Source: Candidatus Kuenenia stuttgartensis
GTDB taxonomy: Bacteria; Planctomycetota; Planctomycetia; Planctomycetales; Planctomycetaceae
Length of the DNA stretch: 64,000 nucleotides
NCBI GenBank assembly: GCA_945906725.1
Contig: CAMDRI010000005.1
Span: 1-64,000 of the forward strand
Direction of reading: 5' to 3'
Position 1 is the first letter of the stretch; each line of letters opens with the position of its first letter. Of this stretch, positions 1 through 64,000 are shown piece by piece. The notes below the pieces were generated by a model. It worked only from the letters and a program-made list of their open reading frames with translations, did no database searches and was not told the origin of the DNA. Made by a program: the position numbers and the translations under genes.

Positions 1-924
1 CCGTCGGTCGTGCATGTGGACAACGTCGCGCGACAATTGGATTTGAGCAACCACAATGTGCTCGAATGGCGACAAGGTTCCGGCAGTGGATTTGTTTGGG
101 ACAGCGACGGCCATGTGGTCACGAATTTTCATGTCATCCAGGGCGCGAATGGTGCCTGGGTGACGCTGGCTGACAACACTCGACTGGAAGCGAAGCTCGT
201 TGGCTACGACGAATCGAAAGACGTCGCTGTGCTGAAAGTGGACGGTGCGACGGACAAACTCAAACCGATTCCGTTGGGGACGTCATTCGATTTGCAGGTC
301 GGGCAAAAGGTATTTGCGATCGGCAGCCCGTTTGAGTTGGACCAGACACTCACGACCGGCATCATCGGCGGTTTGGGGCGTGAGATCGAATCCGTGTCGG
401 GTCGCCCGATTCAAGGCGTGATTCAAACGGACGCGGCGATCAACCCCGGTAACTCGGGAGGGCCGCTGCTCGACAGTGCCGGGCGTCTGATCGGCATCAC
501 GACGGCCATCAAGAGTCCGTCTGGTGGCTCGGTGGGGATCGGCTTCGCGGTCCCGGTCGACACGGTTCAGCGTGTCGTGCCGCAACTGATCAGCACCGGG
601 ACGGTCAAACGTTCGGGCTTGGGAATTCAGACGCTGGACGATCGTATTACCTCTCGCCAACAACTGCGTGGAGTCGTGATTGATCAAGTTTTTTCAAACA
701 GTGCCGCTGAAAAAGCCGGCCTGCGAGGCATTGATCGCGAAAAGAAGGTGCTGGGTGACATCATCCTCGAAATTGATGGCCACGAAGTGCGGACTCAAAA
801 CGACTTGTACCGCTCGCTGGACCTGCACGACGTGGGGGAAACCGTCCGCATCACGGTTTTGCGTGGTGAGAAAACCCTGGAAGTGACCGTGACGTTACAA
901 GCGGTTCCGACCGTGGCTCCTTGA
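1..924 (+). CDS. HtrA/DegP-type serine protease with PDZ domain (5' truncated by window edge)
   Basis: A trypsin-like S1C protease that would act in the periplasm or at the membrane in protein quality control. The catalytic triad is visible: His in VTNFHVI, Asp in SKDVAVLKV and Ser in INPGNSGGPLL. A C-terminal PDZ domain follows, spanning roughly the last 100 codons (GLGIQTLD to VRITVLRGEK). The reading frame is open from base 1 and reads PSVVHVDN, which matches the usual start of the mature HtrA protease domain. The true start and signal or anchor segment therefore lie upstream of the window, and the GTG at position 10 is not the start. A second HtrA paralogue lies at 24272-25441. Confidence 0.93.
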   Translation, partial: PSVVHVDNVARQLDLSNHNVLEWRQGSGSGFVWDSDGHVVTNFHVIQGANGAWVTLADNTRLEAKLVGYDESKDVAVLKVDGATDKLKPIPLGTSFDLQVGQKVFAIGSPFELDQTLTTGIIGGLGREIESVSGRPIQGVIQTDAAINPGNSGGPLLDSAGRLIGITTAIKSPSGGSVGIGFAVPVDTVQRVVPQLISTGTVKRSGLGIQTLDDRITSRQQLRGVVIDQVFSNSAAEKAGLRGIDREKKVLGDIILEIDGHEVRTQNDLYRSLDLHDVGETVRITVLRGEKTLEVTVTLQAVPTVAP

Positions 925-1018
925 GCTGTCTTTCGTGGGTCTTTGCAAGCCTGATGGAATCTCGGTTTCTCGGCTGATACCATGCGGTCAAGTTGACAAA
1001 TTCCACCAGTAGGTTCCC

Positions 1019-1330
1019 ATGAATCAAAAAAAGCCCGGCCCGATGTACACGACACCGCCGCGAAAAGTCTGCCCGGTTTGTGGCCAAGTTTCGTATTCGA
1101 TCGCTGGAGTGCATCCGCAATGTGCTGAGGCGCAAGCCGACGAAAAGCGGATGAAAAAACTGAAGGCCAAAAAGCCGGACAAAACGGTGACGCTGGACGC
1201 AACCCCGTCCGCGTGGCGAAAGCCCTGTCCGAAGTGCGGCACTCAGGTGCATGTCCGCAAAGCCCAGTGCGACTGCGGCCACAAATTCGTCGTGCAACGG
1301 ACGAAGTCGGGCGTCGGCGACGACGACTAA
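1019..1330 (+). CDS. Small double zinc-ribbon protein, function unknown
   Basis: A 103-residue basic protein with two clusters of metal-binding cysteines. The first is CPVCG near residue 20 with a further Cys near residue 39. The second is CPKCG near residue 74 followed by CDCG near residue 88. A Lys-rich stretch (DEKRMKKLKAKKPDK) links them. Such zinc-ribbon pairs usually mediate protein or nucleic-acid contacts, but no family assignment is made. It follows the protease on the same strand after a 94-base gap. The ATG at 1019 has only a weak purine-rich site upstream (AGTAGG). Confidence 0.7.
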   Translation: MNQKKPGPMYTTPPRKVCPVCGQVSYSIAGVHPQCAEAQADEKRMKKLKAKKPDKTVTLDATPSAWRKPCPKCGTQVHVRKAQCDCGHKFVVQRTKSGVGDDD

Positions 1331-1504
1331 TTGCCCGACATCATCGCACGGATTTTGAGCAGCGATGCGGCTCAGCAGTCGCCAAGTTTTGAACCGGGGT
1401 TTTTTCTCCGAATTCAGACTCTTCGCAAAGACGTGGATTTCCACGAGTGAAAACCGCGCATCCCCTGGCCTGAAACCAGCACCGAGCCTGCTCGGATCGG
1501 TTTT

Positions 1505-1519
1505 TGGCACGCGGCTTGT
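1505..1519 (+). promoter_or_regulatory. Sigma-54 (-24/-12) promoter candidate for the nitrate operon
   Basis: The sequence TGGCAC-GCGGC-TTGT matches the RpoN consensus TGGCAC-N5-TTGC with correct spacing and one mismatch (T for C at -12). It lies about 160 bases upstream of the transporter start at 1677. The otherwise empty 1331-1676 interval holds nothing else that I recognise. Nitrogen-controlled sigma-54 promoters in front of nitrate assimilation genes are well known in other bacteria, so the context supports the call. An NtrC-type enhancer site was not identified with confidence. Confidence 0.6.
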
Positions 1520-1676
1520 AGTAAGACTGCGACACCTGAAGAGTCGGGATTCTTGAACGCCGCGAGGGCCGGGGAGTCGGCCAATGATTGCGGCTTGCGC
1601 TCCAACGAGTCTCCGATCCGAACGATGGTCGTGCGCTGGTTCGAACATCGTCGAAACCGGGTTGGGAACTTGCCAC

Positions 1677-2990
1677 ATGTCGTCAACGGAATTGCCGCGC
1701 GCGGCCCATGCCTCGACATTGGGAAGCGCGTTGCCGCTCGAATCGGAATTGTCCACTAGTGCTGATCTTGCCCAGGCCATTGAGCGAACCAATCGCGCGA
1801 AAGTCTTGTGGCTCTCCTTCACCGGCTTCACTCTGAGCTTCGCCGCGTGGCTGATGTTTGGAGTGCTCGGCATTCCGATTCAGAAGGAATTTCAGTTCAA
1901 CGATGTGTCGCTGGCGTGGTTATCGGCGATTGCCATTCTGAACGGAGCGATCTGGCGTTTGCCGTTCGGAATGCTCGCCGACCGATTGGGTGGCAAGCGG
2001 ACATTCATCGGATTGCTGCTCTTTTCCAGTGTCAGTTCGTTTCTGGTCGCGACTTCTCAGAACTACGGCCAATTGATGTTCTTTGCGTTTCTGGTCGGCT
2101 TGGGGGGCAATTCGTTCTCCGTCGGATCAGCCTGGAATGCAGCCTGGTTTCCACCGAAGCAGCAAGGCTTCGCAATGGGCTTGTTCGGAGCGGGAAACGT
2201 TGGAGCCTCGGTCACGAAACTGATTGGCCCGGTACTCATTGCCCTTGTGCCTGCAGCCGGAGTGTTGGGTGGTTGGATTCCTGGTGGCTGGCGCTTCGTG
2301 CCGTTTCTCTATGGCGGATTGCTGTTGCTGATGGCGATCGCCGTGGCGGTGATTGCTCCGGCGACCGACAAAAAGCCCGGGGCGGGGCGATCGCTCAAAG
2401 CGATGTTGGTGCCGCTCAAAGACATTCGCGTGTGGCGATTCAGCTTGTACTACACAGTAGTCTTCGGAGCGTATGTGGCGATGTCGGCTTGGCTGCCGAA
2501 GTATCTTGTCAGCGTTTACAACTTGCCGTTGGCGACGGCGGCGCTGCTGACGACTCCGTTCATCTTCGCGTCAAGTTTGCTACGTCCGTTCGGCGGCTGG
2601 TTGTCAGATCGGTTTGGTCCAAGGAAAGTGACCTACGGAGTCTTTATCGTCGGCGCGATGATGTCGCTGCTGCTGTTCATGCCGATGGACGTGACCGCAT
2701 TCACAATCTGCGTGACCGTCTTGGGGATCACGCAAGGTTTCGGCAAAGCTTCGACCATCAAGTATGTGCCGGAGTACTACCCGAAAGACGTAGGAGTGGT
2801 CGTCGGCCTCGTCGGCTCGCTGGCGGCGCTGGGTGGTTTCGCGATGCCACCACTGTTCGCTTACCTCAAAGAGTGGACCGGGCAGCCGCAGTCGATGTTC
2901 TGGGTTGTGTTTGGTCTCACGGTGATCAGTTTGGCCTGGCTGCACTATGTGGTGCTCCGCATTCGTCGGGATGAACAGCCAACGATCTGA
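1677..2990 (+). CDS. narK: NarK/NasA-type nitrate/nitrite MFS transporter
   Basis: A 437-residue major facilitator protein with about 12 hydrophobic segments. Motif A is visible after TM2 (GMLADRLGGKR). The NNP-family nitrate signature region is present (GLGGNSFSVGSAWNAAWFPP, then GNVGASVTK). It should import nitrate, or exchange nitrate and nitrite, for the reductases encoded immediately downstream. The frame is open from 1584, but ATG 1677 is preferred because it has GGGA nine bases upstream and gives a normal N-terminus (MSSTELPRAAHAS) before TM1. It is the first gene of the nitrate assimilation operon behind the sigma-54 site at 1505. Confidence 0.88.
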   Translation: MSSTELPRAAHASTLGSALPLESELSTSADLAQAIERTNRAKVLWLSFTGFTLSFAAWLMFGVLGIPIQKEFQFNDVSLAWLSAIAILNGAIWRLPFGMLADRLGGKRTFIGLLLFSSVSSFLVATSQNYGQLMFFAFLVGLGGNSFSVGSAWNAAWFPPKQQGFAMGLFGAGNVGASVTKLIGPVLIALVPAAGVLGGWIPGGWRFVPFLYGGLLLLMAIAVAVIAPATDKKPGAGRSLKAMLVPLKDIRVWRFSLYYTVVFGAYVAMSAWLPKYLVSVYNLPLATAALLTTPFIFASSLLRPFGGWLSDRFGPRKVTYGVFIVGAMMSLLLFMPMDVTAFTICVTVLGITQGFGKASTIKYVPEYYPKDVGVVVGLVGSLAALGGFAMPPLFAYLKEWTGQPQSMFWVVFGLTVISLAWLHYVVLRIRRDEQPTI

Positions 2991-3095
2991 CCGCCTGCAT
3001 GCCTGGAACCTTGCTCCCGCTGCCCCGACTTTCAGCGGGTGATGACCGAATTGGCGATCGCTTAGCAAGTTTGGAAAAACGGAGGGTTCGCTGAC

Positions 3096-3233
3096 ATGAC
3101 AAAGAATCTGCGGGAAATCGGCGACTTCGTCACCCGTCAAAATTCTCGGACGGCAGTTGGGTACGCACGTTGCTTGGTACGTCTTGTCCGTGGCCCTGAG
3201 TTTGCTCTTCTGACAATCACGATCTCCGAATGA
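3096..3233 (+). CDS. Possible 45-residue small protein between narK and nirBD
   Basis: An ATG at 3096 is preceded by GGAGGG at optimal distance (nine bases) and opens a 45-codon frame. The frame starts MTKNLREIGDFVTRQN and ends LLTITISE. It fits neatly between the transporter stop (2990) and the nirBD start (3272). No family is recognised. It could be a real small protein, a translated leader influencing nirBD, or chance. The strong ribosome-binding site is the main evidence. Confidence 0.35.
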   Translation: MTKNLREIGDFVTRQNSRTAVGYARCLVRLVRGPEFALLTITISE

Positions 3234-3271
3234 CAGCCGATCATTTGGAAGATCACTCATCAGGGAGGGGC

Positions 3272-6200
3272 ATGGAATTGGACTTTTCTCCCGAGATCAG
3301 TGGCGACATGAAAACAACGAACCACGAGACCACTTCCGAAGATTCGGCTCCCATGCTGGCGCAGAAGACTGTCGTGGTCATCGGCAACGGCATGGTCGGT
3401 CAACGCTTTTGCGAAAAGCTGGTCGAGTTCGATAAGGCCCAGCAATTCCGCATCGTGACTTTCTGCGAGGAACCGCGCGCGGCTTATGACCGTGTCGGTT
3501 TGACGAGTTTCTTTGCTCACCGAGACGCCGAAAAGCTGATGATCGCGCGGATGGATTGGTATCGCGATCACGGCATCGAGATTCATCTCGGTGACCGCGC
3601 GTGCTCGATGGATTGCGAACAGAAGATCATCCGCTCGCAAAAAGGGGTCGAGATCAAGTACGACTTCGCGGTCATGGCGACGGGGTCGTACCCGTTCGTG
3701 CCGCCGGTGCCGGGCTTTAATAAGCAAGGCGTGTTTGTCTATCGCACGATCGAAGACCTCAACCAGATCATCGAGTACTCCAAGAAGTCGAAGCGCTGCG
3801 CGGTCATTGGTGGCGGATTGCTCGGCCTGGAAGCGGCGAAGGCCGCGTTTGATCTGGGGCTGGAAACGCACGTCGTCGAGTTTGCTCCGCGACTGATGCC
3901 CCGGCAGATCGATGACGCCGGCTCGCGCACGCTGGTGAAGAAGATCGAGTCGCTGGGCGTGACGGTGCATCTCAACAAATCCACGAAAGAGGTGCATGGC
4001 AACGGCGTCGTCGAACGCATGGAGTTTAACGACGGCTCGACGCTCGACGTCCAGATGATCATCGTCTCGGCCGGCATCCGCCCGCGAGATGACCTCGCCA
4101 AGGAAATCGGTATCGACGTTGGCCAACGCGGCGGCATCGCCGTTAATGATCAGATGCAAACCTCCAATCCGACAATCTTCGCGATTGGCGAATGCGCTCT
4201 GCATCGCGGAATGATTTATGGACTTGTCGCCCCCGGCTACGAGATGGCCGAACTGGTGGCCGCGAACTTGACCGGCGACGAACGACATTTCACGGGGACC
4301 GACCTCTCGACGAAGCTCAAGCTGATGGGCTGCGATGTCGCGTCGTTCGGTGACTATGAAGCTCCGCCCGAGCGGGCTGTGCCGCTGACTTTCGATGACA
4401 CGTTTGGCGGCGTCTACAAAAAGTTGCTGTTCAGTTTGGATGGCACGAAATTGCTCGGCGGCATCCTGGTCGGCGACGCGAGCGAATACGGAACCTTCTC
4501 GATTCTGGCGAAGGGAACGCAGCCTCTGCCGTGCAAGCCACATGAATTGCTCGTCGGCAAGACCGGCGGTACGGCGCTGGGTGGTGTCGATGCGATGCCG
4601 GACGAGGCACAAATTTGCTCGTGCAACAACGTCAGCAAAGGGGCGATCTGTCACGCGATTCGCGAAGGGAGTCTGGATTCGGTCGGTGCGGTGAAAGGCT
4701 GCACGCGAGCCGGCACCGGCTGCGGCGGTTGTATGCCGCTCGTCACCGACCTGTTCAACGCCGAACTCAAGAAGGCCGGCAAGGTCGTCGTCAATCACTT
4801 GTGCGAACATTTTTCGTTGTCACGCACTGAGCTGTTCGCAGTCGTGAAGGTCAAGGAGTTGAAATCGTTTGATGCGGTCATTCAGCAATGCGGTCGCGGC
4901 AACGGCTGTGAAATCTGCAAGCCGGCGGTGACGTCGATTCTCGCCAGCTTGTGGAACGAAAACATCATGGCGGGCGATCACGCGACGTTGCAGGACACGA
5001 ACGATCGCTTCCTGGCGAACATGCAGCGCGGCGGACTGTACTCGGTCATTCCTCGCGTACCCGGCGGTGAGATCACGCCCGACAAGATGATCGCCATCGC
5101 CGAGGTCGCGAAGGATTACAAGCTCTACACAAAGATCACCGGCGGACAACGGATCGACTTGTTCGGTGCTCAGGTCCAAGACCTGCCGGACATCTGGGAA
5201 CGCTTGGGAGCCGCGGGCCTCGAAAGTGGACACGCCTACGGCAAGGCGCTGCGAACCGTGAAGAGTTGCGTCGGCACAACGTGGTGCCGATTCGGCGTGC
5301 AGGATTCTGTCGGTTTCGCGGTGCGGATTGAAAACCGATACAAGGGCGTGCGAGCACCTCACAAAGTGAAGATGGCGGTCAGCGGCTGCGTGCGTGAATG
5401 CGCCGAGGCTCAGGGAAAAGACGTGGGCTTAGTCGCGACCGAGAAGGGCTACAACATCTACGTCTGCGGCAACGGTGGAGCGAAGCCGCGACACGCCGAC
5501 TTGCTCATCGGCGACATCGACGAAGAGACGGCGATCAAATACATCGACCGCTTCTTCATGTACTACATCATGACCGGCGATCGTCTGACGCGCACGTCGG
5601 TCTGGTGCGAGAAGCTCGAAGGAGGTATCGACCACATCCGCGACGTCGTCGTGAATGACAAACTGGGGATCGCCGCCGAACTCGAAGCGATGATGCAGCG
5701 GCTAGTAGACACCTACGAATGCGAATGGGCCGCCGTCGTCAAAGATCCCGCGAAACGCAAACGCTTCACCCAGTTCGTCAACACGGACGAAACGGAGTCG
5801 TGCATCGAGATCGTCCCAGAACGCGGACAAGCTCGGCCGGACTTCTGGCCGAACGAGTTCGTCTCGCTGGAACAATTCCGCGCGATGGACTCCCCACTTC
5901 CCACTCCCCACGCCCCGCTCCTCACTTGGACCTCAGTCGGCAAAGTCTGGGACTTTCCGAAGGACGGCGGCGCGACGATCAAATACGGAGCGGTGCAGAT
6001 CGCGGTCTTCAACTTCGCGTCGCGCGGCGAGTGGTACGCGACTCAGAACATGTGCCCGCACAAGAAGGCATTCGTGCTCGGCCGAGGCATCCTCGGCGAC
6101 GCGGCCGGGACTCCAAAAATTGCTTGCCCGCTGCACAAGAAAACGTTCTCACTGCAAACCGGTGAGTCGCTGCAAGGGGAGGAATACAGCATCCGCACGT

Positions 6201-6367
6201 TCTCGGTGCGTGTCGACGGCGACGACGTGTTGCTCGAACTTCCGGCGACCGAGATGCTCGACGCCGACTTGGCGACGGAGATCGGCTGCCGCTTGGCGAC
6301 GCCGTGTCAGACAAGCTGCTCGTCGGAGCAGACAGCCGCTCAACCTCGCGAACTGTTGGAAGTGTAG
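3272..6367 (+). CDS. nirB: Assimilatory nitrite reductase, NirB-NirD fusion
   Basis: A 1031-residue NAD(P)H-dependent nitrite reductase that would reduce nitrite to ammonia in the cytoplasm. Domains in order: FAD/NAD(P) disulfide-oxidoreductase fold from about residue 28 (VVVIGNGMVG; second nucleotide site VIGGGLLGLE); two BFD-type [2Fe-2S] modules (CSC..CGGC near 449-488 and CGRGNGCEIC near 541-550); ferredoxin-like and siroheme/[4Fe-4S] core with SCVGTTWC and CVRECAEAQ; and a C-terminal Rieske-type NirD domain with CPH near 928 and CPLH near 952. NirB and NirD are usually separate proteins. The junction is a Pro-rich linker (SPLPTPHAPLL). ATG 3272 is chosen for its AGGGAGG site, with ATG 3308 as an alternative. 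Confidence 0.93.
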   Translation: MELDFSPEISGDMKTTNHETTSEDSAPMLAQKTVVVIGNGMVGQRFCEKLVEFDKAQQFRIVTFCEEPRAAYDRVGLTSFFAHRDAEKLMIARMDWYRDHGIEIHLGDRACSMDCEQKIIRSQKGVEIKYDFAVMATGSYPFVPPVPGFNKQGVFVYRTIEDLNQIIEYSKKSKRCAVIGGGLLGLEAAKAAFDLGLETHVVEFAPRLMPRQIDDAGSRTLVKKIESLGVTVHLNKSTKEVHGNGVVERMEFNDGSTLDVQMIIVSAGIRPRDDLAKEIGIDVGQRGGIAVNDQMQTSNPTIFAIGECALHRGMIYGLVAPGYEMAELVAANLTGDERHFTGTDLSTKLKLMGCDVASFGDYEAPPERAVPLTFDDTFGGVYKKLLFSLDGTKLLGGILVGDASEYGTFSILAKGTQPLPCKPHELLVGKTGGTALGGVDAMPDEAQICSCNNVSKGAICHAIREGSLDSVGAVKGCTRAGTGCGGCMPLVTDLFNAELKKAGKVVVNHLCEHFSLSRTELFAVVKVKELKSFDAVIQQCGRGNGCEICKPAVTSILASLWNENIMAGDHATLQDTNDRFLANMQRGGLYSVIPRVPGGEITPDKMIAIAEVAKDYKLYTKITGGQRIDLFGAQVQDLPDIWERLGAAGLESGHAYGKALRTVKSCVGTTWCRFGVQDSVGFAVRIENRYKGVRAPHKVKMAVSGCVRECAEAQGKDVGLVATEKGYNIYVCGNGGAKPRHADLLIGDIDEETAIKYIDRFFMYYIMTGDRLTRTSVWCEKLEGGIDHIRDVVVNDKLGIAAELEAMMQRLVDTYECEWAAVVKDPAKRKRFTQFVNTDETESCIEIVPERGQARPDFWPNEFVSLEQFRAMDSPLPTPHAPLLTWTSVGKVWDFPKDGGATIKYGAVQIAVFNFASRGEWYATQNMCPHKKAFVLGRGILGDAAGTPKIACPLHKKTFSLQTGESLQGEEYSIRTFSVRVDGDDVLLELPATEMLDADLATEIGCRLATPCQTSCSSEQTAAQPRELLEV
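5887..5925 (+). repeat. C-rich microrepeat encoding the NirB-NirD linker
   Basis: A tract of repeated CCCAC/TTCCC words (ACTCCCCACTTCCCACTCCC and onward) runs in frame between the NirB and NirD parts. It encodes an SPLPTPHAPLL-type linker unlike the surrounding protein. On the opposite strand it is a GTGGGGAGT-like G-rich tract. A related purine-rich tract lies inside nasA at 10024-10058. Confidence 0.6.
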
Positions 6368-6375
6368 GTCGAGCG

Positions 6376-8157
6376 ATGAGTGCAATCATCGAGGAATCTC
6401 GGCGAGCGGAGGGCGTTAGCCCCCCGGATGGTGGATCGCCGGATGACGCTCGGTCAACCGAGGGACTAACGCCCTCCGCTCGCCAGATGCCTGTCGTCAG
6501 CGGCGATTCGCTGCTCGCGCGATTGCTGGCCGATCAGCAGCAGCTCACCGCTGTCGAAGAGTTCGCCCGACAGTATGACGGCGATGAACTGCCCGCGCAG
6601 TCGCGGTTTTACAAGTCGCTGATTCCGGCGAGTCTTCCCGGTCCCGGTCAGCAGTATGCCTTCGAGGTCGATCTCGACCGCTGCTCCGGTTGTAAGGCGT
6701 GCGTGACGGCGTGCCATTCGTTGAACGGACTCGACCACAACGAGACGTGGCGCGATGTCGGCATGTTGATCGGCGGGACGACGGAGTTGCCGGTTTTGCA
6801 GCACGTCACGACCGCGTGTCATCACTGCCTCGAACCAGGCTGCATGTCCGCGTGCCCGGTCGATGCCTACGAGAAGGACCCGATCACCGGGATCGTGAAG
6901 CATCTCGACGATCAGTGCTTCGGCTGTCAGTACTGCACGCTGGCCTGTCCGTACGACGTGCCGAAGTATCACAGCGGTCTCGGCATCGTCCGCAAGTGCG
7001 ACATGTGCTCGGATCGGCTGGCTCACGGCGAGGCTCCCGCGTGCGTGCAGGCGTGCCCGCACGAGGCGATTGCGATTCGGATCGTCAGCCGAGCTCAAGT
7101 CGTCGAGGACTGCGAAGCGAATACGTTTCTGCCAGCCGCTCCCGAACCGCAGATCACGTTGCCGACGACGTCGTACAAGTCGAAGAAAGTTTTCCCACGC
7201 AACTTGTTGCCGGTCGATTTTCATTCGGTGAGTGCTCAGCATCCGCACTGGCCGCTGATCGTGATGCTGGTGCTGACGCAGTTGTCGGTTGGTGCGTTTC
7301 TGGTCGGCCTGGGTCTCGAACGTTTGCTCTCTGACGAGCTGATCGCGGCGATTCGCCCGCTGCATTCGCTGAACGCGCTGGCGTTCGGGCTGCTCGCGCT
7401 GGGGGCGAGCACTCTGCATCTCGGCCGCCCGCAGTACGCTTGGCGAGCGGTCATCGGCCTGCGGCATTCGTGGCTGTCGCGCGAGATCGTGGTGTTCGGC
7501 GCGTTCGCCGGAGCGGCCGTGCTGTACGCGGTCGGCAACTGGTTCGGCTTTGAGTCCCTCGGCCTCGGCCCGTTCGTGCATGACGCCGTCGGCTGGTCCG
7601 TCGGAGCGTTTGGACTCGTCGGCGTGTTCTGTTCGGTGATGATTTACGCCTTCACGCAGCGGGCTTTTTGGAGCTTCCCGTTGACGGCGACACGATTCGC
7701 GCTGACGACTGCGTTGCTCGGCATCGCGACGACGTGGGTGACGCTTTTGGCTCTGGCGGTCATCAACAACGGCCCGGTCACGCGACTGCTGGTGCGTCGC
7801 GGCGATCTCGTTTGCGAAGGGCTAATGATCGTCACTTCGCTGAAGCTGGCATTCGAGGCGATGGTCTTCCGGCATCTGCTCCGCAAACAAACGACGCCGC
7901 TGAAGCGTTCGGCGTTGCTGATGACCGGCCCGCTAGCTCGCTGGACCCAAGCTCGCTTCGCCTGCGGAGTGCTTGGCGGAATTCTGCTGCCGATGGTCCT
8001 ACGCAGCCTGATCGGCGACGTGGCACCGTCCTCGCCAGCGATGCTGATCGCCACCGCCGTGATGGTCAACATCTGCCTGATCGGAGAACTTTTGGAACGC
8101 TACCTCTTCTTCGCCGCTGTCGCATCACCTCGAATGCCAGGGAGTCTGCGTCCGTAA
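6376..8157 (+). CDS. DmsB-DmsC-type fusion: 4Fe-4S ferredoxin plus membrane anchor, electron donor to NasA
   Basis: A 593-residue fusion. The N-terminal half is a DmsB-like ferredoxin with four cysteine groups (CSGCKACVTAC, CHHCLEPGCMSACP, CFGCQYCTLACP, CDMC..CVQACP), expected to hold four [4Fe-4S] clusters. The C-terminal half has about eight hydrophobic helices, beginning WPLIVMLVLTQLSVGAFLVG, like the DmsC quinol-oxidising anchor. It probably passes electrons from the quinone pool to NasA. ATG 6376 is chosen because it follows the nirBD stop by eight bases and avoids overlap. Residues about 9-36 (RRAEGVSPP to LTPSARQ) are encoded by an inverted-repeat element inserted in frame. Confidence 0.88.
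   Translation: MSAIIEESRRAEGVSPPDGGSPDDARSTEGLTPSARQMPVVSGDSLLARLLADQQQLTAVEEFARQYDGDELPAQSRFYKSLIPASLPGPGQQYAFEVDLDRCSGCKACVTACHSLNGLDHNETWRDVGMLIGGTTELPVLQHVTTACHHCLEPGCMSACPVDAYEKDPITGIVKHLDDQCFGCQYCTLACPYDVPKYHSGLGIVRKCDMCSDRLAHGEAPACVQACPHEAIAIRIVSRAQVVEDCEANTFLPAAPEPQITLPTTSYKSKKVFPRNLLPVDFHSVSAQHPHWPLIVMLVLTQLSVGAFLVGLGLERLLSDELIAAIRPLHSLNALAFGLLALGASTLHLGRPQYAWRAVIGLRHSWLSREIVVFGAFAGAAVLYAVGNWFGFESLGLGPFVHDAVGWSVGAFGLVGVFCSVMIYAFTQRAFWSFPLTATRFALTTALLGIATTWVTLLALAVINNGPVTRLLVRRGDLVCEGLMIVTSLKLAFEAMVFRHLLRKQTTPLKRSALLMTGPLARWTQARFACGVLGGILLPMVLRSLIGDVAPSSPAMLIATAVMVNICLIGELLERYLFFAAVASPRMPGSLRP
6401..6484 (+). repeat. Intragenic palindromic element in the DmsBC N-terminus
   Basis: Two 27-base arms (6401-6427 and 6458-6484) are inverted copies matching at 25 of 27 positions, with core GGCGAGCGGAGGGCGTTAG. 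The element is translated in frame as part of the DmsBC N-terminus. A diverged copy of the same family sits at 32042-32128, where its arm supplies the last residues and stop codon of another gene. The arms carry no GTAG head, so this is a different family from the GTAG repeats listed elsewhere. Confidence 0.8.
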
Positions 8158-8158
8158 C

Positions 8159-8331
8159 TTTGGAGTGCGGCGGCCCGACGCCGCTCTCCCACTTTTTTCC
8201 ATTATTGTCCCACCAGGCGATGACCACTTTTCAGATTTCGGAACCCGATGATGACCGCCAAATCACCCGAACAGGACGCGGAAAAGAGAAATAAAAATTG
8301 GCAAAGCGGCGTCGGGCCGCCGCACTCCAAA
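8159..8331 (+). repeat. Long inverted repeat spanning the nasA start
   Basis: Arms 8159-8185 and 8305-8331 are perfect inverted copies over 27 bases (TTTGGAGTGCGGCGGCCCGA and onward), separated by about 119 bases. The nasA start codon at 8248 lies inside the loop. The right arm is translated as part of the NasA N-terminus ([10 protein letters not shown]). The left arm begins one base after the dmsBC stop codon. A folded mRNA here could sequester the nasA ribosome-binding region. Confidence 0.8.
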
Positions 8332-10518
8332 TGGCTGCGTGCCTTCGATGGGCCGCTGACTCGCGACTTGCTGTTGTCGCCAGGTGGGTTTGGGCTGGGA
8401 CAAGTCCCCGCGAAGTCGCAACCGGATGCGGTGACGACGTCGGTCTGCGGGTACTGTTCGACAGGATGCAGTCTCAACCTGCACTTAAAGGAGGGCGAGG
8501 CGATCTCGCTGTCGCCGAACACGAATTACCCGGTGAACCTCGGCATGGCCTGTCCGAAAGGTTGGGAGGCGCTGACGGTCCTCGATGCGCCCGATCGAGC
8601 GACGACTCCGCTGCTGCGTGATGCCAGCGACAAGCTCAAGCCGGTCGATTGGAGCACGGCGCTTCAGACGTTCGTCACGCGGATGCAGGGGATTCAATCG
8701 CGACACGGCGACGATTCGATCGCCTTTATCAGCACCGGCCAGATGGCGACCGAGGAGATGGCGTTCCTTGGAGCGCTCGCGAAGTTCGGCATGGGGATGA
8801 AGCACGGCGATGGCAACACGCGGCAGTGCATGGCGACCTCCGTCGTCGCTTACAAGCAGTCGTTCGGCTTCGACGCTCCACCATACACATACGGCGACTT
8901 CGAGGAGTCCGACACGATCGTGCTGGTCGGCAGCAATCTGTGTCTCGCACACCCGATCATGTGGGAGCGAGTGATGCGGAACAAACACAAGCCGGAGATC
9001 ATCGTCGTCGATCCTCGCTGCACCGAAACCGCGATGGCCGCGACGCTGCACCTGCCGCTGGCTCCGAAGTCCGACATGGATTTATTCTACGGCGTGGCTC
9101 GCATTCTGATCGAGCGGAGCTGGATTGACCGCGAGTTCATCGACGCGCACACGAACGACTTTGATTCCTTCGCCGAGTTCGTCCAGCCATTCACGCTCGA
9201 CCGAGTCGTCGCCGCGACCGGCTTGTCGGCCGAGACGATCGAACGTTTCGCGACGTTGATTCACGAAGGGAAACGTGTCTCGTTCTGGTGGACGATGGGA
9301 GTCAATCAGAGCTATCAGGGAGTCCGAACGGCACAGAGCCTCATCAACCTCGCGCTGATGACGGGCAATATCGGCAAACCGGGGACGGGAGCGAACTCGA
9401 TCACCGGCCAGTGCAACGCGATGGGCTCGCGGCTGTTTTCCAACACGACCGGACTGCTCGGCGGCCACGACTTCGCAAACGCCGAACACCGCGCGAAGGT
9501 CGCCGAAATCCTGAACATCGACGAGGCTCGCATCCCGCGCGAGTCGTCGTTGGCGTATCACGAAATCCTCGAAGGAGTGCTGAAGGGCAAGATTCACGGT
9601 CTATGGGTCATTTGCACCAATCCGGCACATTCTTGGATCAATCAGCGACTGTGTCACGACATTTTGGATCGCTTGGATTTCCTCGTGGTGCAAGACATGT
9701 ATCACTCGACCGAGACGGCGCAGCGAGCACATCTCGTGCTTCCGGCCGCTGGCTGGGGCGAAAAAGATGGCACGTTCATCAACAGCGAACGCCGATTCGG
9801 AATCTTGAAAAAAGTACGGCGACCGCCGGGACAAGCTCTGTCCGACTTCTCGATCTTTCGATTGATCGCTGACGCCTGGGGCTGCGGACAAATGTTTGAC
9901 CGTTGGGATTCTCCGGAAGCGGTGTTTCAGATTCTGAAACAGCTATCCGCCGGACAACCCTGCGACATCACCGGGATCGAAGACTACCGGATGATCGAGG
10001 AGAGCGGCGGAATTCAATGGCCGCTTGTGAGGGGCGAGGGATCAGTGGCAAGAGGTGAGAAGGAACGTCGACTTTTTTGCGACGGTCGCTTCTATCATCC
10101 CGACGGTCGCGCGACATTTCTGTTTGAAGCTCCGCGGCCGATGCCAGAGCCGGCGTCGGCAAAGTATCCGTTCGTGTTGCTGACGGGACGCGGAACGGCG
10201 TCGCAGTGGCATACGCAGACGCGGACCTCGAAGTCAGAAGTCTTGCGGAAGCTGTATCCGCAACTGCTGTACGTCGAGATCAATCCGAACGACGCCCGGT
10301 CGCTCGGCATCGCCCCGAATGAAATTGTCTCGGTGGAGTCGCAACGTGGGCGAGTCACCGCGCAGGCGTTTCTGACTCCGAGCGTCCTCGTCGGTCAGGT
10401 GTTCGTGCCGATGCACGAGTCGAATGCGAACCAACTCACCGACGCGGTGTTCGATCCGTACTCAAAGCAGCCGAGCTACAAATCTTGTGCGGTGAGGGTG
10501 ACTCGTATCGGAGCGTAA
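8248..10518 (+). CDS. nasA: Assimilatory nitrate reductase catalytic subunit (molybdopterin oxidoreductase)
   Basis: A 756-residue Mo-bisMGD enzyme that would reduce nitrate to nitrite in the cytoplasm. The N-terminal [4Fe-4S] motif is clear (CGYCSTGC at residues 67-74, with the fourth Cys in GMACPKGW near 99). The molybdopterin core ([31 protein letters not shown]) and the C-terminal dinucleotide-binding domain ([13 protein letters not shown] to GQVFVPMHE) follow. It lacks the C-terminal BFD [2Fe-2S] domain found in many proteobacterial NasA proteins, consistent with electrons arriving through the DmsBC-type partner just upstream. Residues about 17-28 come from the right arm of an inverted repeat, and an in-frame G-rich insertion sits near residues 593-604. 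Start ATG 8248, or the adjacent ATG 8251. Confidence 0.92.
10024..10058 (+). repeat. In-frame purine-rich microrepeat inside nasA
   Basis: The tract GTGAGGGGCGAGGGATCAGT and the bases after it are translated as [13 protein letters not shown], a segment that looks inserted between otherwise conserved NasA stretches (GGIQWP and [16 protein letters not shown]). It resembles the reverse complement of the C-rich tract that forms the NirB-NirD linker at 5887-5925. Confidence 0.45.
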
Positions 10519-10529
10519 GACCTTCGGAA

Positions 10530-10595
10530 GTTGGGCACTCTTGCCCGACCACTGGCGTTCTCAACCACAAGGACGGGCAAGAGTACCCATCCTAC
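10530..10595 (+). repeat. GTAG-family hairpin pair (GGGCACTCTTGCCC type) after nasA
   Basis: Two imperfect hairpins with loop text GGGCACTCTTGCCC and GGGCAAGAGTACCC lie in inverted orientation and end with CTAC (GTAG on the other strand) at 10592-10595. Relatives occur at 16904-16963 and 18312-18339. The pair lies just downstream of the nasA stop. Confidence 0.65.
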
Positions 10596-10604
10596 AAAAC
10601 AAGA

Positions 10605-10633
10605 AACCGGCCGAAATTTCATTTCGGCCGGTT
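10605..10633. terminator. Perfect hairpin between convergent genes, likely bidirectional terminator
   Basis: The inverted repeat AACCGGCCGAAAT, three-base loop, ATTTCGGCCGGTT forms a 13-base-pair stem between nasA (+ strand, ending 10518) and the Cys-rich protein gene (- strand, ending 10670). There is no long T-run, so termination is inferred from the hairpin and the convergent arrangement. Confidence 0.5.
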
Positions 10634-10669
10634 CGATGTCAGTCAGGTCGAATCCGATTTTCCGGACAA

Positions 10670-11065
10670 TTAGTCCTGGTAATCCACTTCGATGTAGCCT
10701 TTTTTGCCACGGATATCTACGGCGTACTTGCCGAAGTCGTAGCGGACGTTCTTGCCATCCTTGCTGCACTTGATGGTCGGCGGGCAGCAGCTGCATTCTG
10801 GCACACAAATCTGCACCTTGACGCACGGAGGCTTGCAGCACGGATTGCACGGATCCGGCTTCCAGCAGGGGTCACGGACTTCGACGATCATTGGCTTCGC
10901 GCACGGAGCCATCTCGTCCTTGTCCACATACTTGACGCAGTGAAACAGCTCAACCGGGGCACCTGCGGCCATCGGTTCCGGCATCGGGGCCGGAGGTTGT
11001 GCATCGCTCACCGCCGCTGACATCGCCAGGACGCCAGCCACCATCAGACTCAACAGATTCTTCAT
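10670..11065 (-). CDS. Secreted cysteine-rich protein, function unknown
   Basis: A 131-residue protein with a clear signal peptide (MKNLLSLMVAGVLAMSAAVSDAQ). The mature part has many cysteines, mostly in CxxC and CC arrangements (DPCWKPDPCNPCCKPPC, CVPECSCCPP), followed by a cysteine-free basic tail (GKYAVDIRGKKGYIEVDYQD). It is probably disulfide-rich or metal-binding outside the cytoplasm. The start is set at 11065 because AAGGAG lies seven bases upstream. An in-frame upstream ATG at 11089 lacks such a site. No enzymatic motif is seen. Confidence 0.75.
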   Translation of the reverse strand: MKNLLSLMVAGVLAMSAAVSDAQPPAPMPEPMAAGAPVELFHCVKYVDKDEMAPCAKPMIVEVRDPCWKPDPCNPCCKPPCVKVQICVPECSCCPPTIKCSKDGKNVRYDFGKYAVDIRGKKGYIEVDYQD

Positions 11066-11143
11066 TCTCTCGCTCCTTATTTTGTTCATTGGACACCCGA
11101 GTTCCGGCTAACGGTACTGCAACATCAGCCACTGAAACATACC

Positions 11144-11254
11144 TCACCTACCCCGGTATGAGTCGCCCAGCAGCCATTTTTTGTTCGGCACTTTGCGGGC
11201 TATCACGAGCTTGCCGGTTTCGCCGGTGAGGACGATACAAATGATAGAGGACAT
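11144..11254 (-). CDS. Possible 36-residue small protein
   Basis: The frame starts MSSIICIVLTGETGKL and ends LLGDSYRGR. Its ATG has AAGGA six bases upstream. It sits between the Cys-rich secreted protein (same strand, downstream) and the divergent Arg-rich protein gene. No family is recognised. The rest of the interval up to 11471 shows nothing I can name. Confidence 0.35.
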   Translation of the reverse strand: MSSIICIVLTGETGKLVIARKVPNKKWLLGDSYRGR

Positions 11255-11471
11255 CGTCGTTCCTTCACAAGCAAGTCTCCGGAAAAGTTTTCCCAACTCC
11301 CCCACTCTCACGCGGAGTCGCTCGACTGCTTCCGATGCAACCGGAGCCGGGAAATTTCGCAACACATGGAAGAATCAAGCGATGAGGCAAGTCCAAGAAG
11401 TTCGTCTGAACGCGGCCGACGGAATGGTGATAGTTGGCGGATGAGTCGCAACTAGTTACTCTACACAGACT

Positions 11472-13469
11472 ATGAGCAAGAAACCTCAACTAGACCAACC
11501 TGCTGACGACTGGGCAGGTTTGGCTCAGAATCTTTTTGGCATCAATTTGGACAAAGCCACCGGCGACGATGACCTGCTGGACGAGGATATGTTCAAGGTC
11601 GAGCTATCCAAGCCGTCCGAACCGCCGGTTTCGATTCCTCAGTCCGAAGTTGAGTTTGCACCTGCAGCGGTGTGTGAAGCGGTCCTGCCGACACCCAATT
11701 CGTCCCCGGTTGTGGCCACGAAACCGCCGATCAAGGCGGTCCCCAAACGAGTTGTCAAACCGACTGCCAGCAGCGACGACTCGTTCGGGTTCGGCATTGT
11801 CGAAGAGGTTGAAGTCGCTCGCACTTCGGCTGCCGAGTGCTCAACCGCCGAAGCCAGTTTTCTCTCGGATGACGATGGTTCGACCTTGCCCGATGACTAC
11901 GAGGCTGAAGGGCTGACCTTGCCTGCAGACTATGACGATGGGCTAACTCTGGCTCCGGAAGGCATCGCGGCCAGTGTCGATGTCACAGACAGCGAGGAGG
12001 ACGAGGAAAGCGATACCGAAGTCCTCTTGCCTGGACGCGTTGATGCGGCCGGAGAGAATCGAACTGAGCCTCGCCGCAGCAGGCAACCTCGCCGCACGCG
12101 AGAAGATGCCTATTGGGACATGCTTGAGAATTGGGAATGGGAAGAAATTCCAGACACGGATTCGCCACGCACCGGAGGTGAACGGCCTCGATCACAGCGC
12201 GACGACCGAGGAGATCGTGGTGGACGCAGCGGCGGCGGCGACCGTGGGCGCCGGGATCGTGGTCGAGACGAACGTCCGCGATCAGAGAATCGTTCGCCAG
12301 TCGAGCAACGACCGCCCCGAGATGAACATCGCCCCACTGAGGTCGCGCCTGCTTCGGGAAGTAACTCCGGTGATCGGCCACCTCATCCGCGACGCGGGGA
12401 CCGTCCCCGTGACGATCGTGGTCCACGAGGAGACCGGCCGAGTGGCGAGCGTCGTCCGGAGCGCGATGATCGCCGACGCGACGAACCTCGTCAGGCCGCC
12501 CCAGTCAGACAGTCAACCAGCCAACCAGCCGCACCCTCCGCCGGCGGCTTCGAGGATTTCGGGAGCGGAATCTTCGACGAACAACCCAAAGTCACTCCGC
12601 CTTCCTCGAGAGTGCCCCACGTGGTGTCCGCCCATCGGCCTCGTGAGGAATCCGTTGCGCAAAGTTCACAAGCGCCGGATGCCGTTTTGAACGATCGCAG
12701 CGGACCGGTCGGTCGGTCGATCGATGATGAACTCGTTTGGCCCGACGAAGATTCGGACGTACGACCGGCACCTGGTGACATCGCGGTAGAGACTTCGAGG
12801 CTTCCGCCAGCCGAGGCTGCGGGTGAATCCGATGAGATGGTCTCGGCCTCGGATGTCGAACCGTTGGACAAAGACGATGACGCGCAGCGTCCACGCCGCC
12901 GTCGTCGTCGCCGTCGTGAGACTCGTTCGGAGTCCCGCGCATTGCCTCCGGATGGCAACGAAGGAACGACATTCGATCTGAGCGACGCCTTGGCGGCCGA
13001 CAGCGAGTCTCCCGATTTCATTCCCGCTGCCGTCGCGGGCGATTCTGCTGTGAGCGATGGCCTTGGCGATGAATTCGCTGCGGACGGTGCCTCCGACGCA
13101 GATCGTCTTTCCTCCGAACCGCGCAGTGGTGCCCGGCGTCGCCGCCGCCGTCGGCCTGGTGACGGTCCGGCAAGAGGCGCGGACTCCAAATCGAATCGCG
13201 AACCTTTTACGGAAGGAAGTGCTGCTGACGTCGTCGAGGCTGTCGATGGCGACGCCTATGTGGTGACGCCGATCGCCTACACGAACATCCCTTCATGGGA
13301 AGAGGCGATCAAGTACTTGTTGCAACCTCAGCTTGTCGGCCGCAATTTGGGGCCGGACGACGCCGATGAAAGCCTTGAAAATGATCCGCGCGGATCGGGC
13401 GGAGCAGAACCGACGCCGCCACCCCCCCCCCAACGCCGCCGCGGCGGTGGCCGAGGTCGACGACCTTAA
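11472..13469 (+). CDS. Large disordered acidic/Arg-rich protein, function unknown
   Basis: A 665-residue protein of low complexity. The N-terminal third is acidic (LPDDYEAEGLTLPADYDDGL repeats). The middle is rich in Arg, Asp, Gly and Pro (RSQRDDRGDRGGRSGGGDRG). Basic clusters RRRRRRRRE and RRRRRRPGD occur further on. Near residues 610-640 there is a conserved-looking segment (TPIAYTNIPSWEEAIKYLLQ), and the protein ends in a Pro-run and RRRGGGRGRRP. The composition resembles RNA-binding or condensate-forming regions such as RNase E tails, but no catalytic domain is present. A homopolymeric C tract near 13420 is prone to sequencing or slippage errors and affects only the C-terminal Pro run. 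Confidence 0.75.
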   Translation: MSKKPQLDQPADDWAGLAQNLFGINLDKATGDDDLLDEDMFKVELSKPSEPPVSIPQSEVEFAPAAVCEAVLPTPNSSPVVATKPPIKAVPKRVVKPTASSDDSFGFGIVEEVEVARTSAAECSTAEASFLSDDDGSTLPDDYEAEGLTLPADYDDGLTLAPEGIAASVDVTDSEEDEESDTEVLLPGRVDAAGENRTEPRRSRQPRRTREDAYWDMLENWEWEEIPDTDSPRTGGERPRSQRDDRGDRGGRSGGGDRGRRDRGRDERPRSENRSPVEQRPPRDEHRPTEVAPASGSNSGDRPPHPRRGDRPRDDRGPRGDRPSGERRPERDDRRRDEPRQAAPVRQSTSQPAAPSAGGFEDFGSGIFDEQPKVTPPSSRVPHVVSAHRPREESVAQSSQAPDAVLNDRSGPVGRSIDDELVWPDEDSDVRPAPGDIAVETSRLPPAEAAGESDEMVSASDVEPLDKDDDAQRPRRRRRRRRETRSESRALPPDGNEGTTFDLSDALAADSESPDFIPAAVAGDSAVSDGLGDEFAADGASDADRLSSEPRSGARRRRRRRPGDGPARGADSKSNREPFTEGSAADVVEAVDGDAYVVTPIAYTNIPSWEEAIKYLLQPQLVGRNLGPDDADESLENDPRGSGGAEPTPPPPPQRRRGGGRGRRP

Positions 13470-13471
13470 TC

Positions 13472-13499
13472 GTGGAGGGACGCAAGCTGCGTCCACTAC
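13472..13499. repeat. Single GTAG-headed palindrome at the 3' end of recG
   Basis: On the - strand the element reads GTAG followed by a GACGCAGCTTGCGTC hairpin. It separates the convergent Arg-rich gene and recG. The recG stop TAG (13501-13499) shares its final G with the GTAG head. Confidence 0.55.
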
Positions 13500-15673
13500 T
13501 AACCGGTCTGTGGCAGGTCCATCAACGTTGCGAAGCGGTCGAGCACTTGCAGTTTGAGTGGTGCGTATTCCGCCGTGTCGATCGCGCCGCTGTCGATGGC
13601 ATCGCCTGCGGAGCGGCGAGCTTCAACCAGCAGTTCTTGGTCGCGCAAAATGTTCGCGAAGCGGAGCGGCAGTTCGCCGTGTTGCCGAGTTCCGAGCACA
13701 TCACCTGGTCCGCGCAGTTCAAAATCCGCCTCGGCAATTTGAAAACCGTTCGTGCTGGTCTCAACCGCGTGCAGCCGCCGCAACGCATCGGGATCGTCCG
13801 CGTCGGAGAAGAGAAAGCAGTATCCCTGAAACTTACCGCGACCGACACGACCACGCAGTTGATGAAGTTGCGATAGCCCGAAACGTTCGGCGTGGAAGAT
13901 GGCCATCAGCGTCGCGTTGGAAACATCGACGCCGACTTCGATGACGGTCGTTGAAATCAGCGCTTGCAAGTCACCGTCTCGGAAGCGTTCCATCGTCGTG
14001 GCCCGTTCGTCGCGCGGCATACGACCGTGAACCAGTCCGACTCGAAAACCTTTCAACTCGCCGACCGAAAGTTTCGCGAAGGCCTCTTCAGCGGCGAGAG
14101 GCATACCGGTCGAAGAACTCGCCGCGCCGGGAGCCAGATTCCGCAACCACGCGACGACCGACGCTTCATCAGCGTCGTCGCTCGCCCCGATGCGCGGGCA
14201 GACGATGTAGGCTTGCCGGCCGGCGACGAGTTGCTGGCGGATGAACTCCCAAGCCCGCTGCCGAGTCGGTTCCGAAAAGACTCGATTCGTCACAATCTTT
14301 TGCCGCCCCGGCGGGAGGTCGGTGATCGACGTGATATCGAGATCGCCGAATTGGGTCAGACACAAGCTTCGCGGAATTGGAGTCGCGGTCATCACCAGCA
14401 CATGCGGCGCGAGTCCACCGCCGCCGAAGTGCGCGCGCTGCGCGACGCCGAACTTGTGTTGTTCGTCGATCACGACCAATCCGAGTTTCGCAAAGCGAAC
14501 GTCTTTTTGAATCAGCGCCTGCGTTCCGACGATCAATTGCACCGCGCCCGATTCCATCTCCGCGAGCGTTTGTCGTCGCTGCGAGTCGGTCAGACTGCCG
14601 GTCAACATCCGCCGTTCGACGCTGCTTTCGGCCAAGAGCGAGTCGATCGTGCTCCAGTGCTGCGTCGCGAGCAACTCGGTGGGAGTCATGATGAGCGCTT
14701 GATGTCCGTTGGCGACCGCGACCAGCATCGCGTAGATCGCGATTGCTGTTTTTCCGGCACCGACATCCGCTTGCAGCAACCGGTGCATGGCTTGATCGGA
14801 GCCGATGTCTCGGCAGATTTCCGCGACGGCTTGGTTTTGACCGGCGGTGAATTGAAACGAAAACAACCGCCGTGCTCGCGCGTCAATCTTGGCGTTGACG
14901 GGCAGCGGCGAGGCGGGGGGGCCGCGTTTCCAGGCTCGGCGTCGCAAGGCCAATCCGACTTGAAACTCCAACAAGTCCTCGAAAATCAGCCGCCGTTTGG
15001 CAGCTTGAAATTCGGCCATCGTCTTGGGGACATGCAACTGCCGAATCGCATCGCGGCGTCGTGGCAGCTTGTGTTTGACGAGCAATTCGTCCGGCAAGTG
15101 TTCAACGATCAAATCCACGAATCGTTCGGCAGTCGCTCGCGAGATGCGACGCATCTCGAGCATCCGCAAGCCTTCGGTCAGGTGATAACGCGGCAGCACC
15201 TCGCTGGGCGCGTCGCTGTCGTCGGTGTCGAGGTATTGAAACTCCGGATTGCCGAACTCCCATCGGCCGGTTTTCCATTTCGGCTTGCCGGAGAACAGCA
15301 CCGTCTGCTGATCCTCGAATTTCTTGATCATCCACGGCTGGTTGAACCATACGCCGCGCACATACCCGTCGCCGCAATCGAGCAGCACGGCGGTCATCGC
15401 TTTTCCGGTACTGGTCAGCCGAGCGTCCCGATCGACGACTTTGCCTTTGACCGACTGCAACATGTCCGGCTGCAGATCCCGGACGCTCGTGACGCGGGAC
15501 AAATCCAATACGTCACGCGGCACATTGAGCAGCACATCCTCGGCGGTCTTGAGTTCCAACCGTTCCAACAACGGTGCTCTCGCCGGTCCGACTCCAGGCA
15601 GAAATTGCACCGGAGTCTGGAGCGACGGAATTTCATCTCGCTCAGCGATGTCGATGACGTGCTCGTCGTCCAT
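13499..15673 (-). CDS. recG: ATP-dependent DNA helicase RecG
   Basis: A 724-residue SF2 helicase that remodels stalled replication forks and branched recombination intermediates. An N-terminal wedge/OB domain (QFLPGVGPARAPLLERL onward) is followed by the motor: motif I DVGAGKT, motif II DEQHKFG (the DExH form typical of RecG), motif III VMTATPIPRSL and motif VI QLRGRVGRG. The C-terminal part (FELRGPGDVLGTRQHG) is also RecG-like. The frame opens with TTG 15685, but ATG 15673 (MDDEHVID) is the more likely start. Length is close to the usual 690-ish residues. It converges on the Arg-rich gene. Confidence 0.95.
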   Translation of the reverse strand: MDDEHVIDIAERDEIPSLQTPVQFLPGVGPARAPLLERLELKTAEDVLLNVPRDVLDLSRVTSVRDLQPDMLQSVKGKVVDRDARLTSTGKAMTAVLLDCGDGYVRGVWFNQPWMIKKFEDQQTVLFSGKPKWKTGRWEFGNPEFQYLDTDDSDAPSEVLPRYHLTEGLRMLEMRRISRATAERFVDLIVEHLPDELLVKHKLPRRRDAIRQLHVPKTMAEFQAAKRRLIFEDLLEFQVGLALRRRAWKRGPPASPLPVNAKIDARARRLFSFQFTAGQNQAVAEICRDIGSDQAMHRLLQADVGAGKTAIAIYAMLVAVANGHQALIMTPTELLATQHWSTIDSLLAESSVERRMLTGSLTDSQRRQTLAEMESGAVQLIVGTQALIQKDVRFAKLGLVVIDEQHKFGVAQRAHFGGGGLAPHVLVMTATPIPRSLCLTQFGDLDITSITDLPPGRQKIVTNRVFSEPTRQRAWEFIRQQLVAGRQAYIVCPRIGASDDADEASVVAWLRNLAPGAASSSTGMPLAAEEAFAKLSVGELKGFRVGLVHGRMPRDERATTMERFRDGDLQALISTTVIEVGVDVSNATLMAIFHAERFGLSQLHQLRGRVGRGKFQGYCFLFSDADDPDALRRLHAVETSTNGFQIAEADFELRGPGDVLGTRQHGELPLRFANILRDQELLVEARRSAGDAIDSGAIDTAEYAPLKLQVLDRFATLMDLPQTG

Positions 15674-15712
15674 GTTCAAAAGCAATCGGGATCGGGAGTC
15701 TTTCGCTGCCGA

Positions 15713-16888
15713 CTACCGAACTGGCGGGCCGATCCGGAGGTTGCGGAACTTCACTTCAGTGCTGTGATTTTGCAGGCCAAGGAATCCTTTGAGTTGTCGC
15801 AGTTTGACGAGCGGATGTGATTCGCCGTTGATGTCGGTGACGGTCACGCCGTTATGGCGGGTGATGACTCGGTCGCCGTCGCAGACGATTTCGAGCGTGT
15901 TCCATTCGCCGGGCGGGCGGGTGTTGCGCGGGTTGGCTCCGGCGATGTCGTAGATGGACGCCGAGTACTGATAGTCCTTGAGTTTCGCGTGTTCTTTGGC
16001 GGCGTCATCGAGGACTTGGACCTCGAAGCCGGCGGGTGGTTTCGTGTCGTTCTCGCGATGATGGTTGCCGTCTTGTGGGACTCGGACGTAGACGCCGCTG
16101 TTGCCACCGACGGCCAGGAGATACTCGAATCGCATCGAGAAATTGTCGTACTCGCGACAAGTCCGCAGCCAGGGGCCTTTCTGGCTGGTGCAGACGAGCA
16201 ATCCGTTTTCGATTTTCCAGCAAGTCTCGGCCGGTTGGCCCGCTCCTTCCCAGCCGGCGAAGTTCTGGCCGTTGAACATCGACGCAAAACCGAGTTCGGT
16301 GATGCAGAGATTTCGCAGCAGGAACTGGCCCCCCTTTGGCACCTCGACTTGAATGCCGACGTGGCCGACCGGTTCTTTGATGCCGCCGACAGAATAGGCC
16401 AGGCAACCGTTGATGACCATCGTTACGCGTTCGCCGACGACGGTGATGTCGAAGGCGTTCCATTCGCCCGGCCTCACGAGACCTTTGCTTTCGGCTCCGG
16501 GCAGGCTGCCGATGTTCCCTTCTTTGCCTTGCAGCAGATTGGCTTGGTAGCCCTTCTTGGGGAACGGAGCACCGGCACGTTGTGCTCGCAAGTAAATGCC
16601 TGCGTCATAGGTGTCGGACTTCAGGGCTTTCCATTCGACGTGCAATTGGAAGTCAGAATAGACGTGATGCGACCTCAGCCAGCCGTCGCCATCCTTGAGC
16701 AGCAGATTGCCGTCTTGGATTTCGACCTTCGCACCGTTCTCGACGGTCCAACCGTCGAGCGACTTGCCGTTGAAGAGGCACGTCGTGTGGCCGCAACGTG
16801 CGGTTGCGTCTTGAGCCATCACCGGAGGCGCGGTCGTCGCGAAAAACCAAACGAGACAACTGACTGTCGCCCAGAGCATCGTTCGCAT
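15713..16888 (-). CDS. Secreted protein with two DUF1080 (3-keto-disaccharide hydrolase-like) domains
   Basis: A 391-residue exported protein. A signal peptide (MRTMLWATVSCLVWFFATTAPPVMAQ) precedes two tandem concanavalin-like DUF1080 domains. The first (about residues 36-205) opens with CLFNGKSLDGW, and the second (about 206-391) with SMFNGQNFAGW. Each has the typical YxDFxL/YDNFSM strand and RPGEWN/RPPGEWN turn. The family is greatly expanded in planctomycetes and linked to glycan breakdown, but substrate cannot be inferred. It is followed on the same strand by recG after 39 bases. Confidence 0.85.
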   Translation of the reverse strand: MRTMLWATVSCLVWFFATTAPPVMAQDATARCGHTTCLFNGKSLDGWTVENGAKVEIQDGNLLLKDGDGWLRSHHVYSDFQLHVEWKALKSDTYDAGIYLRAQRAGAPFPKKGYQANLLQGKEGNIGSLPGAESKGLVRPGEWNAFDITVVGERVTMVINGCLAYSVGGIKEPVGHVGIQVEVPKGGQFLLRNLCITELGFASMFNGQNFAGWEGAGQPAETCWKIENGLLVCTSQKGPWLRTCREYDNFSMRFEYLLAVGGNSGVYVRVPQDGNHHRENDTKPPAGFEVQVLDDAAKEHAKLKDYQYSASIYDIAGANPRNTRPPGEWNTLEIVCDGDRVITRHNGVTVTDINGESHPLVKLRQLKGFLGLQNHSTEVKFRNLRIGPPVR

Positions 16889-16903
16889 GAGGTCTCTCCG
16901 GAT

Positions 16904-16963
16904 GTAGGTTGGTCTGCTTGGCGGACTGCCCGACCGAGGGACGGGCAGGAGTGCCCATCCTAC
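16904..16963 (+). repeat. GTAG/CTAC-bounded inverted repeat (GGGCACTCTTGCCC family)
   Basis: Begins GTAGGTTGGTC and ends GCCCATCCTAC, with inner hairpin text CTGCCCGACCGAGGGACGGGCAG. It lies between the DUF1080 gene start and the 3' end of the GspE-like gene. Same family as 10530-10595 and 18312-18339. Confidence 0.65.
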
Positions 16964-16969
16964 AACGAT

Positions 16970-18292
16970 TTATGCAACAGGTTTGAAGACACGCTGCAAT
17001 TCTTCGAGGGACGTGATCCCTTTGGCGACGTGCCGCAGGGCATCTTTCGAAAAGGTGGTCATGCCCTCTTTGCGAGCCACGGTGCGGATCGCATTCGCAT
17101 CGCCGCCGCCGATGATGCACTCTTTGACTCCGGCGGACATCTCGATGATCTCGAAGATGCCGATGCGGCCGAAGTACCCTGTGTCGGTGCACTTTTCGCA
17201 GGGATCTGGCTCTTCGACTTCACCTTTTTCGTTCTCGGTGGCGACCGGTTTGCGGTACAGCGTCTTCGTGTCGGAAGGCAGCCCGACTTTGGCGATGAGC
17301 TTGGGATTTGGCCGATAGGCTTGCTTGCACTCGGGACAAATCATGCGAATGAGCTTGGTGTTGATGAGTCCCATCAAGCCGTTCGCCACGAGGCTGGCAT
17401 CGCCGACCCATTGCACCAATTGCACGATCGCGCTCGCGCAATCTTTGGCTGCCATCTCGGACATCAGCGTGATCTTGTCCTGCATCGCAAACAGAGTCTT
17501 GGCGATGTCTGCGTTGATGACCGGATCAACGAAGACGCAGTCCGACTCAACGCGAATAATCCGCATCAGCGTCTGTTCCAAGGAGTCCTCAGCGTTGGCC
17601 TGGTACGGCGTGACATTGACAACTTCACGAGTTCCCAAGTCGCGCAGCGAATGAACCTGGAACATATAGCAATCCACGCCCCGCAACATGCCGAAAGCTG
17701 TCGTCGTGACGCCGGTGTTGGGAGTACCGACCGAGAGGCTCAGTCCCTTGTGCTGGCTGGTCCATTCGCGGATTTTTTTCTTGAGATCGTCCGACATGCC
17801 CAATTCATCCGGTGTGACGATTTGATTCTTGAGCGGGCGAGACTTGATCGTGAGCAGTTCGCTGCCGTCTTGTTGCGGCTTAGTGTTGACGACCAGTTCA
17901 TACGGCAGTTCATTCCATTGAGCCTTCAAGCCACCGGACTGCGGTTGATTGCGGACTTTGATGTCCAGTCCGGCGAGCAGTTTGAGCATCTGCGTGATCG
18001 CCAGTCCTTGCGGCTTCGTCAGCTTGCCACCGGCGTAGGGCATCCCGTCGACAAGAAACGCGACTTGCGAGCGTTCCCCTTTCGGCTCGACGCGAATTGT
18101 CTCCGCGCGGCGTGTCAAACCATCGGTGACCAGTTCTTTGGCGGGATTCAAGCCTGCCTGAACCAGTCGCTGATTCTCTTTCATGTTGGGCTCTTTGCCG
18201 TTGAGCGCGCCCTGAAAGAGAACCAGTTCGACTTCTTCTTCATCGTCTTCGTCTTCATCGTCTTCTTCTGCACGACGACCGAACAATCCCAC
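16970..18292 (-). CDS. GspE/PilB-like type II secretion/type IV pilus ATPase homologue with degenerate active site
   Basis: A 440-residue protein with the architecture of GspE/PilB hexameric ATPases. The Walker A position reads GTPNTGVTTT, so the ATP-binding Lys of GxxGxGKT is replaced by Val. The Walker B and Asp-box region reads SDCVFVDPVINADIA instead of DPDxIxVGEIRDxETA, so the catalytic Glu is lost. The usual HTNDA box is also absent. By contrast the zinc-binding region (CPECKQAYRP and CEKCTDTGYFGRIGIFEI) is intact. This suggests a structural or regulatory pseudo-ATPase. GTG 18292 is the chosen start, with GGGAG eight bases upstream. The longer open frame overlaps dapA. An acidic run (EEDDEDEDDEEEVE) follows the start. 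Confidence 0.8.
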   Translation of the reverse strand: MGLFGRRAEEDDEDEDDEEEVELVLFQGALNGKEPNMKENQRLVQAGLNPAKELVTDGLTRRAETIRVEPKGERSQVAFLVDGMPYAGGKLTKPQGLAITQMLKLLAGLDIKVRNQPQSGGLKAQWNELPYELVVNTKPQQDGSELLTIKSRPLKNQIVTPDELGMSDDLKKKIREWTSQHKGLSLSVGTPNTGVTTTAFGMLRGVDCYMFQVHSLRDLGTREVVNVTPYQANAEDSLEQTLMRIIRVESDCVFVDPVINADIAKTLFAMQDKITLMSEMAAKDCASAIVQLVQWVGDASLVANGLMGLINTKLIRMICPECKQAYRPNPKLIAKVGLPSDTKTLYRKPVATENEKGEVEEPDPCEKCTDTGYFGRIGIFEIIEMSAGVKECIIGGGDANAIRTVARKEGMTTFSKDALRHVAKGITSLEELQRVFKPVA

Positions 18293-18311
18293 GATCTGAT
18301 CTCCCTGAAAT

Positions 18312-18339
18312 GTAGGATGGGCACTCTTGCCCGTCCTAC
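18312..18339 (+). repeat. GTAG/CTAC palindrome between dapA and the GspE-like gene
   Basis: A 28-base palindrome from GTAG to CTAC around GGGCACTCTTGCCC. It occupies most of the 50-base gap between dapA (stop 18343) and the GspE-like start (18292). It may form a hairpin in the intercistronic mRNA. Confidence 0.65.
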
Positions 18340-18342
18340 GAA

Positions 18343-19230
18343 TTACAGTAACCCATACGTCTTCAATGTACCGGCCAAGCTCTCGCGCTGTCTGGCGTCG
18401 AGTGGTGTGAGCGGCAACCTGACTTCGCCGGTATCGCGGCCGAGCATCTGCATTGCCGCCTTCACCGGAATCGGATTTGTCGACAGCCCGAGCATATCGC
18501 GGCAGAGGGGGAATAACTTGCGATGCCATTTTTGAGCACCAGCGATGTCACCTTTCTCCCACGCAGCGAGCATCACCTTGACGTCCTTGGGCACGATGTT
18601 GCCGACGACGGACACGACGCCACGTCCGCCCAGCGACATCAACGGCAGCGTCAAACTGTCGTCGCCGGAAAGGACCGTCAAGTTGCTCAGGGCGATGATT
18701 TGAGACGCGGCATCCATCGAGCCGGTTGATTCTTTGACTGCCACGACGCTTGGCAACTCGCCGATGCGAGCGATCGTTTCCGGCTCGATATTCTTGGCCG
18801 TGCGGCCGGGAATGTTGTAGAGGATGATCGGCAAATCGCACGCCTCGGCGATCGCCTTAAAGTGCTGATAAAAGCCTTCCATGGTTGGCTTGTTGTAGTA
18901 CGGCCCCACGACGAGCGCCCCGTCCGCTCCCGATTTCTTGGCGGCGACCGTCAGTTCGATCGCCTCCGCCGTGCTGTTCGAGCCGGTGCCAGCAACGACC
19001 TTGATGCGTCCTCGAGCTTGATCGCAGACGACGTCGATGATGCGATGATGCTCGTCGTGCGTCAGCGTTGGACTTTCGCCCGTCGTGCCGACCGGACAGA
19101 CCGTGTCGGTTCCCTGCTCGACATGCCAATCGACCAGCTTTCGCAAGCCAGATTCGTCAAGCAGCCCATTCCGAAACGGTGTGATCATCGCGACGGTCAG
19201 CCCTGCAAACTTCTCGCCCTTCGAAGTCAT
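18343..19230 (-). CDS. dapA: 4-hydroxy-tetrahydrodipicolinate synthase
   Basis: A 295-residue class I aldolase that condenses pyruvate and aspartate semialdehyde in lysine and diaminopimelate synthesis. Visible signatures are GTTGESPTL (pyruvate-binding Thr), ILYNIPGRT (catalytic Tyr) and VAVKESTG (Schiff-base Lys). Length is exactly that expected. ATG 19230 ([10 protein letters not shown]) is chosen over the upstream in-frame ATG at 19263. Related N-acetylneuraminate lyase or keto-acid aldolase functions remain possible for this fold, but the motifs fit DapA best. Confidence 0.9.
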
Positions 19231-19256
19231 GATGCCATTCTCTGTTGAGTCATTAA

Positions 19257-19358
19257 ACCCCACCGGCCTTGTGCCGGTGGATTGCCGGATTCTGCACTAC
19301 TGCGCCGGACATGTTGATTCGTGCAAAAGCCCGCAAGCCACCGAGACAAGCTCAGTGG
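19257..19358. repeat. Hairpin-rich interval (CACCGG/CCGGTG family) upstream of dapA
   Basis: A strong hairpin (CCCCACCGGCCTTGTGCCGG and onward) starts the interval, and an inverted counterpart region ends in CAGTGGGG. Related CACCG..CGGTG hairpins occur at 44199-44221 and 46690-46710. The interval separates dapA from the upstream dehydrogenase gene. Confidence 0.45.
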
Positions 19359-19366
19359 GGAGAACA

Positions 19367-20284
19367 TTATCTGCCCTTCCAATCGACATCTGACATCCGT
19401 GCCAACGCCAATTGCAGTGCGTGTGTGCCGAGCCGCCCGCCTCCTTGAGCCTTCAGCGACAGGTACAACTGATGCGACAACGCCAAGCCGGGCAGAGCGA
19501 GATTCATCCGCTTTGCTTCATCGAGCGCGATCCCCATGTCTTTGATAAAGTGCTCGACGAAGAAGCCCGGATCGAAGTTGTTGGCCATGATCCGCGGGCC
19601 GAGATTCGACAGAGACCAGCTTCCTGCCGCTCCGACCGACACTGATTTCATCACCGTTTCCAGATCGAGTCCCGACTTGTAGCCGTACAGCAAAGCCTCG
19701 CAGACGCCGACCATGTTGCTGGCGATCAGAACTTGATTGACCATTTTCGTGTGCTGGCCGGCACCGGGACCACCCTGATGAATGATCGTTTTCCCCATCG
19801 CGGCGAAGCAGGATTGCAAGGCATCGACGACCTCTTTGTCGCCGCCGACCATGATCGACAGCGCCGCATTCTTGGCTCCGATGTCTCCGCCGGAGACCGG
19901 GGCATCGACGCTGAACACCCCCTTGGCCTTCGCGGCCTCAGCGATCTCGACTGCCAGCGACGGCTCGCTGGTCGTCATGTCCACAAGCACGTTGCCGGGT
20001 TTCGATCCGGCCAGTGCCCCATTCGCGCCGAGCATCACTTCGCGGACATCGCTGGGAAATCCGACGATCGCGAAGATGACGTCGCTTTGCTGGGCAAGAG
20101 CCTTTGGCGAATCGGCCCAACCGGCTCCTTTGCCGAGCAATGTCTCGGCCTTAGCCTTCGTTCGCGAGTACACGGAAACTGCAAAGCCTGCAGCGAGTAA
20201 ATGCCCGGCCATACTGTTGCCCATCACGCCGGTCCCAATCCAACCAATTTTCGTCTTGCCCGGAACAATCACCGGAACCGCCAT
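19367..20284 (-). CDS. 3-hydroxyisobutyrate dehydrogenase-family reductase (tartronate semialdehyde reductase type)
   Basis: A 305-residue beta-hydroxyacid dehydrogenase. The Rossmann motif GWIGTGVMG lies near the start. The substrate signature region [16 protein letters not shown] and the catalytic-Lys segment [13 protein letters not shown] are clear. It reduces or oxidises a small hydroxy acid with NAD(P)H. Candidates are 3-hydroxyisobutyrate or tartronate semialdehyde, which motifs alone cannot separate. ATG 20284 is preferred (AAAGGTGAC upstream) over ATG 20302. Confidence 0.85.
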
Positions 20285-20313
20285 CGTGTCACCTTTTGTC
20301 AATCGTTGTTGAT

Positions 20314-20363
20314 CGTGGCGGATGCGTCTCGCATCCGTCCGACGCGAGACGCGTCTGCCACGG
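20314..20363. repeat. Inverted repeat, GTGGCGGATGCGTCTCGCATCC family (copy 1)
   Basis: A 50-base structure with outer arms CGTGGC/GCCACG and inner complementary words GATGCGTCTCGCATC and GACGCGAGACGCGTC. A near-identical copy lies at 41135-41184 and a shortened relative at 30929-30962. It lies between the divergent dehydrogenase and ABC transporter genes. Confidence 0.75.
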
Positions 20364-20481
20364 GCGAAGCAGTCTATCGGCCAGACTTCGGCAACTCCAC
20401 AAAGTCACCACACGCGCGAGCGGCTTGCGGCGTACTCTCACCCCGAACACAATCCGGCCCCACAGAATTCACGGAGGCGGC

Positions 20482-21144
20482 ATGTCTTTGGTGCTCGACA
20501 ACCTCAAGAAGAGCTATCGCGAGCCGGGGGGCGGACGGATTCCCGTTCTGAACGTGTCGCGATTCGCGTTGCAGACGGCCGAGCAAGTCGCGCTCGTCGG
20601 GTCCAGTGGCGGTGGCAAGACGACGTTGCTCAACGTGATCGCCGGAATCACCTCGCCCGACAGCGGTCGAGTGGTCATCGACAACGTGGACGTCACCGCC
20701 CTCAACGAACCGAGTCGCGATCGCTTCCGAGCACTCAAGATCGGCTTCGTCTTCCAGACATTCAATCTGTTGCCGGCATTCTCCGCGCTGGAAAACGTTT
20801 TGCTCGGCATGTGCTTCTCTGGCAAGGGGTCTGACTCGCACCGAGCGACCGATCTGCTAACCCGCGTCGGACTCGGCCACCGTCTGCATCATCGTCCGCC
20901 GCAGCTTTCGGTCGGCGAACAACAACGAGTTGCCGTCGCGCGAGCACTCGCCAATCACCCATCGTTGCTGCTGGCCGACGAGCCGACCGCCAGTGTCGAC
21001 ATCGCCAACCAAAACACAATCCTCGACCTGATCCGCGACGCCTGCAACGAGAACAACGTCTCGCTGCTGCTGGTGACGCACTCACCGGACGTCGCCGCAC
21101 GATTCGGCCGTATCGAAAAACTCAGCGACTTCAACCAACCGTAG
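20482..21144 (+). CDS. ABC transporter ATP-binding protein (LolD/MacB type)
   Basis: A 220-residue ATPase with Walker A GSSGGGKTT, Q-loop FQTFNLLPAF, a signature reading LSVGEQQR in place of LSGGQQQ, Walker B LLLADEPTAS and H-loop VTHSPD. It pairs with the FtsX/MacB-type permease 91 bases downstream, so the pair likely forms a mechanotransmission exporter or lipoprotein-release system. The frame is open from 20296, but ATG 20482 has GGAGGC seven bases upstream and gives a full-length protein. Its TAG stop (21142-21144) is part of the GTAG head of the repeat that follows. Confidence 0.9.
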   Translation: MSLVLDNLKKSYREPGGGRIPVLNVSRFALQTAEQVALVGSSGGGKTTLLNVIAGITSPDSGRVVIDNVDVTALNEPSRDRFRALKIGFVFQTFNLLPAFSALENVLLGMCFSGKGSDSHRATDLLTRVGLGHRLHHRPPQLSVGEQQRVAVARALANHPSLLLADEPTASVDIANQNTILDLIRDACNENNVSLLLVTHSPDVAARFGRIEKLSDFNQP

Positions 21145-21221
21145 GTCAGGCTTTCCAGCCTGACCCGAATTGGCAAACGACGGCAACCGTTGATCGAGTC
21201 AGCCTAGAAAGGCTGACCTAC
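21141..21221. repeat. GTAG hairpin pair (BIME-like), CAGGCT-ttcc-AGCCTG family
   Basis: GTAG plus hairpin CAGGCT/AGCCTG opens the element, and the inverted mate CAGCCT/AGGCTG ends in CTAC. The pair fills the gap between the ABC ATPase and permease genes. The first GTAG provides the ATPase gene's stop codon. A single relative with a GCAG head is at 53722-53744. Confidence 0.8.
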
Positions 21222-21235
21222 GAAAAGAACCCGAT

Positions 21236-22561
21236 ATGAATCTAGTCACCATCGCCCTCAAAAGCATCAAGCAGCGGCTGCTCTCATCCAGTCTGACAGC
21301 GCTCAGTGTTGCGCTCGGCGTGATGTTGATGGTCGCCGTGCTGGTCATCAACGGCGTGGTCAGCGACCTCTTCAGTCAGCCGAGCTTCGGCTTCAACCTC
21401 GTCGTCGGTCCGAAGGGGAGCGATCTCAGTCTTGCTTTGAGTGCGATCTACCGCCTCGACCGACCGGGCGAGCCGTTGCCGTATCTGTTCTACAAAGAAC
21501 TGAAAGAACACCGAGCCGTCGAAAAGGCAGTTCCGATCGCGATTGGCGATGTCACCGAGCAAGGGGCCTTTCCGATTATCGGCACGATCCCGGAGTTCTT
21601 CGATCTCGACTACGCCTACAACAAACCGTTTCGCGTGCGCGGCGAGTTCCTGAGGACGCCGTGGGACGCCGTCATCGGCTCGCGAGTCGCCACCACGAAC
21701 GGCTGGAACATCGGCAGCGAATTCAAACTGATTCACGGTGGTGCTGAAAGCGATCACGTTCATGATGAGAAATTCAAAGTCGTTGGCGTGCTGCGTCCGA
21801 CAGGCACGCCAAATGACCGGTCCGTCTTCGTCAGCCTCGCCGGCTTTTGGGCGATCTCCGGCCACGAGAAGCCGCTGAAGGAGGCGATCGATCGGCTGGA
21901 GAAATTCCGCTATCCCGTACCGCAGTCGTTGCGTGACAAGGCCGAGAAACCGCACAAAGCTCACGACGCGCACGCTGGCCACGATCATGAACACGACCAC
22001 GAATTGCTCGACGAACAAAAAGAAGTCACCTCGATCTTCGTCCGCACGAAGTCGACCATCGGAGCGATCGCGCTTGCCGGCGAGGTCAATGAGGACGTCC
22101 GGGCGATGGCGGTCAACCCGATCTTTCCAATGAAGCGTCTGATGACCATGATCGTCGACAACATCAGATTGATGCTTCTGACGTTGACCAGCCTGATCAT
22201 CGTCGTCTCGGCGGTCAGTATTTTCGTGAGCATCTACAACTCGATGGCCGACCGCCGCCGCGAGATCGGCATCATGCGAGCACTTGGAGCGCGGCGCGAG
22301 ACTGTTTTCACAATTATCCTGGCCGAGTCCGCGTTGTTGTGCCTCGGCGGCGGAGTGATCGGCTTGCTGCTCGGCCACGGTTTGGTCGCGGTCGCCAGCC
22401 CGATCATCGAGACTCGCAGCGGCATCCTGGTCAACCCGCTGGCGTTTGAGCCGCTGGAACTGATCCTTTTCCCAGTGCTGCTGATGCTCGGCTCACTGAT
22501 CGGCTTCCTCCCTGGCCTCGCCGCCTATCGCACCGACGTCGCGGCCGCGCTCAGCGAGTAG
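21236..22561 (+). CDS. ABC transporter permease, FtsX/MacB family, with His-rich loop
   Basis: A 441-residue permease. TM1 (SSLTALSVALGVMLMVAVLVI) is followed by a large extracytoplasmic MacB-PCD-type domain. Three C-terminal helices come last (ITLTSLIIVVSAVSIFVS, the GGGVIGLLLGHGLVAVASP region, LILFPVLLMLGSLIGFLPG). About residues 238-262 are unusually His-rich (KAHDAHAGHDHEHDHELLDE), a likely transition-metal-binding stretch in the periplasmic domain. The cytoplasmic coupling segment MADRRREIGIMRALGA is typical. It is translated downstream of its ATPase. The substrate is unknown. The His segment may mean metal sensing or binding, or may only be a linker. Confidence 0.88.
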   Translation: MNLVTIALKSIKQRLLSSSLTALSVALGVMLMVAVLVINGVVSDLFSQPSFGFNLVVGPKGSDLSLALSAIYRLDRPGEPLPYLFYKELKEHRAVEKAVPIAIGDVTEQGAFPIIGTIPEFFDLDYAYNKPFRVRGEFLRTPWDAVIGSRVATTNGWNIGSEFKLIHGGAESDHVHDEKFKVVGVLRPTGTPNDRSVFVSLAGFWAISGHEKPLKEAIDRLEKFRYPVPQSLRDKAEKPHKAHDAHAGHDHEHDHELLDEQKEVTSIFVRTKSTIGAIALAGEVNEDVRAMAVNPIFPMKRLMTMIVDNIRLMLLTLTSLIIVVSAVSIFVSIYNSMADRRREIGIMRALGARRETVFTIILAESALLCLGGGVIGLLLGHGLVAVASPIIETRSGILVNPLAFEPLELILFPVLLMLGSLIGFLPGLAAYRTDVAAALSE

Positions 22562-22567
22562 TTCGGC

Positions 22568-22660
22568 CGAATGCCGTGAGCCGAAGGCCGATCGCCGTTA
22601 TCCTTTTTCGAGTGAGCAAGAAACGGTATCACGACCACCGGCAATCGGCTCACGGACGAA
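22568..22660. repeat. Inverted repeat, GTGAGCCGAAGGCCGATCG family
   Basis: The words CCGTGAGCCGAAGGCCGATCGC and CAATCGGCTCACGGA are partial inverted copies separated by about 35 bases. Related text recurs at 62925-62990 (GGCCGATCGCCGT and ATCGGCTTTCGGCTCAC), where it overlaps the 3' end of the sarcosine-oxidase-like gene. Confidence 0.5.
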
Positions 22661-22696
22661 CATGACTCACACCTCGCGAGAACCAATAGGTCAGCG

Positions 22697-24136
22697 ATGC
22701 AACCCATTCAAGAACTTCGTGCCAGCCTGACTCGTCGCCACTTCTGCGGTCGCACAGTCTCTTCGCTGGGAACTGCCGCGGTTGCATCGCTGCTCGCCAA
22801 TGAAGGACTCGCATCGTCCGCAGCGCAACCGGGCCGCACTCATTTCGTGTCGACGGCCAAGCGAGTCATCTACCTCTTCCAATCGGGCGGGCCGAGCCAC
22901 CTTGATCTGTTGGACTACAAGCCGGAGTTGAAGCGGTTGCATGGTTCCGAACTGCCCGATGCGATTCGGCAGGGACAGCGACTGACGGGGATGACTTCGG
23001 GGCAAAAGAGCTTTCCGGTCATCGCACCGAAGTTTGCTTTTCGGCAGTTTGGACAGAACGGGACGTGGCTCAGCGAACTGCTGCCGCACACCGGACAAGT
23101 CATCGACGACTTGTGTTTGATTCGCTCGATGCACACCGAGGCGATCAATCACGACCCGGCGATCACGTTCATTCAAACCGGCTCACAGCAGCCGGGCCGG
23201 CCGTCGCTCGGAGCATGGGCGAGTTACGGACTCGGCAGCGAAGCGGACGACTTGCCGGCGTTTCTCGTCCTGATCTCGCACGGGACCGGAAAGGATGCGA
23301 ATCAAGGATTGCTCGACCGCTTGTGGGGGAGCGGCTTCCTGCCGACCAGCCATCAAGGGGTGAAGTTGCGCGGCAGCGGTGATCCAGTGCTGTACCTCTC
23401 CGACCCTCCCGGTATCGACCGCGAGCTGCGCCGCAAGATGCTCGATGGACTCGCGAAGCTCAATCAGATCGAGCACGCGAAAGCGGGCGATCCAGAAATC
23501 ACGACCCGCATCGCGCAGTACGAGATGGCGTTTCGGATGCAGACCTCGGTGCCGGAATTGATCGACTTCTCGAAAGAATCGCCCGCGACGTTCGAGTTGT
23601 ACGGCGAGGAGTCTCGCAAGCCGGGGACGTTCGCGGCGAATTGTCTGCTCGCGCGAAGATTGCTCGAACGCGGAGTCCGCTTCGTGCAGCTTTATCATCG
23701 CGGCTGGGACAATCACGGTTCGCTGCCGACGAACATCCCGAAGCAATGCCACGATGTCGATCAGCCGCAGGCCGCGCTGATTCGCGACCTCAAGCAACGC
23801 GGACTGCTCGAAGACACGCTCATCATTTGGGGTGGCGAGTTTGGCCGCACGGTCTACGGACAAGGCGGACTGCAAGCCGACTACGGCCGCGATCATCACG
23901 GCCGCTGCTTCTCCATGTGGCTGGCTGGCGGAGGCATCAAGCCCGGTGTCGTCCACGGTGAGACCGACGATTACGGCTACAACATCGTCCGCGATCCGGT
24001 CCACATTCACGATCTCAACGCGACGATCATGCACTGCCTCGGCTTCGACCACGAGCGGCTGACGTTCCGCTTTCAAGGCCGCGACTACCGGCTGACCGAC
24101 GTGCACGGCCGAATCGTTCGCGAAGTATTGGCGTGA
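22697..24136 (+). CDS. DUF1501 family protein with twin-arginine signal
   Basis: A 479-residue planctomycete-type DUF1501 protein, a family related to the alkaline phosphatase/sulfatase superfamily. The N-terminus carries a Tat-like signal ([20 protein letters not shown]). Characteristic stretches are [54 protein letters not shown] and [21 protein letters not shown]. It is presumably exported folded. DUF1501 genes usually sit beside PSCyt1/DUF1553 genes, but this copy stands alone. A second DUF1501 at 48234-49646 has that neighbour. Confidence 0.9.
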
Positions 24137-24150
24137 TCGGCCAACCGCAA

Positions 24151-24240
24151 GAGTGCAGAGTGAAGACTGCCAAGTCAAAAAATGGAAAGCAAAGTCGCGT
24201 TTTCGGATTTTGCAATTTGCACTCTTCGCTCTGCACTTTT
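24151..24240. repeat. AGTGCAAAGTG-type inverted repeat (copy 1)
   Basis: The words GAGTGCAGAGTGAAGACTGC and TTTGCACTCTTCGCTCTGCA are approximate inverted copies. The family recurs at 34731-34813 and 59704-59760. It occupies the convergent gap between the DUF1501 and HtrA genes. Confidence 0.6.
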
Positions 24241-24271
24241 CACTGCGTTGCGTTCCCGTTGCATTTCAAAA

Positions 24272-25441
24272 CTACTTCTCTGGATTCGGTCCGCCGAGCG
24301 TCACGGGGACATTCGCTTTCTTGCCATCGCGCAGGACCGTGAGGATCACCTGATCGTTGGGGCGTTTGGCTTCGACGATGCTCAGGAAGTCGTCTTGCGA
24401 TTTGACCTCTTCCTCGTCCACGGCGATCACGATGTCGGCGGATGCGTAATCAATCCGCACGCCTCCCAGCAGGCCGGTTTTGCGAGACACCTTTGGGCCG
24501 CGCAGTCCCGCTTTCTCAGCTGGACCGTTCGGTTGCAGTTGAGTGACCAGCAAACCCTTCTCGGTCTTGAGCAGTCGCACGCCGATTTCCGGGCGAATCA
24601 CTTTGCCGTGACGGATCAGTTCCGGCACAACGCGAGCGACCAGATTGGCTGGGATCGCGAAGCCGACTCCCGCGCTTTGACCGGTCTTGCTGGCGATGGC
24701 GGTATTGATGCCGATCAGCCGTCCGTGCGTGTCGAGCAGCGGGCCGCCGGAGTTCCCAGGATTAATCGCCGCGTCGATCTGAATGATTTGCTTGATCGAC
24801 CGATTGCGGATTTGCAGCGAGCGATCAACACTCGAAATGCTGCCAGTTGTCAGCGTTCGTTCGAGTCCGAACGGGTTGCCAATCGCGAAGCACTTCATGC
24901 CGACGCGAAGGTGGCTGGAATCGCCCAGCGCAACGGGATTCAGCATTTCGGGCGGAGCCTTCACGCGAATGATGGCGACATCGTTGTCCGGGTCCGCCCC
25001 AATGAACGAGGCATCGTACTGCTTGCCGTCATGCAACGTGACGATCACGTCGTTAGCGTCCGCGATGACGTGATAGTTCGTGACGATGTGTCCGAGCTTG
25101 TCGAGGATCGACCCCGACCCGGTCCCCTCGGCCGTGACCTCAAACGCCAACAGCGCCGAATGTGTGCTCTTCGTGTTGATGTTTACGACGCTCTTGTTGA
25201 TTGCCTCGTAAACCGCAACGTTGATCGCTTCCTCCGGAGTCAGCCCCTCGCGATTGAACAGGGCCGGCAGATTGGTCGGAGCGTACGACCGATTCTCGTC
25301 CAGCGAAAACGACGCCCGCGTGACGCGCTCGCTGTTCCGATCCTGAGCATCCACCGGCAACAACACTCGCGAATCTTGCAACGCCAACGCCAGCAACGCA
25401 CCCACAAACGCCGAGACTCCGCAGCCCAACCAGAATTTCAT
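24272..25441 (-). CDS. HtrA/DegP-type serine protease with PDZ domain
   Basis: A 389-residue membrane-anchored or exported protease. The N-terminal hydrophobic segment (MKFWLGCGVSAFVGALLALAL) is followed by the S1C domain: catalytic His in IVTNYHVI, Asp in DPDNDVAII and Ser in INPGNSGGPLL. A PDZ domain follows (IGVRLLKTEKG to VILTVLRDGKK). ATG 25441 is chosen because GGAGGGAG precedes it by a few bases. The upstream open frame to 25612 is not needed. It probably acts in envelope protein quality control, like the truncated gene at the window's left edge. Confidence 0.92.
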   Translation of the reverse strand: MKFWLGCGVSAFVGALLALALQDSRVLLPVDAQDRNSERVTRASFSLDENRSYAPTNLPALFNREGLTPEEAINVAVYEAINKSVVNINTKSTHSALLAFEVTAEGTGSGSILDKLGHIVTNYHVIADANDVIVTLHDGKQYDASFIGADPDNDVAIIRVKAPPEMLNPVALGDSSHLRVGMKCFAIGNPFGLERTLTTGSISSVDRSLQIRNRSIKQIIQIDAAINPGNSGGPLLDTHGRLIGINTAIASKTGQSAGVGFAIPANLVARVVPELIRHGKVIRPEIGVRLLKTEKGLLVTQLQPNGPAEKAGLRGPKVSRKTGLLGGVRIDYASADIVIAVDEEEVKSQDDFLSIVEAKRPNDQVILTVLRDGKKANVPVTLGGPNPEK

Positions 25442-25618
25442 GGCTCCCTCCAAATGGCGACGCAGATCCTGGCGAACCGATTCCTGAATCCACTCGCATC
25501 GCGCGTGACCAAGATAGGCCCAATTCGTCACTTGGTTCAAGATGACTCGATGCCGCACGATCCTCGTCGAGTTGGACAGAGTCAACAATTTCAGCACGGC
25601 AGACTTGGCCACGCGGCG

Positions 25619-26785
25619 TCAATTCGCCGCCGTTAGCCGCTTGATGAGAATCGTGGCGTACGAGCCGCGCGGCAGATCGAATGACAGTGTCAACTTGTGC
25701 CGGCCTTCGTACAACTCATCGAGTTCGGTTTGGTGCTGTAGATTCCTAGGGACGTCGATTGCCGCTCGTTGACCCTTCGAGAAGAACGCATCGCGCGGGA
25801 ACTTGACTCGCATCGTGCGTGGTTCAAGGCCGAACTCGGCGAGAACTCGGTGCAGCCGATCGAACAGCGGTCCGGAATCCAGCTTGAGCCGAGCGGACGG
25901 CAGCGGCAGGCGGAGGTCGATCAACTCGCCGCGCTGCGGTTCGTCGAGCGTGTGAAAGAACGGTGCCGGACGCTCGCCAAATTCGACGTCGAACAATTGC
26001 TCCGGCCGACAGACGTCTCGCAACGATTCGGCGAGCAGCCGATTCCAGACCGCGCTTTGAAATGCCGAGAGCCACAAGCCGCGCAGGTCGCCGCGCATCA
26101 ACGCCAACGCTCGGCGAAAGTCGGTCGGGTGGTCAACCAGAAACGTGACGATGCTCCGCCGACTGCCGCGCGGCATGTCCGTCTTGAGGCCGGGCCAGTC
26201 GCCCCAGCGGTCGCGGAGCAGTTGCTTTTCCTTGCGATCGTCCGGCCGGTCGTGCTCGTTCGGGTCGGCGAGAGCCAGCCACAACGCCCGCTCGTAATTC
26301 CCTTGGCACCACGGTACGGCGATGAACTCGCCCGATTGCCCCAGCGAGCCGAAGCGTTGATCGTCGAAGTAGTTCGGCACGCCATTGACCGCGACATCGC
26401 TCAGAGCCTGTGCAGCGCTCGCGACCTCGGCGTCTGACATCGAACGCAGGACCAGCGTGAAACGATTTCCGATGAGGTCCGCAGCGTCGAACGGACGGTC
26501 GGTTTGGCCGAGGTACTTCAGATCGAGGCTGGTCTGCGACAAGTCATTGCGTGGCCCGTTCTTGATCGTGACAAATTGCTCGGTGACAGCGTGCCGGTCC
26601 TTCAAGCCTCCGTAGCTGACTTGCTGCCGAGCCAAATTCCAGCGCCGCAAGATCGCATCAATCGCCTCCGGCGTGCCGAGCGATTGCTTGGTTAGTCGGT
26701 AAATGGCGAACGATCCTCGGCCATGTGTGGGTCGGTCGGTCAGCTCGGTGACTCGAAAATCCTCCGGCAAGCATTTGAGTTTCAT
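25619..26785 (-). CDS. truD: tRNA pseudouridine(13) synthase TruD
   Basis: A 388-residue pseudouridine synthase that modifies U13 of tRNA. The family signature and catalytic Asp are in YGGLKDRHAVTEQ. The N-terminal segment MKLKCLPEDFRVTELTD is typical of TruD. The later stretch GNRFTLVLRSM followed by PNYFDDQRFGS also fits. The open frame runs up to 27085, but ATG 26785 gives the family N-terminus and avoids overlap with the divergent trmB-like gene at 26880. Confidence 0.92.
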   Translation of the reverse strand: MKLKCLPEDFRVTELTDRPTHGRGSFAIYRLTKQSLGTPEAIDAILRRWNLARQQVSYGGLKDRHAVTEQFVTIKNGPRNDLSQTSLDLKYLGQTDRPFDAADLIGNRFTLVLRSMSDAEVASAAQALSDVAVNGVPNYFDDQRFGSLGQSGEFIAVPWCQGNYERALWLALADPNEHDRPDDRKEKQLLRDRWGDWPGLKTDMPRGSRRSIVTFLVDHPTDFRRALALMRGDLRGLWLSAFQSAVWNRLLAESLRDVCRPEQLFDVEFGERPAPFFHTLDEPQRGELIDLRLPLPSARLKLDSGPLFDRLHRVLAEFGLEPRTMRVKFPRDAFFSKGQRAAIDVPRNLQHQTELDELYEGRHKLTLSFDLPRGSYATILIKRLTAAN

Positions 26786-26879
26786 CGGGCGTCTCGTGGG
26801 GTGCGGACCAAGCGAGCGGCGATTATGTTGCCGCCCTGCGTTCGTGTCGAATGTGTCACTCAACCGCATCGAAAAGTTC

Positions 26880-27656
26880 ATGCCACAGTCACAACCGCAA
26901 ATGGGCGACATCGAAAGCGAGTTCGGCGTGCCGATTCCCGGTCGCATCTTGCCCCCAGAGCAGTGGGCGAAGACCGCTCTCAAGAAAGTGCCGGACGGTT
27001 TTCTGGATTGGGATTCGCTGTTCGGACGCCGAGCACCGATCGTCATCGACATCGGCTGTGGCAACGGCCGCTCGACGCTCGTCAACGCGATTGCGAAGCC
27101 GGACTGCGATCATCTGGGCATCGACATTCTGCCGGTCGTGATCCGCTACGCCACTCGCCGAGGCAACCAACGCGGGCTGAGCAACATTCGCTTCGCGGTC
27201 ATCGGCGGACGAGAAATGCTTGCCGAGCATGTCGCGGCGGGCTCAGTTGCGGAGATTCACATTTACCATCCGCAGCCATTCTACGATCGCGCGCAAATTC
27301 ATCGCCGGCTCATCACGCCGGAGTTCCTGACTCTCGCCCATCGCGCACTCGCCCCGAGCGGCAAGCTGTTTTTGCAGACGGACCATCCGGGATACTGGGC
27401 CTACATGAAGTCGGTCGTGCCGTGTTTCTTCGATCTGAGTGAACTCAACGCCCCGTGGCCAGAAACGCCGCGAGGCCGGACTCGGCGCGAGATCATCGCT
27501 CATCGCCACGGCTTGCCGATTTTTCGGGGCGAGGCAATCCGTCGCGACGAGATCAGCATCGACGACTCGCTGCGACTGGCAAACTCGCTGCCGCCACCGA
27601 CGTTCAACGCGGATCGCCGACTGCGGCAGTTGGACGAGATCGAAGCTCGCTCGTAG
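26880..27656 (+). CDS. TrmB-like tRNA (guanine-N7-)-methyltransferase
   Basis: A 258-residue SAM-dependent methyltransferase. The SAM-binding motif is VIDIGCGNGRSTLVN. The later motif HIYHPQPFYDRAQIHRRLITPEFL corresponds to the TrmB region FPDPWPKKRHHKRRL, but with several substitutions. This is therefore a divergent TrmB, and the m7G46 activity is likely rather than certain. It is divergently transcribed from truD, another tRNA-modification gene, 94 bases away. Its TAG stop (27654-27656) lies in the GTAG head of the following repeat. Confidence 0.8.
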   Translation: MPQSQPQMGDIESEFGVPIPGRILPPEQWAKTALKKVPDGFLDWDSLFGRRAPIVIDIGCGNGRSTLVNAIAKPDCDHLGIDILPVVIRYATRRGNQRGLSNIRFAVIGGREMLAEHVAAGSVAEIHIYHPQPFYDRAQIHRRLITPEFLTLAHRALAPSGKLFLQTDHPGYWAYMKSVVPCFFDLSELNAPWPETPRGRTRREIIAHRHGLPIFRGEAIRRDEISIDDSLRLANSLPPPTFNADRRLRQLDEIEARS

Positions 27657-27767
27657 CCCTGTCGCTCCGCGACAGGACAGCCGAATGTCGTTGTGGCATC
27701 GTGGGACTCACCTGTGTTGAGAAGTCGTTGGTGTCTCGGCTTTCCTGTCACGGAGCGACAGGGCTAC
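27653..27767. repeat. GTAG hairpin pair (BIME-like), CCTGTCGctccgCGACAGG family
   Basis: GTAG plus hairpin CCTGTCG/CGACAGG starts the element, and the inverted mate CCTGTCAcggagCGACAGG ends in CTAC. It spans the entire gap between the convergent trmB-like and PQQ-propeller genes. The TAG in each GTAG head is the stop codon of the adjacent gene (27654-27656 and 27766-27764). Confidence 0.85.
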
Positions 27768-29278
27768 TTTGACTCCGCCAAATCCAAGCAGACGAGATGG
27801 GTCTCGCTGCGCAGGTAGACTCGGCCGCGCGACAGCACCGGTGCGGCCCACGCGGGATACTTGATGCCGGTCACCGACATCCGGCCGAGTTCCTCGTACT
27901 TCTCCGAATCGACCTTGGCCAGTGCGAGCGTGCCTCGTTCACCGAGGATCAAGAACCGGTCGCCGATCTGAATCTTCGAACCGCGGCCCAGCAGCGGAAA
28001 CGGGATGATCTTTCCAGCTCCATCCTTGATCTCGCCTGTGGCAGGGCTTTGCGTGAGCGTCGAGATGTCCCCTTCGTAGCCGGTCGATTCCCAAATCACT
28101 TTACCGGTCTTCAGGTCGAGGCATCGCAGTTCCCCTTCGTTCTCGTGGCGACCGCTGAAGCCGTAAAGGTGGCCGTTGACATGAATCGTCGTTGACCAGT
28201 GGTTCAGCATGTTGCGAGCGTCCTGCCACACAACTGAGTAGTTCTTGCCTGACGGGTCGACTTGCAGCAACGCCGAGCCAGTCTTGTACGCGGCCGAGAG
28301 AAACATCTTGTCGCCGATGACCACTGGCCGAGCCGCGTTGACTGACTCGCGCTCTTTCGGCCGAAACCAGAACTTGAAATTCTCCGAGCCGTCCGTCGGA
28401 TCGAGTGACACCAATCCTTGCCGCATCAGACACAGCACATGTCGCTTGCCGTGAATTGTCGCGGCGATCGGTGACGAGTAGCTGTAAAGCGACTCAGTTC
28501 CAGTCCATTCGTACCTCGGCTTGATCGAGCCGCCGGTCTCGACGCCGTCCCATGTTCTCTTGCCGACGCTCTGCCATTCGGTGTCACCAGTCGCAGCGTT
28601 GAACGCGACAACTCCGGAGTTCGGTTGCCCGCCGACCAGCACGATCAACAGATGGCCTTCGAGAATCGGTGTGCAGCCGACACCAAAAAAGTTCTCCTCG
28701 TCGGGAATGCGAAAGTCTTTGCCGCAGTCCCTCGCCCAGATTTGCTTGCCGGTCACGAGGTCCAGGCAGAACAATTTGCCTTCGGGGTTGAACGTGAAAA
28801 CTCGCGTCTTCGTGAGCAGCGGAGTGCAGCGCGGTCCGTTGTTGTAGGCGTAGCGGTCTTCGTACTCGGTCGCGTATTTGAACTGCCAAAGCGGCTCGCC
28901 GTTGTCGGCTCGCAGACAATCGACGATCTCGTCGTTGCCGCGCGGCCGATGAATCACGACCAGCCGATTCCCGATCACCGACGGTGCGCTGTAGCCGGTG
29001 CCGACTCGTTTCGACCAGGCCGTCGTCAGTCCCCCTTCGGGCCAGCTCTTCAACCAGTTCGTTTCGTTGCAGACGCCAGTGCCGAGCGGTCCCAAGAACG
29101 ACGGCCAGTCCTCACCCTTGCGATCGGGAGCCGGTACGTCGGTGATCGGCTTGCCGGAGACTTCACCAGTCAGTGCGGCGCGGCCGGTTGTCGGTTTTGG
29201 ATCGGCCGACATCGCGTTTTCGGTGGCTGTCAAAAGCAGCGCACTCATGACGAGGCTCAAGGTGCATCGCGTGAGCAT
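27764..29278 (-). CDS. Exported PQQ-binding-like beta-propeller repeat protein
   Basis: A 504-residue secreted protein. A signal peptide (MLTRCTLSLVMSALLLTATENAMSA) is followed by repeated propeller blades with outer-plasma-membrane-protein/PQQ-like strands (GNRLVVIHRP, KLFCLDLVTGKQIWARDCGK, CLDLKTGKVIWES, GTLALAKVDSEKYEEL). Such proteins are common in planctomycetes, usually without demonstrated PQQ dehydrogenase activity. ATG 29278 has AGGAG eight bases upstream and is preferred to ATG 29302. Stop codon TAG comes from the neighbouring repeat. Confidence 0.85.
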   Translation of the reverse strand: MLTRCTLSLVMSALLLTATENAMSADPKPTTGRAALTGEVSGKPITDVPAPDRKGEDWPSFLGPLGTGVCNETNWLKSWPEGGLTTAWSKRVGTGYSAPSVIGNRLVVIHRPRGNDEIVDCLRADNGEPLWQFKYATEYEDRYAYNNGPRCTPLLTKTRVFTFNPEGKLFCLDLVTGKQIWARDCGKDFRIPDEENFFGVGCTPILEGHLLIVLVGGQPNSGVVAFNAATGDTEWQSVGKRTWDGVETGGSIKPRYEWTGTESLYSYSSPIAATIHGKRHVLCLMRQGLVSLDPTDGSENFKFWFRPKERESVNAARPVVIGDKMFLSAAYKTGSALLQVDPSGKNYSVVWQDARNMLNHWSTTIHVNGHLYGFSGRHENEGELRCLDLKTGKVIWESTGYEGDISTLTQSPATGEIKDGAGKIIPFPLLGRGSKIQIGDRFLILGERGTLALAKVDSEKYEELGRMSVTGIKYPAWAAPVLSRGRVYLRSETHLVCLDLAESK

Positions 29279-29323
29279 TCGTTGGTCTCCTGGTTGTTGC
29301 ATCCCTCATCCGGCCTTCGGCCA

Positions 29324-29344
29324 CCTTCTCCCAAGGGGAGAAGG
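29324..29344. repeat. CCTTCTCCC/GGGGAGAAGG hairpin
   Basis: A perfect 9-10 base-pair hairpin between the membrane-protein gene (stop 29373) and the PQQ-propeller gene start (29278), both on the - strand. It may attenuate readthrough, but it lacks a T-run. Confidence 0.4.
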
Positions 29345-29372
29345 ACCGGACCGACGTCGATTCGGCAAATGG

Positions 29373-30917
29373 CTATCGGTGATCTGCTGAATCCGCCTCC
29401 GGCAATCGCAGAATCTTGTAGCTGTCGTTCGAGTACAGCAAGTCCGCGCCGTAGCGAACTCGCGTCCGAGTGATTGCGAAACGGACACCGGTCTGCCGGA
29501 CCAACTCCCGCAGTTCTTCGGCCGAGTAAGTCTCGTCACCAGCGAAACTCTTCTCGCTCCACTTCGTGATCAGCTGCATTCGTCGATTCCACTCGACGAC
29601 GCCGGCCGCGTCCTGCGGACAGTCCTTGAAGTTGACGTATTCCGCTCGCTGAGCGAACCATTTGAAGGCTTCGGCCTCGAAGGGCGTGTGAAAGACTGTG
29701 TTCGCTGGAGTGTTCGCGTCGACCCACCGACAGGCATCCCGCCAGTCGGCTCGCATCCCTGCCGGCAACTGATTTGGCGGAGGCATGACGCGAGTTGCAA
29801 TCACCGCCCACGCCAATCCGACACCTCCCAGCAGCCACAGCCAGCGCTGGCGAAATACGCTCGGCAACAGAATCGCCAAGGCGATCGGCAGCAGCAGATC
29901 GAACAGACGGAACGGATAAAATTTCAGCACCACCATCCGCCAAGAAGGCTCGGTGAGCAGATTCGCAGAATGCGGTCGCGGCCCAAATCCCGCAACCAAT
30001 CCGATCCCGACAAACAGAGCGGCCGCGATGACGTAGCCCATCCACCAGCGATCATCCCGTGATGCTGCTCGTCGACGCCTCCACCACCACAAGCTCAACC
30101 ACACCAACGCCAGCGTTCCGTACTTGACGTAATTCGCGACCGCGAAGTCCATCGGGTCAAGATGATGCTTCAGCCGGTAGTACACCTGGATGTAGTTGGC
30201 AATCACGCTGGTGCGAGCATTCGCCGCACGCAACATTTCGACGGCTGGCCAAAGTCCGGGCAAAGCCACGAGCACCAGCAAAATGGTCGCGACCAACCAA
30301 CGCCGCCATCGCGAGTGTTCAATGTCGAACCGGACGAGTTCGGCAAGACTCATCGCGGCGAGATGCCAGAGTCCGACGATCGGGTGAAAACTGATCGCCG
30401 CTCCGCCGCACGCAGCAGCGGTGAGCAATCGTCGATCGAGCATCGCCGCGATCGACCAGAACACCAGCGAGTACGCGATGACCTTCGATTCAAATCCTCC
30501 GATCAGCCACTCGCCCGACAAGTTGCCGATCGCCTGCAACCCGAGAAACAACCACGCGGAGAGCAATACCGAACCGCGCGGCGAAGAAGGCTCCGAGTCC
30601 TCGCGTTGCAGTCGAGCGGCCAGCGACGTCCAACTGGCGGCAACCATCGCGAGGCTGATCGCTCGTCCGAGAAACGCGACTGTTGCGAAGTCGAACCACA
30701 GCGTCAGCCAGCCGAAGGTCCAATAGAAAACTTGGTGGGCGGGGAATGACGACAGGAACAAATCGTCGGCGCACCACGACGGGTTCCACGAATGCTTCGC
30801 CATCGCGAGGTAGTGCGACTCATTCACCGCCGGGATCGGCGTAGAGATCAGCGACACGACCAAGAAACTGAGCCAGACCGCCGCGACGACGAGCAACTTG
30901 GAGCGACGCTCGGTCAC
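29373..30917 (-). CDS. Polytopic membrane protein, function unknown
   Basis: A 514-residue integral membrane protein with about 10-11 hydrophobic segments, starting LLVVAAVWLSFLVVSLIST. A C-terminal soluble domain of about 120 residues follows (DWRDACRWVDANTPANTVFHTPFEAEAFKW to SYKILRLPEA). The layout resembles glycosyltransferase-type (GT-C) or DUF6798-like planctomycete membrane proteins. The GT-C Asp motif of the first loop is not evident (VNESHYLAMAKH instead), so no activity is claimed. Start ATG at 30917. Confidence 0.75.
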   Translation of the reverse strand: MTERRSKLLVVAAVWLSFLVVSLISTPIPAVNESHYLAMAKHSWNPSWCADDLFLSSFPAHQVFYWTFGWLTLWFDFATVAFLGRAISLAMVAASWTSLAARLQREDSEPSSPRGSVLLSAWLFLGLQAIGNLSGEWLIGGFESKVIAYSLVFWSIAAMLDRRLLTAAACGGAAISFHPIVGLWHLAAMSLAELVRFDIEHSRWRRWLVATILLVLVALPGLWPAVEMLRAANARTSVIANYIQVYYRLKHHLDPMDFAVANYVKYGTLALVWLSLWWWRRRRAASRDDRWWMGYVIAAALFVGIGLVAGFGPRPHSANLLTEPSWRMVVLKFYPFRLFDLLLPIALAILLPSVFRQRWLWLLGGVGLAWAVIATRVMPPPNQLPAGMRADWRDACRWVDANTPANTVFHTPFEAEAFKWFAQRAEYVNFKDCPQDAAGVVEWNRRMQLITKWSEKSFAGDETYSAEELRELVRQTGVRFAITRTRVRYGADLLYSNDSYKILRLPEADSADHR

Positions 30918-30928
30918 GATGCGGTCCT

Positions 30929-30962
30929 CGTGGCGAAAGCGACGCGAGACACGTCGCCCACG
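30929..30962. repeat. Shortened relative of the CGTGGCGGATGC inverted repeat
   Basis: CGTGGCG and CGCCCACG arms flank GCGACGCGAGACACGTC. It resembles a deletion derivative of the 50-base repeats at 20314 and 41135. It lies between the membrane-protein start and the stop of the Lys/Ala-rich gene. Confidence 0.45.
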
Positions 30963-31154
30963 TTACTTCTTCTTTGCTGCCTTTTTGGCGGACTTCTTTG
31001 CCGCTTTTTTCGGCGCGGCGGCTGCTTTCGTCGCCTTCTTTTTGGCAGCTTTCGGGGCTGCGGACGATGTGCTCTTCTTTTTCCCGCCAAACGCCTGATC
31101 CCAATTCTTCCAGAATTCCGGGGTCGTGCCTGTCCGAACGATCGGTCCACTCAT
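30963..31154 (-). CDS. Small protein with Lys/Ala-rich histone-H1-like tail
   Basis: A 63-residue protein. The N-terminus is MSGPIVRTGTTPEFWKNWDQ, and from about residue 25 it becomes a Lys/Ala/Pro tail (AAPKAAKKKATKAAAAPKKAA and onward) like the C-terminal tails of histone H1 and some bacterial nucleoid proteins. It may bind DNA or RNA nonspecifically, which is inference from composition. ATG 31154 has GAGGAG about nine bases upstream. The longer frame to 31238 lacks a site. Confidence 0.7.
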   Translation of the reverse strand: MSGPIVRTGTTPEFWKNWDQAFGGKKKSTSSAAPKAAKKKATKAAAAPKKAAKKSAKKAAKKK

Positions 31155-31382
31155 GCTGTGATTTCTCCTCGACTTGCAACTCTTGAACAATCGACTTGCA
31201 CGATGGCAGGCGAACATCGCACCACCTTCGAACGGCACAACTATGCCGCACGGACCGTTTTCTTGTCAAACACCTGACCAAGCGACATCGTTCTGGGCAC
31301 GAACTTTGCGACTAAGTCGTCCGCACTGCCACCAGAGATCGGGCCCACTGGGATTCGGCAGTCATTCAGGAGGGCTTGTCAG

Positions 31383-32027
31383 ATGACGCCGATCCAACTC
31401 AACTATCGCGTGTTGCTGTCGACTCCAGGTGCCCAATTGGTGCCCCCCGAGATGATGGCTCCCCAACGGAAGCAAACAGGGAAGCAAACGATGTTGTTCA
31501 ACCCCTTTGACGACGAAGCCCGCTTCATGAGAGCCTGGCATGCGGTCGAGATCGCTCGGCCGGTGCAGCAGGGATTGTTCACCTTTGACGTCTCCGACCT
31601 GCCGTACTTCCTCGTGTGCGGCGGCCGGAAGCCGGGAGCGACCGTCAGCGTCACGAAGGGCGAGGTCAAAGTCAGCCGCCCGCTGATCATCACCCCCGAC
31701 AACATGCGGCCGGAGTTCGAGGACTTCTTCGAGGAAAACGACGAGGCCGACTTCGTTCAATTCTTGATGGCTCGGACGGCCGCCTTCTCGAACCTCAGAA
31801 TCCGAAACTCGTCCAGCGAGAAAAAACTGGTCAGCGACAGCGTCGAAGAGGTCGTCGAGAAGCTCAACAAGCAACTCGACTTGGAAGACGAAGACCGCGT
31901 GGCGATCTTGACCGCCCCACCGAAACTCGGTGGAGTCGCGCTGCTGAAATACACGACCGAGCGAGTCATGGCCAGCGCGCCGGACAACGTCCAAGAGCTT
32001 CGTGAGCGAGGCTTCCTGCCGTCGTAA
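31383..32027 (+). CDS. Conserved-looking hypothetical protein
   Basis: A 214-residue soluble protein with no signal peptide. Recognisable features are an aromatic N-terminal part (MLFNPFDDEARFMRAWHAVEIARP), a central beta-type stretch (LPYFLVCGGRKPGATVSVTKGEVKV) and an acidic segment (FEDFFEENDEADFVQFL). I do not recognise the family. ATG 31383 has AGGAGG nine bases upstream. A later ATG (31491, MLFNPFDD) is a possible alternative. It converges on the gene at 32107. Confidence 0.65.
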   Translation: MTPIQLNYRVLLSTPGAQLVPPEMMAPQRKQTGKQTMLFNPFDDEARFMRAWHAVEIARPVQQGLFTFDVSDLPYFLVCGGRKPGATVSVTKGEVKVSRPLIITPDNMRPEFEDFFEENDEADFVQFLMARTAAFSNLRIRNSSSEKKLVSDSVEEVVEKLNKQLDLEDEDRVAILTAPPKLGGVALLKYTTERVMASAPDNVQELRERGFLPS

Positions 32028-32041
32028 AAGACGGAGCGATT

Positions 32042-32128
32042 CGGTGAGCGGAGAGCGTCAACCCTCCGAGAAAGTGGGAACAGCGCTTTGACGGAAACTC
32101 GGAGGACTAACGTCCTTCGCTCGCCGAG
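32042..32128. repeat. Inverted repeat of the GGCGAGCGGAGGGCGTTAG family (copy 2)
   Basis: Arms 32042-32070 and 32098-32128 are imperfect inverted copies. The right arm read on the - strand (GGCGAGCGAAGGACGTTAG) is a clear relative of the element inside the DmsBC gene at 6401. Here it encodes the last residues (SASEGR) and the TAG stop of the gene at 32107-32589. Confidence 0.75.
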
Positions 32129-32589
32129 GAGTCAGCGATCTCGCATGTGACGGTGCGTGTCTTCGATTTGTGTTCCGGCACGCGCTGCACGAGGTGAATT
32201 TCAAAAATCTCGTAGCTCGGAAAGTCGATGTGCTGCCGAGCCAGTTCTTCCAAGCGAGCGACCGCCGCCGCGACTTGTTCGTCCGCTTCGCGAGGTTCAG
32301 GATCGAAACCGACCTGCATCGTGATCCGCAGAGTCTTCGGCGTGTTGCGGTGCATTCGCCGCTGCCCCCCCTGCACCTGCGGGTACGCCTTCGGAAACGC
32401 CTGATGGATCGCGGTCTGCAGCCGCTGAAACGGTTTCGCGTGGTAATATGAAAAAATCCACACGCTCGCCGAAGCCGCGATCGCGAGCGTGAAGATCGCA
32501 AGCATCACCTTGATCCCCGAAAACTCGCTTGGCGAATTTCCGAAGCGCTGTGAACCGTCGTCGGATGTGGCAGGAATAGACTCTGACAT
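32107..32589 (-). CDS. Single-pass membrane protein, function unknown
   Basis: A 160-residue protein with one transmembrane helix near residues 27-48 (VMLAIFTLAIAASASVWIFSYY). An extracytoplasmic or soluble domain of about 110 residues follows (MHRNTPKTLRITMQVGFDPEPRE to IHLVQRVPEHKSKT). It is followed on the same strand by nothing close, while the peroxiredoxin-like gene lies one base upstream of its start, so the two are probably co-transcribed. Its last six residues and stop codon come from a palindromic repeat. Confidence 0.6.
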   Translation of the reverse strand: MSESIPATSDDGSQRFGNSPSEFSGIKVMLAIFTLAIAASASVWIFSYYHAKPFQRLQTAIHQAFPKAYPQVQGGQRRMHRNTPKTLRITMQVGFDPEPREADEQVAAAVARLEELARQHIDFPSYEIFEIHLVQRVPEHKSKTRTVTCEIADSSASEGR

Positions 32590-32590
32590 G

Positions 32591-33172
32591 TCACTTCGCT
32601 TTTGATAAAGAGGATTCTTTCAACGGCGGCAGCAGGCGATCGAGGTCCGCCTCCGGTCGCGGAGACTTGCCGGACCAAGCGACTTGCCCCGCCCGGTCGA
32701 TCCAGAAGACTCCCGTTTGAGTCTCCAAACGGTCCTCGTTGTAGCGGCCCCAAAGACGGTGAATGAGAAACTCCGGATCGGACAACAGCGGGAACGGAAA
32801 CTTGCCGCCGCGTTCCATCGCTTGCCGATTATACTGTGGGATCGTAGCGCTGACTCCCACGACCTGCACACCGCGACGCTTGAGTTCGGGGAATTGCTGC
32901 CGCGCTCGAAGCAACACAGTATCGCGATCGGCCCCTGCTTCGCCGTCAAAAAAAATCAACAGCACCTCTTGGCGACCGAGATAACGCTCGATTTTCACGA
33001 GCTTGTTGTCGCTGTCGAGTGCCAGGAATTTGGGAGCCGGTCGCCGCTCATCGAGTATCGCCGTCAAACTTTGTCGCGGTGGCTGCGACAGTTTGAACGC
33101 GACCAGTCCCACGATAATCACTGCCGCGATCGGCAGCACCAGCACGCGCGGTCGCCAAACTCGTTCGATCAC
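32591..33172 (-). CDS. Membrane-anchored peroxiredoxin/thioredoxin-fold protein lacking the peroxidatic Cys
   Basis: A protein of about 193 residues with an N-terminal membrane anchor (VLVLPIAAVIIVGLVAFKL) and an AhpC/TSA-like fold (APKFLALDSDNKLVKIERYLGR, LKRRGVQVVGVSATIP, FPFPLLSDPEFLIHRLWG, GVFWIDRAGQVAWSGKSPRPE). The segment where peroxiredoxins carry the FTxVC cysteine reads LLIFFDGEAGADRDT, with no Cys, so peroxidase activity by the usual mechanism is unlikely. GTG 33172 is chosen with AAAGG upstream. The frame also has an earlier GTG at 33289. Confidence 0.6.
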   Translation of the reverse strand: MIERVWRPRVLVLPIAAVIIVGLVAFKLSQPPRQSLTAILDERRPAPKFLALDSDNKLVKIERYLGRQEVLLIFFDGEAGADRDTVLLRARQQFPELKRRGVQVVGVSATIPQYNRQAMERGGKFPFPLLSDPEFLIHRLWGRYNEDRLETQTGVFWIDRAGQVAWSGKSPRPEADLDRLLPPLKESSLSKAK

Positions 33173-33338
33173 GTCGCAACCTTTCGTGATCAACTCGTCG
33201 AGATTGATCAACGCATTCGTCAATGAAACCCAAGCTGCCAGCGCCGGCAGATCGCGAGCGCTGGCGCCTGCGGCCTTCGTGCCGAGCACTCGCTTGGCCT
33301 CGCCTTCAATTCTGCATCCTGGTCGAAGGTGAAGTCCT

Positions 33339-33689
33339 TCAACTGCTGCTGCTTTTGTTTCTCCGGAATTCGGTCAACTTGACAATTCTGAGCAGGACCG
33401 GCTTGAATTCTTTCGACGGCTCGCCGGATTCAGCTACATCGGCCGTCGACTTTTGCCATGCGACGAAATTCGTTCCCTGAGCTTGCTTGTGTTGCTCGCA
33501 CGCGGCTGTCAGCGACTGCATGTGCTCAGTCACGACTTTCCGGCGCGAGACCACGTCGGGCGAATCAGGCAACTCGGCCGCCGGGCCACAGACTTCTCGC
33601 CCTGCGCTCTCTTTCCTGCTTCGATTGACGACTCGCTCGAAAGCGTCCGCCAAGAACGCGACACCAAGGCTCAGCCCACGAATCTGCAT
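33339..33689 (-). CDS. Small hypothetical protein
   Basis: A 116-residue frame starting MQIRGLSLGVAFLADAFERV, with a purine-rich site (GGCGGAGAG) just upstream. The sequence is charged and ends EFRRNKSSSS. A weakly hydrophobic N-terminus might be a poor signal. No family is recognised. It is placed on the - strand between two other - strand genes, which is its main support. Confidence 0.4.
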   Translation of the reverse strand: MQIRGLSLGVAFLADAFERVVNRSRKESAGREVCGPAAELPDSPDVVSRRKVVTEHMQSLTAACEQHKQAQGTNFVAWQKSTADVAESGEPSKEFKPVLLRIVKLTEFRRNKSSSS

Positions 33690-33791
33690 CTCTCCGCCTC
33701 TGGGTTCGACAACTTGCTTCACGATGGCAAGGCACATCTCAACGGCGAGATTCTATTGCCCAGGTCGGAGCAGGCGAACCGTCGGCGCAAC

Positions 33792-33820
33792 AAAAAAGGG
33801 GGGCGTGCAGTCGCCCCCCC
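33792..33820 (-). terminator. Rho-independent terminator
   Basis: On the - strand the sequence GGGGGGCGACTGCACGCCCC and following C's forms a GC-rich stem with a short loop and is followed directly by TTTTTTG. This is a textbook intrinsic terminator. It lies about 106 bases beyond the stop of the thioredoxin-fold gene at 33927-34397 on the same strand. Confidence 0.8.
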
Positions 33821-33926
33821 ACTCGGTGAGTCCCTTCACCTGTCGCAGACTCCTTCCGCAACGATTCCTCCGTGTTCACTCCTGTCCGAGAATGCTCGCC
33901 GCACGGGCGAGCCGTGAAATTCAAAT

Positions 33927-34397
33927 TCAGGTGGGGCACTGCAATTGGACGTCGAGGTTCAATGAGGCGGTGCGTTCTCCGTTCTGAAACGTTTGGAGGA
34001 TCTTGTTCCAGTCTTCCCCTTGCAGCTTGCGGCTCGTTCGGAAGATCTGCCATTGCTGATCGCGTTCGATCACCGCGACATGCGGCAGCGGCTTGTTCTC
34101 GAACAGTTTGTGAACCGTCTGACCATGACTGGTCGACGTGTCGATCTCGACGACGACAAACCGTTCCAGGAGCTTGCGTCGCTGCCGGGTCTTGCGGACG
34201 TCCTCTAAATGCACAGGCACTTCGGAAGAGTCTTCTCCTGGATTCAGCACGATTAGCAGCGGCTTTTTCGATCGTTGAGCTTCTCGATACGCCAGCGTGT
34301 AGCTGGTGAAATGCGCCGGCAGATTTGCCGCCAATTGTTGCGGCTGTACGCCGACGGAAGGATCCATCAGCAACAGCAAGGTCAGGCTCGTGAGCAT
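33927..34397 (-). CDS. Exported thioredoxin-fold-like protein, function unknown
   Basis: A 156-residue protein with a short hydrophobic N-terminus (MLTSLTLLLLMDPSVGV), probably a signal sequence. The rest reads like a thioredoxin-fold domain (YREAQRSKKPLLIVLNPGE, LLERFVVVEIDTSTSHGQ, KPLPHVAVIERDQQWQIF), but without a CxxC motif. AAGGAAACGGAATTC precedes the ATG. A strong terminator follows at 33792-33820. Confidence 0.65.
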   Translation of the reverse strand: MLTSLTLLLLMDPSVGVQPQQLAANLPAHFTSYTLAYREAQRSKKPLLIVLNPGEDSSEVPVHLEDVRKTRQRRKLLERFVVVEIDTSTSHGQTVHKLFENKPLPHVAVIERDQQWQIFRTSRKLQGEDWNKILQTFQNGERTASLNLDVQLQCPT

Positions 34398-34730
34398 GAA
34401 TTCCGTTTCCTTCGTCCTGCCAGCGAGGCCATCGCCGCCAAGCGACGACCGACATGCCGGCCACGAAGTGCGCGACTTCTACGCCAACGACTTCGTATGC
34501 AGCGGTGCCGCTCAGGCTGAGTTCCCAGCCAGCCTGCGAGCCACGAAGGCTCTCATCTGCGCGACCACCGACGAATCAAATCCATTCGCTCGCAACCGAC
34601 GCCCCGCGAAGCCTGACCCAATGGCTCACAACGGCACGCCGAAGAAGTGACAAGTCTTGCGGCTCGACTTGCGACAGTCAAGCCACTCACAACCAACGTA
34701 GCCGTCATCGCTCTGCGAAACGAACTGAAT
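34398..34730. other. Intergenic stretch with no recognised gene
   Basis: About 330 bases between the thioredoxin-fold gene start and the AGTGCAAAGTG repeat. Open frames here have compositions unlike neighbouring proteins and no ribosome-binding sites. I see no RNA gene or known element. Confidence 0.4.
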
Positions 34731-34813
34731 GCAGTGCAAAGTGCAAAACGCCAGCCGACTGCTTGCCTGCCCACTCTTCACTTTGCACTCTTCATTCTGC
34801 ACTTTGCACTGTC
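34731..34813. repeat. AGTGCAAAGTG-type inverted repeat (copy 2), overlapping an S4 gene end
   Basis: The words GCAGTGCAAAGTGCAAAAC and CTTCATTCTGCACTTTGCAC are inverted copies. On the - strand the repeat encodes the last residues (VQSAE) and the TGA stop of the S4-domain protein ending at 34792. Related copies are at 24151-24240 and 59704-59760. Confidence 0.7.
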
Positions 34814-35013
34814 AGTCGTTTGCCGCCAACTTCCACAATATCGTTGACCGCCAGTTTCCGGCGTCGTCGAGTTTCAACTTCGCCGTTCACTCGGACGTCC
34901 CCGTTTTGGATCATGAACTTGGCGTGCCCTCCAGTTTCTGCAATCGAACTCAGTTTCAGAAATTGATCCAGGCATAGTTTTTTTAATTCGGAATCGGTCA
35001 CTTCTCCGGTCAT
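34792..35013 (-). CDS. Small S4-domain RNA-binding protein (YbcJ-like)
   Basis: A 73-residue protein consisting of a single S4 RNA-binding fold: LKKLCLDQFLKLSSIAETGG, then AKFMIQNGDVRVNGEVETRRRRKLAVNDIVEVGG. Such stand-alone S4 proteins resemble E. coli YbcJ and probably bind structured RNA. ATG 35013 (MTGEVTDSELK) gives the compact domain. The upstream frame to 35076 is not conserved-looking. Its C-terminal residues after KRLT come from a repeat element. Confidence 0.75.
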   Translation of the reverse strand: MTGEVTDSELKKLCLDQFLKLSSIAETGGHAKFMIQNGDVRVNGEVETRRRRKLAVNDIVEVGGKRLTVQSAE

Positions 35014-35088
35014 GTCAGGTCTCACATCGCGTGGGAAATGATTTGTGGTTTGCAGACGACACTCATCTTCAGGCAAAGGGCAGGTCCA

Positions 35089-35493
35089 ATGACAGAGTTC
35101 AGCACCATGCGATTGCCTGCCAATCCCGATGTGATCGCCCCGGATGGTTCGGGAGTACGTATCTTGCTCGGTCTAAACGGCGGCGGGATGGCTCACTTTG
35201 AGTTGTCTCCCGGTCAAACGTCGAAAGCGGTGACTCATCGAACCGTCGAGGAGATTTGGTTCTGCCTGTCCGGCCGAGGTGAAATGTGGCGCAAGCAAGC
35301 GGACCGCGAAGAGATCGTCTCCCTGGAACCGGGTGTTTGCCTCACGATCCCGCTGAAGACTCACTTCCAATTCCGCTCCTTCGACGCTGAGCCACTCACC
35401 GCTGTCGCGATCACCATGCCCCCGTGGCCCGGCGAAGACGAGGCCATCATCGTGCCGGGAAAATGGGAACCAACCGTCGCGTTATCGGAATAA
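35089..35493 (+). CDS. Cupin-domain protein
   Basis: A 134-residue single cupin. Motif 1 is degenerate: THRTVEEIWFCLSGRGEMW has one His and Glu residues rather than the full HxH. Motif 2 reads PGVCLTIPLKTHFQFRS. Metal binding and catalysis are uncertain, and a ligand-binding role is equally possible. It is divergently arranged with the S4 gene. ATG 35089 (MTEFSTMRLP) follows AGGGCAGG. Confidence 0.75.
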   Translation: MTEFSTMRLPANPDVIAPDGSGVRILLGLNGGGMAHFELSPGQTSKAVTHRTVEEIWFCLSGRGEMWRKQADREEIVSLEPGVCLTIPLKTHFQFRSFDAEPLTAVAITMPPWPGEDEAIIVPGKWEPTVALSE

Positions 35494-35618
35494 CGGCGTT
35501 CTGCGAGGGTCTCCCGACCCCGCAGCCGAATGGATCGAAGGTCTCCAGAATTCCGACAGCCTCAGCAAACGCTTCGAGACGCACGACAACTCGCCGTTCG
35601 TGGAGTCCTGTGGCCCGT

Positions 35619-35927
35619 TCACCGACAGGGGATCCCCATTTCTTTATCGAAGTCGGATTTGATTTTGAGACAGCGACGATACTCAGCGTCAACGTCTTTC
35701 CAAATCTCTCGCGGCCAGCGTTCGTTTTTGAAATGATCGAGCAAGCGATTCTGCTGGAACAATTCGATGAAATACCCTCGGCGAACATCCGAGTAGTGAT
35801 CGTGGCCCTTGCTTCAATTCTTCGTCTCGATTGACTTGATTTGAAGTGACTCTCGGCTGAGTCCATGTGACTCCGCAAAGACATACGCCTCTTTCACGGG
35901 AAACATTTTTGTACCAGTCACGGACAT
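35619..35927 (-). pseudogene. Small gene with in-frame TGA, or two abutting small ORFs
   Basis: From ATG 35927, with AAGGAAAG upstream, the frame encodes 37 residues (MSVTGTKMFPVKEAYVFAES to IKSIETKN) and meets TGA at 35816-35814. The same frame then continues for 64 codons with protein-like sequence (SDVRRGYFIELFQQNRLLDH, WKDVDAEYRRCLKIKSDFD) to TGA 35621-35619. The second half has no good start codon of its own. The simplest reading is a gene broken by a nonsense mutation. Two genes, or a sequencing error, are alternatives. The family is not identified. Confidence 0.45.
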
Positions 35928-35967
35928 GGAACTTTCCTTTCATAGTGAAATCGGGCATTCAGATCTC

Positions 35968-37245
35968 TCACCCAATCCGATCAATCCCCATCCACTTTCT
36001 CAGCACTTCCGGGATGACGATGCTGCCGTCGGGTTGTTGGTGGTTTTCGAGGAGGGCGATCATGGCTCGCGTGATCGCGACGGCGGTGCCGTTGAGCGTG
36101 TGGACGAAGTGCGTCCCCTTCTTGTCCGGTTGCTTGCAGCGGATGCCGAGGCGTCGAGCTTGGAAGTCGGTGCAGTTGGAGGCGGAGGTGATCTCGCCCC
36201 ACTCGCCCGCTTCGCCGCGGCCGGGCATCCAGGCTTCGAGGTCGAACTTGCGGTACGCCGGCCCGCCCAGATCGCCGCTGGCGATGTCGAGCACTCGGTA
36301 CGGAATACCCAAGCCTTGGAAGATGTCTTCCTCGATGCTCAGGATCAGTTCGTGGAACTTGTTGGACTCGGCGAAGTCCGGCGCGGTGAAGCCGAACATC
36401 TCGACTTTCGTGAATTGATGCACGCGGTAGATCCCCTTTGTCGCCTTGCCGTGAGCACCCGCCTCGGTGCGGAAGCAGTGCGAGATGCCGGCGTACTTCA
36501 ACGGCAGCTTTTCGACGTCGAGGATGTGATCCTTCAACATGCCGCCGAGCGTGATTTCAGCCGTCGCGACAAGACTGAGATCGGTCCCCGTGATCGAATA
36601 AATCTGCGTCTCCGGACCGCGCGGCTGATAGCCGGTGCCTTCGAGCACATCCATGCGTGCGAGGTCGGGTGTCGTGTGCAGCGTGAACCCTGCGTCTCGG
36701 AGTTTGCTGACGGCATACTGAATCAACGCCAGTTCGAGTAGCACCGCTTCGTTTTTCAAGAAGTAAAACCCGTGCCCCGTGACACGAGCACCCGCTTCGA
36801 GGTCGATGAGATCATGCTTCTCGGCGAGCGCGACGTGATCGAGTGCTTTGAAGTCGAATTTCTTAATCTCTCCGACAACTCGCAGCACCTTGCTGTCCGC
36901 TTCTTTGCCGAGCGGAGCCTCCGGATGAGTCATGTTTGGGATGCCCATCAAAACATCACGCAGTTGCGGTTCGACATCGGCGACTTGCCTCTCGTTGGCA
37001 GTGATCGCCTCACGCAGTTCCTTACCCTTCGCGATGAGCTTTTGCTTCTCGTCGGCGTCCTTCGTCTTCGGAATCTGTGCCGAGATTTCTTTTTGGTCAC
37101 GTCGCAGGTTGTCCCCCTCGACGATCAACTTGCTGCGCTGGTCTCGCAGCGTGAGGAGTTGGCTGAGATCGACAGCCACGCCACGATTGCGGCAGTTCGC
37201 TTCGACAGCTTCACGGTTCTCGCAGACAAATTGCAGGTCGAGCAT
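35968..37245 (-). CDS. serS: Seryl-tRNA synthetase
   Basis: A 425-residue class II aminoacyl-tRNA synthetase. The N-terminal long helical hairpin (about residues 1-110, with RSKLIVEGDNLRRDQKEISA) clasps tRNA-Ser. The catalytic core has motif 2 around CFRTEAGAHGKATKGIYRVHQF and motif 3 near HFVHTLNGTAVAITRAMIA. ATG 37245 (MLDLQFVCENREAV) is the family start. The frame extends to 37290 into a repeat element and is not used. Confidence 0.95.
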   Translation of the reverse strand: MLDLQFVCENREAVEANCRNRGVAVDLSQLLTLRDQRSKLIVEGDNLRRDQKEISAQIPKTKDADEKQKLIAKGKELREAITANERQVADVEPQLRDVLMGIPNMTHPEAPLGKEADSKVLRVVGEIKKFDFKALDHVALAEKHDLIDLEAGARVTGHGFYFLKNEAVLLELALIQYAVSKLRDAGFTLHTTPDLARMDVLEGTGYQPRGPETQIYSITGTDLSLVATAEITLGGMLKDHILDVEKLPLKYAGISHCFRTEAGAHGKATKGIYRVHQFTKVEMFGFTAPDFAESNKFHELILSIEEDIFQGLGIPYRVLDIASGDLGGPAYRKFDLEAWMPGRGEAGEWGEITSASNCTDFQARRLGIRCKQPDKKGTHFVHTLNGTAVAITRAMIALLENHQQPDGSIVIPEVLRKWMGIDRIG

Positions 37246-37259
37246 TCTTCGCTTCCAAC

Positions 37260-37339
37260 GTAGGACGGGTCGAGGTACGAGACCCACCATTGGTGTGAGT
37301 TGCGATTGTTGGCGGGTCTCGTGCCTCGACCCACCCTAC
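37260..37339. repeat. GTAG hairpin pair (BIME-like), GGGTCGAGGTACGAGACCC family
   Basis: Starts GTAGGACGGGTCGAGGTACG and ends GCCTCGACCCACCCTAC, with inverted arms of about 25 bases. It fills the gap between serS and the M24 peptidase gene (both - strand). The peptidase stop codon TGA lies just outside the element. Confidence 0.75.
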
Positions 37340-37340
37340 T

Positions 37341-38495
37341 TCAATCCAACGCGATGATGTGGTTGCTGAGTCGGCGGTAGCCCGCCTCAGTGATCAGATA
37401 ATTGTGTTCGATGCGGACTCCGCCGACCCCTTCGACGTACAGGCCGGGCTCGAGCGTCAAGACGTCGCCTGCTTCCAACACGTCCTCCGACTGCGGTACG
37501 AGGATCGGAGGTTCTGGATGCGCCAGGCCGATGCCGTGACCAGCGTGATGGGTGAGGTGATCGTAACCCTGCGCAGCGAATGGCGACGATTTGTATTGAG
37601 CACTCGCGGCGGCGAAGACATCGGCGGCTCGTGCTCCGGCTTTGAGAACTTCCTCTGCGGCGGCCATCGCGGCTTGGCAGACGGCGAAGACTTCTCGCTG
37701 CTGATTAGATGGCTTGCCGATGGCGATGACGTTGGTGAAATCGCTGCGATAGCCTTCCAGCACTGCCGAATAGTCGAGGACGAAAAGCTCACCCGGTTGC
37801 ATCGCGTGAGTCGTTGGCAATCCGCCGGACTTCGGCTGCGCGGGGCTGTTCGCGCGAAAGTCGCCGTAGATGAGGCCGACTCGGCCGGCTGCGGCCAGAA
37901 CAGCGGACAGTACGCCGCGGTAGGCGTCCAACTCGGTCATGCCCGGCTTCACGTTCTCACGTGCCCACGCATGACCCACGTCGGTGGCACGCATGCACTG
38001 TTCGAGCAGGGCGATCTCGTCCGGCTCTTTTCGGCGTCGCAGGTTGCGAATCAGCGAACCAACTTCGGCGGGGACCAATTCCGCATCGCCGACTCCGAGC
38101 GCATCGCGTGCTCCAACCGGTAGCCATTCGGCTTCGATTGTCCCCTTGCGGCCACGCAGCTTGCCGGCGACTTGCAGCACGGCGCGGAACAAAACGTGAT
38201 CGCGGTTCGCTACCGAGTGCTGATGGTCGTACCACTTCTCGACCACCTTGTCATCGACGAACGCCTCGCCGACTCCCGACTTTAACGAAAAGTTGTCGCC
38301 CAGCAGCGTCGCTTTGCCGTCTCGTTCGAGCAACAGCAACGCTCGTTCGCCGCCGGAGAAACTAAACGGCGGAATCCAAAAGTTCGCAAGGTATTTGACG
38401 TGTCGCGGATCGGCGATCAGCAGCCATTCGACGTCGTGCGGCACGACGTTCCAAAGTCGGGCGCGGCGAGTGAGGCAGCCTTCTTTCGTGAGCAT
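37341..38495 (-). CDS. M24 family aminopeptidase (Xaa-Pro peptidase type)
   Basis: A 384-residue pita-bread-fold metallopeptidase. Metal ligands are visible in [16 protein letters not shown] (two Asp), [13 protein letters not shown] (His), [11 protein letters not shown] (Glu) and [10 protein letters not shown] (Glu). The N-terminal creatinase-type domain ([15 protein letters not shown]) supports a prolidase or Xaa-Pro aminopeptidase assignment. ATG 38495 follows GGAG. It lies upstream of serS in the same direction. Confidence 0.88.
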
Positions 38496-38527
38496 TACTC
38501 CAAAGTCCCTTCTACTCCCTTCCCACA

Positions 38528-38581
38528 CTTACTCCTACTCCTACTCGAATTGAATTTCGTCCGAGTAGGAGTAGGAGTAAG
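38528..38581. repeat. Perfect 20-base inverted repeat of GGAGTA units
   Basis: Arms CTTACTCCTACTCCTACTCG (38528-38547) and its exact reverse complement (38562-38581), separated by 14 bases, form a very stable hairpin of short tandem GGAGTA units. It lies between the M24 peptidase start and the trxB stop. Confidence 0.8.
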
Positions 38582-38601
38582 AGAAGAAGCCATGTTGTCG
38601 G

Positions 38602-39663
38602 CTATTCAAACCCCTTGGCCGCGAGCCAGCGTTCGGCGTCGAGGGCGGCTTGGCAGCCGCTGCCGGCGGCGGTGATCGCTTGACGGTAGTAATCGTCGGC
38701 CACGTCGCCGGCGGCGAAGACCCCTTCGACGCTGGTGAAGGTTCGCTGCGGAGTTGTCCAGACAAGATATTTTTTCGCGGTCAGCGCGAGCTGCCCATTC
38801 AGGAAATCGGTGTTCGGCGTGTGGCCGATCGCACAGAAATAGCCTGAGCAATCGACTTGCTCGGTCTTCAACGGATCGACTGTGCTTTGTAGTCGGACGC
38901 CGGTGACTCCGGCCTTGTCGTCACCGAGAACCTCGGCAACCGTCGAGTTCCATTTCACTTCGATCTTCGGATTCTTGAGGACTCGTTCTGCCATGATCTT
39001 GCTGGCTCGAAACGTGTCGCGACGATGCGTGATGAAGACTTTCGAGGCGAACTTCGAGAGGTAGCTGGCCTCTTCCATTGCGCTGTCACCGCCGCCGACG
39101 ACGACCAACGGTTTGTTCCGGAAGCGAGGCAACGCACCGTCACAGACCGCACAGGCCGAGACGCCGCGATTTTTGAAGCGGTCTTCGCTTTCCAGGCCGA
39201 GATAATTGGCTCGCGCGCCGGTGGCAATGATGATCGACAATGCTCGAATCGTTTGGCCTTCAAGCGTCTTCAGCACGAACGGATGCTGGCTGCAATCGAC
39301 ATCGACGACGTCGTCGGTGATAACTCGCGTGCCGAAATTGGTGGCTTGCTGCCGCATCAACTCGACGAGGTCCGGGCCGTCGATGCCGTGTGAGGCGTCC
39401 GGGTTGAGCATCATTTTGCGGTTGTCGCTGATCGCGGTCTTGAGGTACTCGTTAAGGTTGCCGGCCGGGAACCCCGGATAGTTTTCGACCTCGCTGGTCA
39501 GCGCGAGTTGGCCTTTCGGCAGCGTCCCCTTGATGCGATTCTCTTCGGTCATCGCCCCTTCGATGCAAAGCGGATTGAGGCTAGCTCGTGCGGCATAAAT
39601 CGCGGCGGCCCAGCCGGCCGGGCCGGAGCCGATGATGACGACATGTTCGGAATGATCGGACAC
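38602..39663 (-). CDS. trxB: Thioredoxin reductase
   Basis: A 353-residue FAD/NADPH oxidoreductase. The FAD-binding motif is [19 protein letters not shown], the redox-active dithiol is CAVC in [11 protein letters not shown], the NADPH motif is [15 protein letters not shown], and the C-terminal FAD motif is [14 protein letters not shown] 39663 ([12 protein letters not shown]) is chosen with GGAG eight bases upstream, because the frame further upstream (to 39798) is not TrxB-like. The protein is slightly longer than E. coli TrxB. Confidence 0.93.
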
Positions 39664-39885
39664 GGGGGAACTCCAGATTGTTTCGTGGAGCACGATTTCA
39701 TCGTGCTGATGAAAGGCTTCAGAAGACGAGGAACGGGAAGTTTGAAAACGTGCCCCACGTCGCGGCGAACAATATGCGACGGGCGCGGGTCGCGGCAAAC
39801 GAGGCGTGAGTGAATTGCTGCGGCGGACGAAGTCTCCATAATCTACCCGCAGCGCTCGGAGCCACTCATTGAAAAAGGGCAGCGG

Positions 39886-41130
39886 ATGCGAGACGTCTTG
39901 ACGTTACTGCTGGCCGGAGGCAAAGGAGAGCGGCTGATGCCGCTGACTCGTGACCGTGCCAAGCCCGCGGTCCCCTTCGGAGGTTGCTACCGCATCGTCG
40001 ATTTCACGCTGTCGAATTGCGTCAACAGCGGGCTGCGTCGGATTCTGGTGCTCACGCAATACAAAGCCGCGAGCCTCGATCGGCACATCAACTTGGCGTG
40101 GCGGTTTCTGTGCCGGGAACTGGATGAGTTCATCGACATTTTGCCGCCTCAGCAACGCATCGGTGAGCAGTGGTATTCCGGCACCGCCAATGCCGTCTAC
40201 CAGAACATCTACTCGATCGAGAAGGCCCGCTCGAAATACGTGCTAATCCTCTCCGGGGATCACATCTACAAAATGGATTACTCGGAGATGCTCCGCGACC
40301 ACATCGACTCGGGAGCGGACTTGACGATCGGCAGCTTGCCGGTCGATCTCCGTGATGGGAATCAGTTCGGCGTCATGCAGGTCGACGCCGATCGGAGAAT
40401 CGTGAATTTTCGCGAGAAGCCGGCCGATCCCGACCCAATCCCCGGTGATCCCGGGCGCTGCTTGGCGTCGATGGGAATTTACGTCTTCAACACGAAATTT
40501 CTCTTCGAGCAGCTCTGCAACGACGAGACGAACCAGAGCAGCTCCCACGATTTCGGCAAGAACATCATTCCTGCTGTCGTGCGGACGCATCGCGTGCGAG
40601 CGTTTCCGTTCCGCGACCGGGATACGAATCAGGCTCAGTATTGGCGCGACGTCGGCACGCTGGAGGCGCTGTTCGAGGCGAACATGGACCTTATCGCCGT
40701 GCAACCGCCGTTCAACTTGTACGACACGTCTTGGCCGATCCGGACCTATCACGCTCCGTTGCCGCCGCCGAAATTCGTCTTTGCGGACATGCAGGAGAAC
40801 CAACCCCGAGTCGGCCTCGCGCTCGACAGTTTGGTCAGCCAAGGCTGCATCGTGTCCGGGGGGCGTGTCGAACGTTCGATTCTCTCCTCCAACGTGCGTA
40901 TCAACAGTTATGCCGACGTGCGCGAGTCGATCCTGCTGAGCAACGTTACGATCGGTCGGCACGCTCGAATTCGCCGTGCGATCATCGATAAGGGCGTGCA
41001 GGTTCCCGAAGGCATGGAGATTGGCTACGACCTCGAGCACGACCGCCAACGTGGCTTCACGGTCACGGAAACCGGACTGGTCGTCATCGCGAAATCAGAT
41101 GGATCGAGCCAACTGGCTGATCTGGATTGA
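39886..41130 (+). CDS. glgC: Glucose-1-phosphate adenylyltransferase
   Basis: A 414-residue ADP-glucose pyrophosphorylase, the committed step of glycogen synthesis. The N-terminal nucleotidyltransferase motif [27 protein letters not shown] and the catalytic region [11 protein letters not shown] are typical. A C-terminal left-handed beta-helix carries the hexapeptide-like repeats ([40 protein letters not shown]). ATG 39886 follows AGGGCAGCGG. Confidence 0.94.
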
Positions 41131-41134
41131 GTTT

Positions 41135-41184
41135 CGTGGCGGATGCGTCTCGCATCCGACCGACGCGAGACGCGTCGGCCACGG
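41135..41184. repeat. Inverted repeat, GTGGCGGATGCGTCTCGCATCC family (copy 2)
   Basis: Almost identical to 20314-20363, with the same CGTGGC/GCCACG outer arms and GATGCGTCTCGCATC inner hairpin. It begins four bases after the glgC stop. Confidence 0.75.
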
Positions 41185-41193
41185 AAAGAAAAA

Positions 41194-41248
41194 TCCCGGA
41201 AGCAGCTGGTCCCAGGGGGGCGAAGGACTCTGGCTACTTCCGGGAGGC
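41194..41248 (+). terminator. Stem-loop downstream of glgC
   Basis: CCCGGAAG (41194 region) pairs with CTTCCGGG (41240 region) across a 35-base loop that itself contains GGTCCCAGGGGGG. It may terminate glgC transcription or be another repeat. No clear T-run follows. Confidence 0.3.
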
Positions 41249-41393
41249 GATTGCGAATTGTGTTATCTTTGACGTTCCGTTTTTGTTCGTTCCGTCCAAG
41301 GCAGACGGACAATATGACTTCTCCAAAAACGGGTCAACACGACTTTTGTGGATTCAAGAAGTCTTCAGAAAACGCTGATTCGTGAGGCAAAAA

Positions 41394-42395
41394 ATGCCGG
41401 AGCAACAAGGGCTGACGGAGTGCCAAGTCGAGATGACGATCATCGACATGGATGGTGTTTTCGCATTCTATCCGGCCGGATCACGGTTACTCGATTCTCG
41501 TTGGAATGAGGTTCAAACAAGGTTTGAGCAATGCTCCGATTTGGCGGCAGTCATTCGTGTCTTTGGAGACAACTGGTTCACGAGACTGTTTGGCGAAACG
41601 TGGTCGGCGTTGCCGAGCCGCTTGGCCTCGCTGGCGATTCGCCCCCCTTCCGCGAGTTACCTATCGCTGCGACCTGACTTCGATCCGTTGCTTTTCGGAA
41701 CGCGGCTGCTCAGCAGTGCGAGTACGTTTTCACATTGGATGCGGCTCATCGACCTCGCCAAAGATGCCTCTCGTGTGGAAGTGCATTCGATCCCAATCGA
41801 ATGGACTTCGACAGACGCAGCTGCGAAGGCCACCGATCTTGATGAGTGTTTCTTGCCGGAACTGCTTTCAACTCCGCCGTGCCGCGAATTGTCTTGGGTG
41901 TTCGGAGAATTGAAGCTGGCTCGACTGAGCGACCTGTGCGGCGAGGTTGTCTCGCCAGCCGACGCGACCGCTGTGCTGGCTGGCTTGTGGCTGTTGCTCG
42001 GCGATGCCGACGCCAGTCATCGGCAGTCGCAGTCGATTGAGGAAGAAGGCCGTCACCGTTGTGGCAACTTCTGGCACGCGATCATGCACCGCCAGGAACC
42101 GGACTACGGCAACTCGAAATACTGGTTTCGCCGAGTCGGTCAGCATTCGATCTTTCCAGAACTCGCTCGCTGGGCCGACGAGTTGATCGGGGCTGATGGC
42201 TCGGAGTCTGCTCGTCGTTGGCGAACGAAACTTGGAACGCCCGATCGGTGGGATCCGTTTGCATTCGTCGATTGGTGCGAAGCGGCGGCTCGCGAGGCGG
42301 ATGTTCGACAGACGCAATTGATCCGTCGAATTCAATTCGTTGAGATGCACCTATTGCTGCGAGCGTCGTTTGAGGATGCAACGCGATCAACGTAG
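41394..42395 (+). CDS. Conserved-looking hypothetical protein
   Basis: A 333-residue soluble protein. Its most striking part is near residues 225-255 (HRCGNFWHAIMHRQEPDYGN, then SKYWFRRVGQHSIF), a His/Trp/Tyr-rich segment suggestive of a conserved domain that I cannot name. ATG 41394 has GAGG six bases upstream. A GTG at 41382 is less likely. Stop TAG 42393-42395 lies in the GTAG head of the following repeat. Confidence 0.65.
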   Translation: MPEQQGLTECQVEMTIIDMDGVFAFYPAGSRLLDSRWNEVQTRFEQCSDLAAVIRVFGDNWFTRLFGETWSALPSRLASLAIRPPSASYLSLRPDFDPLLFGTRLLSSASTFSHWMRLIDLAKDASRVEVHSIPIEWTSTDAAAKATDLDECFLPELLSTPPCRELSWVFGELKLARLSDLCGEVVSPADATAVLAGLWLLLGDADASHRQSQSIEEEGRHRCGNFWHAIMHRQEPDYGNSKYWFRRVGQHSIFPELARWADELIGADGSESARRWRTKLGTPDRWDPFAFVDWCEAAAREADVRQTQLIRRIQFVEMHLLLRASFEDATRST

Positions 42396-42448
42396 GCCAG
42401 TCACTCCGTGACCGGAGCGGGATTCGATTCACGGAGTGAATCGTCTAC
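42392..42448. repeat. GTAG hairpin pair (BIME-like), CAGTCACtccGTGACCGG family (copy 1)
   Basis: GTAG plus hairpin CAGTCAC/GTGACCGG and the inverted mate GATTCACggaGTGAATC ending in CTAC. It spans exactly the gap between two convergent genes, and each GTAG supplies the stop codon of its neighbour (42393-42395 on +, 42447-42445 on -). A relative is at 61650-61703. Confidence 0.85.
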
Positions 42449-43119
42449 TTTGCGGCTTCGCCGCCCGGCAGATCTTCTTCGTCTTTCAGAAGTCGCCGCA
42501 ACTTCTCGCGGAGTTCCGCGCGGCCGCGATGGATGCGGCTGCGGACGGTGCCGATCGGACACTTCAGCAACTCGGCGATCTCTTCGTACTTCATCTCTTC
42601 CATTTCGGCCATAACTAGCGGGATGCGGAACTCTGCGGTCATCTGCGCGAGTGCCTCGCGGACGATGTGTTGACGCTCAGCTTGTTCCATGGGCTGGTCG
42701 GGCTGCATGTCGCGGCGCGGGTCGGTCGGTTCGAGACCGATGCGTTCCTTCGTCGCTTCAATGGATGTTCCGAGAGAGCGGTTCTTGCGGCGGAAGTTGA
42801 CCGAGGCGTTCATCGCGATGCGGAACAGCCACGAATAGAACTGCGAGTCACCTCGAAACGTCGCCAGCTTCTGAAACGCCAGCACGAACGCTTCTTGAGC
42901 AACGTCCTTGGCATCCTCGGCCGAACCGGTCATGTGAACCAGCGCGCCGTACAGCCGGTTCTGGTAACGCGAAACCAACTCGCCAAACGCTGCCGTGTCA
43001 CGGGCCAGCGCGGCGGCGATCAACTCCTGGTCACTGAGTTCGGCGCGAGGTTCGTCCAAGATGAGGCGTGCGTCCTGCTGGCGAATGGGAGATTTCCTCG
43101 GAGCAGGATGCCAACTCAA
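42445..43119 (-). CDS. ECF-type RNA polymerase sigma factor
   Basis: A 224-residue extracytoplasmic-function sigma factor. Region 2 (YQNRLYGALVHMTGSAEDAKDVAQEAFVLAFQKL, given here only in its conserved DAKDVAQEAF core) and region 4 (KYEEIAELLKCPIGTVRSRI) are clear. It directs core polymerase to a stress or envelope regulon. Start is uncertain: TTG 43119 lies 11 bases after the lgt stop, and no good site or ATG is near. An anti-sigma gene is not adjacent. It is probably co-transcribed with panC and lgt. Confidence 0.88.
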   Translation of the reverse strand: MSWHPAPRKSPIRQQDARLILDEPRAELSDQELIAAALARDTAAFGELVSRYQNRLYGALVHMTGSAEDAKDVAQEAFVLAFQKLATFRGDSQFYSWLFRIAMNASVNFRRKNRSLGTSIEATKERIGLEPTDPRRDMQPDQPMEQAERQHIVREALAQMTAEFRIPLVMAEMEEMKYEEIAELLKCPIGTVRSRIHRGRAELREKLRRLLKDEEDLPGGEAAK

Positions 43120-43129
43120 CGTCCGACGA

Positions 43130-44179
43130 TCAACCCGGCGAGCGTCTCAGGAGCGGTGGCCGCATCGTCGCCAGCCCGATTCCGCCGGCCAACATGGCCA
43201 GACTGATCCATTGAGCGATCGTCAACGATGTCCCGAATTGTCCCATTTCGTCGCCGCGAAGACGCTCAATGAAAAATCTCGTCACGGGATACGTCAGTAG
43301 AGCCAGCGTGACCACGGAACCGTCGCGGGCTCGGATCGGGTAATAGGCCAAAGTCAGCAGGCACAGCAGCATGCCGTCGATGACGCTGTAAAGCTGAGTC
43401 GGATGAATCGGCAAGCTCGCGGCCGCATCGTCCGGCAAGAACCCCCGCTGCAACTGAGCCTTGAAGGGAACGCTGTCCACCGGGAATTCAACTCCCCACG
43501 GCAATTCGCACCGATCGCCGAAGCAGCAGCCGTACAAGAAACAACCGAGCCGTCCAAACGCGATCCCCAGAAATATCGACGGCACGATCAGGTCGCCCAG
43601 CTTCCACGCCTCCAGATTTCGTGAGCGGCAGAACCACCAATACACGACCGCTCCGGCGGTCAAGCCTCCGTACAACACCAAGCCGCCGTCCGGCAGATTG
43701 ATCGCGGCCTTCAAATAGTCGGCGGCGGTTTGACAGTTGGCAAAGACTCGATCGCCATGCTGGATTAAATAAAACAGCCGCGCGCCACCGACTCCGGAGA
43801 TCAGAAACAAAAACGTCAGATCCCAAATCGTCTCTGGTGGAAATCCAACCTTGGTCGCTCGACGCGCGGCCAGCAGAGTCGCGGAGACGAAGCCCAGGCA
43901 CATCATCAGACCGTAACCAAAAATCGGAATTCCCGGATTCGGACCGAACCGCGCCGCAATGGTCGGAGCGAGCACGATCGCTGCGCCGAAGACTCCAAAG
44001 GTCACAAGATCGCCTGTCAGCGGAGGTCCAACTCCGGCGCGACGTGCTCGAAACCAGAAGAACAATCCCACCGCCAGCCACACGCCGAGCAGCAACCCGA
44101 AGCCGAACACCGGCAGCTTGCCGAGCGGACCCAGGTCGAGGTATCCATCGAGCGGAATGCGGAACAAAATCGGCCGCAT
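43130..44179 (-). CDS. lgt: Prolipoprotein diacylglyceryl transferase
   Basis: A 349-residue integral membrane enzyme that transfers diacylglycerol to the lipobox Cys of prolipoproteins. It has about seven hydrophobic segments. The Lgt signature region is GRLGCFLYGCCFGDRCELPWGVEFP (conserved GRLGCF and CELPWG parts), and a downstream HPTQLYS motif is typical. ATG 44179 has GGAAG upstream. In-frame ATGs at 44194 and 44203 are alternatives. Confidence 0.9.
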   Translation of the reverse strand: MRPILFRIPLDGYLDLGPLGKLPVFGFGLLLGVWLAVGLFFWFRARRAGVGPPLTGDLVTFGVFGAAIVLAPTIAARFGPNPGIPIFGYGLMMCLGFVSATLLAARRATKVGFPPETIWDLTFLFLISGVGGARLFYLIQHGDRVFANCQTAADYLKAAINLPDGGLVLYGGLTAGAVVYWWFCRSRNLEAWKLGDLIVPSIFLGIAFGRLGCFLYGCCFGDRCELPWGVEFPVDSVPFKAQLQRGFLPDDAAASLPIHPTQLYSVIDGMLLCLLTLAYYPIRARDGSVVTLALLTYPVTRFFIERLRGDEMGQFGTSLTIAQWISLAMLAGGIGLATMRPPLLRRSPG

Positions 44180-44198
44180 GACACTTCCATTCATTCGC

Positions 44199-44221
44199 CC
44201 CACCGACCTTGCCCCGGTGGG
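44199..44221. repeat. CACCG..CGGTG hairpin between panC and lgt
   Basis: CCCACCGACCTTGCCCCGGTGGG folds as an 8-base-pair hairpin in the short gap between panC and lgt. Related hairpins at 19257 and 46690 suggest a repeat family. Confidence 0.45.
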
Positions 44222-44233
44222 GTGAAATTGAAC

Positions 44234-45076
44234 TCAAGGAATCAACAGGTTATCGATCAACCGAGTCGGTCCCACGCGAGCCGCCACCAGCGCGACCATG
44301 CGCGGTTGCGGATCGCTCAACTCGACCAAAGAGTCGGGATCGGCGATCGTCGCGTAATCGACAAAGACGCCGGGAGTCTGTTCCATTTCCGCCCGCATGA
44401 CCAGACGAATTACCTCGAGGTTAGTCTCACCTGCCTGCACCTTATCGCGAGCCAAACACAACGCTCGGTGCAGCGACAGCCCCGACGCTCGTTCGGTGGG
44501 GCTGAGGTAAACATTGCGACTGCTCAGAGCCAATCCGTCAGGATCACGTACCGTCGGACAAGTGACGATCTCAGTCGGCATGTCCAGATCGCGGCACATG
44601 CGGCGGATGATCGCTTGCTGCTGAAAATCCTTCTGTCCGAAGTACGCCTTGTCCGGCTGAGTCAGATTCAGCAGCTTCGCCACGACGGTCGTCACGCCGC
44701 GAAAATGAGTCGGCCGGATCACTCCCTCCCAATTCGCCGTCAGCCCGTCGACAGCGACGAACGTCGCGAACTCGGCGGGGTACATCGCACGGATGTCGGG
44801 ATGAAACAGCAGATCGACTCCTGCCTCGCGGCACTTGTCACAGTCCACCTCGAATGGACGAGGATATTTCTGCAGGTCTTCCTGCGGCCCGAACTGCTTC
44901 GGATTCACAAACAGCGTCGCAATGACGAAGTCGCATTCCGTACGAGCCTGCTGCATCAAACTGACGTGTCCGGCGTGCAGCGCGCCCATCGTCGGCACGC
45001 AGCCGATGAGCTGGCCGGCATGTCTGGCTGCGGCGACGCGGCGACGCAACCCGGCGATATCGGCGGTGATCAACAT
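44234..45076 (-). CDS. panC: Pantothenate synthetase
   Basis: A 280-residue ATP-dependent ligase that joins pantoate and beta-alanine. The HIGH motif is in PTMGALHAGHVSLM and the KMSKS-equivalent in LALSSRNVYLS. Further signatures are FVNPKQFGPQEDLQKYPR and FGQKDFQQ. ATG 45076 gives the usual length. The frame to 45202 is longer than the family. Confidence 0.94.
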   Translation of the reverse strand: MLITADIAGLRRRVAAARHAGQLIGCVPTMGALHAGHVSLMQQARTECDFVIATLFVNPKQFGPQEDLQKYPRPFEVDCDKCREAGVDLLFHPDIRAMYPAEFATFVAVDGLTANWEGVIRPTHFRGVTTVVAKLLNLTQPDKAYFGQKDFQQQAIIRRMCRDLDMPTEIVTCPTVRDPDGLALSSRNVYLSPTERASGLSLHRALCLARDKVQAGETNLEVIRLVMRAEMEQTPGVFVDYATIADPDSLVELSDPQPRMVALVAARVGPTRLIDNLLIP

Positions 45077-45234
45077 CGATCGCGGCAAAGAATCAGGGGA
45101 CACTCCGGGGAACTCCTCAGGGTGGAAATTCAAGTGTTCGGTGGGCTGGATTCTATTGACGTTGCAAACCGCGGAAAGTCCCGCGACTCTGGTGTCTGGC
45201 AACGAATCAGTCGCTGCGTGGAGAGTTGTGCGAA

Positions 45235-46671
45235 ATGAACATCAACCGATCACGATTCGCCAACCTCTCGCGAACGGCGACAGTTCGTCGACTTTTGGCG
45301 ATGGTTCTGGTGGTCTTGGCATTTCTCTCCTGGCCGGATTCCGTGTCGGCTCAAACGTTCGCCAAGTCGAGCGGCAAAGAAAAGGGCAAGAAGGTGGACT
45401 CCGCTCTGCCAAACGGGCCACGAGACTATCGCTCGGCGAATTTTCTGGTGCATACCGACTTGCCCGCCGACGAAGCCAACGACTTGCTCAAGCGTTTGGA
45501 AACCATGCTGGCGTTGATCTCGAAGTATTGGGGCAAGCCCAACAAACAGACCATCGAGATGTTCGTGGTCCGCGATCTGGAAGTTTGGCCTCCAAATGCT
45601 CTGGAGCGGATTGGTCGTGAGTCGATTGAGCAGCGAGCGGGCATCACCATCTCAAGCACTTCGGTGAATCGGCAGACGGGCCAGTTGCTGGCTGCGAAGT
45701 CGCGGGTGTACGCGATTGCCGATCGAGGTGTACCGCAGCATGAGGCGGTCCATGCTTACTGCCATCAATCGTTCGGTCGAGCCGGTCCAACCTGGTACGC
45801 CGAAGGATTGGCTGAGATGGGGCACTGCTGGCGCGAAGGGGAGTCTCGCGTGCATTGCCTGCCCCATGTCGTGAAGTACTTGCGAAGCGTTGAACCGAAA
45901 CCGCTCCGAGCGATCGTCAACGGTCGCGACCAGACTGGCGACTCATGGCAGAACTACGCTTGGCGCTGGGCGCTCTGCCATCTGCTGGCGAACAATCCGA
46001 ACTACTTTGATCGCTTCCGTCCGTTGGGATTGGGAATCTTGGCGGATCAACCCGACGCCACGTTCGAGCGCGTCTACGGTTCAATGTCGCAGGAGATCGC
46101 GTTCGAGTATCTGTTCTTTTTGCAACACTTCGACTTGGGCTACGAGGTCACGCTGACCGCCTGGGACTGGAAGACGAAATTCCGCTCCGCGACCGCGACA
46201 TTGCCCGTCACCTGCGTCGTCGAGGCCAAACGCGGGTGGCAAGCGTCGCGGTTACAGGTTAAAGCGGGCGACGAGATCGAAGTCTCCGCCGAGGGAACTT
46301 GGAGCCTGTCGGCTGATGGTCCGGAATTCACCCCGTTCGGTATTGAGTTGCCGGTTGCTAAACCAGACTCCGAGAAGCCTGGCAAGGTTCCAAAGTCCGC
46401 GACGCCGAAACGAGCATCCAAAGCGGGCACCGAAGCACTCGAAGAATTGCCGAGTGTCATGCGCTACGAATCACGGTTCAAACCCGGCCAATTGGTCGGA
46501 GTATTACTCAACGATTACGAACTGAGCGAGCCATTCCCGATCCCGGCGGACGGGGCCTTTGTCGCTCCTGGTGATGGACAACTTTTCTTGCGCTGTGAAG
46601 AGGCTTGGAATCGCCTGGCCGACAACAAAGGCAAGGTCAACGTAAAGTTCAAAGTGAAGGCGGACAAATGA
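45235..46671 (+). CDS. Secreted metallopeptidase-like protein (HEAVH) with C-terminal lectin-like domain
   Basis: A 478-residue exported protein. A signal peptide (ATVRRLLAMVLVVLAFLSWPDSVSAQ) precedes a domain with a gluzincin-type motif HEAVHAYCHQ near residue 173, followed by WYAEGLAEMGH about 20 residues later, which supplies a candidate third zinc ligand. This resembles peptidase-MA/DUF1570 proteins. The C-terminal part (VKAGDEIEVSAEGTWSLS to LFLRCEEAWNRLADNKGKV) resembles LecA/PA-IL-type galactose-binding domains. Both domain calls are by motif only. ATG 45235 has GGAGAG ten bases upstream. Confidence 0.75.
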   Translation: MNINRSRFANLSRTATVRRLLAMVLVVLAFLSWPDSVSAQTFAKSSGKEKGKKVDSALPNGPRDYRSANFLVHTDLPADEANDLLKRLETMLALISKYWGKPNKQTIEMFVVRDLEVWPPNALERIGRESIEQRAGITISSTSVNRQTGQLLAAKSRVYAIADRGVPQHEAVHAYCHQSFGRAGPTWYAEGLAEMGHCWREGESRVHCLPHVVKYLRSVEPKPLRAIVNGRDQTGDSWQNYAWRWALCHLLANNPNYFDRFRPLGLGILADQPDATFERVYGSMSQEIAFEYLFFLQHFDLGYEVTLTAWDWKTKFRSATATLPVTCVVEAKRGWQASRLQVKAGDEIEVSAEGTWSLSADGPEFTPFGIELPVAKPDSEKPGKVPKSATPKRASKAGTEALEELPSVMRYESRFKPGQLVGVLLNDYELSEPFPIPADGAFVAPGDGQLFLRCEEAWNRLADNKGKVNVKFKVKADK

Positions 46672-46689
46672 GACCTCAATCCGTGACGC

Positions 46690-46710
46690 CACCGACCCGG
46701 CATCGGTGGT
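46690..46710. repeat. CACCG..CGGTG hairpin downstream of the metallopeptidase-like gene
   Basis: CCACCGACCCGGCATCGGTGG forms a compact hairpin about 20 bases after the stop codon. It may act as a transcription terminator. The rest of 46711-47017 contains another GCGGCGG/CCGCCGC hairpin near 46797 and partial inverted repeats TGATTCT/AGAATCA, but no gene I can support. Confidence 0.5.
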
Positions 46711-47017
46711 TCAACGACTTCTGCACGACTGACTGGTTTCCATAGAGTGAAGTACAAGTCGATAGTTACCAAGAATTGAGTCGACTGCGCGCGGCGGAAA
46801 ATCCCCCGCCGCCAACCCCTATGCCTGCGGGCTGATTCTCAGAAATCTGTCCCGTGTCAAACCATCTATCCCATTCTTAACCCAGCGCAGTTAAACCTTG
46901 GGCAGGATCAGTGCCGGAAATCTGAAAATCAGAATCAAACTCCGTAACTTGGGTTAGTTAGCCGCGAGCAATCACCTCGTGAACAATCGATTCACGAACC
47001 ACTCAGAAAGCCTCCTC

Positions 47018-48223
47018 ATGCAACCCCTGTTGTTCCTCCGCCTGTGGATCATGGTCTTCCTGCACTACTTCGTCTGGAGCGCGTGGTACGTCACAATGGG
47101 GACGTACCTCGACAAGACCCTGCACTTTGAGGGTGGACAGATCGGACTGGCTTATGGCTCGACCGCCGTCGGCGCTCTGGTGTCGCCGTTCATCGTCGGA
47201 GTCTTGGCCGACCGCTTTTTCGCGACGCAACGGATTCTGGCGTTTCTGCATCTGGCCGGAGCGGCTTTGCTGTACCTCGTATCGACGCTGGACAGCTTCG
47301 GGCAATTCTATCCCGCGCTGTTGGCCTACACAGTGACGTACATGGCGGGACACGGACTGACCAACGCACTCACACTGCATCACTCGAAGAACCCGGCTAA
47401 GGAGTTTCCGCTGGTGATGGTCATGGCGAGCGTCGGCTGGATCGCGGCGGGACTCGTAGTCAGTTGGTTGAAGCTCGAAAACTCGGCCAGCATGTTTCAT
47501 CTCGCGGCTGGAGCAGCATTGGTGATGGGGCTGTACTCGCTGACGCTGCCACATACTCCGCCCAAGGGAGCAAACACCCCGGTGTCGCTCGGCGCGCTGC
47601 TGGGTTTCGACGCGCTGAAGCTGATGCGCGATCGGTCGTTCGCAACCTTCATGGTCTGCTCGTTTCTGATCTGCGTGCCGCTGAGCTTCTATTTCAGTTG
47701 GATGAACGTGTTCATGACCGAACTCAAAATCGAGAACTCCGCCGCGAAGATGACGCTCGGCCAGGTTTCAGACGTCGTGTTCCTCGTGCTGCTGCCGTTT
47801 CTGCTGCCACGGCTCGGAGTGAAGGGTGTCCTACTGGTGGGCATCGCGGCCTGGGCGGTACGTTTCGGACTCTTCTCGGCCTTCGCCAGCAACAGCGACG
47901 CGTTGTGGATGTTGTTCGTCGGCATCTGCGTGCATGGGATGTGCTACGACTTCATCTTTGTGATGGGCCGGATGTACGTCGACAAGCACGCCGGCCAAGA
48001 CATCCGCGCCGCCGCTCAGGGGCTGCACGGAGTGGTCACGCTCGGCGCGGGCATGTTCATCGGCTCGTGGCTCTCCGGCGTCGTCGGCGAGTACTACAAA
48101 TCGGGCGAGACGCACCGGTGGCAGGAAATCTGGATGATCCCCGCCGCCATGTCCGCCGTGCTGATCGTGGTCTTCGCGCTGCTGTTCAACGAGCGACGAG
48201 AATCTTCTCCGCCGACATCGTGA
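47018..48223 (+). CDS. MFS transporter, nucleoside:H+ symporter (NupG)-like
   Basis: A 401-residue 12-helix permease. The opening MQPLLFLRLWIMVFLHYFVW and the motifs VLADRFFATQR and GMCYDFIFVMGRMYVDKHAG resemble NupG/XapB-type transporters common in planctomycetes, which usually import nucleosides or related sugars. Substrate is not certain. ATG 47018 is chosen over GTG 46979 because it starts at the first helix. It converges on the DUF1501 gene with only ten bases between. Confidence 0.82.
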   Translation: MQPLLFLRLWIMVFLHYFVWSAWYVTMGTYLDKTLHFEGGQIGLAYGSTAVGALVSPFIVGVLADRFFATQRILAFLHLAGAALLYLVSTLDSFGQFYPALLAYTVTYMAGHGLTNALTLHHSKNPAKEFPLVMVMASVGWIAAGLVVSWLKLENSASMFHLAAGAALVMGLYSLTLPHTPPKGANTPVSLGALLGFDALKLMRDRSFATFMVCSFLICVPLSFYFSWMNVFMTELKIENSAAKMTLGQVSDVVFLVLLPFLLPRLGVKGVLLVGIAAWAVRFGLFSAFASNSDALWMLFVGICVHGMCYDFIFVMGRMYVDKHAGQDIRAAAQGLHGVVTLGAGMFIGSWLSGVVGEYYKSGETHRWQEIWMIPAAMSAVLIVVFALLFNERRESSPPTS

Positions 48224-48233
48224 GCGTCTCTGC

Positions 48234-49646
48234 TCAGGCCAGGATCTGCGAGATCACCTCGCCATCCACGTCGGTCAGGCGATAGTCGCGACCGGCGTGG
48301 CGGTACGTCAGGCGTTCGTGGTCCAGGCCGAGCAGGTGCAGGATCGTGGCGTGGAAGTCGGGCATCGTGACTTTGTTCTCGGCGACGTAGTAGCCGTACT
48401 CGTCCGTCTGACCGTAGGCCATGCCGCCTCGGACTCCGCCGCCAGCGAGCCAGACGCTGAAGGCATGCGGGTGATGATCACGACCGTCGGTCCCCTGAGC
48501 GGCCGGAGTGCGACCAAACTCGGTGCCGAAGATGACCAGCGTGTCGTCGAGCATTCCGCGCGACTTCAGATCGGTCAAAAACGCGGCGATCGGCTGATCG
48601 ACTTTCTTGGCGTTGGTCGTGTGATTGTTCCGCAGGCCGCCGTGCGCGTCCCAGTAATTTCGTGGGTAGCTGAAGTTGACCTGCACGAATCGGACACCCG
48701 CTTCGAGCAACCGCCGGGCCTGCAAACATTGCCGTGCGTACTCGTCGGTCGGTTCGGTGCCGACTCCGTACAGAGCCTGCGTCGCGGCGGATTCGCGGCT
48801 CAGGTCCATCACCTGCGGAGCTTGAGCCTGCATCCGATAGCTCATCTCGAATGCCGCGATGCGAGCCTCAAGCTGCGGCGCGGCGCCGACTCGTTCGAGA
48901 TGCGTTCTATTGCGGCGGGCCAGCAGGTCGAGTTGCAGTCGTTGCAGCGCCGGGTCGTCGCCTGGAGTGAGGTTCGACAACTTGGCATCTTTGTAGTTCG
49001 TGCTGCCGTCGCCGATGCGGGTTCCCTGAAAACTGGCGGGCAAAAACGCCGAGCCGTAATTCTGTGCCCCACCGTGATACAGCGACGGGCTGAGGCTGAT
49101 GAACCCCGGCAGGTTCTGGTTCTCGGTGCCGAGTCCGTAGAGCGTCCACGCGCCGAGGCTCGGCCGAGCGAAGACGCCGCTCCCGGTGTTGATGTTAAGC
49201 AACGCCGGGCCATGCGAAACCTGATCGCCGCCGTTCATCGAACGGATGACGCAGATGTCGTCGATGCACGATCCGATCTGCGGAAACAGATCGCTGACTT
49301 CGATCCCGCTCTCGCCGTACTTCTGAAACTGCCACGGCGACGCCAACAGGTTGCCGGTCGGAGCGAATTCGAACTTCGGCTTCGCAAACGGCAGCGGCCG
49401 GCCGTTGTGCTCAGCGAGTTTCGGCTTGTGGTCGAACGAATCGACGTGCGAAACGCCTCCGTGCATGAACAGGAACACGACCCGCTTCGCCCGGCCCGGC
49501 TGATGAGGCTGTTGCGGGGAAAGCGGGTTGGTCGATGACCCCGCGTCTGCGCAAGTCTCATCCGCGAGCAGGCTCAACAACGCGAGGTTGCCGAATCCAC
49601 AAGCCGATCGTTGCAACCAGTCGCGGCGGGAAAGGGATGTCGTCAT
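48234..49646 (-). CDS. DUF1501 family protein with twin-arginine signal
   Basis: A 470-residue exported DUF1501 protein. The Tat-like signal is TTSLSRRDWLQRSACGFGNLA. Typical segments are VVFLFMHGGVSHVDSFDHKP, ICVIRSMNGGDQVSHGPA and LVIFGTEFGRTPAAQGTDGR followed by DHHPHAFSVWLAGGG. Start ATG 49646 lies seven bases after the stop of the upstream PSCyt1 gene, whose last codons contain the GGAG ribosome-binding site. The two are translationally coupled, the standard planctomycete PSCyt1-DUF1501 pair. Confidence 0.92.
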   Translation of the reverse strand: MTTSLSRRDWLQRSACGFGNLALLSLLADETCADAGSSTNPLSPQQPHQPGRAKRVVFLFMHGGVSHVDSFDHKPKLAEHNGRPLPFAKPKFEFAPTGNLLASPWQFQKYGESGIEVSDLFPQIGSCIDDICVIRSMNGGDQVSHGPALLNINTGSGVFARPSLGAWTLYGLGTENQNLPGFISLSPSLYHGGAQNYGSAFLPASFQGTRIGDGSTNYKDAKLSNLTPGDDPALQRLQLDLLARRNRTHLERVGAAPQLEARIAAFEMSYRMQAQAPQVMDLSRESAATQALYGVGTEPTDEYARQCLQARRLLEAGVRFVQVNFSYPRNYWDAHGGLRNNHTTNAKKVDQPIAAFLTDLKSRGMLDDTLVIFGTEFGRTPAAQGTDGRDHHPHAFSVWLAGGGVRGGMAYGQTDEYGYYVAENKVTMPDFHATILHLLGLDHERLTYRHAGRDYRLTDVDGEVISQILA

Positions 49647-49653
49647 GGCTTTT

Positions 49654-52600
49654 TCACTCCACATACACGAACTCGTTCGAGCACAGCAAAGACTGGCAAT
49701 AGCTCTGCCAGGCGGCGAGGCGGCGGACTTCTTCGGGATGATCTTGAATCGAAGGAGTCTTCAAGTAGGCGGTGAGGAACTCGCTGGCTTGAGATTGTTC
49801 GTCAGCGGACGCAGCCCGGCCTAATGCCAAGCGATGTGCCTGTTCGATGCGTTGCGGGTCCGACAGTGATTTGTCGGCCAAAAGCCGCTCAGCAAAGGCG
49901 CGGGATTGGTCTCGGACGAACGGGCTGTTGAGCAGGAACAACGACTGCGATGCGACCGTCGTTTCGTTGCGTTGCGCGGTGACTCCGTTGGGATCGGCCG
50001 CGTCGAACAGGGCCAGAACATCCGGCAGCATGTTGCGGACGACTGGCAAGTAGATGCTCCGTTTGGCGAACGTCGTGTAGTACGGATCGTCGGCGGCGAC
50101 TCGGTTGGGCAGGATCATCGCGCCGATGTTCTCGGCCTTGCTGACCATAAACTCGCCACTTTCGTTCGAGCCGGGGGCTCGATCGAGCTTACCGCTGACG
50201 GCCAACATGGCATCGCGCAACTCTTCGGCGGAGAGTCGGCGTCGGGGAAGCAGCATGGAGTTTTCTTCATTCCGCATTCGGTACGCTGACGACAGCACCA
50301 TCAGACGGTGCATCGCCTTCATGCTCCAACCGCTTTCGACGAACCGCGAGGCGAGCCAATCGAGCAACTCCGGATGCGATGGCCGTTCACCGCGTGTGCC
50401 GAAGTTGTCGCTCGTCCCCACGAGTCCTCGGCCGAAGTGGTGCTGCCAGATGCGATTGACCATCACGCGCGCCGTCAGCGGATTGGCGGGGCTGGCGATC
50501 CAGCGGGCGAGTTCCAATCGGCCACTCGTCGTCACCGAATCAGCGAGCCGGGCGGCGTCAGCCCCTGGACTTTCATCGGCTGCGTTGTTCGGTCCGAGGG
50601 CTGACGCCACTCGGCTCGCCAGGATTTGGACGAATCCGCGAGGCACGGTCGTTCCCAGCGTGAAGCGATTGCCACGCAGATGAACTCGCAGGTTGCGCGG
50701 GGCCGAATCTTTGGGAGCCATGACCGTGACTGGCTCTTTGCCCTCGCCTTGCGGCACCGGGAATTCCCACCACATCGTCGCGTTGCGAACTTCATTCTGG
50801 AACGGCTCGGTGCTGCGGAAGATGCCGGCCAGAGCGTAGTAATCCGTCGTGCGGATCGCGTCTAACTTGTGATCGTGACAACGGGCACACGCAACGGTCA
50901 GGCCCAGCATCGCCCGTCCGGTCACATCGATTTGATCATCGACGATGTCGAGCCGCGATTGCTCCTTGTCGGTTTCGGCGAGTGCCTTCGGGCCGACCAT
51001 CAGATAACCCGTTGCGATGATCCGCCGCGTGTTCGTCTCGACCGAGTCGGTTGGCGTCAGCAAGTCGCCCGCGAGTTGCTCGATGAGGAATTGGTCGTAC
51101 GGCAGGTCGCGATTGAAGGCGTCGATGACGTAGTTGCGATACCGCCACGCGAACCGCATCACGGCGTTGGCGTCGTTGGCGGTCGACTCGGCGTAGCGCA
51201 CGACATCGAGCCAGTGTCTTGCCCACCGTTCGCCGTAGTGCGGCGAATCGAGCAACCGGTTCACGACCTTTTCGTAGGCTTGCGGCGAATCGTCGCTCAG
51301 GAATGCGGCGACCTCGTCGGGAGTCGGCGGGAGTCCTGTCAGATCGAACGTGACTCGCCGCAGCAGCGTCAGTTTGTCGGCCTGCGGAGCGGGATTGATT
51401 CCCTTCGCTTCCAGTTGCTGGAGCACGAATCGGTCGATTGGCGACTTGATCCAGCTCTCGTTTTTCACGTTCGGCGGAGCGAAATCCTTTATCGGTTGGT
51501 ACGCCCAGAAAGATTTTTCTTCCGCCGTGAAGACCGCGCGCGGTGCAGAGTCTTGCAGCGGCTTGAACAGCAAGCCGAACTTGTCGGCCAGATGACATTC
51601 GACGTTGAGCCGCTGCGAATCGGTCAGCGCCTGGTTGTAGATGAGCACTTCGCCGAGATCGCCTTGAATAGAACCGGCCCAGCTCAGCGTCTTGCCGAGA
51701 TACACGCCGATGTCGGTTCGATGCTGGATGTCAGGCACACCATCACGACCTTCGAGAGGTTCGCCTTTCGGCCGCAGTACCGCCTCGCCATTGACGAACA
51801 TTCGCGTCGTCGTCCGCATGGCGCCGGGTTGCTTGGTGATCGTCAGCAAGATCGGCTTGCCGTAATGCAGCTTGAACGAACCGCTCCCCAGCGAGGCATC
51901 GTGATTCCAACCACCCGCGAAATGGAGCGCGTGATCTTCGCTCCGATTGATCTGCACCAGTGCCGCAAGCGGCTTTCCCGGATCGCTTGGAAACGCCGGA
52001 TTGCCAATTCCCAGCACGCCGTCGTAGGGGGGCTGAGCCTCATGCGGTTGCAGATTCATGACCAGCACGATGGTCAATGCCGCATCGCCGCGAATATCGA
52101 CTGGCCGATCCGGTGACGAAGCCAAGCCGGTGCTCGTCTCGAACCGCACGCTGGGCCGTTTGAAGAGCGTGCTCTCGCGGACGAACTTCGCCGGCAATCC
52201 GACGCCGCCGACGCGCACTCCCTTCGTGGCCGAGACGTCGCGACCGTGGCCGCTCTGATCCGGCCAGACATGCACCGGCTCGCCGTCACCATGCGTGAGT
52301 GAATCGGCACGCAACCAAAGCTGCAACGACTTCGCCAACTCACCGTCATTCGGTGGCGTCGACACGATGGAACTCAACGGCGTTGCGGCTGTCGTTGCCA
52401 CGGCGGTCATCGGTCCCGGCCAAACCGCTCCCGACTTGATCCACTCAGCCAGCGCCGCGATTTGAGTCTCGTTCAACTTCCCATTTGGCGGCATCGCCAG
52501 CCCGTCCTGATGCCGCACCGCCTTCATCAGCCGACTCTCGTCCGGCTTTCCTGCCACGATTGCCGGCCCCGTCTCGCCCCCCTTCAGCAGTGCCTCACGC

Positions 52601-52788
52601 GAATCGAGCCGCAACTTGCCTTTGATCATCGTCCCCGCGTGGCACTTGTGGCATCGCTCGACCAACAGCGGGCGGACTCTCGATTCAAAGAACTTGTCTG
52701 CGTCGGCCGGCTTATCTTGAGCGAGAACGCCTAGCGACCACCCGACGAGCGTCATCAAAACGAGCGCTGCGATTGGCTTCGAAGTCAT
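49654..52788 (-). CDS. PSCyt1/DUF1549/DUF1553 planctomycete cytochrome-type protein with concanavalin-like domain
   Basis: A 1044-residue exported protein. A signal peptide ([24 protein letters not shown]) precedes a cytochrome-c-like PSCyt1 domain with heme motif CHKCH (about residues 46-50). A LamG/concanavalin-type domain follows at about residues 150-400 ([20 protein letters not shown] to [15 protein letters not shown]). DUF1549 starts near [16 protein letters not shown], and DUF1553 occupies the C-terminal third ([21 protein letters not shown] onward). Function is unproven. Roles in polysaccharide breakdown or electron transfer are proposed for the family. It is coupled to the DUF1501 gene downstream. 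Confidence 0.92.
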
Positions 52789-52830
52789 CGTCCAAACCCT
52801 TTCGGCTGGCCGCGGTGTTCTGTCGTGAAC

Positions 52831-53592
52831 CTAACCCGGCAGCATAACTCGTCCGCCGCTGACGACCAGCGATTGGCCGGTGATGAAACTGGATTCGTCA
52901 CTGAGCAGGAAGCGAATGGTCGCAGCGATTTCCTCGGGCTTGCCCAGGCGGTGCATCGGCGTATTGTCGATGACGTACTGCTTCGCAGCGCCAGTGATCA
53001 ATTGGCCCATCTCGGTCTCAATCAGGCCGGGGCAGATCGTGTTGATACGGATGTTGTGCTCGGCCCAAGCTTCGGCCAGACAGCGAGCCATCGCGATGAC
53101 TCCAGCCTTTGCCGCCGAGTAGTGGACTTGGTTCTTGCGTTCGCGCAGCGCCGCGATCGACGACAGCAGTACCATCCGCCCGAACTTGCGAGCGATCATC
53201 TCGTCCTTCAGGGCGTAGATGACGTGAAACGTGCCGTCGAGATTCACGTTCATGACTTGTCGCCACGTTTCCCAGGTGACGTTTGCCGCCGGCTCAAGAA
53301 TGCTCAGTCCGGCCGAATGCACCAGCATGTCGATCGGTCCAAACGCCGCGCGAGTTTCCTCAACCATGCGTTGCACGTCCTCGGCCGAGGTCACGTCTGC
53401 CTGCACGGCAATCGCCGAGCCGCCTGAAGCCGCGATCTCATTCACCACCTCGTCGGCTTTGTCTCGGCGAGTGACGAAGTTGACTCCGACCCGCGCCCCT
53501 TCGCTTCCCAGTCGGAGTGCGGTTGCTCGGCCGATGCCCCGCGAACCGCCCGTCACCAAAACAGTCTTTCCAGAGAACTCATTCGTCGGCAT
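52831..53592 (-). CDS. Short-chain dehydrogenase/reductase (FabG-like)
   Basis: A 253-residue classical SDR. The cofactor motif is VTGGSRGIGRATAL, NNAG is replaced by VHSAGLS, and the catalytic residues are Ser in LLSSIAA and Tyr/Lys in YSAAKAG. It reduces a keto group with NAD(P)H, and 3-oxoacyl-ACP or a sugar are possible substrates. ATG 53592 has AAGGAGAG eight bases upstream. It ends 42 bases before the PSCyt1 gene on the same strand and may share its transcript. Confidence 0.88.
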   Translation of the reverse strand: MPTNEFSGKTVLVTGGSRGIGRATALRLGSEGARVGVNFVTRRDKADEVVNEIAASGGSAIAVQADVTSAEDVQRMVEETRAAFGPIDMLVHSAGLSILEPAANVTWETWRQVMNVNLDGTFHVIYALKDEMIARKFGRMVLLSSIAALRERKNQVHYSAAKAGVIAMARCLAEAWAEHNIRINTICPGLIETEMGQLITGAAKQYVIDNTPMHRLGKPEEIAATIRFLLSDESSFITGQSLVVSGGRVMLPG

Positions 53593-53721
53593 GTCGGACT
53601 CTCCTTCGCGTGGATCGATCTCGTTGACGGTTGTCGTCATGCTCGATGCAGTTTCAAAACTAATTGGATAGGCTTTCGCGTCTGAGGGAAAATGGCAAGG
53701 CGGCGGCGAATGTTAATCGGA

Positions 53722-53744
53722 TCAGCCTGGAAAGGCTGACCTGC
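53722..53744. repeat. Single CAGCCT-AGGCTG hairpin (relative of 21141-21221)
   Basis: TCAGCCTGGAAAGGCTGACC followed by TGC matches the hairpin in the ABC transporter gap, but with GCAG instead of GTAG at its head. It lies just before the acyl-CoA dehydrogenase-like start. Confidence 0.6.
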
Positions 53745-53753
53745 GGAATTGGA

Positions 53754-54839
53754 ATGTCGATGATTCCACCGGCGATGTTGACAGAACTGGCCTCGTGGCG
53801 AGCGGACCTGGAGCCTGCGGGGGAGTGGCCTGCTCGGCAGATGGCTCGACTGGCCGAGGCGGGCGTGTTCGGCTGGTTGATCCCGCGCCGCTGGGGAGGC
53901 AGTGAACTCGATGAGCCGGAGATTCTCGGCGGATACCTCGAACTTTCGGACGCATGTCTGACGAGTGCGTTCATTCTCACGCAGTTCAATGCGGCCGTGC
54001 AAAAGCTGGTGACGTGCGGATGCGAATTGTTGCAAGAGACATGGTTGCCGCGACTCGCTCGCGGCGAGTGCTTCACGACGGTGGGCATCTCGCATTTGAC
54101 GACGTCCCGTTCACGCGGTCCCGGATCGGCCGTAATCGCCGAGCCTGGTGGCGAGTGCTTTCGGCTCAGCGGTCACATTCCGTGGGTCACTGGTGCAAAC
54201 GCCGCGCAGTTGATCGTCGTCGGAGGGACCGCTCCCAACGGTGAGCAACTGCTGGCGGCGATCGAGACGACGGCTCCCGGACTGACGATCGCTCCAACGC
54301 AGACTTTTCTCGCGCTGACGGCGTCCCAAACCGGGTCGATTGAATTGCGCGACGTGACGATTCGACCGGAGCAAATCGTCGCCGGTCCTGCCCCCGAAGT
54401 CCTAAAGGTCGGCAGTCGCGGCGGAACAGGATCGTTGACCACGTCCGCTCTGGCGCTGGGCACATCGCGATCGACGCTGCGAGCACTGCGTGACGAACTG
54501 CGTCAGCCCCCCAGTCTCGAACCGGTCATCTCGCAACTCGCGGACGAAGGTCGCTTGCTGGAAGACGCGCTGTTCACCGCCAGCCGCGGACAACCCGGAG
54601 CATGGTCGGCCGAACAAATTCGGCTCCGAGCGAATTCGTACATCACTCGTCTCGCTCAGAGTTCTCTGGCCGCCGCCAAAGGGACCGGGTTCGTCAGCGG
54701 GCATCCGGCCGAACGAGCGATTCGGGAGGCAATGTTTTTCTACGTCTGGTCCTGCCCGCAGACCGTGGTGCTAGACAACCTGCAAGAACTCGCGTGCCGC
54801 AACGTCGAAGACCGATTTGTGAAACCACAGGATTCGTAG
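53754..54839 (+). CDS. Acyl-CoA dehydrogenase family protein
   Basis: A 361-residue flavoprotein of the acyl-CoA dehydrogenase fold. The N-terminal helical part (LAEAGVFGWLIPRRWGGSEL), the middle beta domain (FRLSGHIPWVTGANAAQLIV, LRDVTIRPEQIVAG) and a C-terminal helical domain are present. The C-terminal part is short, and the usual catalytic Glu and GGxGY-type segment are not obvious, so the substrate and even dehydrogenase activity are uncertain. ATG 53754 follows GGAATTGGA. Confidence 0.75.
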   Translation: MSMIPPAMLTELASWRADLEPAGEWPARQMARLAEAGVFGWLIPRRWGGSELDEPEILGGYLELSDACLTSAFILTQFNAAVQKLVTCGCELLQETWLPRLARGECFTTVGISHLTTSRSRGPGSAVIAEPGGECFRLSGHIPWVTGANAAQLIVVGGTAPNGEQLLAAIETTAPGLTIAPTQTFLALTASQTGSIELRDVTIRPEQIVAGPAPEVLKVGSRGGTGSLTTSALALGTSRSTLRALRDELRQPPSLEPVISQLADEGRLLEDALFTASRGQPGAWSAEQIRLRANSYITRLAQSSLAAAKGTGFVSGHPAERAIREAMFFYVWSCPQTVVLDNLQELACRNVEDRFVKPQDS

Positions 54840-54935
54840 ATGGGGATGAGCGTCTGAGGTTCTGAAGGGAGAGTGGTGTTTTGGTGACAAATCATCACCT
54901 CGAAATCAGGAGCCTCAGACAGGACGACTTAAGCG

Positions 54936-55139
54936 GTGTTCGTGGGGCTGGACTATCGCCAGGCGTTTGTGCAGATGCGTGTGTTGGATGCGAACGTGAC
55001 GCTGTTGATGAATCGGAAGTGCGGGAATTCGGCGGCGGCGTTGGTCGAAGCAGTTGGAGCCTTGGTTCCGGGCGCGGGGGTTTCGGCGTCGATCGAGTCG
55101 TGTTGCGGGGCGGCGGATTTGGCGGAGGAGTTGGTGTCG
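54936..55139 (+). mobile_element. IS110-family transposase, N-terminal fragment
   Basis: From GTG 54936 the frame reads VFVGLDYRQAFVQMRVLDAN and continues to IESCCGAADLAEELV, the N-terminal part of the DEDD domain of IS110-type transposases (a VGLDYH..VCVLD-like start). Similarity stops near codon 68. The remainder of the transposase, including the C-terminal Ser-containing domain, is missing, so this is a remnant. It directly abuts an Hpt-like remnant in another frame at 55142. Confidence 0.7.
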
Positions 55140-55141
55140 CC

Positions 55142-55351
55142 AAGGAAGATTGGGGCACCGTTGCAAAAATCTCGCACACCTTGCAGGCCGCGTTGCGGTT
55201 GTTTGGGAGCGAAGTTCTCGATTTGGCGATCGCCTTGGAGGACAGTTGCAAACGAGGTCCAATGGTTGAAAACCGCGTGCGGTTTGAAAAGTTCAGCGGA
55301 GAGCTTGAGAATGTCCCGATTGAAGTTCAAGGTTACCTGCAAGGTACATAA
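55142..55351 (+). pseudogene. Histidine-phosphotransfer (Hpt) domain remnant
   Basis: In the +2 frame the sequence KEDWGTVAKISHTLQAALRL, then FGSEVLDLAIALEDSCKRG, and a final helical segment ending at TGA 55351 matches the Hpt pattern. The usual AHTLKG motif appears as SHTLQA, so the phospho-accepting His is kept but the following Lys-Gly is lost. The 5' part has been replaced by the IS110 fragment, so no intact gene remains. The intact response-regulator gene at 55438 follows 86 bases downstream, suggesting a former two-component locus. Confidence 0.5.
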
Positions 55352-55437
55352 CGCAGGGACAGGCAGGTCGCTTGCCCCAATCACATCATCCATCAAACCG
55401 GCACTGGTGAACTGCCCGTGCCTACAAAGCTCCGCCC

Positions 55438-56355
55438 ATGCGTTCTGCTCAGCACACAGTCTTGGTTGTAGATGATTCCGCCATCGACCGCCGTTTGGCA
55501 TCCGGTTTTCTCGAAAAAGCAGGCGGCTTTCAAATCGTGATGGCCACCAATGGCAAGGACGCTCTGCGAGCTTTGAAGTCGCAGCCGATCGATCTCGTGC
55601 TGACCGACATGCAAATGGACGAGATGGACGGCCTGCAATTGGTCGAAGCCGTGCGAGCCGACTATCCGTTGACGCCGGTGATCCTGATGACCGCGCTGGG
55701 CAGCGAAGAGATCGCGGTTCAAGCGCTCGAAAAAGGTGCTGCCAGTTACGTCTCGAAACGCCGCTTGCAGCAAGACCTGATGGAGATCGTGCACCAAGTC
55801 CTCGAAAGCTCCGACGAGAATCGCATGCAGTCACGGTTGATGCACCGCTTGGCTCGCAACGAATTCTCGTTCGTGCTGAACAATGATCTGACGCTGGTCC
55901 ATTCGCTGGTGAAATATCTGCAACACACGCTGCGCTGCGTGCGTTTGGCGGACGAGGTGGACCGCTTGCGAGTCGGGATCGCGGTTGAGGAAGCACTGCT
56001 CAACGCGCTGTATCACGGCAACCTCGAAGTCAGTTCGGAGTTGAAGGAACGGGATCCGAATCTCTTCGAGGAGACGGCTCAGCAACGCTGCCAGGAAGTG
56101 CCGTACCGCAATCGCCACATTTACATCGACGCGCTCGTCTCGCGCGAACAGGCACGGTTCGTGATTCGCGACGAAGGCCCCGGCTTCAACCCCAAAACGC
56201 TGCCCGACCCCACCGATCTCGCCAACCTCGAAAAGCCCAGCGGCCGAGGTATCCTGCTCATGCGGTCGTTCATGGACGAAGTCAGTTTCAACGAACAGGG
56301 CAATCAAGTCACGCTCGTGAAGAAGGGCTCGGTCGCTGATCCGTGTGAGGAATGA
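55438..56355 (+). CDS. Response regulator with C-terminal HATPase (RsbW-like) domain
   Basis: A 305-residue protein. The receiver domain (about residues 7-120) has the acidic pair in VVDDS and the phosphorylatable Asp57 in LVLTDMQMD. A histidine-kinase-like ATPase domain of the anti-sigma/RsbW type follows (about 150-300), with N-box EEALLNALYHGN, G1-like RDEGPGFN and G2-like GRGILLMRSFMDEV. It lacks an H-box, so it probably acts as a phosphorylation-controlled serine kinase or anti-sigma partner. A degraded Hpt remnant lies just upstream. Confidence 0.88.
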   Translation: MRSAQHTVLVVDDSAIDRRLASGFLEKAGGFQIVMATNGKDALRALKSQPIDLVLTDMQMDEMDGLQLVEAVRADYPLTPVILMTALGSEEIAVQALEKGAASYVSKRRLQQDLMEIVHQVLESSDENRMQSRLMHRLARNEFSFVLNNDLTLVHSLVKYLQHTLRCVRLADEVDRLRVGIAVEEALLNALYHGNLEVSSELKERDPNLFEETAQQRCQEVPYRNRHIYIDALVSREQARFVIRDEGPGFNPKTLPDPTDLANLEKPSGRGILLMRSFMDEVSFNEQGNQVTLVKKGSVADPCEE

Positions 56356-56589
56356 TCCGTTCGAGGCAAGCTTCGATTTGTCCAAACGGATCCCCACGAA
56401 TTGGGATGTCAGATTTCGTCCGCGTTCGTCCGGATTGGCACACATCGGACCAGCAATTCGCCCCGCAAGAATTTCAAGACTCATGCTGATGGCCACTAAT
56501 GCCGAGTGACGTCTCCCGGAGTACAAGCCAATTCGATTGCCGGCGTTCAACCGCCGGCATCACGAGGTGAAGTGGCTTGACGACAGGGA

Positions 56590-57164
56590 GTCCCTTGAAC
56601 CTGAGCTGTCCAGGCATTGTTTCGCTTGTTCAACAATTTATTGACAGCTTGCCCGGATTCTGATGTTTGTGAATTCGATCTCGTCAACGGACGGTGCACC
56701 TGCATGCCAATCCGATCGCAAGTGGCCACGACGCTCTCCGTCACCTGCGGTGGCCGAGCCTGTCCCTCGCGGGCGTCTCGTTGACGGTCACGCGCCGTCA
56801 CCACACAGGCTTCTCGTGTGGCATTGATCTCCTGTGTCAACCTGCCGTCGCCTGGACCCTGGTGAGACCGTGACGGATTTGTTGTTCGGTCCTCGGCCGG
56901 CAGGCAGGCAGAGGCACACTCTTTCACGATGTCGGCCTTCCCTGTCGCTTCAGCAGGTCGGCTCTCACGTTGCCATTTTTGAGGCGTATTCAGCGTTCAC
57001 TCACGTTACAGCCTGTTGACTCGCGGAGTCGCCACAGCACCCCTTTCTATTAAAGGCTTCCACGGTTTCGTTTCCTCCACCATTGCTCCAATTGCTACCG
57101 GCTGGAACAACAAGTCGCGGACGGGACTCTCCCCCGTTGAAGATCAACACCTTTCACGGCGCAC
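56590..57164 (-). mobile_element. Truncated group II intron, 5' half
   Basis: Read on the - strand from 57164 the sequence begins GTGCGCCGTGAAAGGTG, followed by GGGGGAGAGTCCCGTCC, then TGTGGCGACTCCGCG and CTGTAACGTGAGTGAACGCTG. These match the conserved 5' end and domain I elements of bacterial group II introns (GTGCG start, GAGAGTCCC, GTGGCGAC). No reverse-transcriptase/maturase coding sequence and no domain V/VI follow, so the element is 3'-truncated. The 3' limit (about 56590) is approximate. It lies 22 bases beyond the FIST gene stop, on the same strand. The remaining 56356-56589 holds a GCCGGCG/CGCCGGC hairpin near 56540. Confidence 0.65.
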
Positions 57165-57186
57165 GGAGCGATGACGTCTACGCTGT

Positions 57187-58353
57187 TCACTCGAAGCAGG
57201 CGACGCTAGCGGTGAAGCCGTGGATGTAGTTCTTGCCGCCGACGGGGCCGAGTTCGCCTTGAGCGAAGAAGCCGGCCACGGGCATTTGGCCGAGGACTCG
57301 CTGGATCGCGCTGGCGTCGTGATGTGGCTCCTCGAACAGGCGAGTGCCGCGACCGTTGCAACTGAAGAGCAGGGCGGCGTGAGTCGGCGAGGGTTGTTCG
57401 GCTCGATGCTGATCCAGCAGGTGGACGAGATCTTCGTCGGCAGTGTCGGCGTCGCGAATGTGGAACTGCACGGTCTGTCCCGGCCGGACGAGATTGCCGA
57501 TCGCGATCGCGCCGATTTGCTGATCCGCACCGATCACGTTGGCGATCAAGAAATCGCCGCGGCCGAACGAGGGCTTGTACTCGCTCATCGCGATGCCCAG
57601 ATGCAGCCCACGCTGCACGAGTCGCTGATCCCGCTCCGGCAGCCCCGGCAACAATTCGCGCAGACGGTCGATCGTCGGCTTGCCTCCGAGTTCGAAGACG
57701 ATGTTCCGTTCGGACTTGGTCACCACAAATGTCGGCCCGATCGGCCGGCATCCCTGCGACACGACCGACCGCACCTTGGGTCCGCCTTGCAATAACACGG
57801 CGACAGTTCCATCCGACAGGCAATCGTCGTTGAGGAAGACGCGGTTTGCTCCGGGACCGCCGCCGCTCGCCATACCGCCGAGCAACGGCACACCGGGAAG
57901 CTCATCCGCGAAGCGGTCGATCACCGAGTCCGGCACTGACGAATACGGCTCGCCGAGCGCGAAGAGTGCTCGCGCATCGGCCGCACACTCGGACAAGTCG
58001 TCGGGAAAGCCGGTCGCGATCAAGCCGTCGGGAGTCTCACCGAACTCAATGTGAAACGGAGTCAGCGTCGCTCCCGGCAGCACGCCGGCCCACAAGCTCA
58101 GCGCCGGCCCTTCTTCGATTTCCTCGCCGCCGCCGATGACCGTCTCGCCGGAACAGCCGAGCAACACATCCGCACCCAGTTCGCACCGAATCGTCACCGG
58201 CAAATCGTCGAACCCGCCGGCGTGCGCGTGCGACGCGAACAAGAAGCAGAGATTCGGCGACTGGCCGGCAAGTTGCTTGCGAATATCCGCACAGACAGCT
58301 CGTACAGCGGAATCGAGATCGTCTGCGATCGAAAGACTGGCGGCGTACTGCAT
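57187..58353 (-). CDS. FIST-domain sensor-type protein
   Basis: A 388-residue protein with FIST_N (LCFLFASHAHAGGFDDLP, LLGCSGETVIGGGEEIEEG, GGMASGGGPGANRVFLND) and FIST_C (DFLIANVIGADQQIGAIAIG, ALLFSCNGRGTRLFEEPHHD, GFFAQGELGPVGGKNYIHGF). FIST domains are thought to bind small ligands, often amino acids, and act with signalling proteins. Here the domain pair stands alone, near the response-regulator/ATPase gene. ATG 58353 (MQYAASLSIADD) is preferred to TTG 58368. Confidence 0.88.
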   Translation of the reverse strand: MQYAASLSIADDLDSAVRAVCADIRKQLAGQSPNLCFLFASHAHAGGFDDLPVTIRCELGADVLLGCSGETVIGGGEEIEEGPALSLWAGVLPGATLTPFHIEFGETPDGLIATGFPDDLSECAADARALFALGEPYSSVPDSVIDRFADELPGVPLLGGMASGGGPGANRVFLNDDCLSDGTVAVLLQGGPKVRSVVSQGCRPIGPTFVVTKSERNIVFELGGKPTIDRLRELLPGLPERDQRLVQRGLHLGIAMSEYKPSFGRGDFLIANVIGADQQIGAIAIGNLVRPGQTVQFHIRDADTADEDLVHLLDQHRAEQPSPTHAALLFSCNGRGTRLFEEPHHDASAIQRVLGQMPVAGFFAQGELGPVGGKNYIHGFTASVACFE

Positions 58354-58527
58354 GACGTGACTTTGCAAATCTCAGAGTGATGGAAACGATCGCGAGGCCG
58401 TGCCTCGCGTCGCGTTTCTATTCGCTGAGCGGCCGGCCTACAATTCCGCCAGCGATTTCGACTCGGCGTTGCGTCGCCTATTGATGGACTCTTCTGACAG
58501 CTTCTTCTTGAACAAGGACTCCTCGCC

Positions 58528-59697
58528 ATGAATTTACTCCGACGTCTGACTCTGGGTGTCTGCTGTTTGTGCGGTGTGTCTTCAATTGTGCTGGCGGCGG
58601 ATGCCCCTACCGGCAAACAGCGGGTGTATTTCGGCACCTACACCGGCAAGTCGAGCAAAGGGATCTACCGCAGCGAACTGAATCTGGCGACTGGCAAGTT
58701 GTCGCCGCCGGTGCTCGCAGGCGAGGCGGTGAATCCGTCGTTTCTCGCGATCGCTCCAAATCAGAAGTTCTTGTTCGCGGTTGGCGAATTGAGCGACGTC
58801 AACGGCAAGAAAGGGGGAGCCGTCAATTCCTTCGCGATCGACGGGGCGACGGGAGACCTGAAACTGCTCAACCAGCAGTCGTCCGTCGGAGCCGGTCCGT
58901 GTCACATCGTTGTGGATCGCACCGGCAAGAACGCGCTCGTGGCCAACTACGGGGGTGGCAGCGCGGCGGTCCTGCCGATTAAGGCGGACGGCAAACTCGG
59001 CGCGGTGTCCAGCTTCGTGCAGCACACGGGTTCGAGCATCAATCCCGGAAATCAGTCGGCTCCGCACGCGCACTCGATCAACGTCGATGCGGCCAACCGA
59101 TTCGTATGCGTGGCGGATCTCGGCATCGACAAGGTAATGGTTTACCGGTTGGATCCCGACAAGGGGACGATCACCGCCAACGATCCACCAGCCGTGAGCG
59201 TCGATGCCGGTTCCGGACCGCGTCATTTCGCATTTCATCCCAACGGCAAAAACGCCTACGTCATCAACGAGATCAAGCTGACTGTCACCGCGTTACAATA
59301 CGATGCCGACAAAGGTGTGCTCACGCCACAGCAAACGATCACGACGCTGCCGGAAGGAGTCACCGATCGCAAGGGGATGTCGACCGCCGAAGTCCAAGTC
59401 CATCCGAGCGGCAAATTCTTGTACGGCTCAAACCGCGGCCATGACAGCATCGCGATCTTTGTGATCGACTCGGCCACTGGCAAACTGACTGCCGTCGGCC
59501 ATCAAGGCCAAGGAATCAGGACGCCTCGCAACTTCGGCATCGATCCGACCGGCAACTATTTGCTCGTCGCGAATCAGGACAGCGACAGTGTGATCGTCTT
59601 CCGTATTCATCAAACGACGGGTCAATTGGAACCGACTGGTTCAACCATCTCGGTCGGCACACCGGTATGTATCAAGTTCTTGCCGCTCGTGAAGTGA
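58528..59697 (+). CDS. Exported lactonase-type seven-bladed propeller (6-phosphogluconolactonase family)
   Basis: A 389-residue protein with a signal peptide (LTLGVCCLCGVSSIVLAADA) and the lactonase/Pgl-type propeller repeats (YFGTYTGKSSKGIYRSELN, ALVANYGGGSAAVLPI, HAHSINVDAANRFVCVADLG, GPRHFAFHPNGKNAYVINE, LLVANQDSDSVIVFRI). Because it is exported, a cytoplasmic 6-phosphogluconolactonase role is unlikely. A lactone-hydrolysing or binding role outside the cytoplasm is more plausible. Confidence 0.88.
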   Translation: MNLLRRLTLGVCCLCGVSSIVLAADAPTGKQRVYFGTYTGKSSKGIYRSELNLATGKLSPPVLAGEAVNPSFLAIAPNQKFLFAVGELSDVNGKKGGAVNSFAIDGATGDLKLLNQQSSVGAGPCHIVVDRTGKNALVANYGGGSAAVLPIKADGKLGAVSSFVQHTGSSINPGNQSAPHAHSINVDAANRFVCVADLGIDKVMVYRLDPDKGTITANDPPAVSVDAGSGPRHFAFHPNGKNAYVINEIKLTVTALQYDADKGVLTPQQTITTLPEGVTDRKGMSTAEVQVHPSGKFLYGSNRGHDSIAIFVIDSATGKLTAVGHQGQGIRTPRNFGIDPTGNYLLVANQDSDSVIVFRIHQTTGQLEPTGSTISVGTPVCIKFLPLVK

Positions 59698-59703
59698 GGA
59701 ATT

Positions 59704-59760
59704 CAAAGTGCAAAGTGTCGGACACGGCGGTTTTTCGCTTTGCATTCTTCAATCTGCACT
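59704..59760. repeat. AGTGCAAAGTG-type inverted repeat (copy 3)
   Basis: CAAAGTGCAAAGTGTCGG and TCGCTTTGCATTCTTCAATC followed by TGCACT are inverted copies. It follows the lactonase stop by a few bases. Relatives are at 24151 and 34731. Confidence 0.6.
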
Positions 59761-59807
59761 GAAATCTTAATCGCGGACGTCATCATTGACGGAAGATATT
59801 TCGGACG

Positions 59808-60132
59808 ATGAGCCGTGTGGCGGATTCCAGGTTCTGGTTGAACCGCTATGTCGACCGGCGAAGTCGGGACGCCGCTCGACGTAATCCAGACCGGCTCGCC
59901 CGAAGGGGCGCTTCAACTCAAAGCCGAAAAACTGCTCGGCCGGCTCCGTTCCGAATTCGAGTTCACGCAGGCAGTCGACATCATCCATTCCGGCCTGCAC
60001 AAATTCATCGACCGCGTCCAACTCAGCATCAACGAAGTAGACGCCGCAATCTTCAACAGCTTCTTCGCCACGCAACCGATCGCCAACGTCCGTGAACTAG
60101 CGCAGTCACAGTCCACATCGACTGCCGAGTGA
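59808..60132 (+). pseudogene. Alpha-E domain protein pseudogene with internal deletion
   Basis: The frame from ATG 59808 starts MSRVADSRFWLNRYVDR, the hallmark N-terminus of alpha-E domain proteins. After about 17 codons the similarity ends. In a different frame (from about 59860) the C-terminal alpha-E pattern appears: LKAEKLLGRLRSEFEFTQ, then DIIHSGLHKFIDRVQLSINE, ending at TGA 60132. The central ~270 residues are missing and the two ends are out of frame, so this is a deletion-derived pseudogene. Alpha-E genes usually sit with ATP-grasp and transglutaminase-like genes, none of which is nearby. Confidence 0.65.
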
Positions 60133-60133
60133 T

Positions 60134-60352
60134 TCAATTCGCTTCGCCTTCACTCCAGGCGCGCGCTAGGCCGTTCTCTTCGACTTCCACGCGAATCATT
60201 TGTGGATGACAGCAGACTGGGCAGTCCTCGATGAACTCCTGCGACTCGCCCGCTGAGCGATCGACCGGGATGACAATCTCTTCGCCACAGTTGTCGCAGA
60301 GATAGGACGCCTCGACAGCCACCTCGCGACGTTTTCGACGACGTTTCTTCAT
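60134..60352 (-). CDS. CPXCG-type small zinc-ribbon protein
   Basis: A 72-residue protein beginning MKKRRRKRREVAVEASYLCD. Two metal-binding pairs, CDNC near residue 19 and CPVC near residue 44, suggest a single zinc ribbon, as in the CPxCG cysteine-rich family. The role is unknown. Its ATG overlaps the upstream MFS gene's stop by four bases (ATGA), so the two genes are translationally coupled. Confidence 0.8.
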   Translation of the reverse strand: MKKRRRKRREVAVEASYLCDNCGEEIVIPVDRSAGESQEFIEDCPVCCHPQMIRVEVEENGLARAWSEGEAN

Positions 60353-61605
60353 GCTTCTTCTTTCCGTCCCCAGAACAGGACGAGTCCGATCAGTGCCACC
60401 AGCGGCAGCACGCCGATCGTCGCGAACAGCCAGGGCCGAGCTTCCGGGTGCGTCTTGAACGCGGATCCGACCGCCGGATGCACGAAGAATTGCACCAGCC
60501 AGGAGGAGAAGCTCAGTACTCCGCTGACTCGGCCCTGATACTTCACAGACAGGTCTTGATTGAACGAGTAGTAAACGGGAAACAGGCCGAGCGCCCCGAT
60601 GCCGATCACCAGCCAACTTCCTAGATACAACCATCCCGCGGGCATGAACGCGGTCGGCACCAACAGGGCCACCAGCAGCGAACAGCCGGCGAAGACCGCC
60701 ACTCGCGCGCGATGTACGTTCCAGCCTCGCGCCGCGAAGTGTCCCACCAGCCAGCCCGTGCCGATGCTGCCGATCAACGTCGCCGCGTTGTAAATCACCG
60801 AGAAATATTGCACGAACTCCTTGTCGTAGCCCTTCTCGTCACGCAGCGTGTCCGACTGCCACACGCGGATGAACTGCCAGGTCGTGTTGATCGAGATCGT
60901 CGTCACCACCAGCACCCACCACCGCCGTGAGGACATGATGTCCCACCACGAAACTTGATCGCGAAGTTGTCGCTCTTCACCGACTCCCGCCGCCGCTTCG
61001 TCGGTCGCGATCACCGGACGCTGAAAATCGACGTCTCGCAATGTCAGCAGCCAGCACACAACCCACGGAAGACTGAGCACTCCGGTCAAGACAAACGACA
61101 GTCGCCACTGATCCGGGTCGTGCCGATGCACTGCCAAGATCAGGAGCGGAGTCAGGATCGACCCCACCGCCGTTCCGCTCTGCAACAGGCTATTGCCCCA
61201 AGTTCGCTGAGCCGGCTTGAAGACACGCTGAGTCGTCCGCAACGCACAGGGCCAATGCCCGGCCTCAAACAAACCCAAAGCGAAACGGCTGATTCCCAAT
61301 CCCGCCACCGTCTCGACCCACGCGGAAGAGGCTCCGGCCAACGCCCACGACAGCATTACCACCGGATACAGCCAGCGGACTTTGATGAAGTCGGCCAAGA
61401 AGCCAAACAGCAGACCTCCGCAGGCGAAGCCCAAACCAAACAAGCCTTCGACGCTGCCATATCCGTCCGCTCCGAACGCCGCTTTGATCTCGACTGAATT
61501 CTGCGCGAACGGCATCCGGCAGGCATAGTTGATCAGCGAGGCCGACAACAGGATTCCGCAAATGCCCAGCAATCGTGTTCGTGACAGGTCCGATTCCTGG
61601 TGCAT
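60349..61605 (-). CDS. MFS transporter, anion:cation symporter (ACS)-like
   Basis: A 418-residue permease with about 12 helices. Motifs are GLLFGFLADFIKVRWLYP, ALGLFEAGHWPCALRTTQRV and LRDEKGYDKEFVQYFSVIYN. The GLFEAGHWP segment is characteristic of ACS transporters of hexuronates and other organic anions (ExuT type). The substrate is unknown. ATG 61605 has AAGG upstream and is preferred to ATG 61662. Confidence 0.85.
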   Translation of the reverse strand: MHQESDLSRTRLLGICGILLSASLINYACRMPFAQNSVEIKAAFGADGYGSVEGLFGLGFACGGLLFGFLADFIKVRWLYPVVMLSWALAGASSAWVETVAGLGISRFALGLFEAGHWPCALRTTQRVFKPAQRTWGNSLLQSGTAVGSILTPLLILAVHRHDPDQWRLSFVLTGVLSLPWVVCWLLTLRDVDFQRPVIATDEAAAGVGEERQLRDQVSWWDIMSSRRWWVLVVTTISINTTWQFIRVWQSDTLRDEKGYDKEFVQYFSVIYNAATLIGSIGTGWLVGHFAARGWNVHRARVAVFAGCSLLVALLVPTAFMPAGWLYLGSWLVIGIGALGLFPVYYSFNQDLSVKYQGRVSGVLSFSSWLVQFFVHPAVGSAFKTHPEARPWLFATIGVLPLVALIGLVLFWGRKEEA

Positions 61606-61649
61606 GTCGTTGCCTTGTCGGTGTTGATCGTGAAGCCTTAGCCTCTCAA

Positions 61650-61703
61650 GCAGACCGGTCACTCCGTGACTGGAACGTTCGAGTCACGGAGTGACTCGTC
61701 TAC
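61650..61703. repeat. GTAG-family hairpin pair, GGTCACtccGTGACTGG (copy 2)
   Basis: A GCAG-headed hairpin GGTCAC/GTGACTGG and inverted mate GAGTCACggaGTGACTC ending in CTAC. It is related to 42392-42448 and lies between the divergent MFS and sarcosine-oxidase-like genes. Confidence 0.8.
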
Positions 61704-61752
61704 ATTGTGTGACAGACTAAGACCGTCCCTTCGATCTGGCAAACGGTGCCGC

Positions 61753-62940
61753 ATGGCGGAAGTGTTCGACGCGATCGTTCTGGGAGTCGGCGGCTTCGGC
61801 AGCGGAGCGGCGTATCATCTCGCGCGGCGCGGCCTGCGAGTGCTCGGACTGGACCGCTTCGGCCCGGCGCACGATCAGGGCAGCTCGCACGGAGAAACGC
61901 GGATCATCCGCAAAGCGTACTTCGAGCACTCCGACTACGTCCCGCTGTTGCTGCGAGCCTACGACTTGTGGGCCGATCTCGAAGCCGAATCGCAACAGCA
62001 ATTGTTCTGGAAGTGCGGCCTGATGCTCGCCGGTCTGCCCGACAGCGAAGCGATCTCCGGAGCGCGGTTCTCCGCGAGTCAGCACGGACTGACCATCGAA
62101 AACCTGTCTGCTTCCGCAGCCACGAACCGTTGGCCCGGCTTTCGAGTCCCGGATGCGTTCGACGCCATCTTTGAACCGGACGCCGGTTTCTTGAAAGTCG
62201 AAGACTGCGTGCGCACGCATCTGGATCGCGCGACCGCCTACGGCGCGACGCTGCTGTTCGATGAACCGGTCGTCTCCTGGTCGAGCACCGGTCGCGAGGT
62301 TCGGGTGCGAACTGCGACTCACGAGTTCGTCGCGGCGTCGCTGGTCATCACCGCCGGTTCGTGGGCAGCGTCGGTGCTCGCTGACCTCAAGCTACCGCTG
62401 CAGGTGCTCCGCAAACCGGTGCTTTGGTTCGAGACCACGTCGCCGGCGTACAACCTCGATGCGTCGATGCCAACGTTCTACTTCGAGATGCCGCCTGTCG
62501 GGCAAGTTTCCAACGTGCCCCACACATTCTACGGCTTTCCTTCACTCGACGGCCAAGTCCTGAAGGTTGCTCAACACTCCGGCGGCGATATCGTCACTGA
62601 TCCGTTGCTGGTTGATCGCCAGCTTTACGATGCCGATTTGCGACCGATCGTGAACTTCTTGCAAACCTGCCTGCCAGCAGTCCGCCCGCAACCCGCAAGG
62701 CATTCAACGTGCCTCTACACGGTCACGCCCGACCGGCACTTCGTCGTCGATCGGCATCCAGAGTTTTCCAACGTCGTGGTCGGTTGCGGTTTCTCCGGCC
62801 ACGGATTCAAGTTTACCTCGGTGCTCGGTAGCGTCTTCGCCGACTTGGCAACGACCGGGCGCACCGAGTTACCGATCGAATTCCTCAACCTCGCCCGCCT
62901 GTCCGGCCGAAAGCCGTTGGCCGTTGGCCGATCGCCGTGA
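61753..62940 (+). CDS. Sarcosine oxidase/N-methyltryptophan oxidase-like FAD enzyme
   Basis: A 395-residue monomeric sarcosine oxidase (MSOX/SolA) family flavoprotein. The FAD motif is VLGVGGFGSGAAYHLARRG, followed by the typical DQGSSHGETRIIRKAYF. The later segment STCLYTVTPDRHFVVDRHPE contains a Cys aligned with the covalent-flavin Cys of MSOX, and the C-terminal GCGFSGHGFKFTSVLG is also typical. It would oxidise an N-methyl or secondary amine, releasing hydrogen peroxide. ATG 61753 is chosen. The last residues (KPLAVGRSP) and stop lie within a repeat of the GGCCGATCGCCGT family. Confidence 0.88.
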   Translation: MAEVFDAIVLGVGGFGSGAAYHLARRGLRVLGLDRFGPAHDQGSSHGETRIIRKAYFEHSDYVPLLLRAYDLWADLEAESQQQLFWKCGLMLAGLPDSEAISGARFSASQHGLTIENLSASAATNRWPGFRVPDAFDAIFEPDAGFLKVEDCVRTHLDRATAYGATLLFDEPVVSWSSTGREVRVRTATHEFVAASLVITAGSWAASVLADLKLPLQVLRKPVLWFETTSPAYNLDASMPTFYFEMPPVGQVSNVPHTFYGFPSLDGQVLKVAQHSGGDIVTDPLLVDRQLYDADLRPIVNFLQTCLPAVRPQPARHSTCLYTVTPDRHFVVDRHPEFSNVVVGCGFSGHGFKFTSVLGSVFADLATTGRTELPIEFLNLARLSGRKPLAVGRSP

Positions 62941-62990
62941 TCACAACCCGTTTGGAGTTGGGAGAACGGAGATCGGCTTTCGGCTCACAG
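62925..62990. repeat. Inverted repeat of the GGCCGATCGCCG family at a gene 3' end
   Basis: GGCCGATCGCCGTGATC overlaps the last codons and stop of the flavoenzyme gene. GAGATCGGCTTTCGGCTCAC about 45 bases on is its partial inverse. It is related to 22568-22660. Confidence 0.45.
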
Positions 62991-63033
62991 CCATCGGCCG
63001 GAGAGGACAACACCTCAACTTGGAGACATCGCC

Positions 63034-64000
63034 ATGCTTCGCTGCGGTTTGATTTGTCTGGCCTGCCTTGTGGTCGCGACTTCGGCTGATGCTCAAGAAT
63101 CCGGTTGGAAGGCCGGCTTCGCGCGTGTCGTCATCACTCCCGAACAGCCGATGTGGATGAGCGGCTACGGCGGCCGGACGCATGCGTCCGAGGGAAAGGT
63201 TCACGACTTGTATGCTCGCGCGGCCGCGTTGCAGGACGCCAGCGGCAAACGTGTCGTGATGGTGTCGCTCGATCTCGTCGGCGTGCCGAAAGTCATGTCC
63301 GAACGGGTCTCCGCTGCCGCGAAGTCCAAGCACAAGCTGGAGCGAGCCGACCTCATGTTCTGTTGCTCACACACGCACTGCGGGCCGGCCCTTGATCAAT
63401 CGTTGACGCACATGCTCGACATGAAAGAGGAAGACTGGCAACAAGTCGTAGCCAATCAGAAGTGGCTCGACGCCCGCGTGACCGAAGCGATTGACAGCGC
63501 GATGGCCGACCTCAAGCCAGCTCGCTTGGCAGCCGGTATCGGCAACTGCGGTTTCGCCTCCAACCGCCGGCCGCCCATCGGCACTGGCCCAATCGACCAC
63601 GAAGTCCCGGCCTTGCGAGTCATGTCCTCCGACGGCTCACAACTGCGCGGCGTAATCTTCGGATATGCCTGCCATAACACGGTGCTCGGTTTCTATCAGT
63701 GGTGCGGTGACTACGCCGGGTTCGCGCAGTTGTATTTGGAGGAGCGGCATCCCGGCGCGACCGCGTTGTTCTTCAGCGGCTGCGGAGCCGATCAAAATCC
63801 GCTGCCACGCCGCAAGGTGGAACTCGCCGAACAGTACGGCCGAATGCTCGCGCTCTCCGTCGACAAAGTTCTGGCGACCGAGATGACCCCCATCAGCGGC
63901 GCGGTGACAACTCGCTTCCGAGAGATCCCGCTGGAGTTCTCCGTGATTCCATCGCGCGATGAACTGGTGAAGACCGCCGAGTCCGCCGATCGCTACCAGC
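63034..64000 (+). CDS. Neutral/alkaline ceramidase-like secreted protein (3' truncated by window edge)
   Basis: The frame from ATG 63034 stays open to the window end (322 codons). A signal peptide (MLRCGLICLACLVVATSADA) precedes sequence typical of the neutral ceramidase N-terminal domain: GFARVVITPEQPMWMSGYGG, a metal-binding CCSHTHCGP, YACHNTVLG and FFSGCGADQNP. It may hydrolyse an amide lipid or another substrate outside the cytoplasm. Planctomycetes carry many such genes of unknown specificity. The ATG has GGAG at about nine bases. Confidence 0.88.
   Translation, partial: MLRCGLICLACLVVATSADAQESGWKAGFARVVITPEQPMWMSGYGGRTHASEGKVHDLYARAAALQDASGKRVVMVSLDLVGVPKVMSERVSAAAKSKHKLERADLMFCCSHTHCGPALDQSLTHMLDMKEEDWQQVVANQKWLDARVTEAIDSAMADLKPARLAAGIGNCGFASNRRPPIGTGPIDHEVPALRVMSSDGSQLRGVIFGYACHNTVLGFYQWCGDYAGFAQLYLEERHPGATALFFSGCGADQNPLPRRKVELAEQYGRMLALSVDKVLATEMTPISGAVTTRFREIPLEFSVIPSRDELVKTAESADRYQ

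Follow-up and report, generated by a model that had tools for sequence, protein, structure and literature searches.

The window (the whole 64,000-nucleotide stretch of DNA analysed here) encodes a 440-residue protein that belongs to the PilB/GspE family by descent and fold, yet fails nearly every catalytic test. Our reading of this protein is that it is an ancient, constrained pseudo-ATPase of that family, an old duplicate which has turned into a non-catalytic structural or regulatory subunit, and we put the probability of this reading as a whole at roughly 45%. The component of it that we hold with near certainty is that the pseudo-ATPase is a conserved, functional protein that does without ATP hydrolysis, while its association with a motor is proposed more tentatively. 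A branch of the family that lacks the catalytic residues and is nevertheless kept in 57 of 58 genera implies that the PilB/GspE fold is valuable without hydrolysis, and makes the pseudo-ATPases a natural test of which PilB/GspE residues are structural and which catalytic.

A preliminary description of the locus had called the protein a GspE/PilB homologue, encoded by an intact frame of 440 residues with a good start. The open reading frame is real, with its GTG codon behind an AGGGAG site (Table 1), and the homology is borne out by the T2SSE match, the predicted fold and the structure matches. T2SSE is the sole Pfam family above its cut-off (113.9 bits against 24.9, E 8.6e-33), while the NCBIfam equivalog cut-offs for GspE, PilB and TfpB were all missed, the best score being 142.5 bits against the 630 set for TIGR02533. 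Among solved structures, the protein matches PilF, PilB and GspE. AlphaFold2, supplied with 43 orthologues, predicts a complete PilB fold of N2D and RecA-like CTD domains (mean pLDDT 89.9, pTM 0.82), with pLDDT falling below 50 solely in the acidic first 17 residues. Searching with this predicted model, Foldseek ranked PilF and PilB at the top with E of about 1e-33 (2e-33 to PilF), and VIA-align gave a Z of 36.7 over 375 residues against Geobacter PilB. These results predict an intact monomer fold, the model resembling, over residues 44-438 (Z 32-37), the type IV pilus extension ATPases PilB and PilF (5zfr, 5tsg, 5oiu) and GspE/EpsE of type II secretion (1p9r, 4ksr).

Table 1. Features of the pseudo-ATPase gene and its upstream neighbours, in window coordinates
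Feature	Position	Strand	Details and evidence
Pseudo-ATPase CDS	16970..18292	-	440 aa, GTG start at 18292, stop at 16970; translation, Pfam T2SSE, orthologues, dN/dS, AlphaFold2 model pLDDT 89.9
Ribosome-binding site AGGGAG	18301..18306	-	8 nt 5' of GTG; sequence; congeners have a comparable GGAG motif before the gene
N-terminal beta strand region LVLFQGALN	18197..18223	-	residues 24-32; F26/G28 invariant; counterpart of the FIGK element of the anchored paralogue
P-loop GTPNTGVTTT	17699..17728	-	residues 189-198; Lys replaced by V195; G189/G194 invariant in 65 orthologues
Degenerate ASP box HSLRDLGTR	17627..17653	-	residues 214-222; both Glu gone
Degenerate Walker B DCVFVDPVINAD	17507..17542	-	residues 251-262; GE replaced by D256-P257
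Degenerate HIS box ITLMSEMAAKD	17441..17473	-	residues 274-284; no His; E279 fixed in 64/65
First zinc-binding pair C319-x2-C322	17327..17338	-	64/65
Second zinc-binding pair C365-x2-C368	17189..17200	-	64/65
C-terminal motif around GITSLEELQRVF	16985..17023	-	residues 424-436; most conserved segment of the family
dapA-like gene (DHDPS)	18343..19263	-	directly upstream, same strand; adjacency in 13/27 genera
3-hydroxyisobutyrate dehydrogenase-like gene	19367..20302	-	upstream of dapA, within the conserved neighbourhood

Strictly conserved catalytic residues are what defines the PilB/GspE ATPases, and the roles of those of Geobacter PilB have been assigned (PMC5424180); our residue equivalences to that protein rest on pairwise and multiple alignments rather than on superposed structures. 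By this measure the Walker A lysine K331 is replaced by V195 and the catalytic glutamate by P257, the ASP-box residues E357 (Mg-binding) and E353 by T221 and R217, and the arginine finger R271 by V134, leaving K150 (equivalent to R286) as the sole finger that is still basic. Both HIS-box histidines, H413 and H420, are lost, and the box is one residue shorter than in active enzymes. The preliminary description had pointed to the strings GTPNTGVTTT (residues 189-198) and VDPVINADIA (residues 255-264), both of which are present, and to loss of the Walker A lysine, the Walker B glutamate and the HIS box; the actual loss is wider, extending to both ASP-box glutamates and one of the two arginine fingers. 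Its claim that ATP would not be hydrolysed by the known mechanism, a deduction from sequence, now has the loss of seven residues behind it instead of three. Unlike PilB, PilF and GspE, the protein thus has no Walker A lysine, catalytic glutamate, ASP-box glutamate, HIS-box histidine or R271 finger; it also lacks an N1 domain, and no pilus or secretion gene was recognised beside its own. What it has in common with them is the two-domain N2D/CTD layout, the inter-chain arginine (R455 of Geobacter PilB, here R316) and a tetracysteine zinc site, whose retention had also been noted from the single sequence and which is found, as C319, C322, C365 and C368, in 64 of 65 orthologues.

The losses are a property of the whole orthologue set. 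Across 65 non-redundant orthologues the Walker A lysine does not occur once, the position reading Val in 43, Thr in 9, Leu in 7, Ser and Ile in 2 each, and Arg and Ala in 1 each; the catalytic position is Pro in 54 and Glu in a single sequence, and histidine is absent (0/65) from both HIS-box positions. The ASP-box glutamate equivalent to E357 is present in about 2%. An arginine equivalent to R271 survives in 13 of the 65, while position 150 is Arg in 32 and Lys in 24. The lysine is gone from all 65 sequences and the glutamate from 64 of them, a recurrence that neither chance nor sequencing error explains. G-x4-GK[ST] is retained by the other PF00437 proteins that we checked in this genome, and the five that were aligned to the pseudo-ATPase also keep GEIRD; a search among these for further catalytically dead T2SSE proteins found none, all retaining GK[ST].

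Orthologues were found in 162 of 170 genomes, representing 57 of the 58 genera, of the window's family, which we infer to be Planctomycetaceae. The eight family genomes without one are mostly fragmented assemblies, three being at least 94% complete. In a set of 40 relatives, an orthologue at E <= 1e-60 is present in 11 of 11 congeners and, of 13 further genera from the family, in 12. None was seen in other families, either in this set or when 297 genomes from the class were searched with a profile. The profile search gave two separated groups of scores: one, at 475-749 bits, came from the window's family only, and twelve examined members of the other (330 bits or less) were the active membrane-anchored paralogue described below or a close relative of it. 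A scan of genome contigs returned only near relatives of the pseudo-ATPase family and a few distant T2SSE ATPases. Within the genus, pairwise dN/dS is 0.04-0.12. Decay of a pseudogene, or a recent loss in one lineage, has nothing in its favour beyond how the motifs appear when one sequence is viewed alone: presence across the family, intact frames, the absence of the lysine from all 65 orthologues and the low dN/dS rule it out, leaving it a negligible probability. The preliminary description had likewise argued against a decaying pseudogene, and the orthologue alignment it recommended, with no GKT in any sampled orthologue and Glu at the catalytic position in 1 of 65, shows that the loss is not recent. 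In the open papers, we found no description of a conserved PilB/GspE pseudo-ATPase and none of planctomycete GspE paralogues, although one may exist elsewhere.

The pseudo-ATPases come out as a single clade (SH-aLRT 100) on a long stem (length 1.79) in a maximum-likelihood tree, where they group with a membrane-anchored ATPase (SH-aLRT 99), apart from other PilB/GspE proteins. The anchored group is itself weakly supported as a clade (SH-aLRT 62), which leaves two placements for the pseudo-ATPase, as sister to this group or as an offshoot from within it. It is strongly supported that the pseudo-ATPase is a paralogue whose nearest relatives are this active PilB-like ATPase, widespread in the class; the duplication is placed at or before the ancestor of the family. 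The anchored ATPase (in the window's own genome the copy G000:C3, L086:7325-9187, 620 aa) shares with the pseudo-ATPase an N-terminal hxFxG element (in full hxFxGxxxG) and the LYRxP region between the zinc pairs. Unlike the pseudo-ATPase, it carries the active motifs GPTGAGKS, GEIRD and STVHANDA and a hydrophobic, apparently membrane-spanning N-terminus, a part of about 200 residues that is missing from the pseudo-ATPase. In 14 of 15 loci the next gene encodes a membrane protein of about 240 aa, and in 8 of 15 the gene before that of the anchored ATPase encodes a PilT-like ATPase; no pilin gene was recognised at these loci, which may encode a minimal pilus-like motor. The loci (L086:7325-9187, minus strand, in G000:C3, and L160-L173) come from two families of the class, and several lie beside hisF.

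Comparison with the anchored enzyme reveals that constraint has shifted from the catalytic segments to the N-terminal strand and the C-terminal motif. From anchored enzyme to pseudo-ATPase, conservation drops from 0.80 to 0.54 in the ASP box, from 0.84 to 0.53 in Walker B and from 0.80 to 0.59 in the HIS box, stays at 0.77 in the first zinc region, and rises from 0.66 to 0.76 in the N-terminal strand and from 0.77 to 0.84 in the C-terminal motif, absolute values that are not strictly comparable given that the two sets differ in depth (65 sequences against 12). The C-terminal TSLEELQR motif persists. R316, present in all 65 orthologues, is the equivalent of Geobacter PilB R455, which contacts the next packing unit (PMC5424180), and position 150, basic in 56 of 65, corresponds to R286, the finger that reaches the neighbour's ATP. 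Two residues are newly fixed: R244, where active enzymes have Ser or Ala, and E279, where they have Thr.

The P-loop does not quite follow the other catalytic segments, its conservation being 0.74 against a family mean of 0.61, with the Walker B, ASP and HIS boxes below that mean. Together with G189 and G194 in 65 of 65 orthologues and T196 in 61, this would fit a sensor whose P-loop still binds a nucleotide or other phosphate-containing ligand without hydrolysing it. We regard such a sensor as improbable: the lysine, the Mg-binding and catalytic glutamates and the HIS box are all gone, position 191 is Pro in 59 of 65, and the glycine pattern may serve the shape of the loop only.

There are several possible roles for a protein of this kind, and genomes that lack the sister ATPase bear on them. 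Neither the anchored ATPase nor its 240-aa partner was found in 15 genomes (genera g6, g35, g37, g42, g48 and g53), one of them a single-contig assembly rated 100% complete, while both are present in ten comparison genera, the window's own included. All 15 keep the pseudo-ATPase, with F26, G28, R244, E279 and R316 intact; on the pseudo-ATPase tree the absences need two changes, by parsimony two losses. The pseudo-ATPase is thus independent of that system, at least in those lineages, and an obligate partnership with the anchored ATPase is ruled out for them. A dedicated regulator or mixed-ring partner that dampens or shapes the anchored motor accordingly seems unlikely, even though the two proteins are sister clades with a common N-terminal element, the anchored ATPase is found in nearly all other family genomes sampled, and D284, G372, G72 and R67 are among the positions conserved only where it is present. 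Eleven positions in all differ between the main sister-less clade and the rest, but such shifts mostly reflect the history of one clade and are weak evidence.

The locus itself offers a different candidate. In 13 of 27 genera dapA lies directly upstream of the pseudo-ATPase gene on the same strand, often itself preceded by the dehydrogenase gene, and across 15 neighbourhoods (the window and 14 others of 16 kb) these two are the only widely recurring neighbours; downstream are a DUF1080 (3-keto-disaccharide hydrolase) gene and a recG-like gene. Among the neighbours that were annotated, no gene for pilin, PilC/GspF, secretin or PilM was recognised beside the pseudo-ATPase gene in the window or seen to recur in the 14 other neighbourhoods; a pilus or secretion operon was thus not found here, and a functional tie does not need linkage. 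This arrangement, and the persistence of the pseudo-ATPase without the sister ATPase, would suit a repurposed scaffold with no part in a pilus or secretion motor, serving as a platform for protein binding and perhaps linked to dapA and the dehydrogenase (lysine and diaminopimelate, hence the cell wall). Such a scaffold deserves consideration as a minority possibility: dapA is not adjacent in 14 of the 27 genera, so inherited gene order could by itself explain the link, and the kept PilB fold, zinc site and inter-chain arginine go beyond what an unrelated platform needs.

Our preferred reading, of a non-catalytic structural or regulatory subunit, starts from an ancient PilB-like duplicate that lacks the anchor and has lost essentially the whole ATP site, but has kept the two-domain fold, the zinc knuckle and R316 and fixed R244 and E279. 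The product would be a soluble, cytosolic subunit and would still make PilB-type subunit contacts, either among its own copies or to an active PilB/GspE ATPase of the cell; its part in a type IV pilus or type II-like motor or platform would then be structural or regulatory. That such contacts still matter is suggested by the retention of the fold, the zinc site, R316 and, in part, the basic finger, although the oligomer residues could be needed for folding only. A role as the motor itself is argued against by the wholesale loss of the ATP site. Against a motor-associated role stand the lack of any recognised pilus or secretion gene beside it and the 15 genomes that keep the pseudo-ATPase where its nearest active paralogue and the membrane partner are absent. 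The preliminary description had also suggested looking for pilus or secretion genes of matching phylogenetic distribution. The pseudo-ATPase is confined to one family, while the other PilB/GspE systems, found in every family genome checked, also have relatives well beyond that family; none of them is singled out by its distribution.

Inactive subunits of ring ATPases, such as the clamp-loader delta subunit, keep the ATPase fold for a non-catalytic role in or beside the ring. The pseudo-ATPase may work in a like manner, a comparison of workings only, given that the two families are unrelated and a mixed ring is hypothetical here. In such a ring the dead paralogue would sit with active PilB/GspE subunits and supply the trans-acting basic residue 150 and the inter-chain arginine 316, having no ATP site of its own. 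We think this arrangement a long shot; were it true, the result would be an asymmetric, part-catalytic pilus motor of a type not reported in the literature we found. The question of function is testable, as an orthologue is present, at 1742278-1743585 on the minus strand of the chromosome, in the genome taken to be that of Planctopirus limnophila DSM 3776, a strain whose gene essentiality has been mapped genome-wide with transposons (PMC10632474).

Some further observations were made around the locus and elsewhere in the genome. On either side of the gene lies one copy of a short palindromic repeat, GGATGGGCACTNNTGCCCGTCC, at window positions 16939-16960 (minus strand) and 18315-18336 (plus strand). 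The repeat has 128 matches in the genome at no more than one mismatch, against 0 for the reversed control, and many copies pair up in inverted orientation at a spacing of about 40 bases, much as REP/REPIN elements do. On the plus strand at 11472-13469 of the window there is a 665-aa open reading frame, rich in Arg, Asp and Glu and with long Arg runs, that ends just before the recG-like gene; a homologue also lies beside the recG-like gene in a congener (locus L126). Lastly, at about 3249-10401 (minus strand) of locus L087 (G000:C133), three T2SSF (PilC/GspF-type) proteins in a row come after a T2SSE ATPase, which is unusually many for a single secretion-like cluster.
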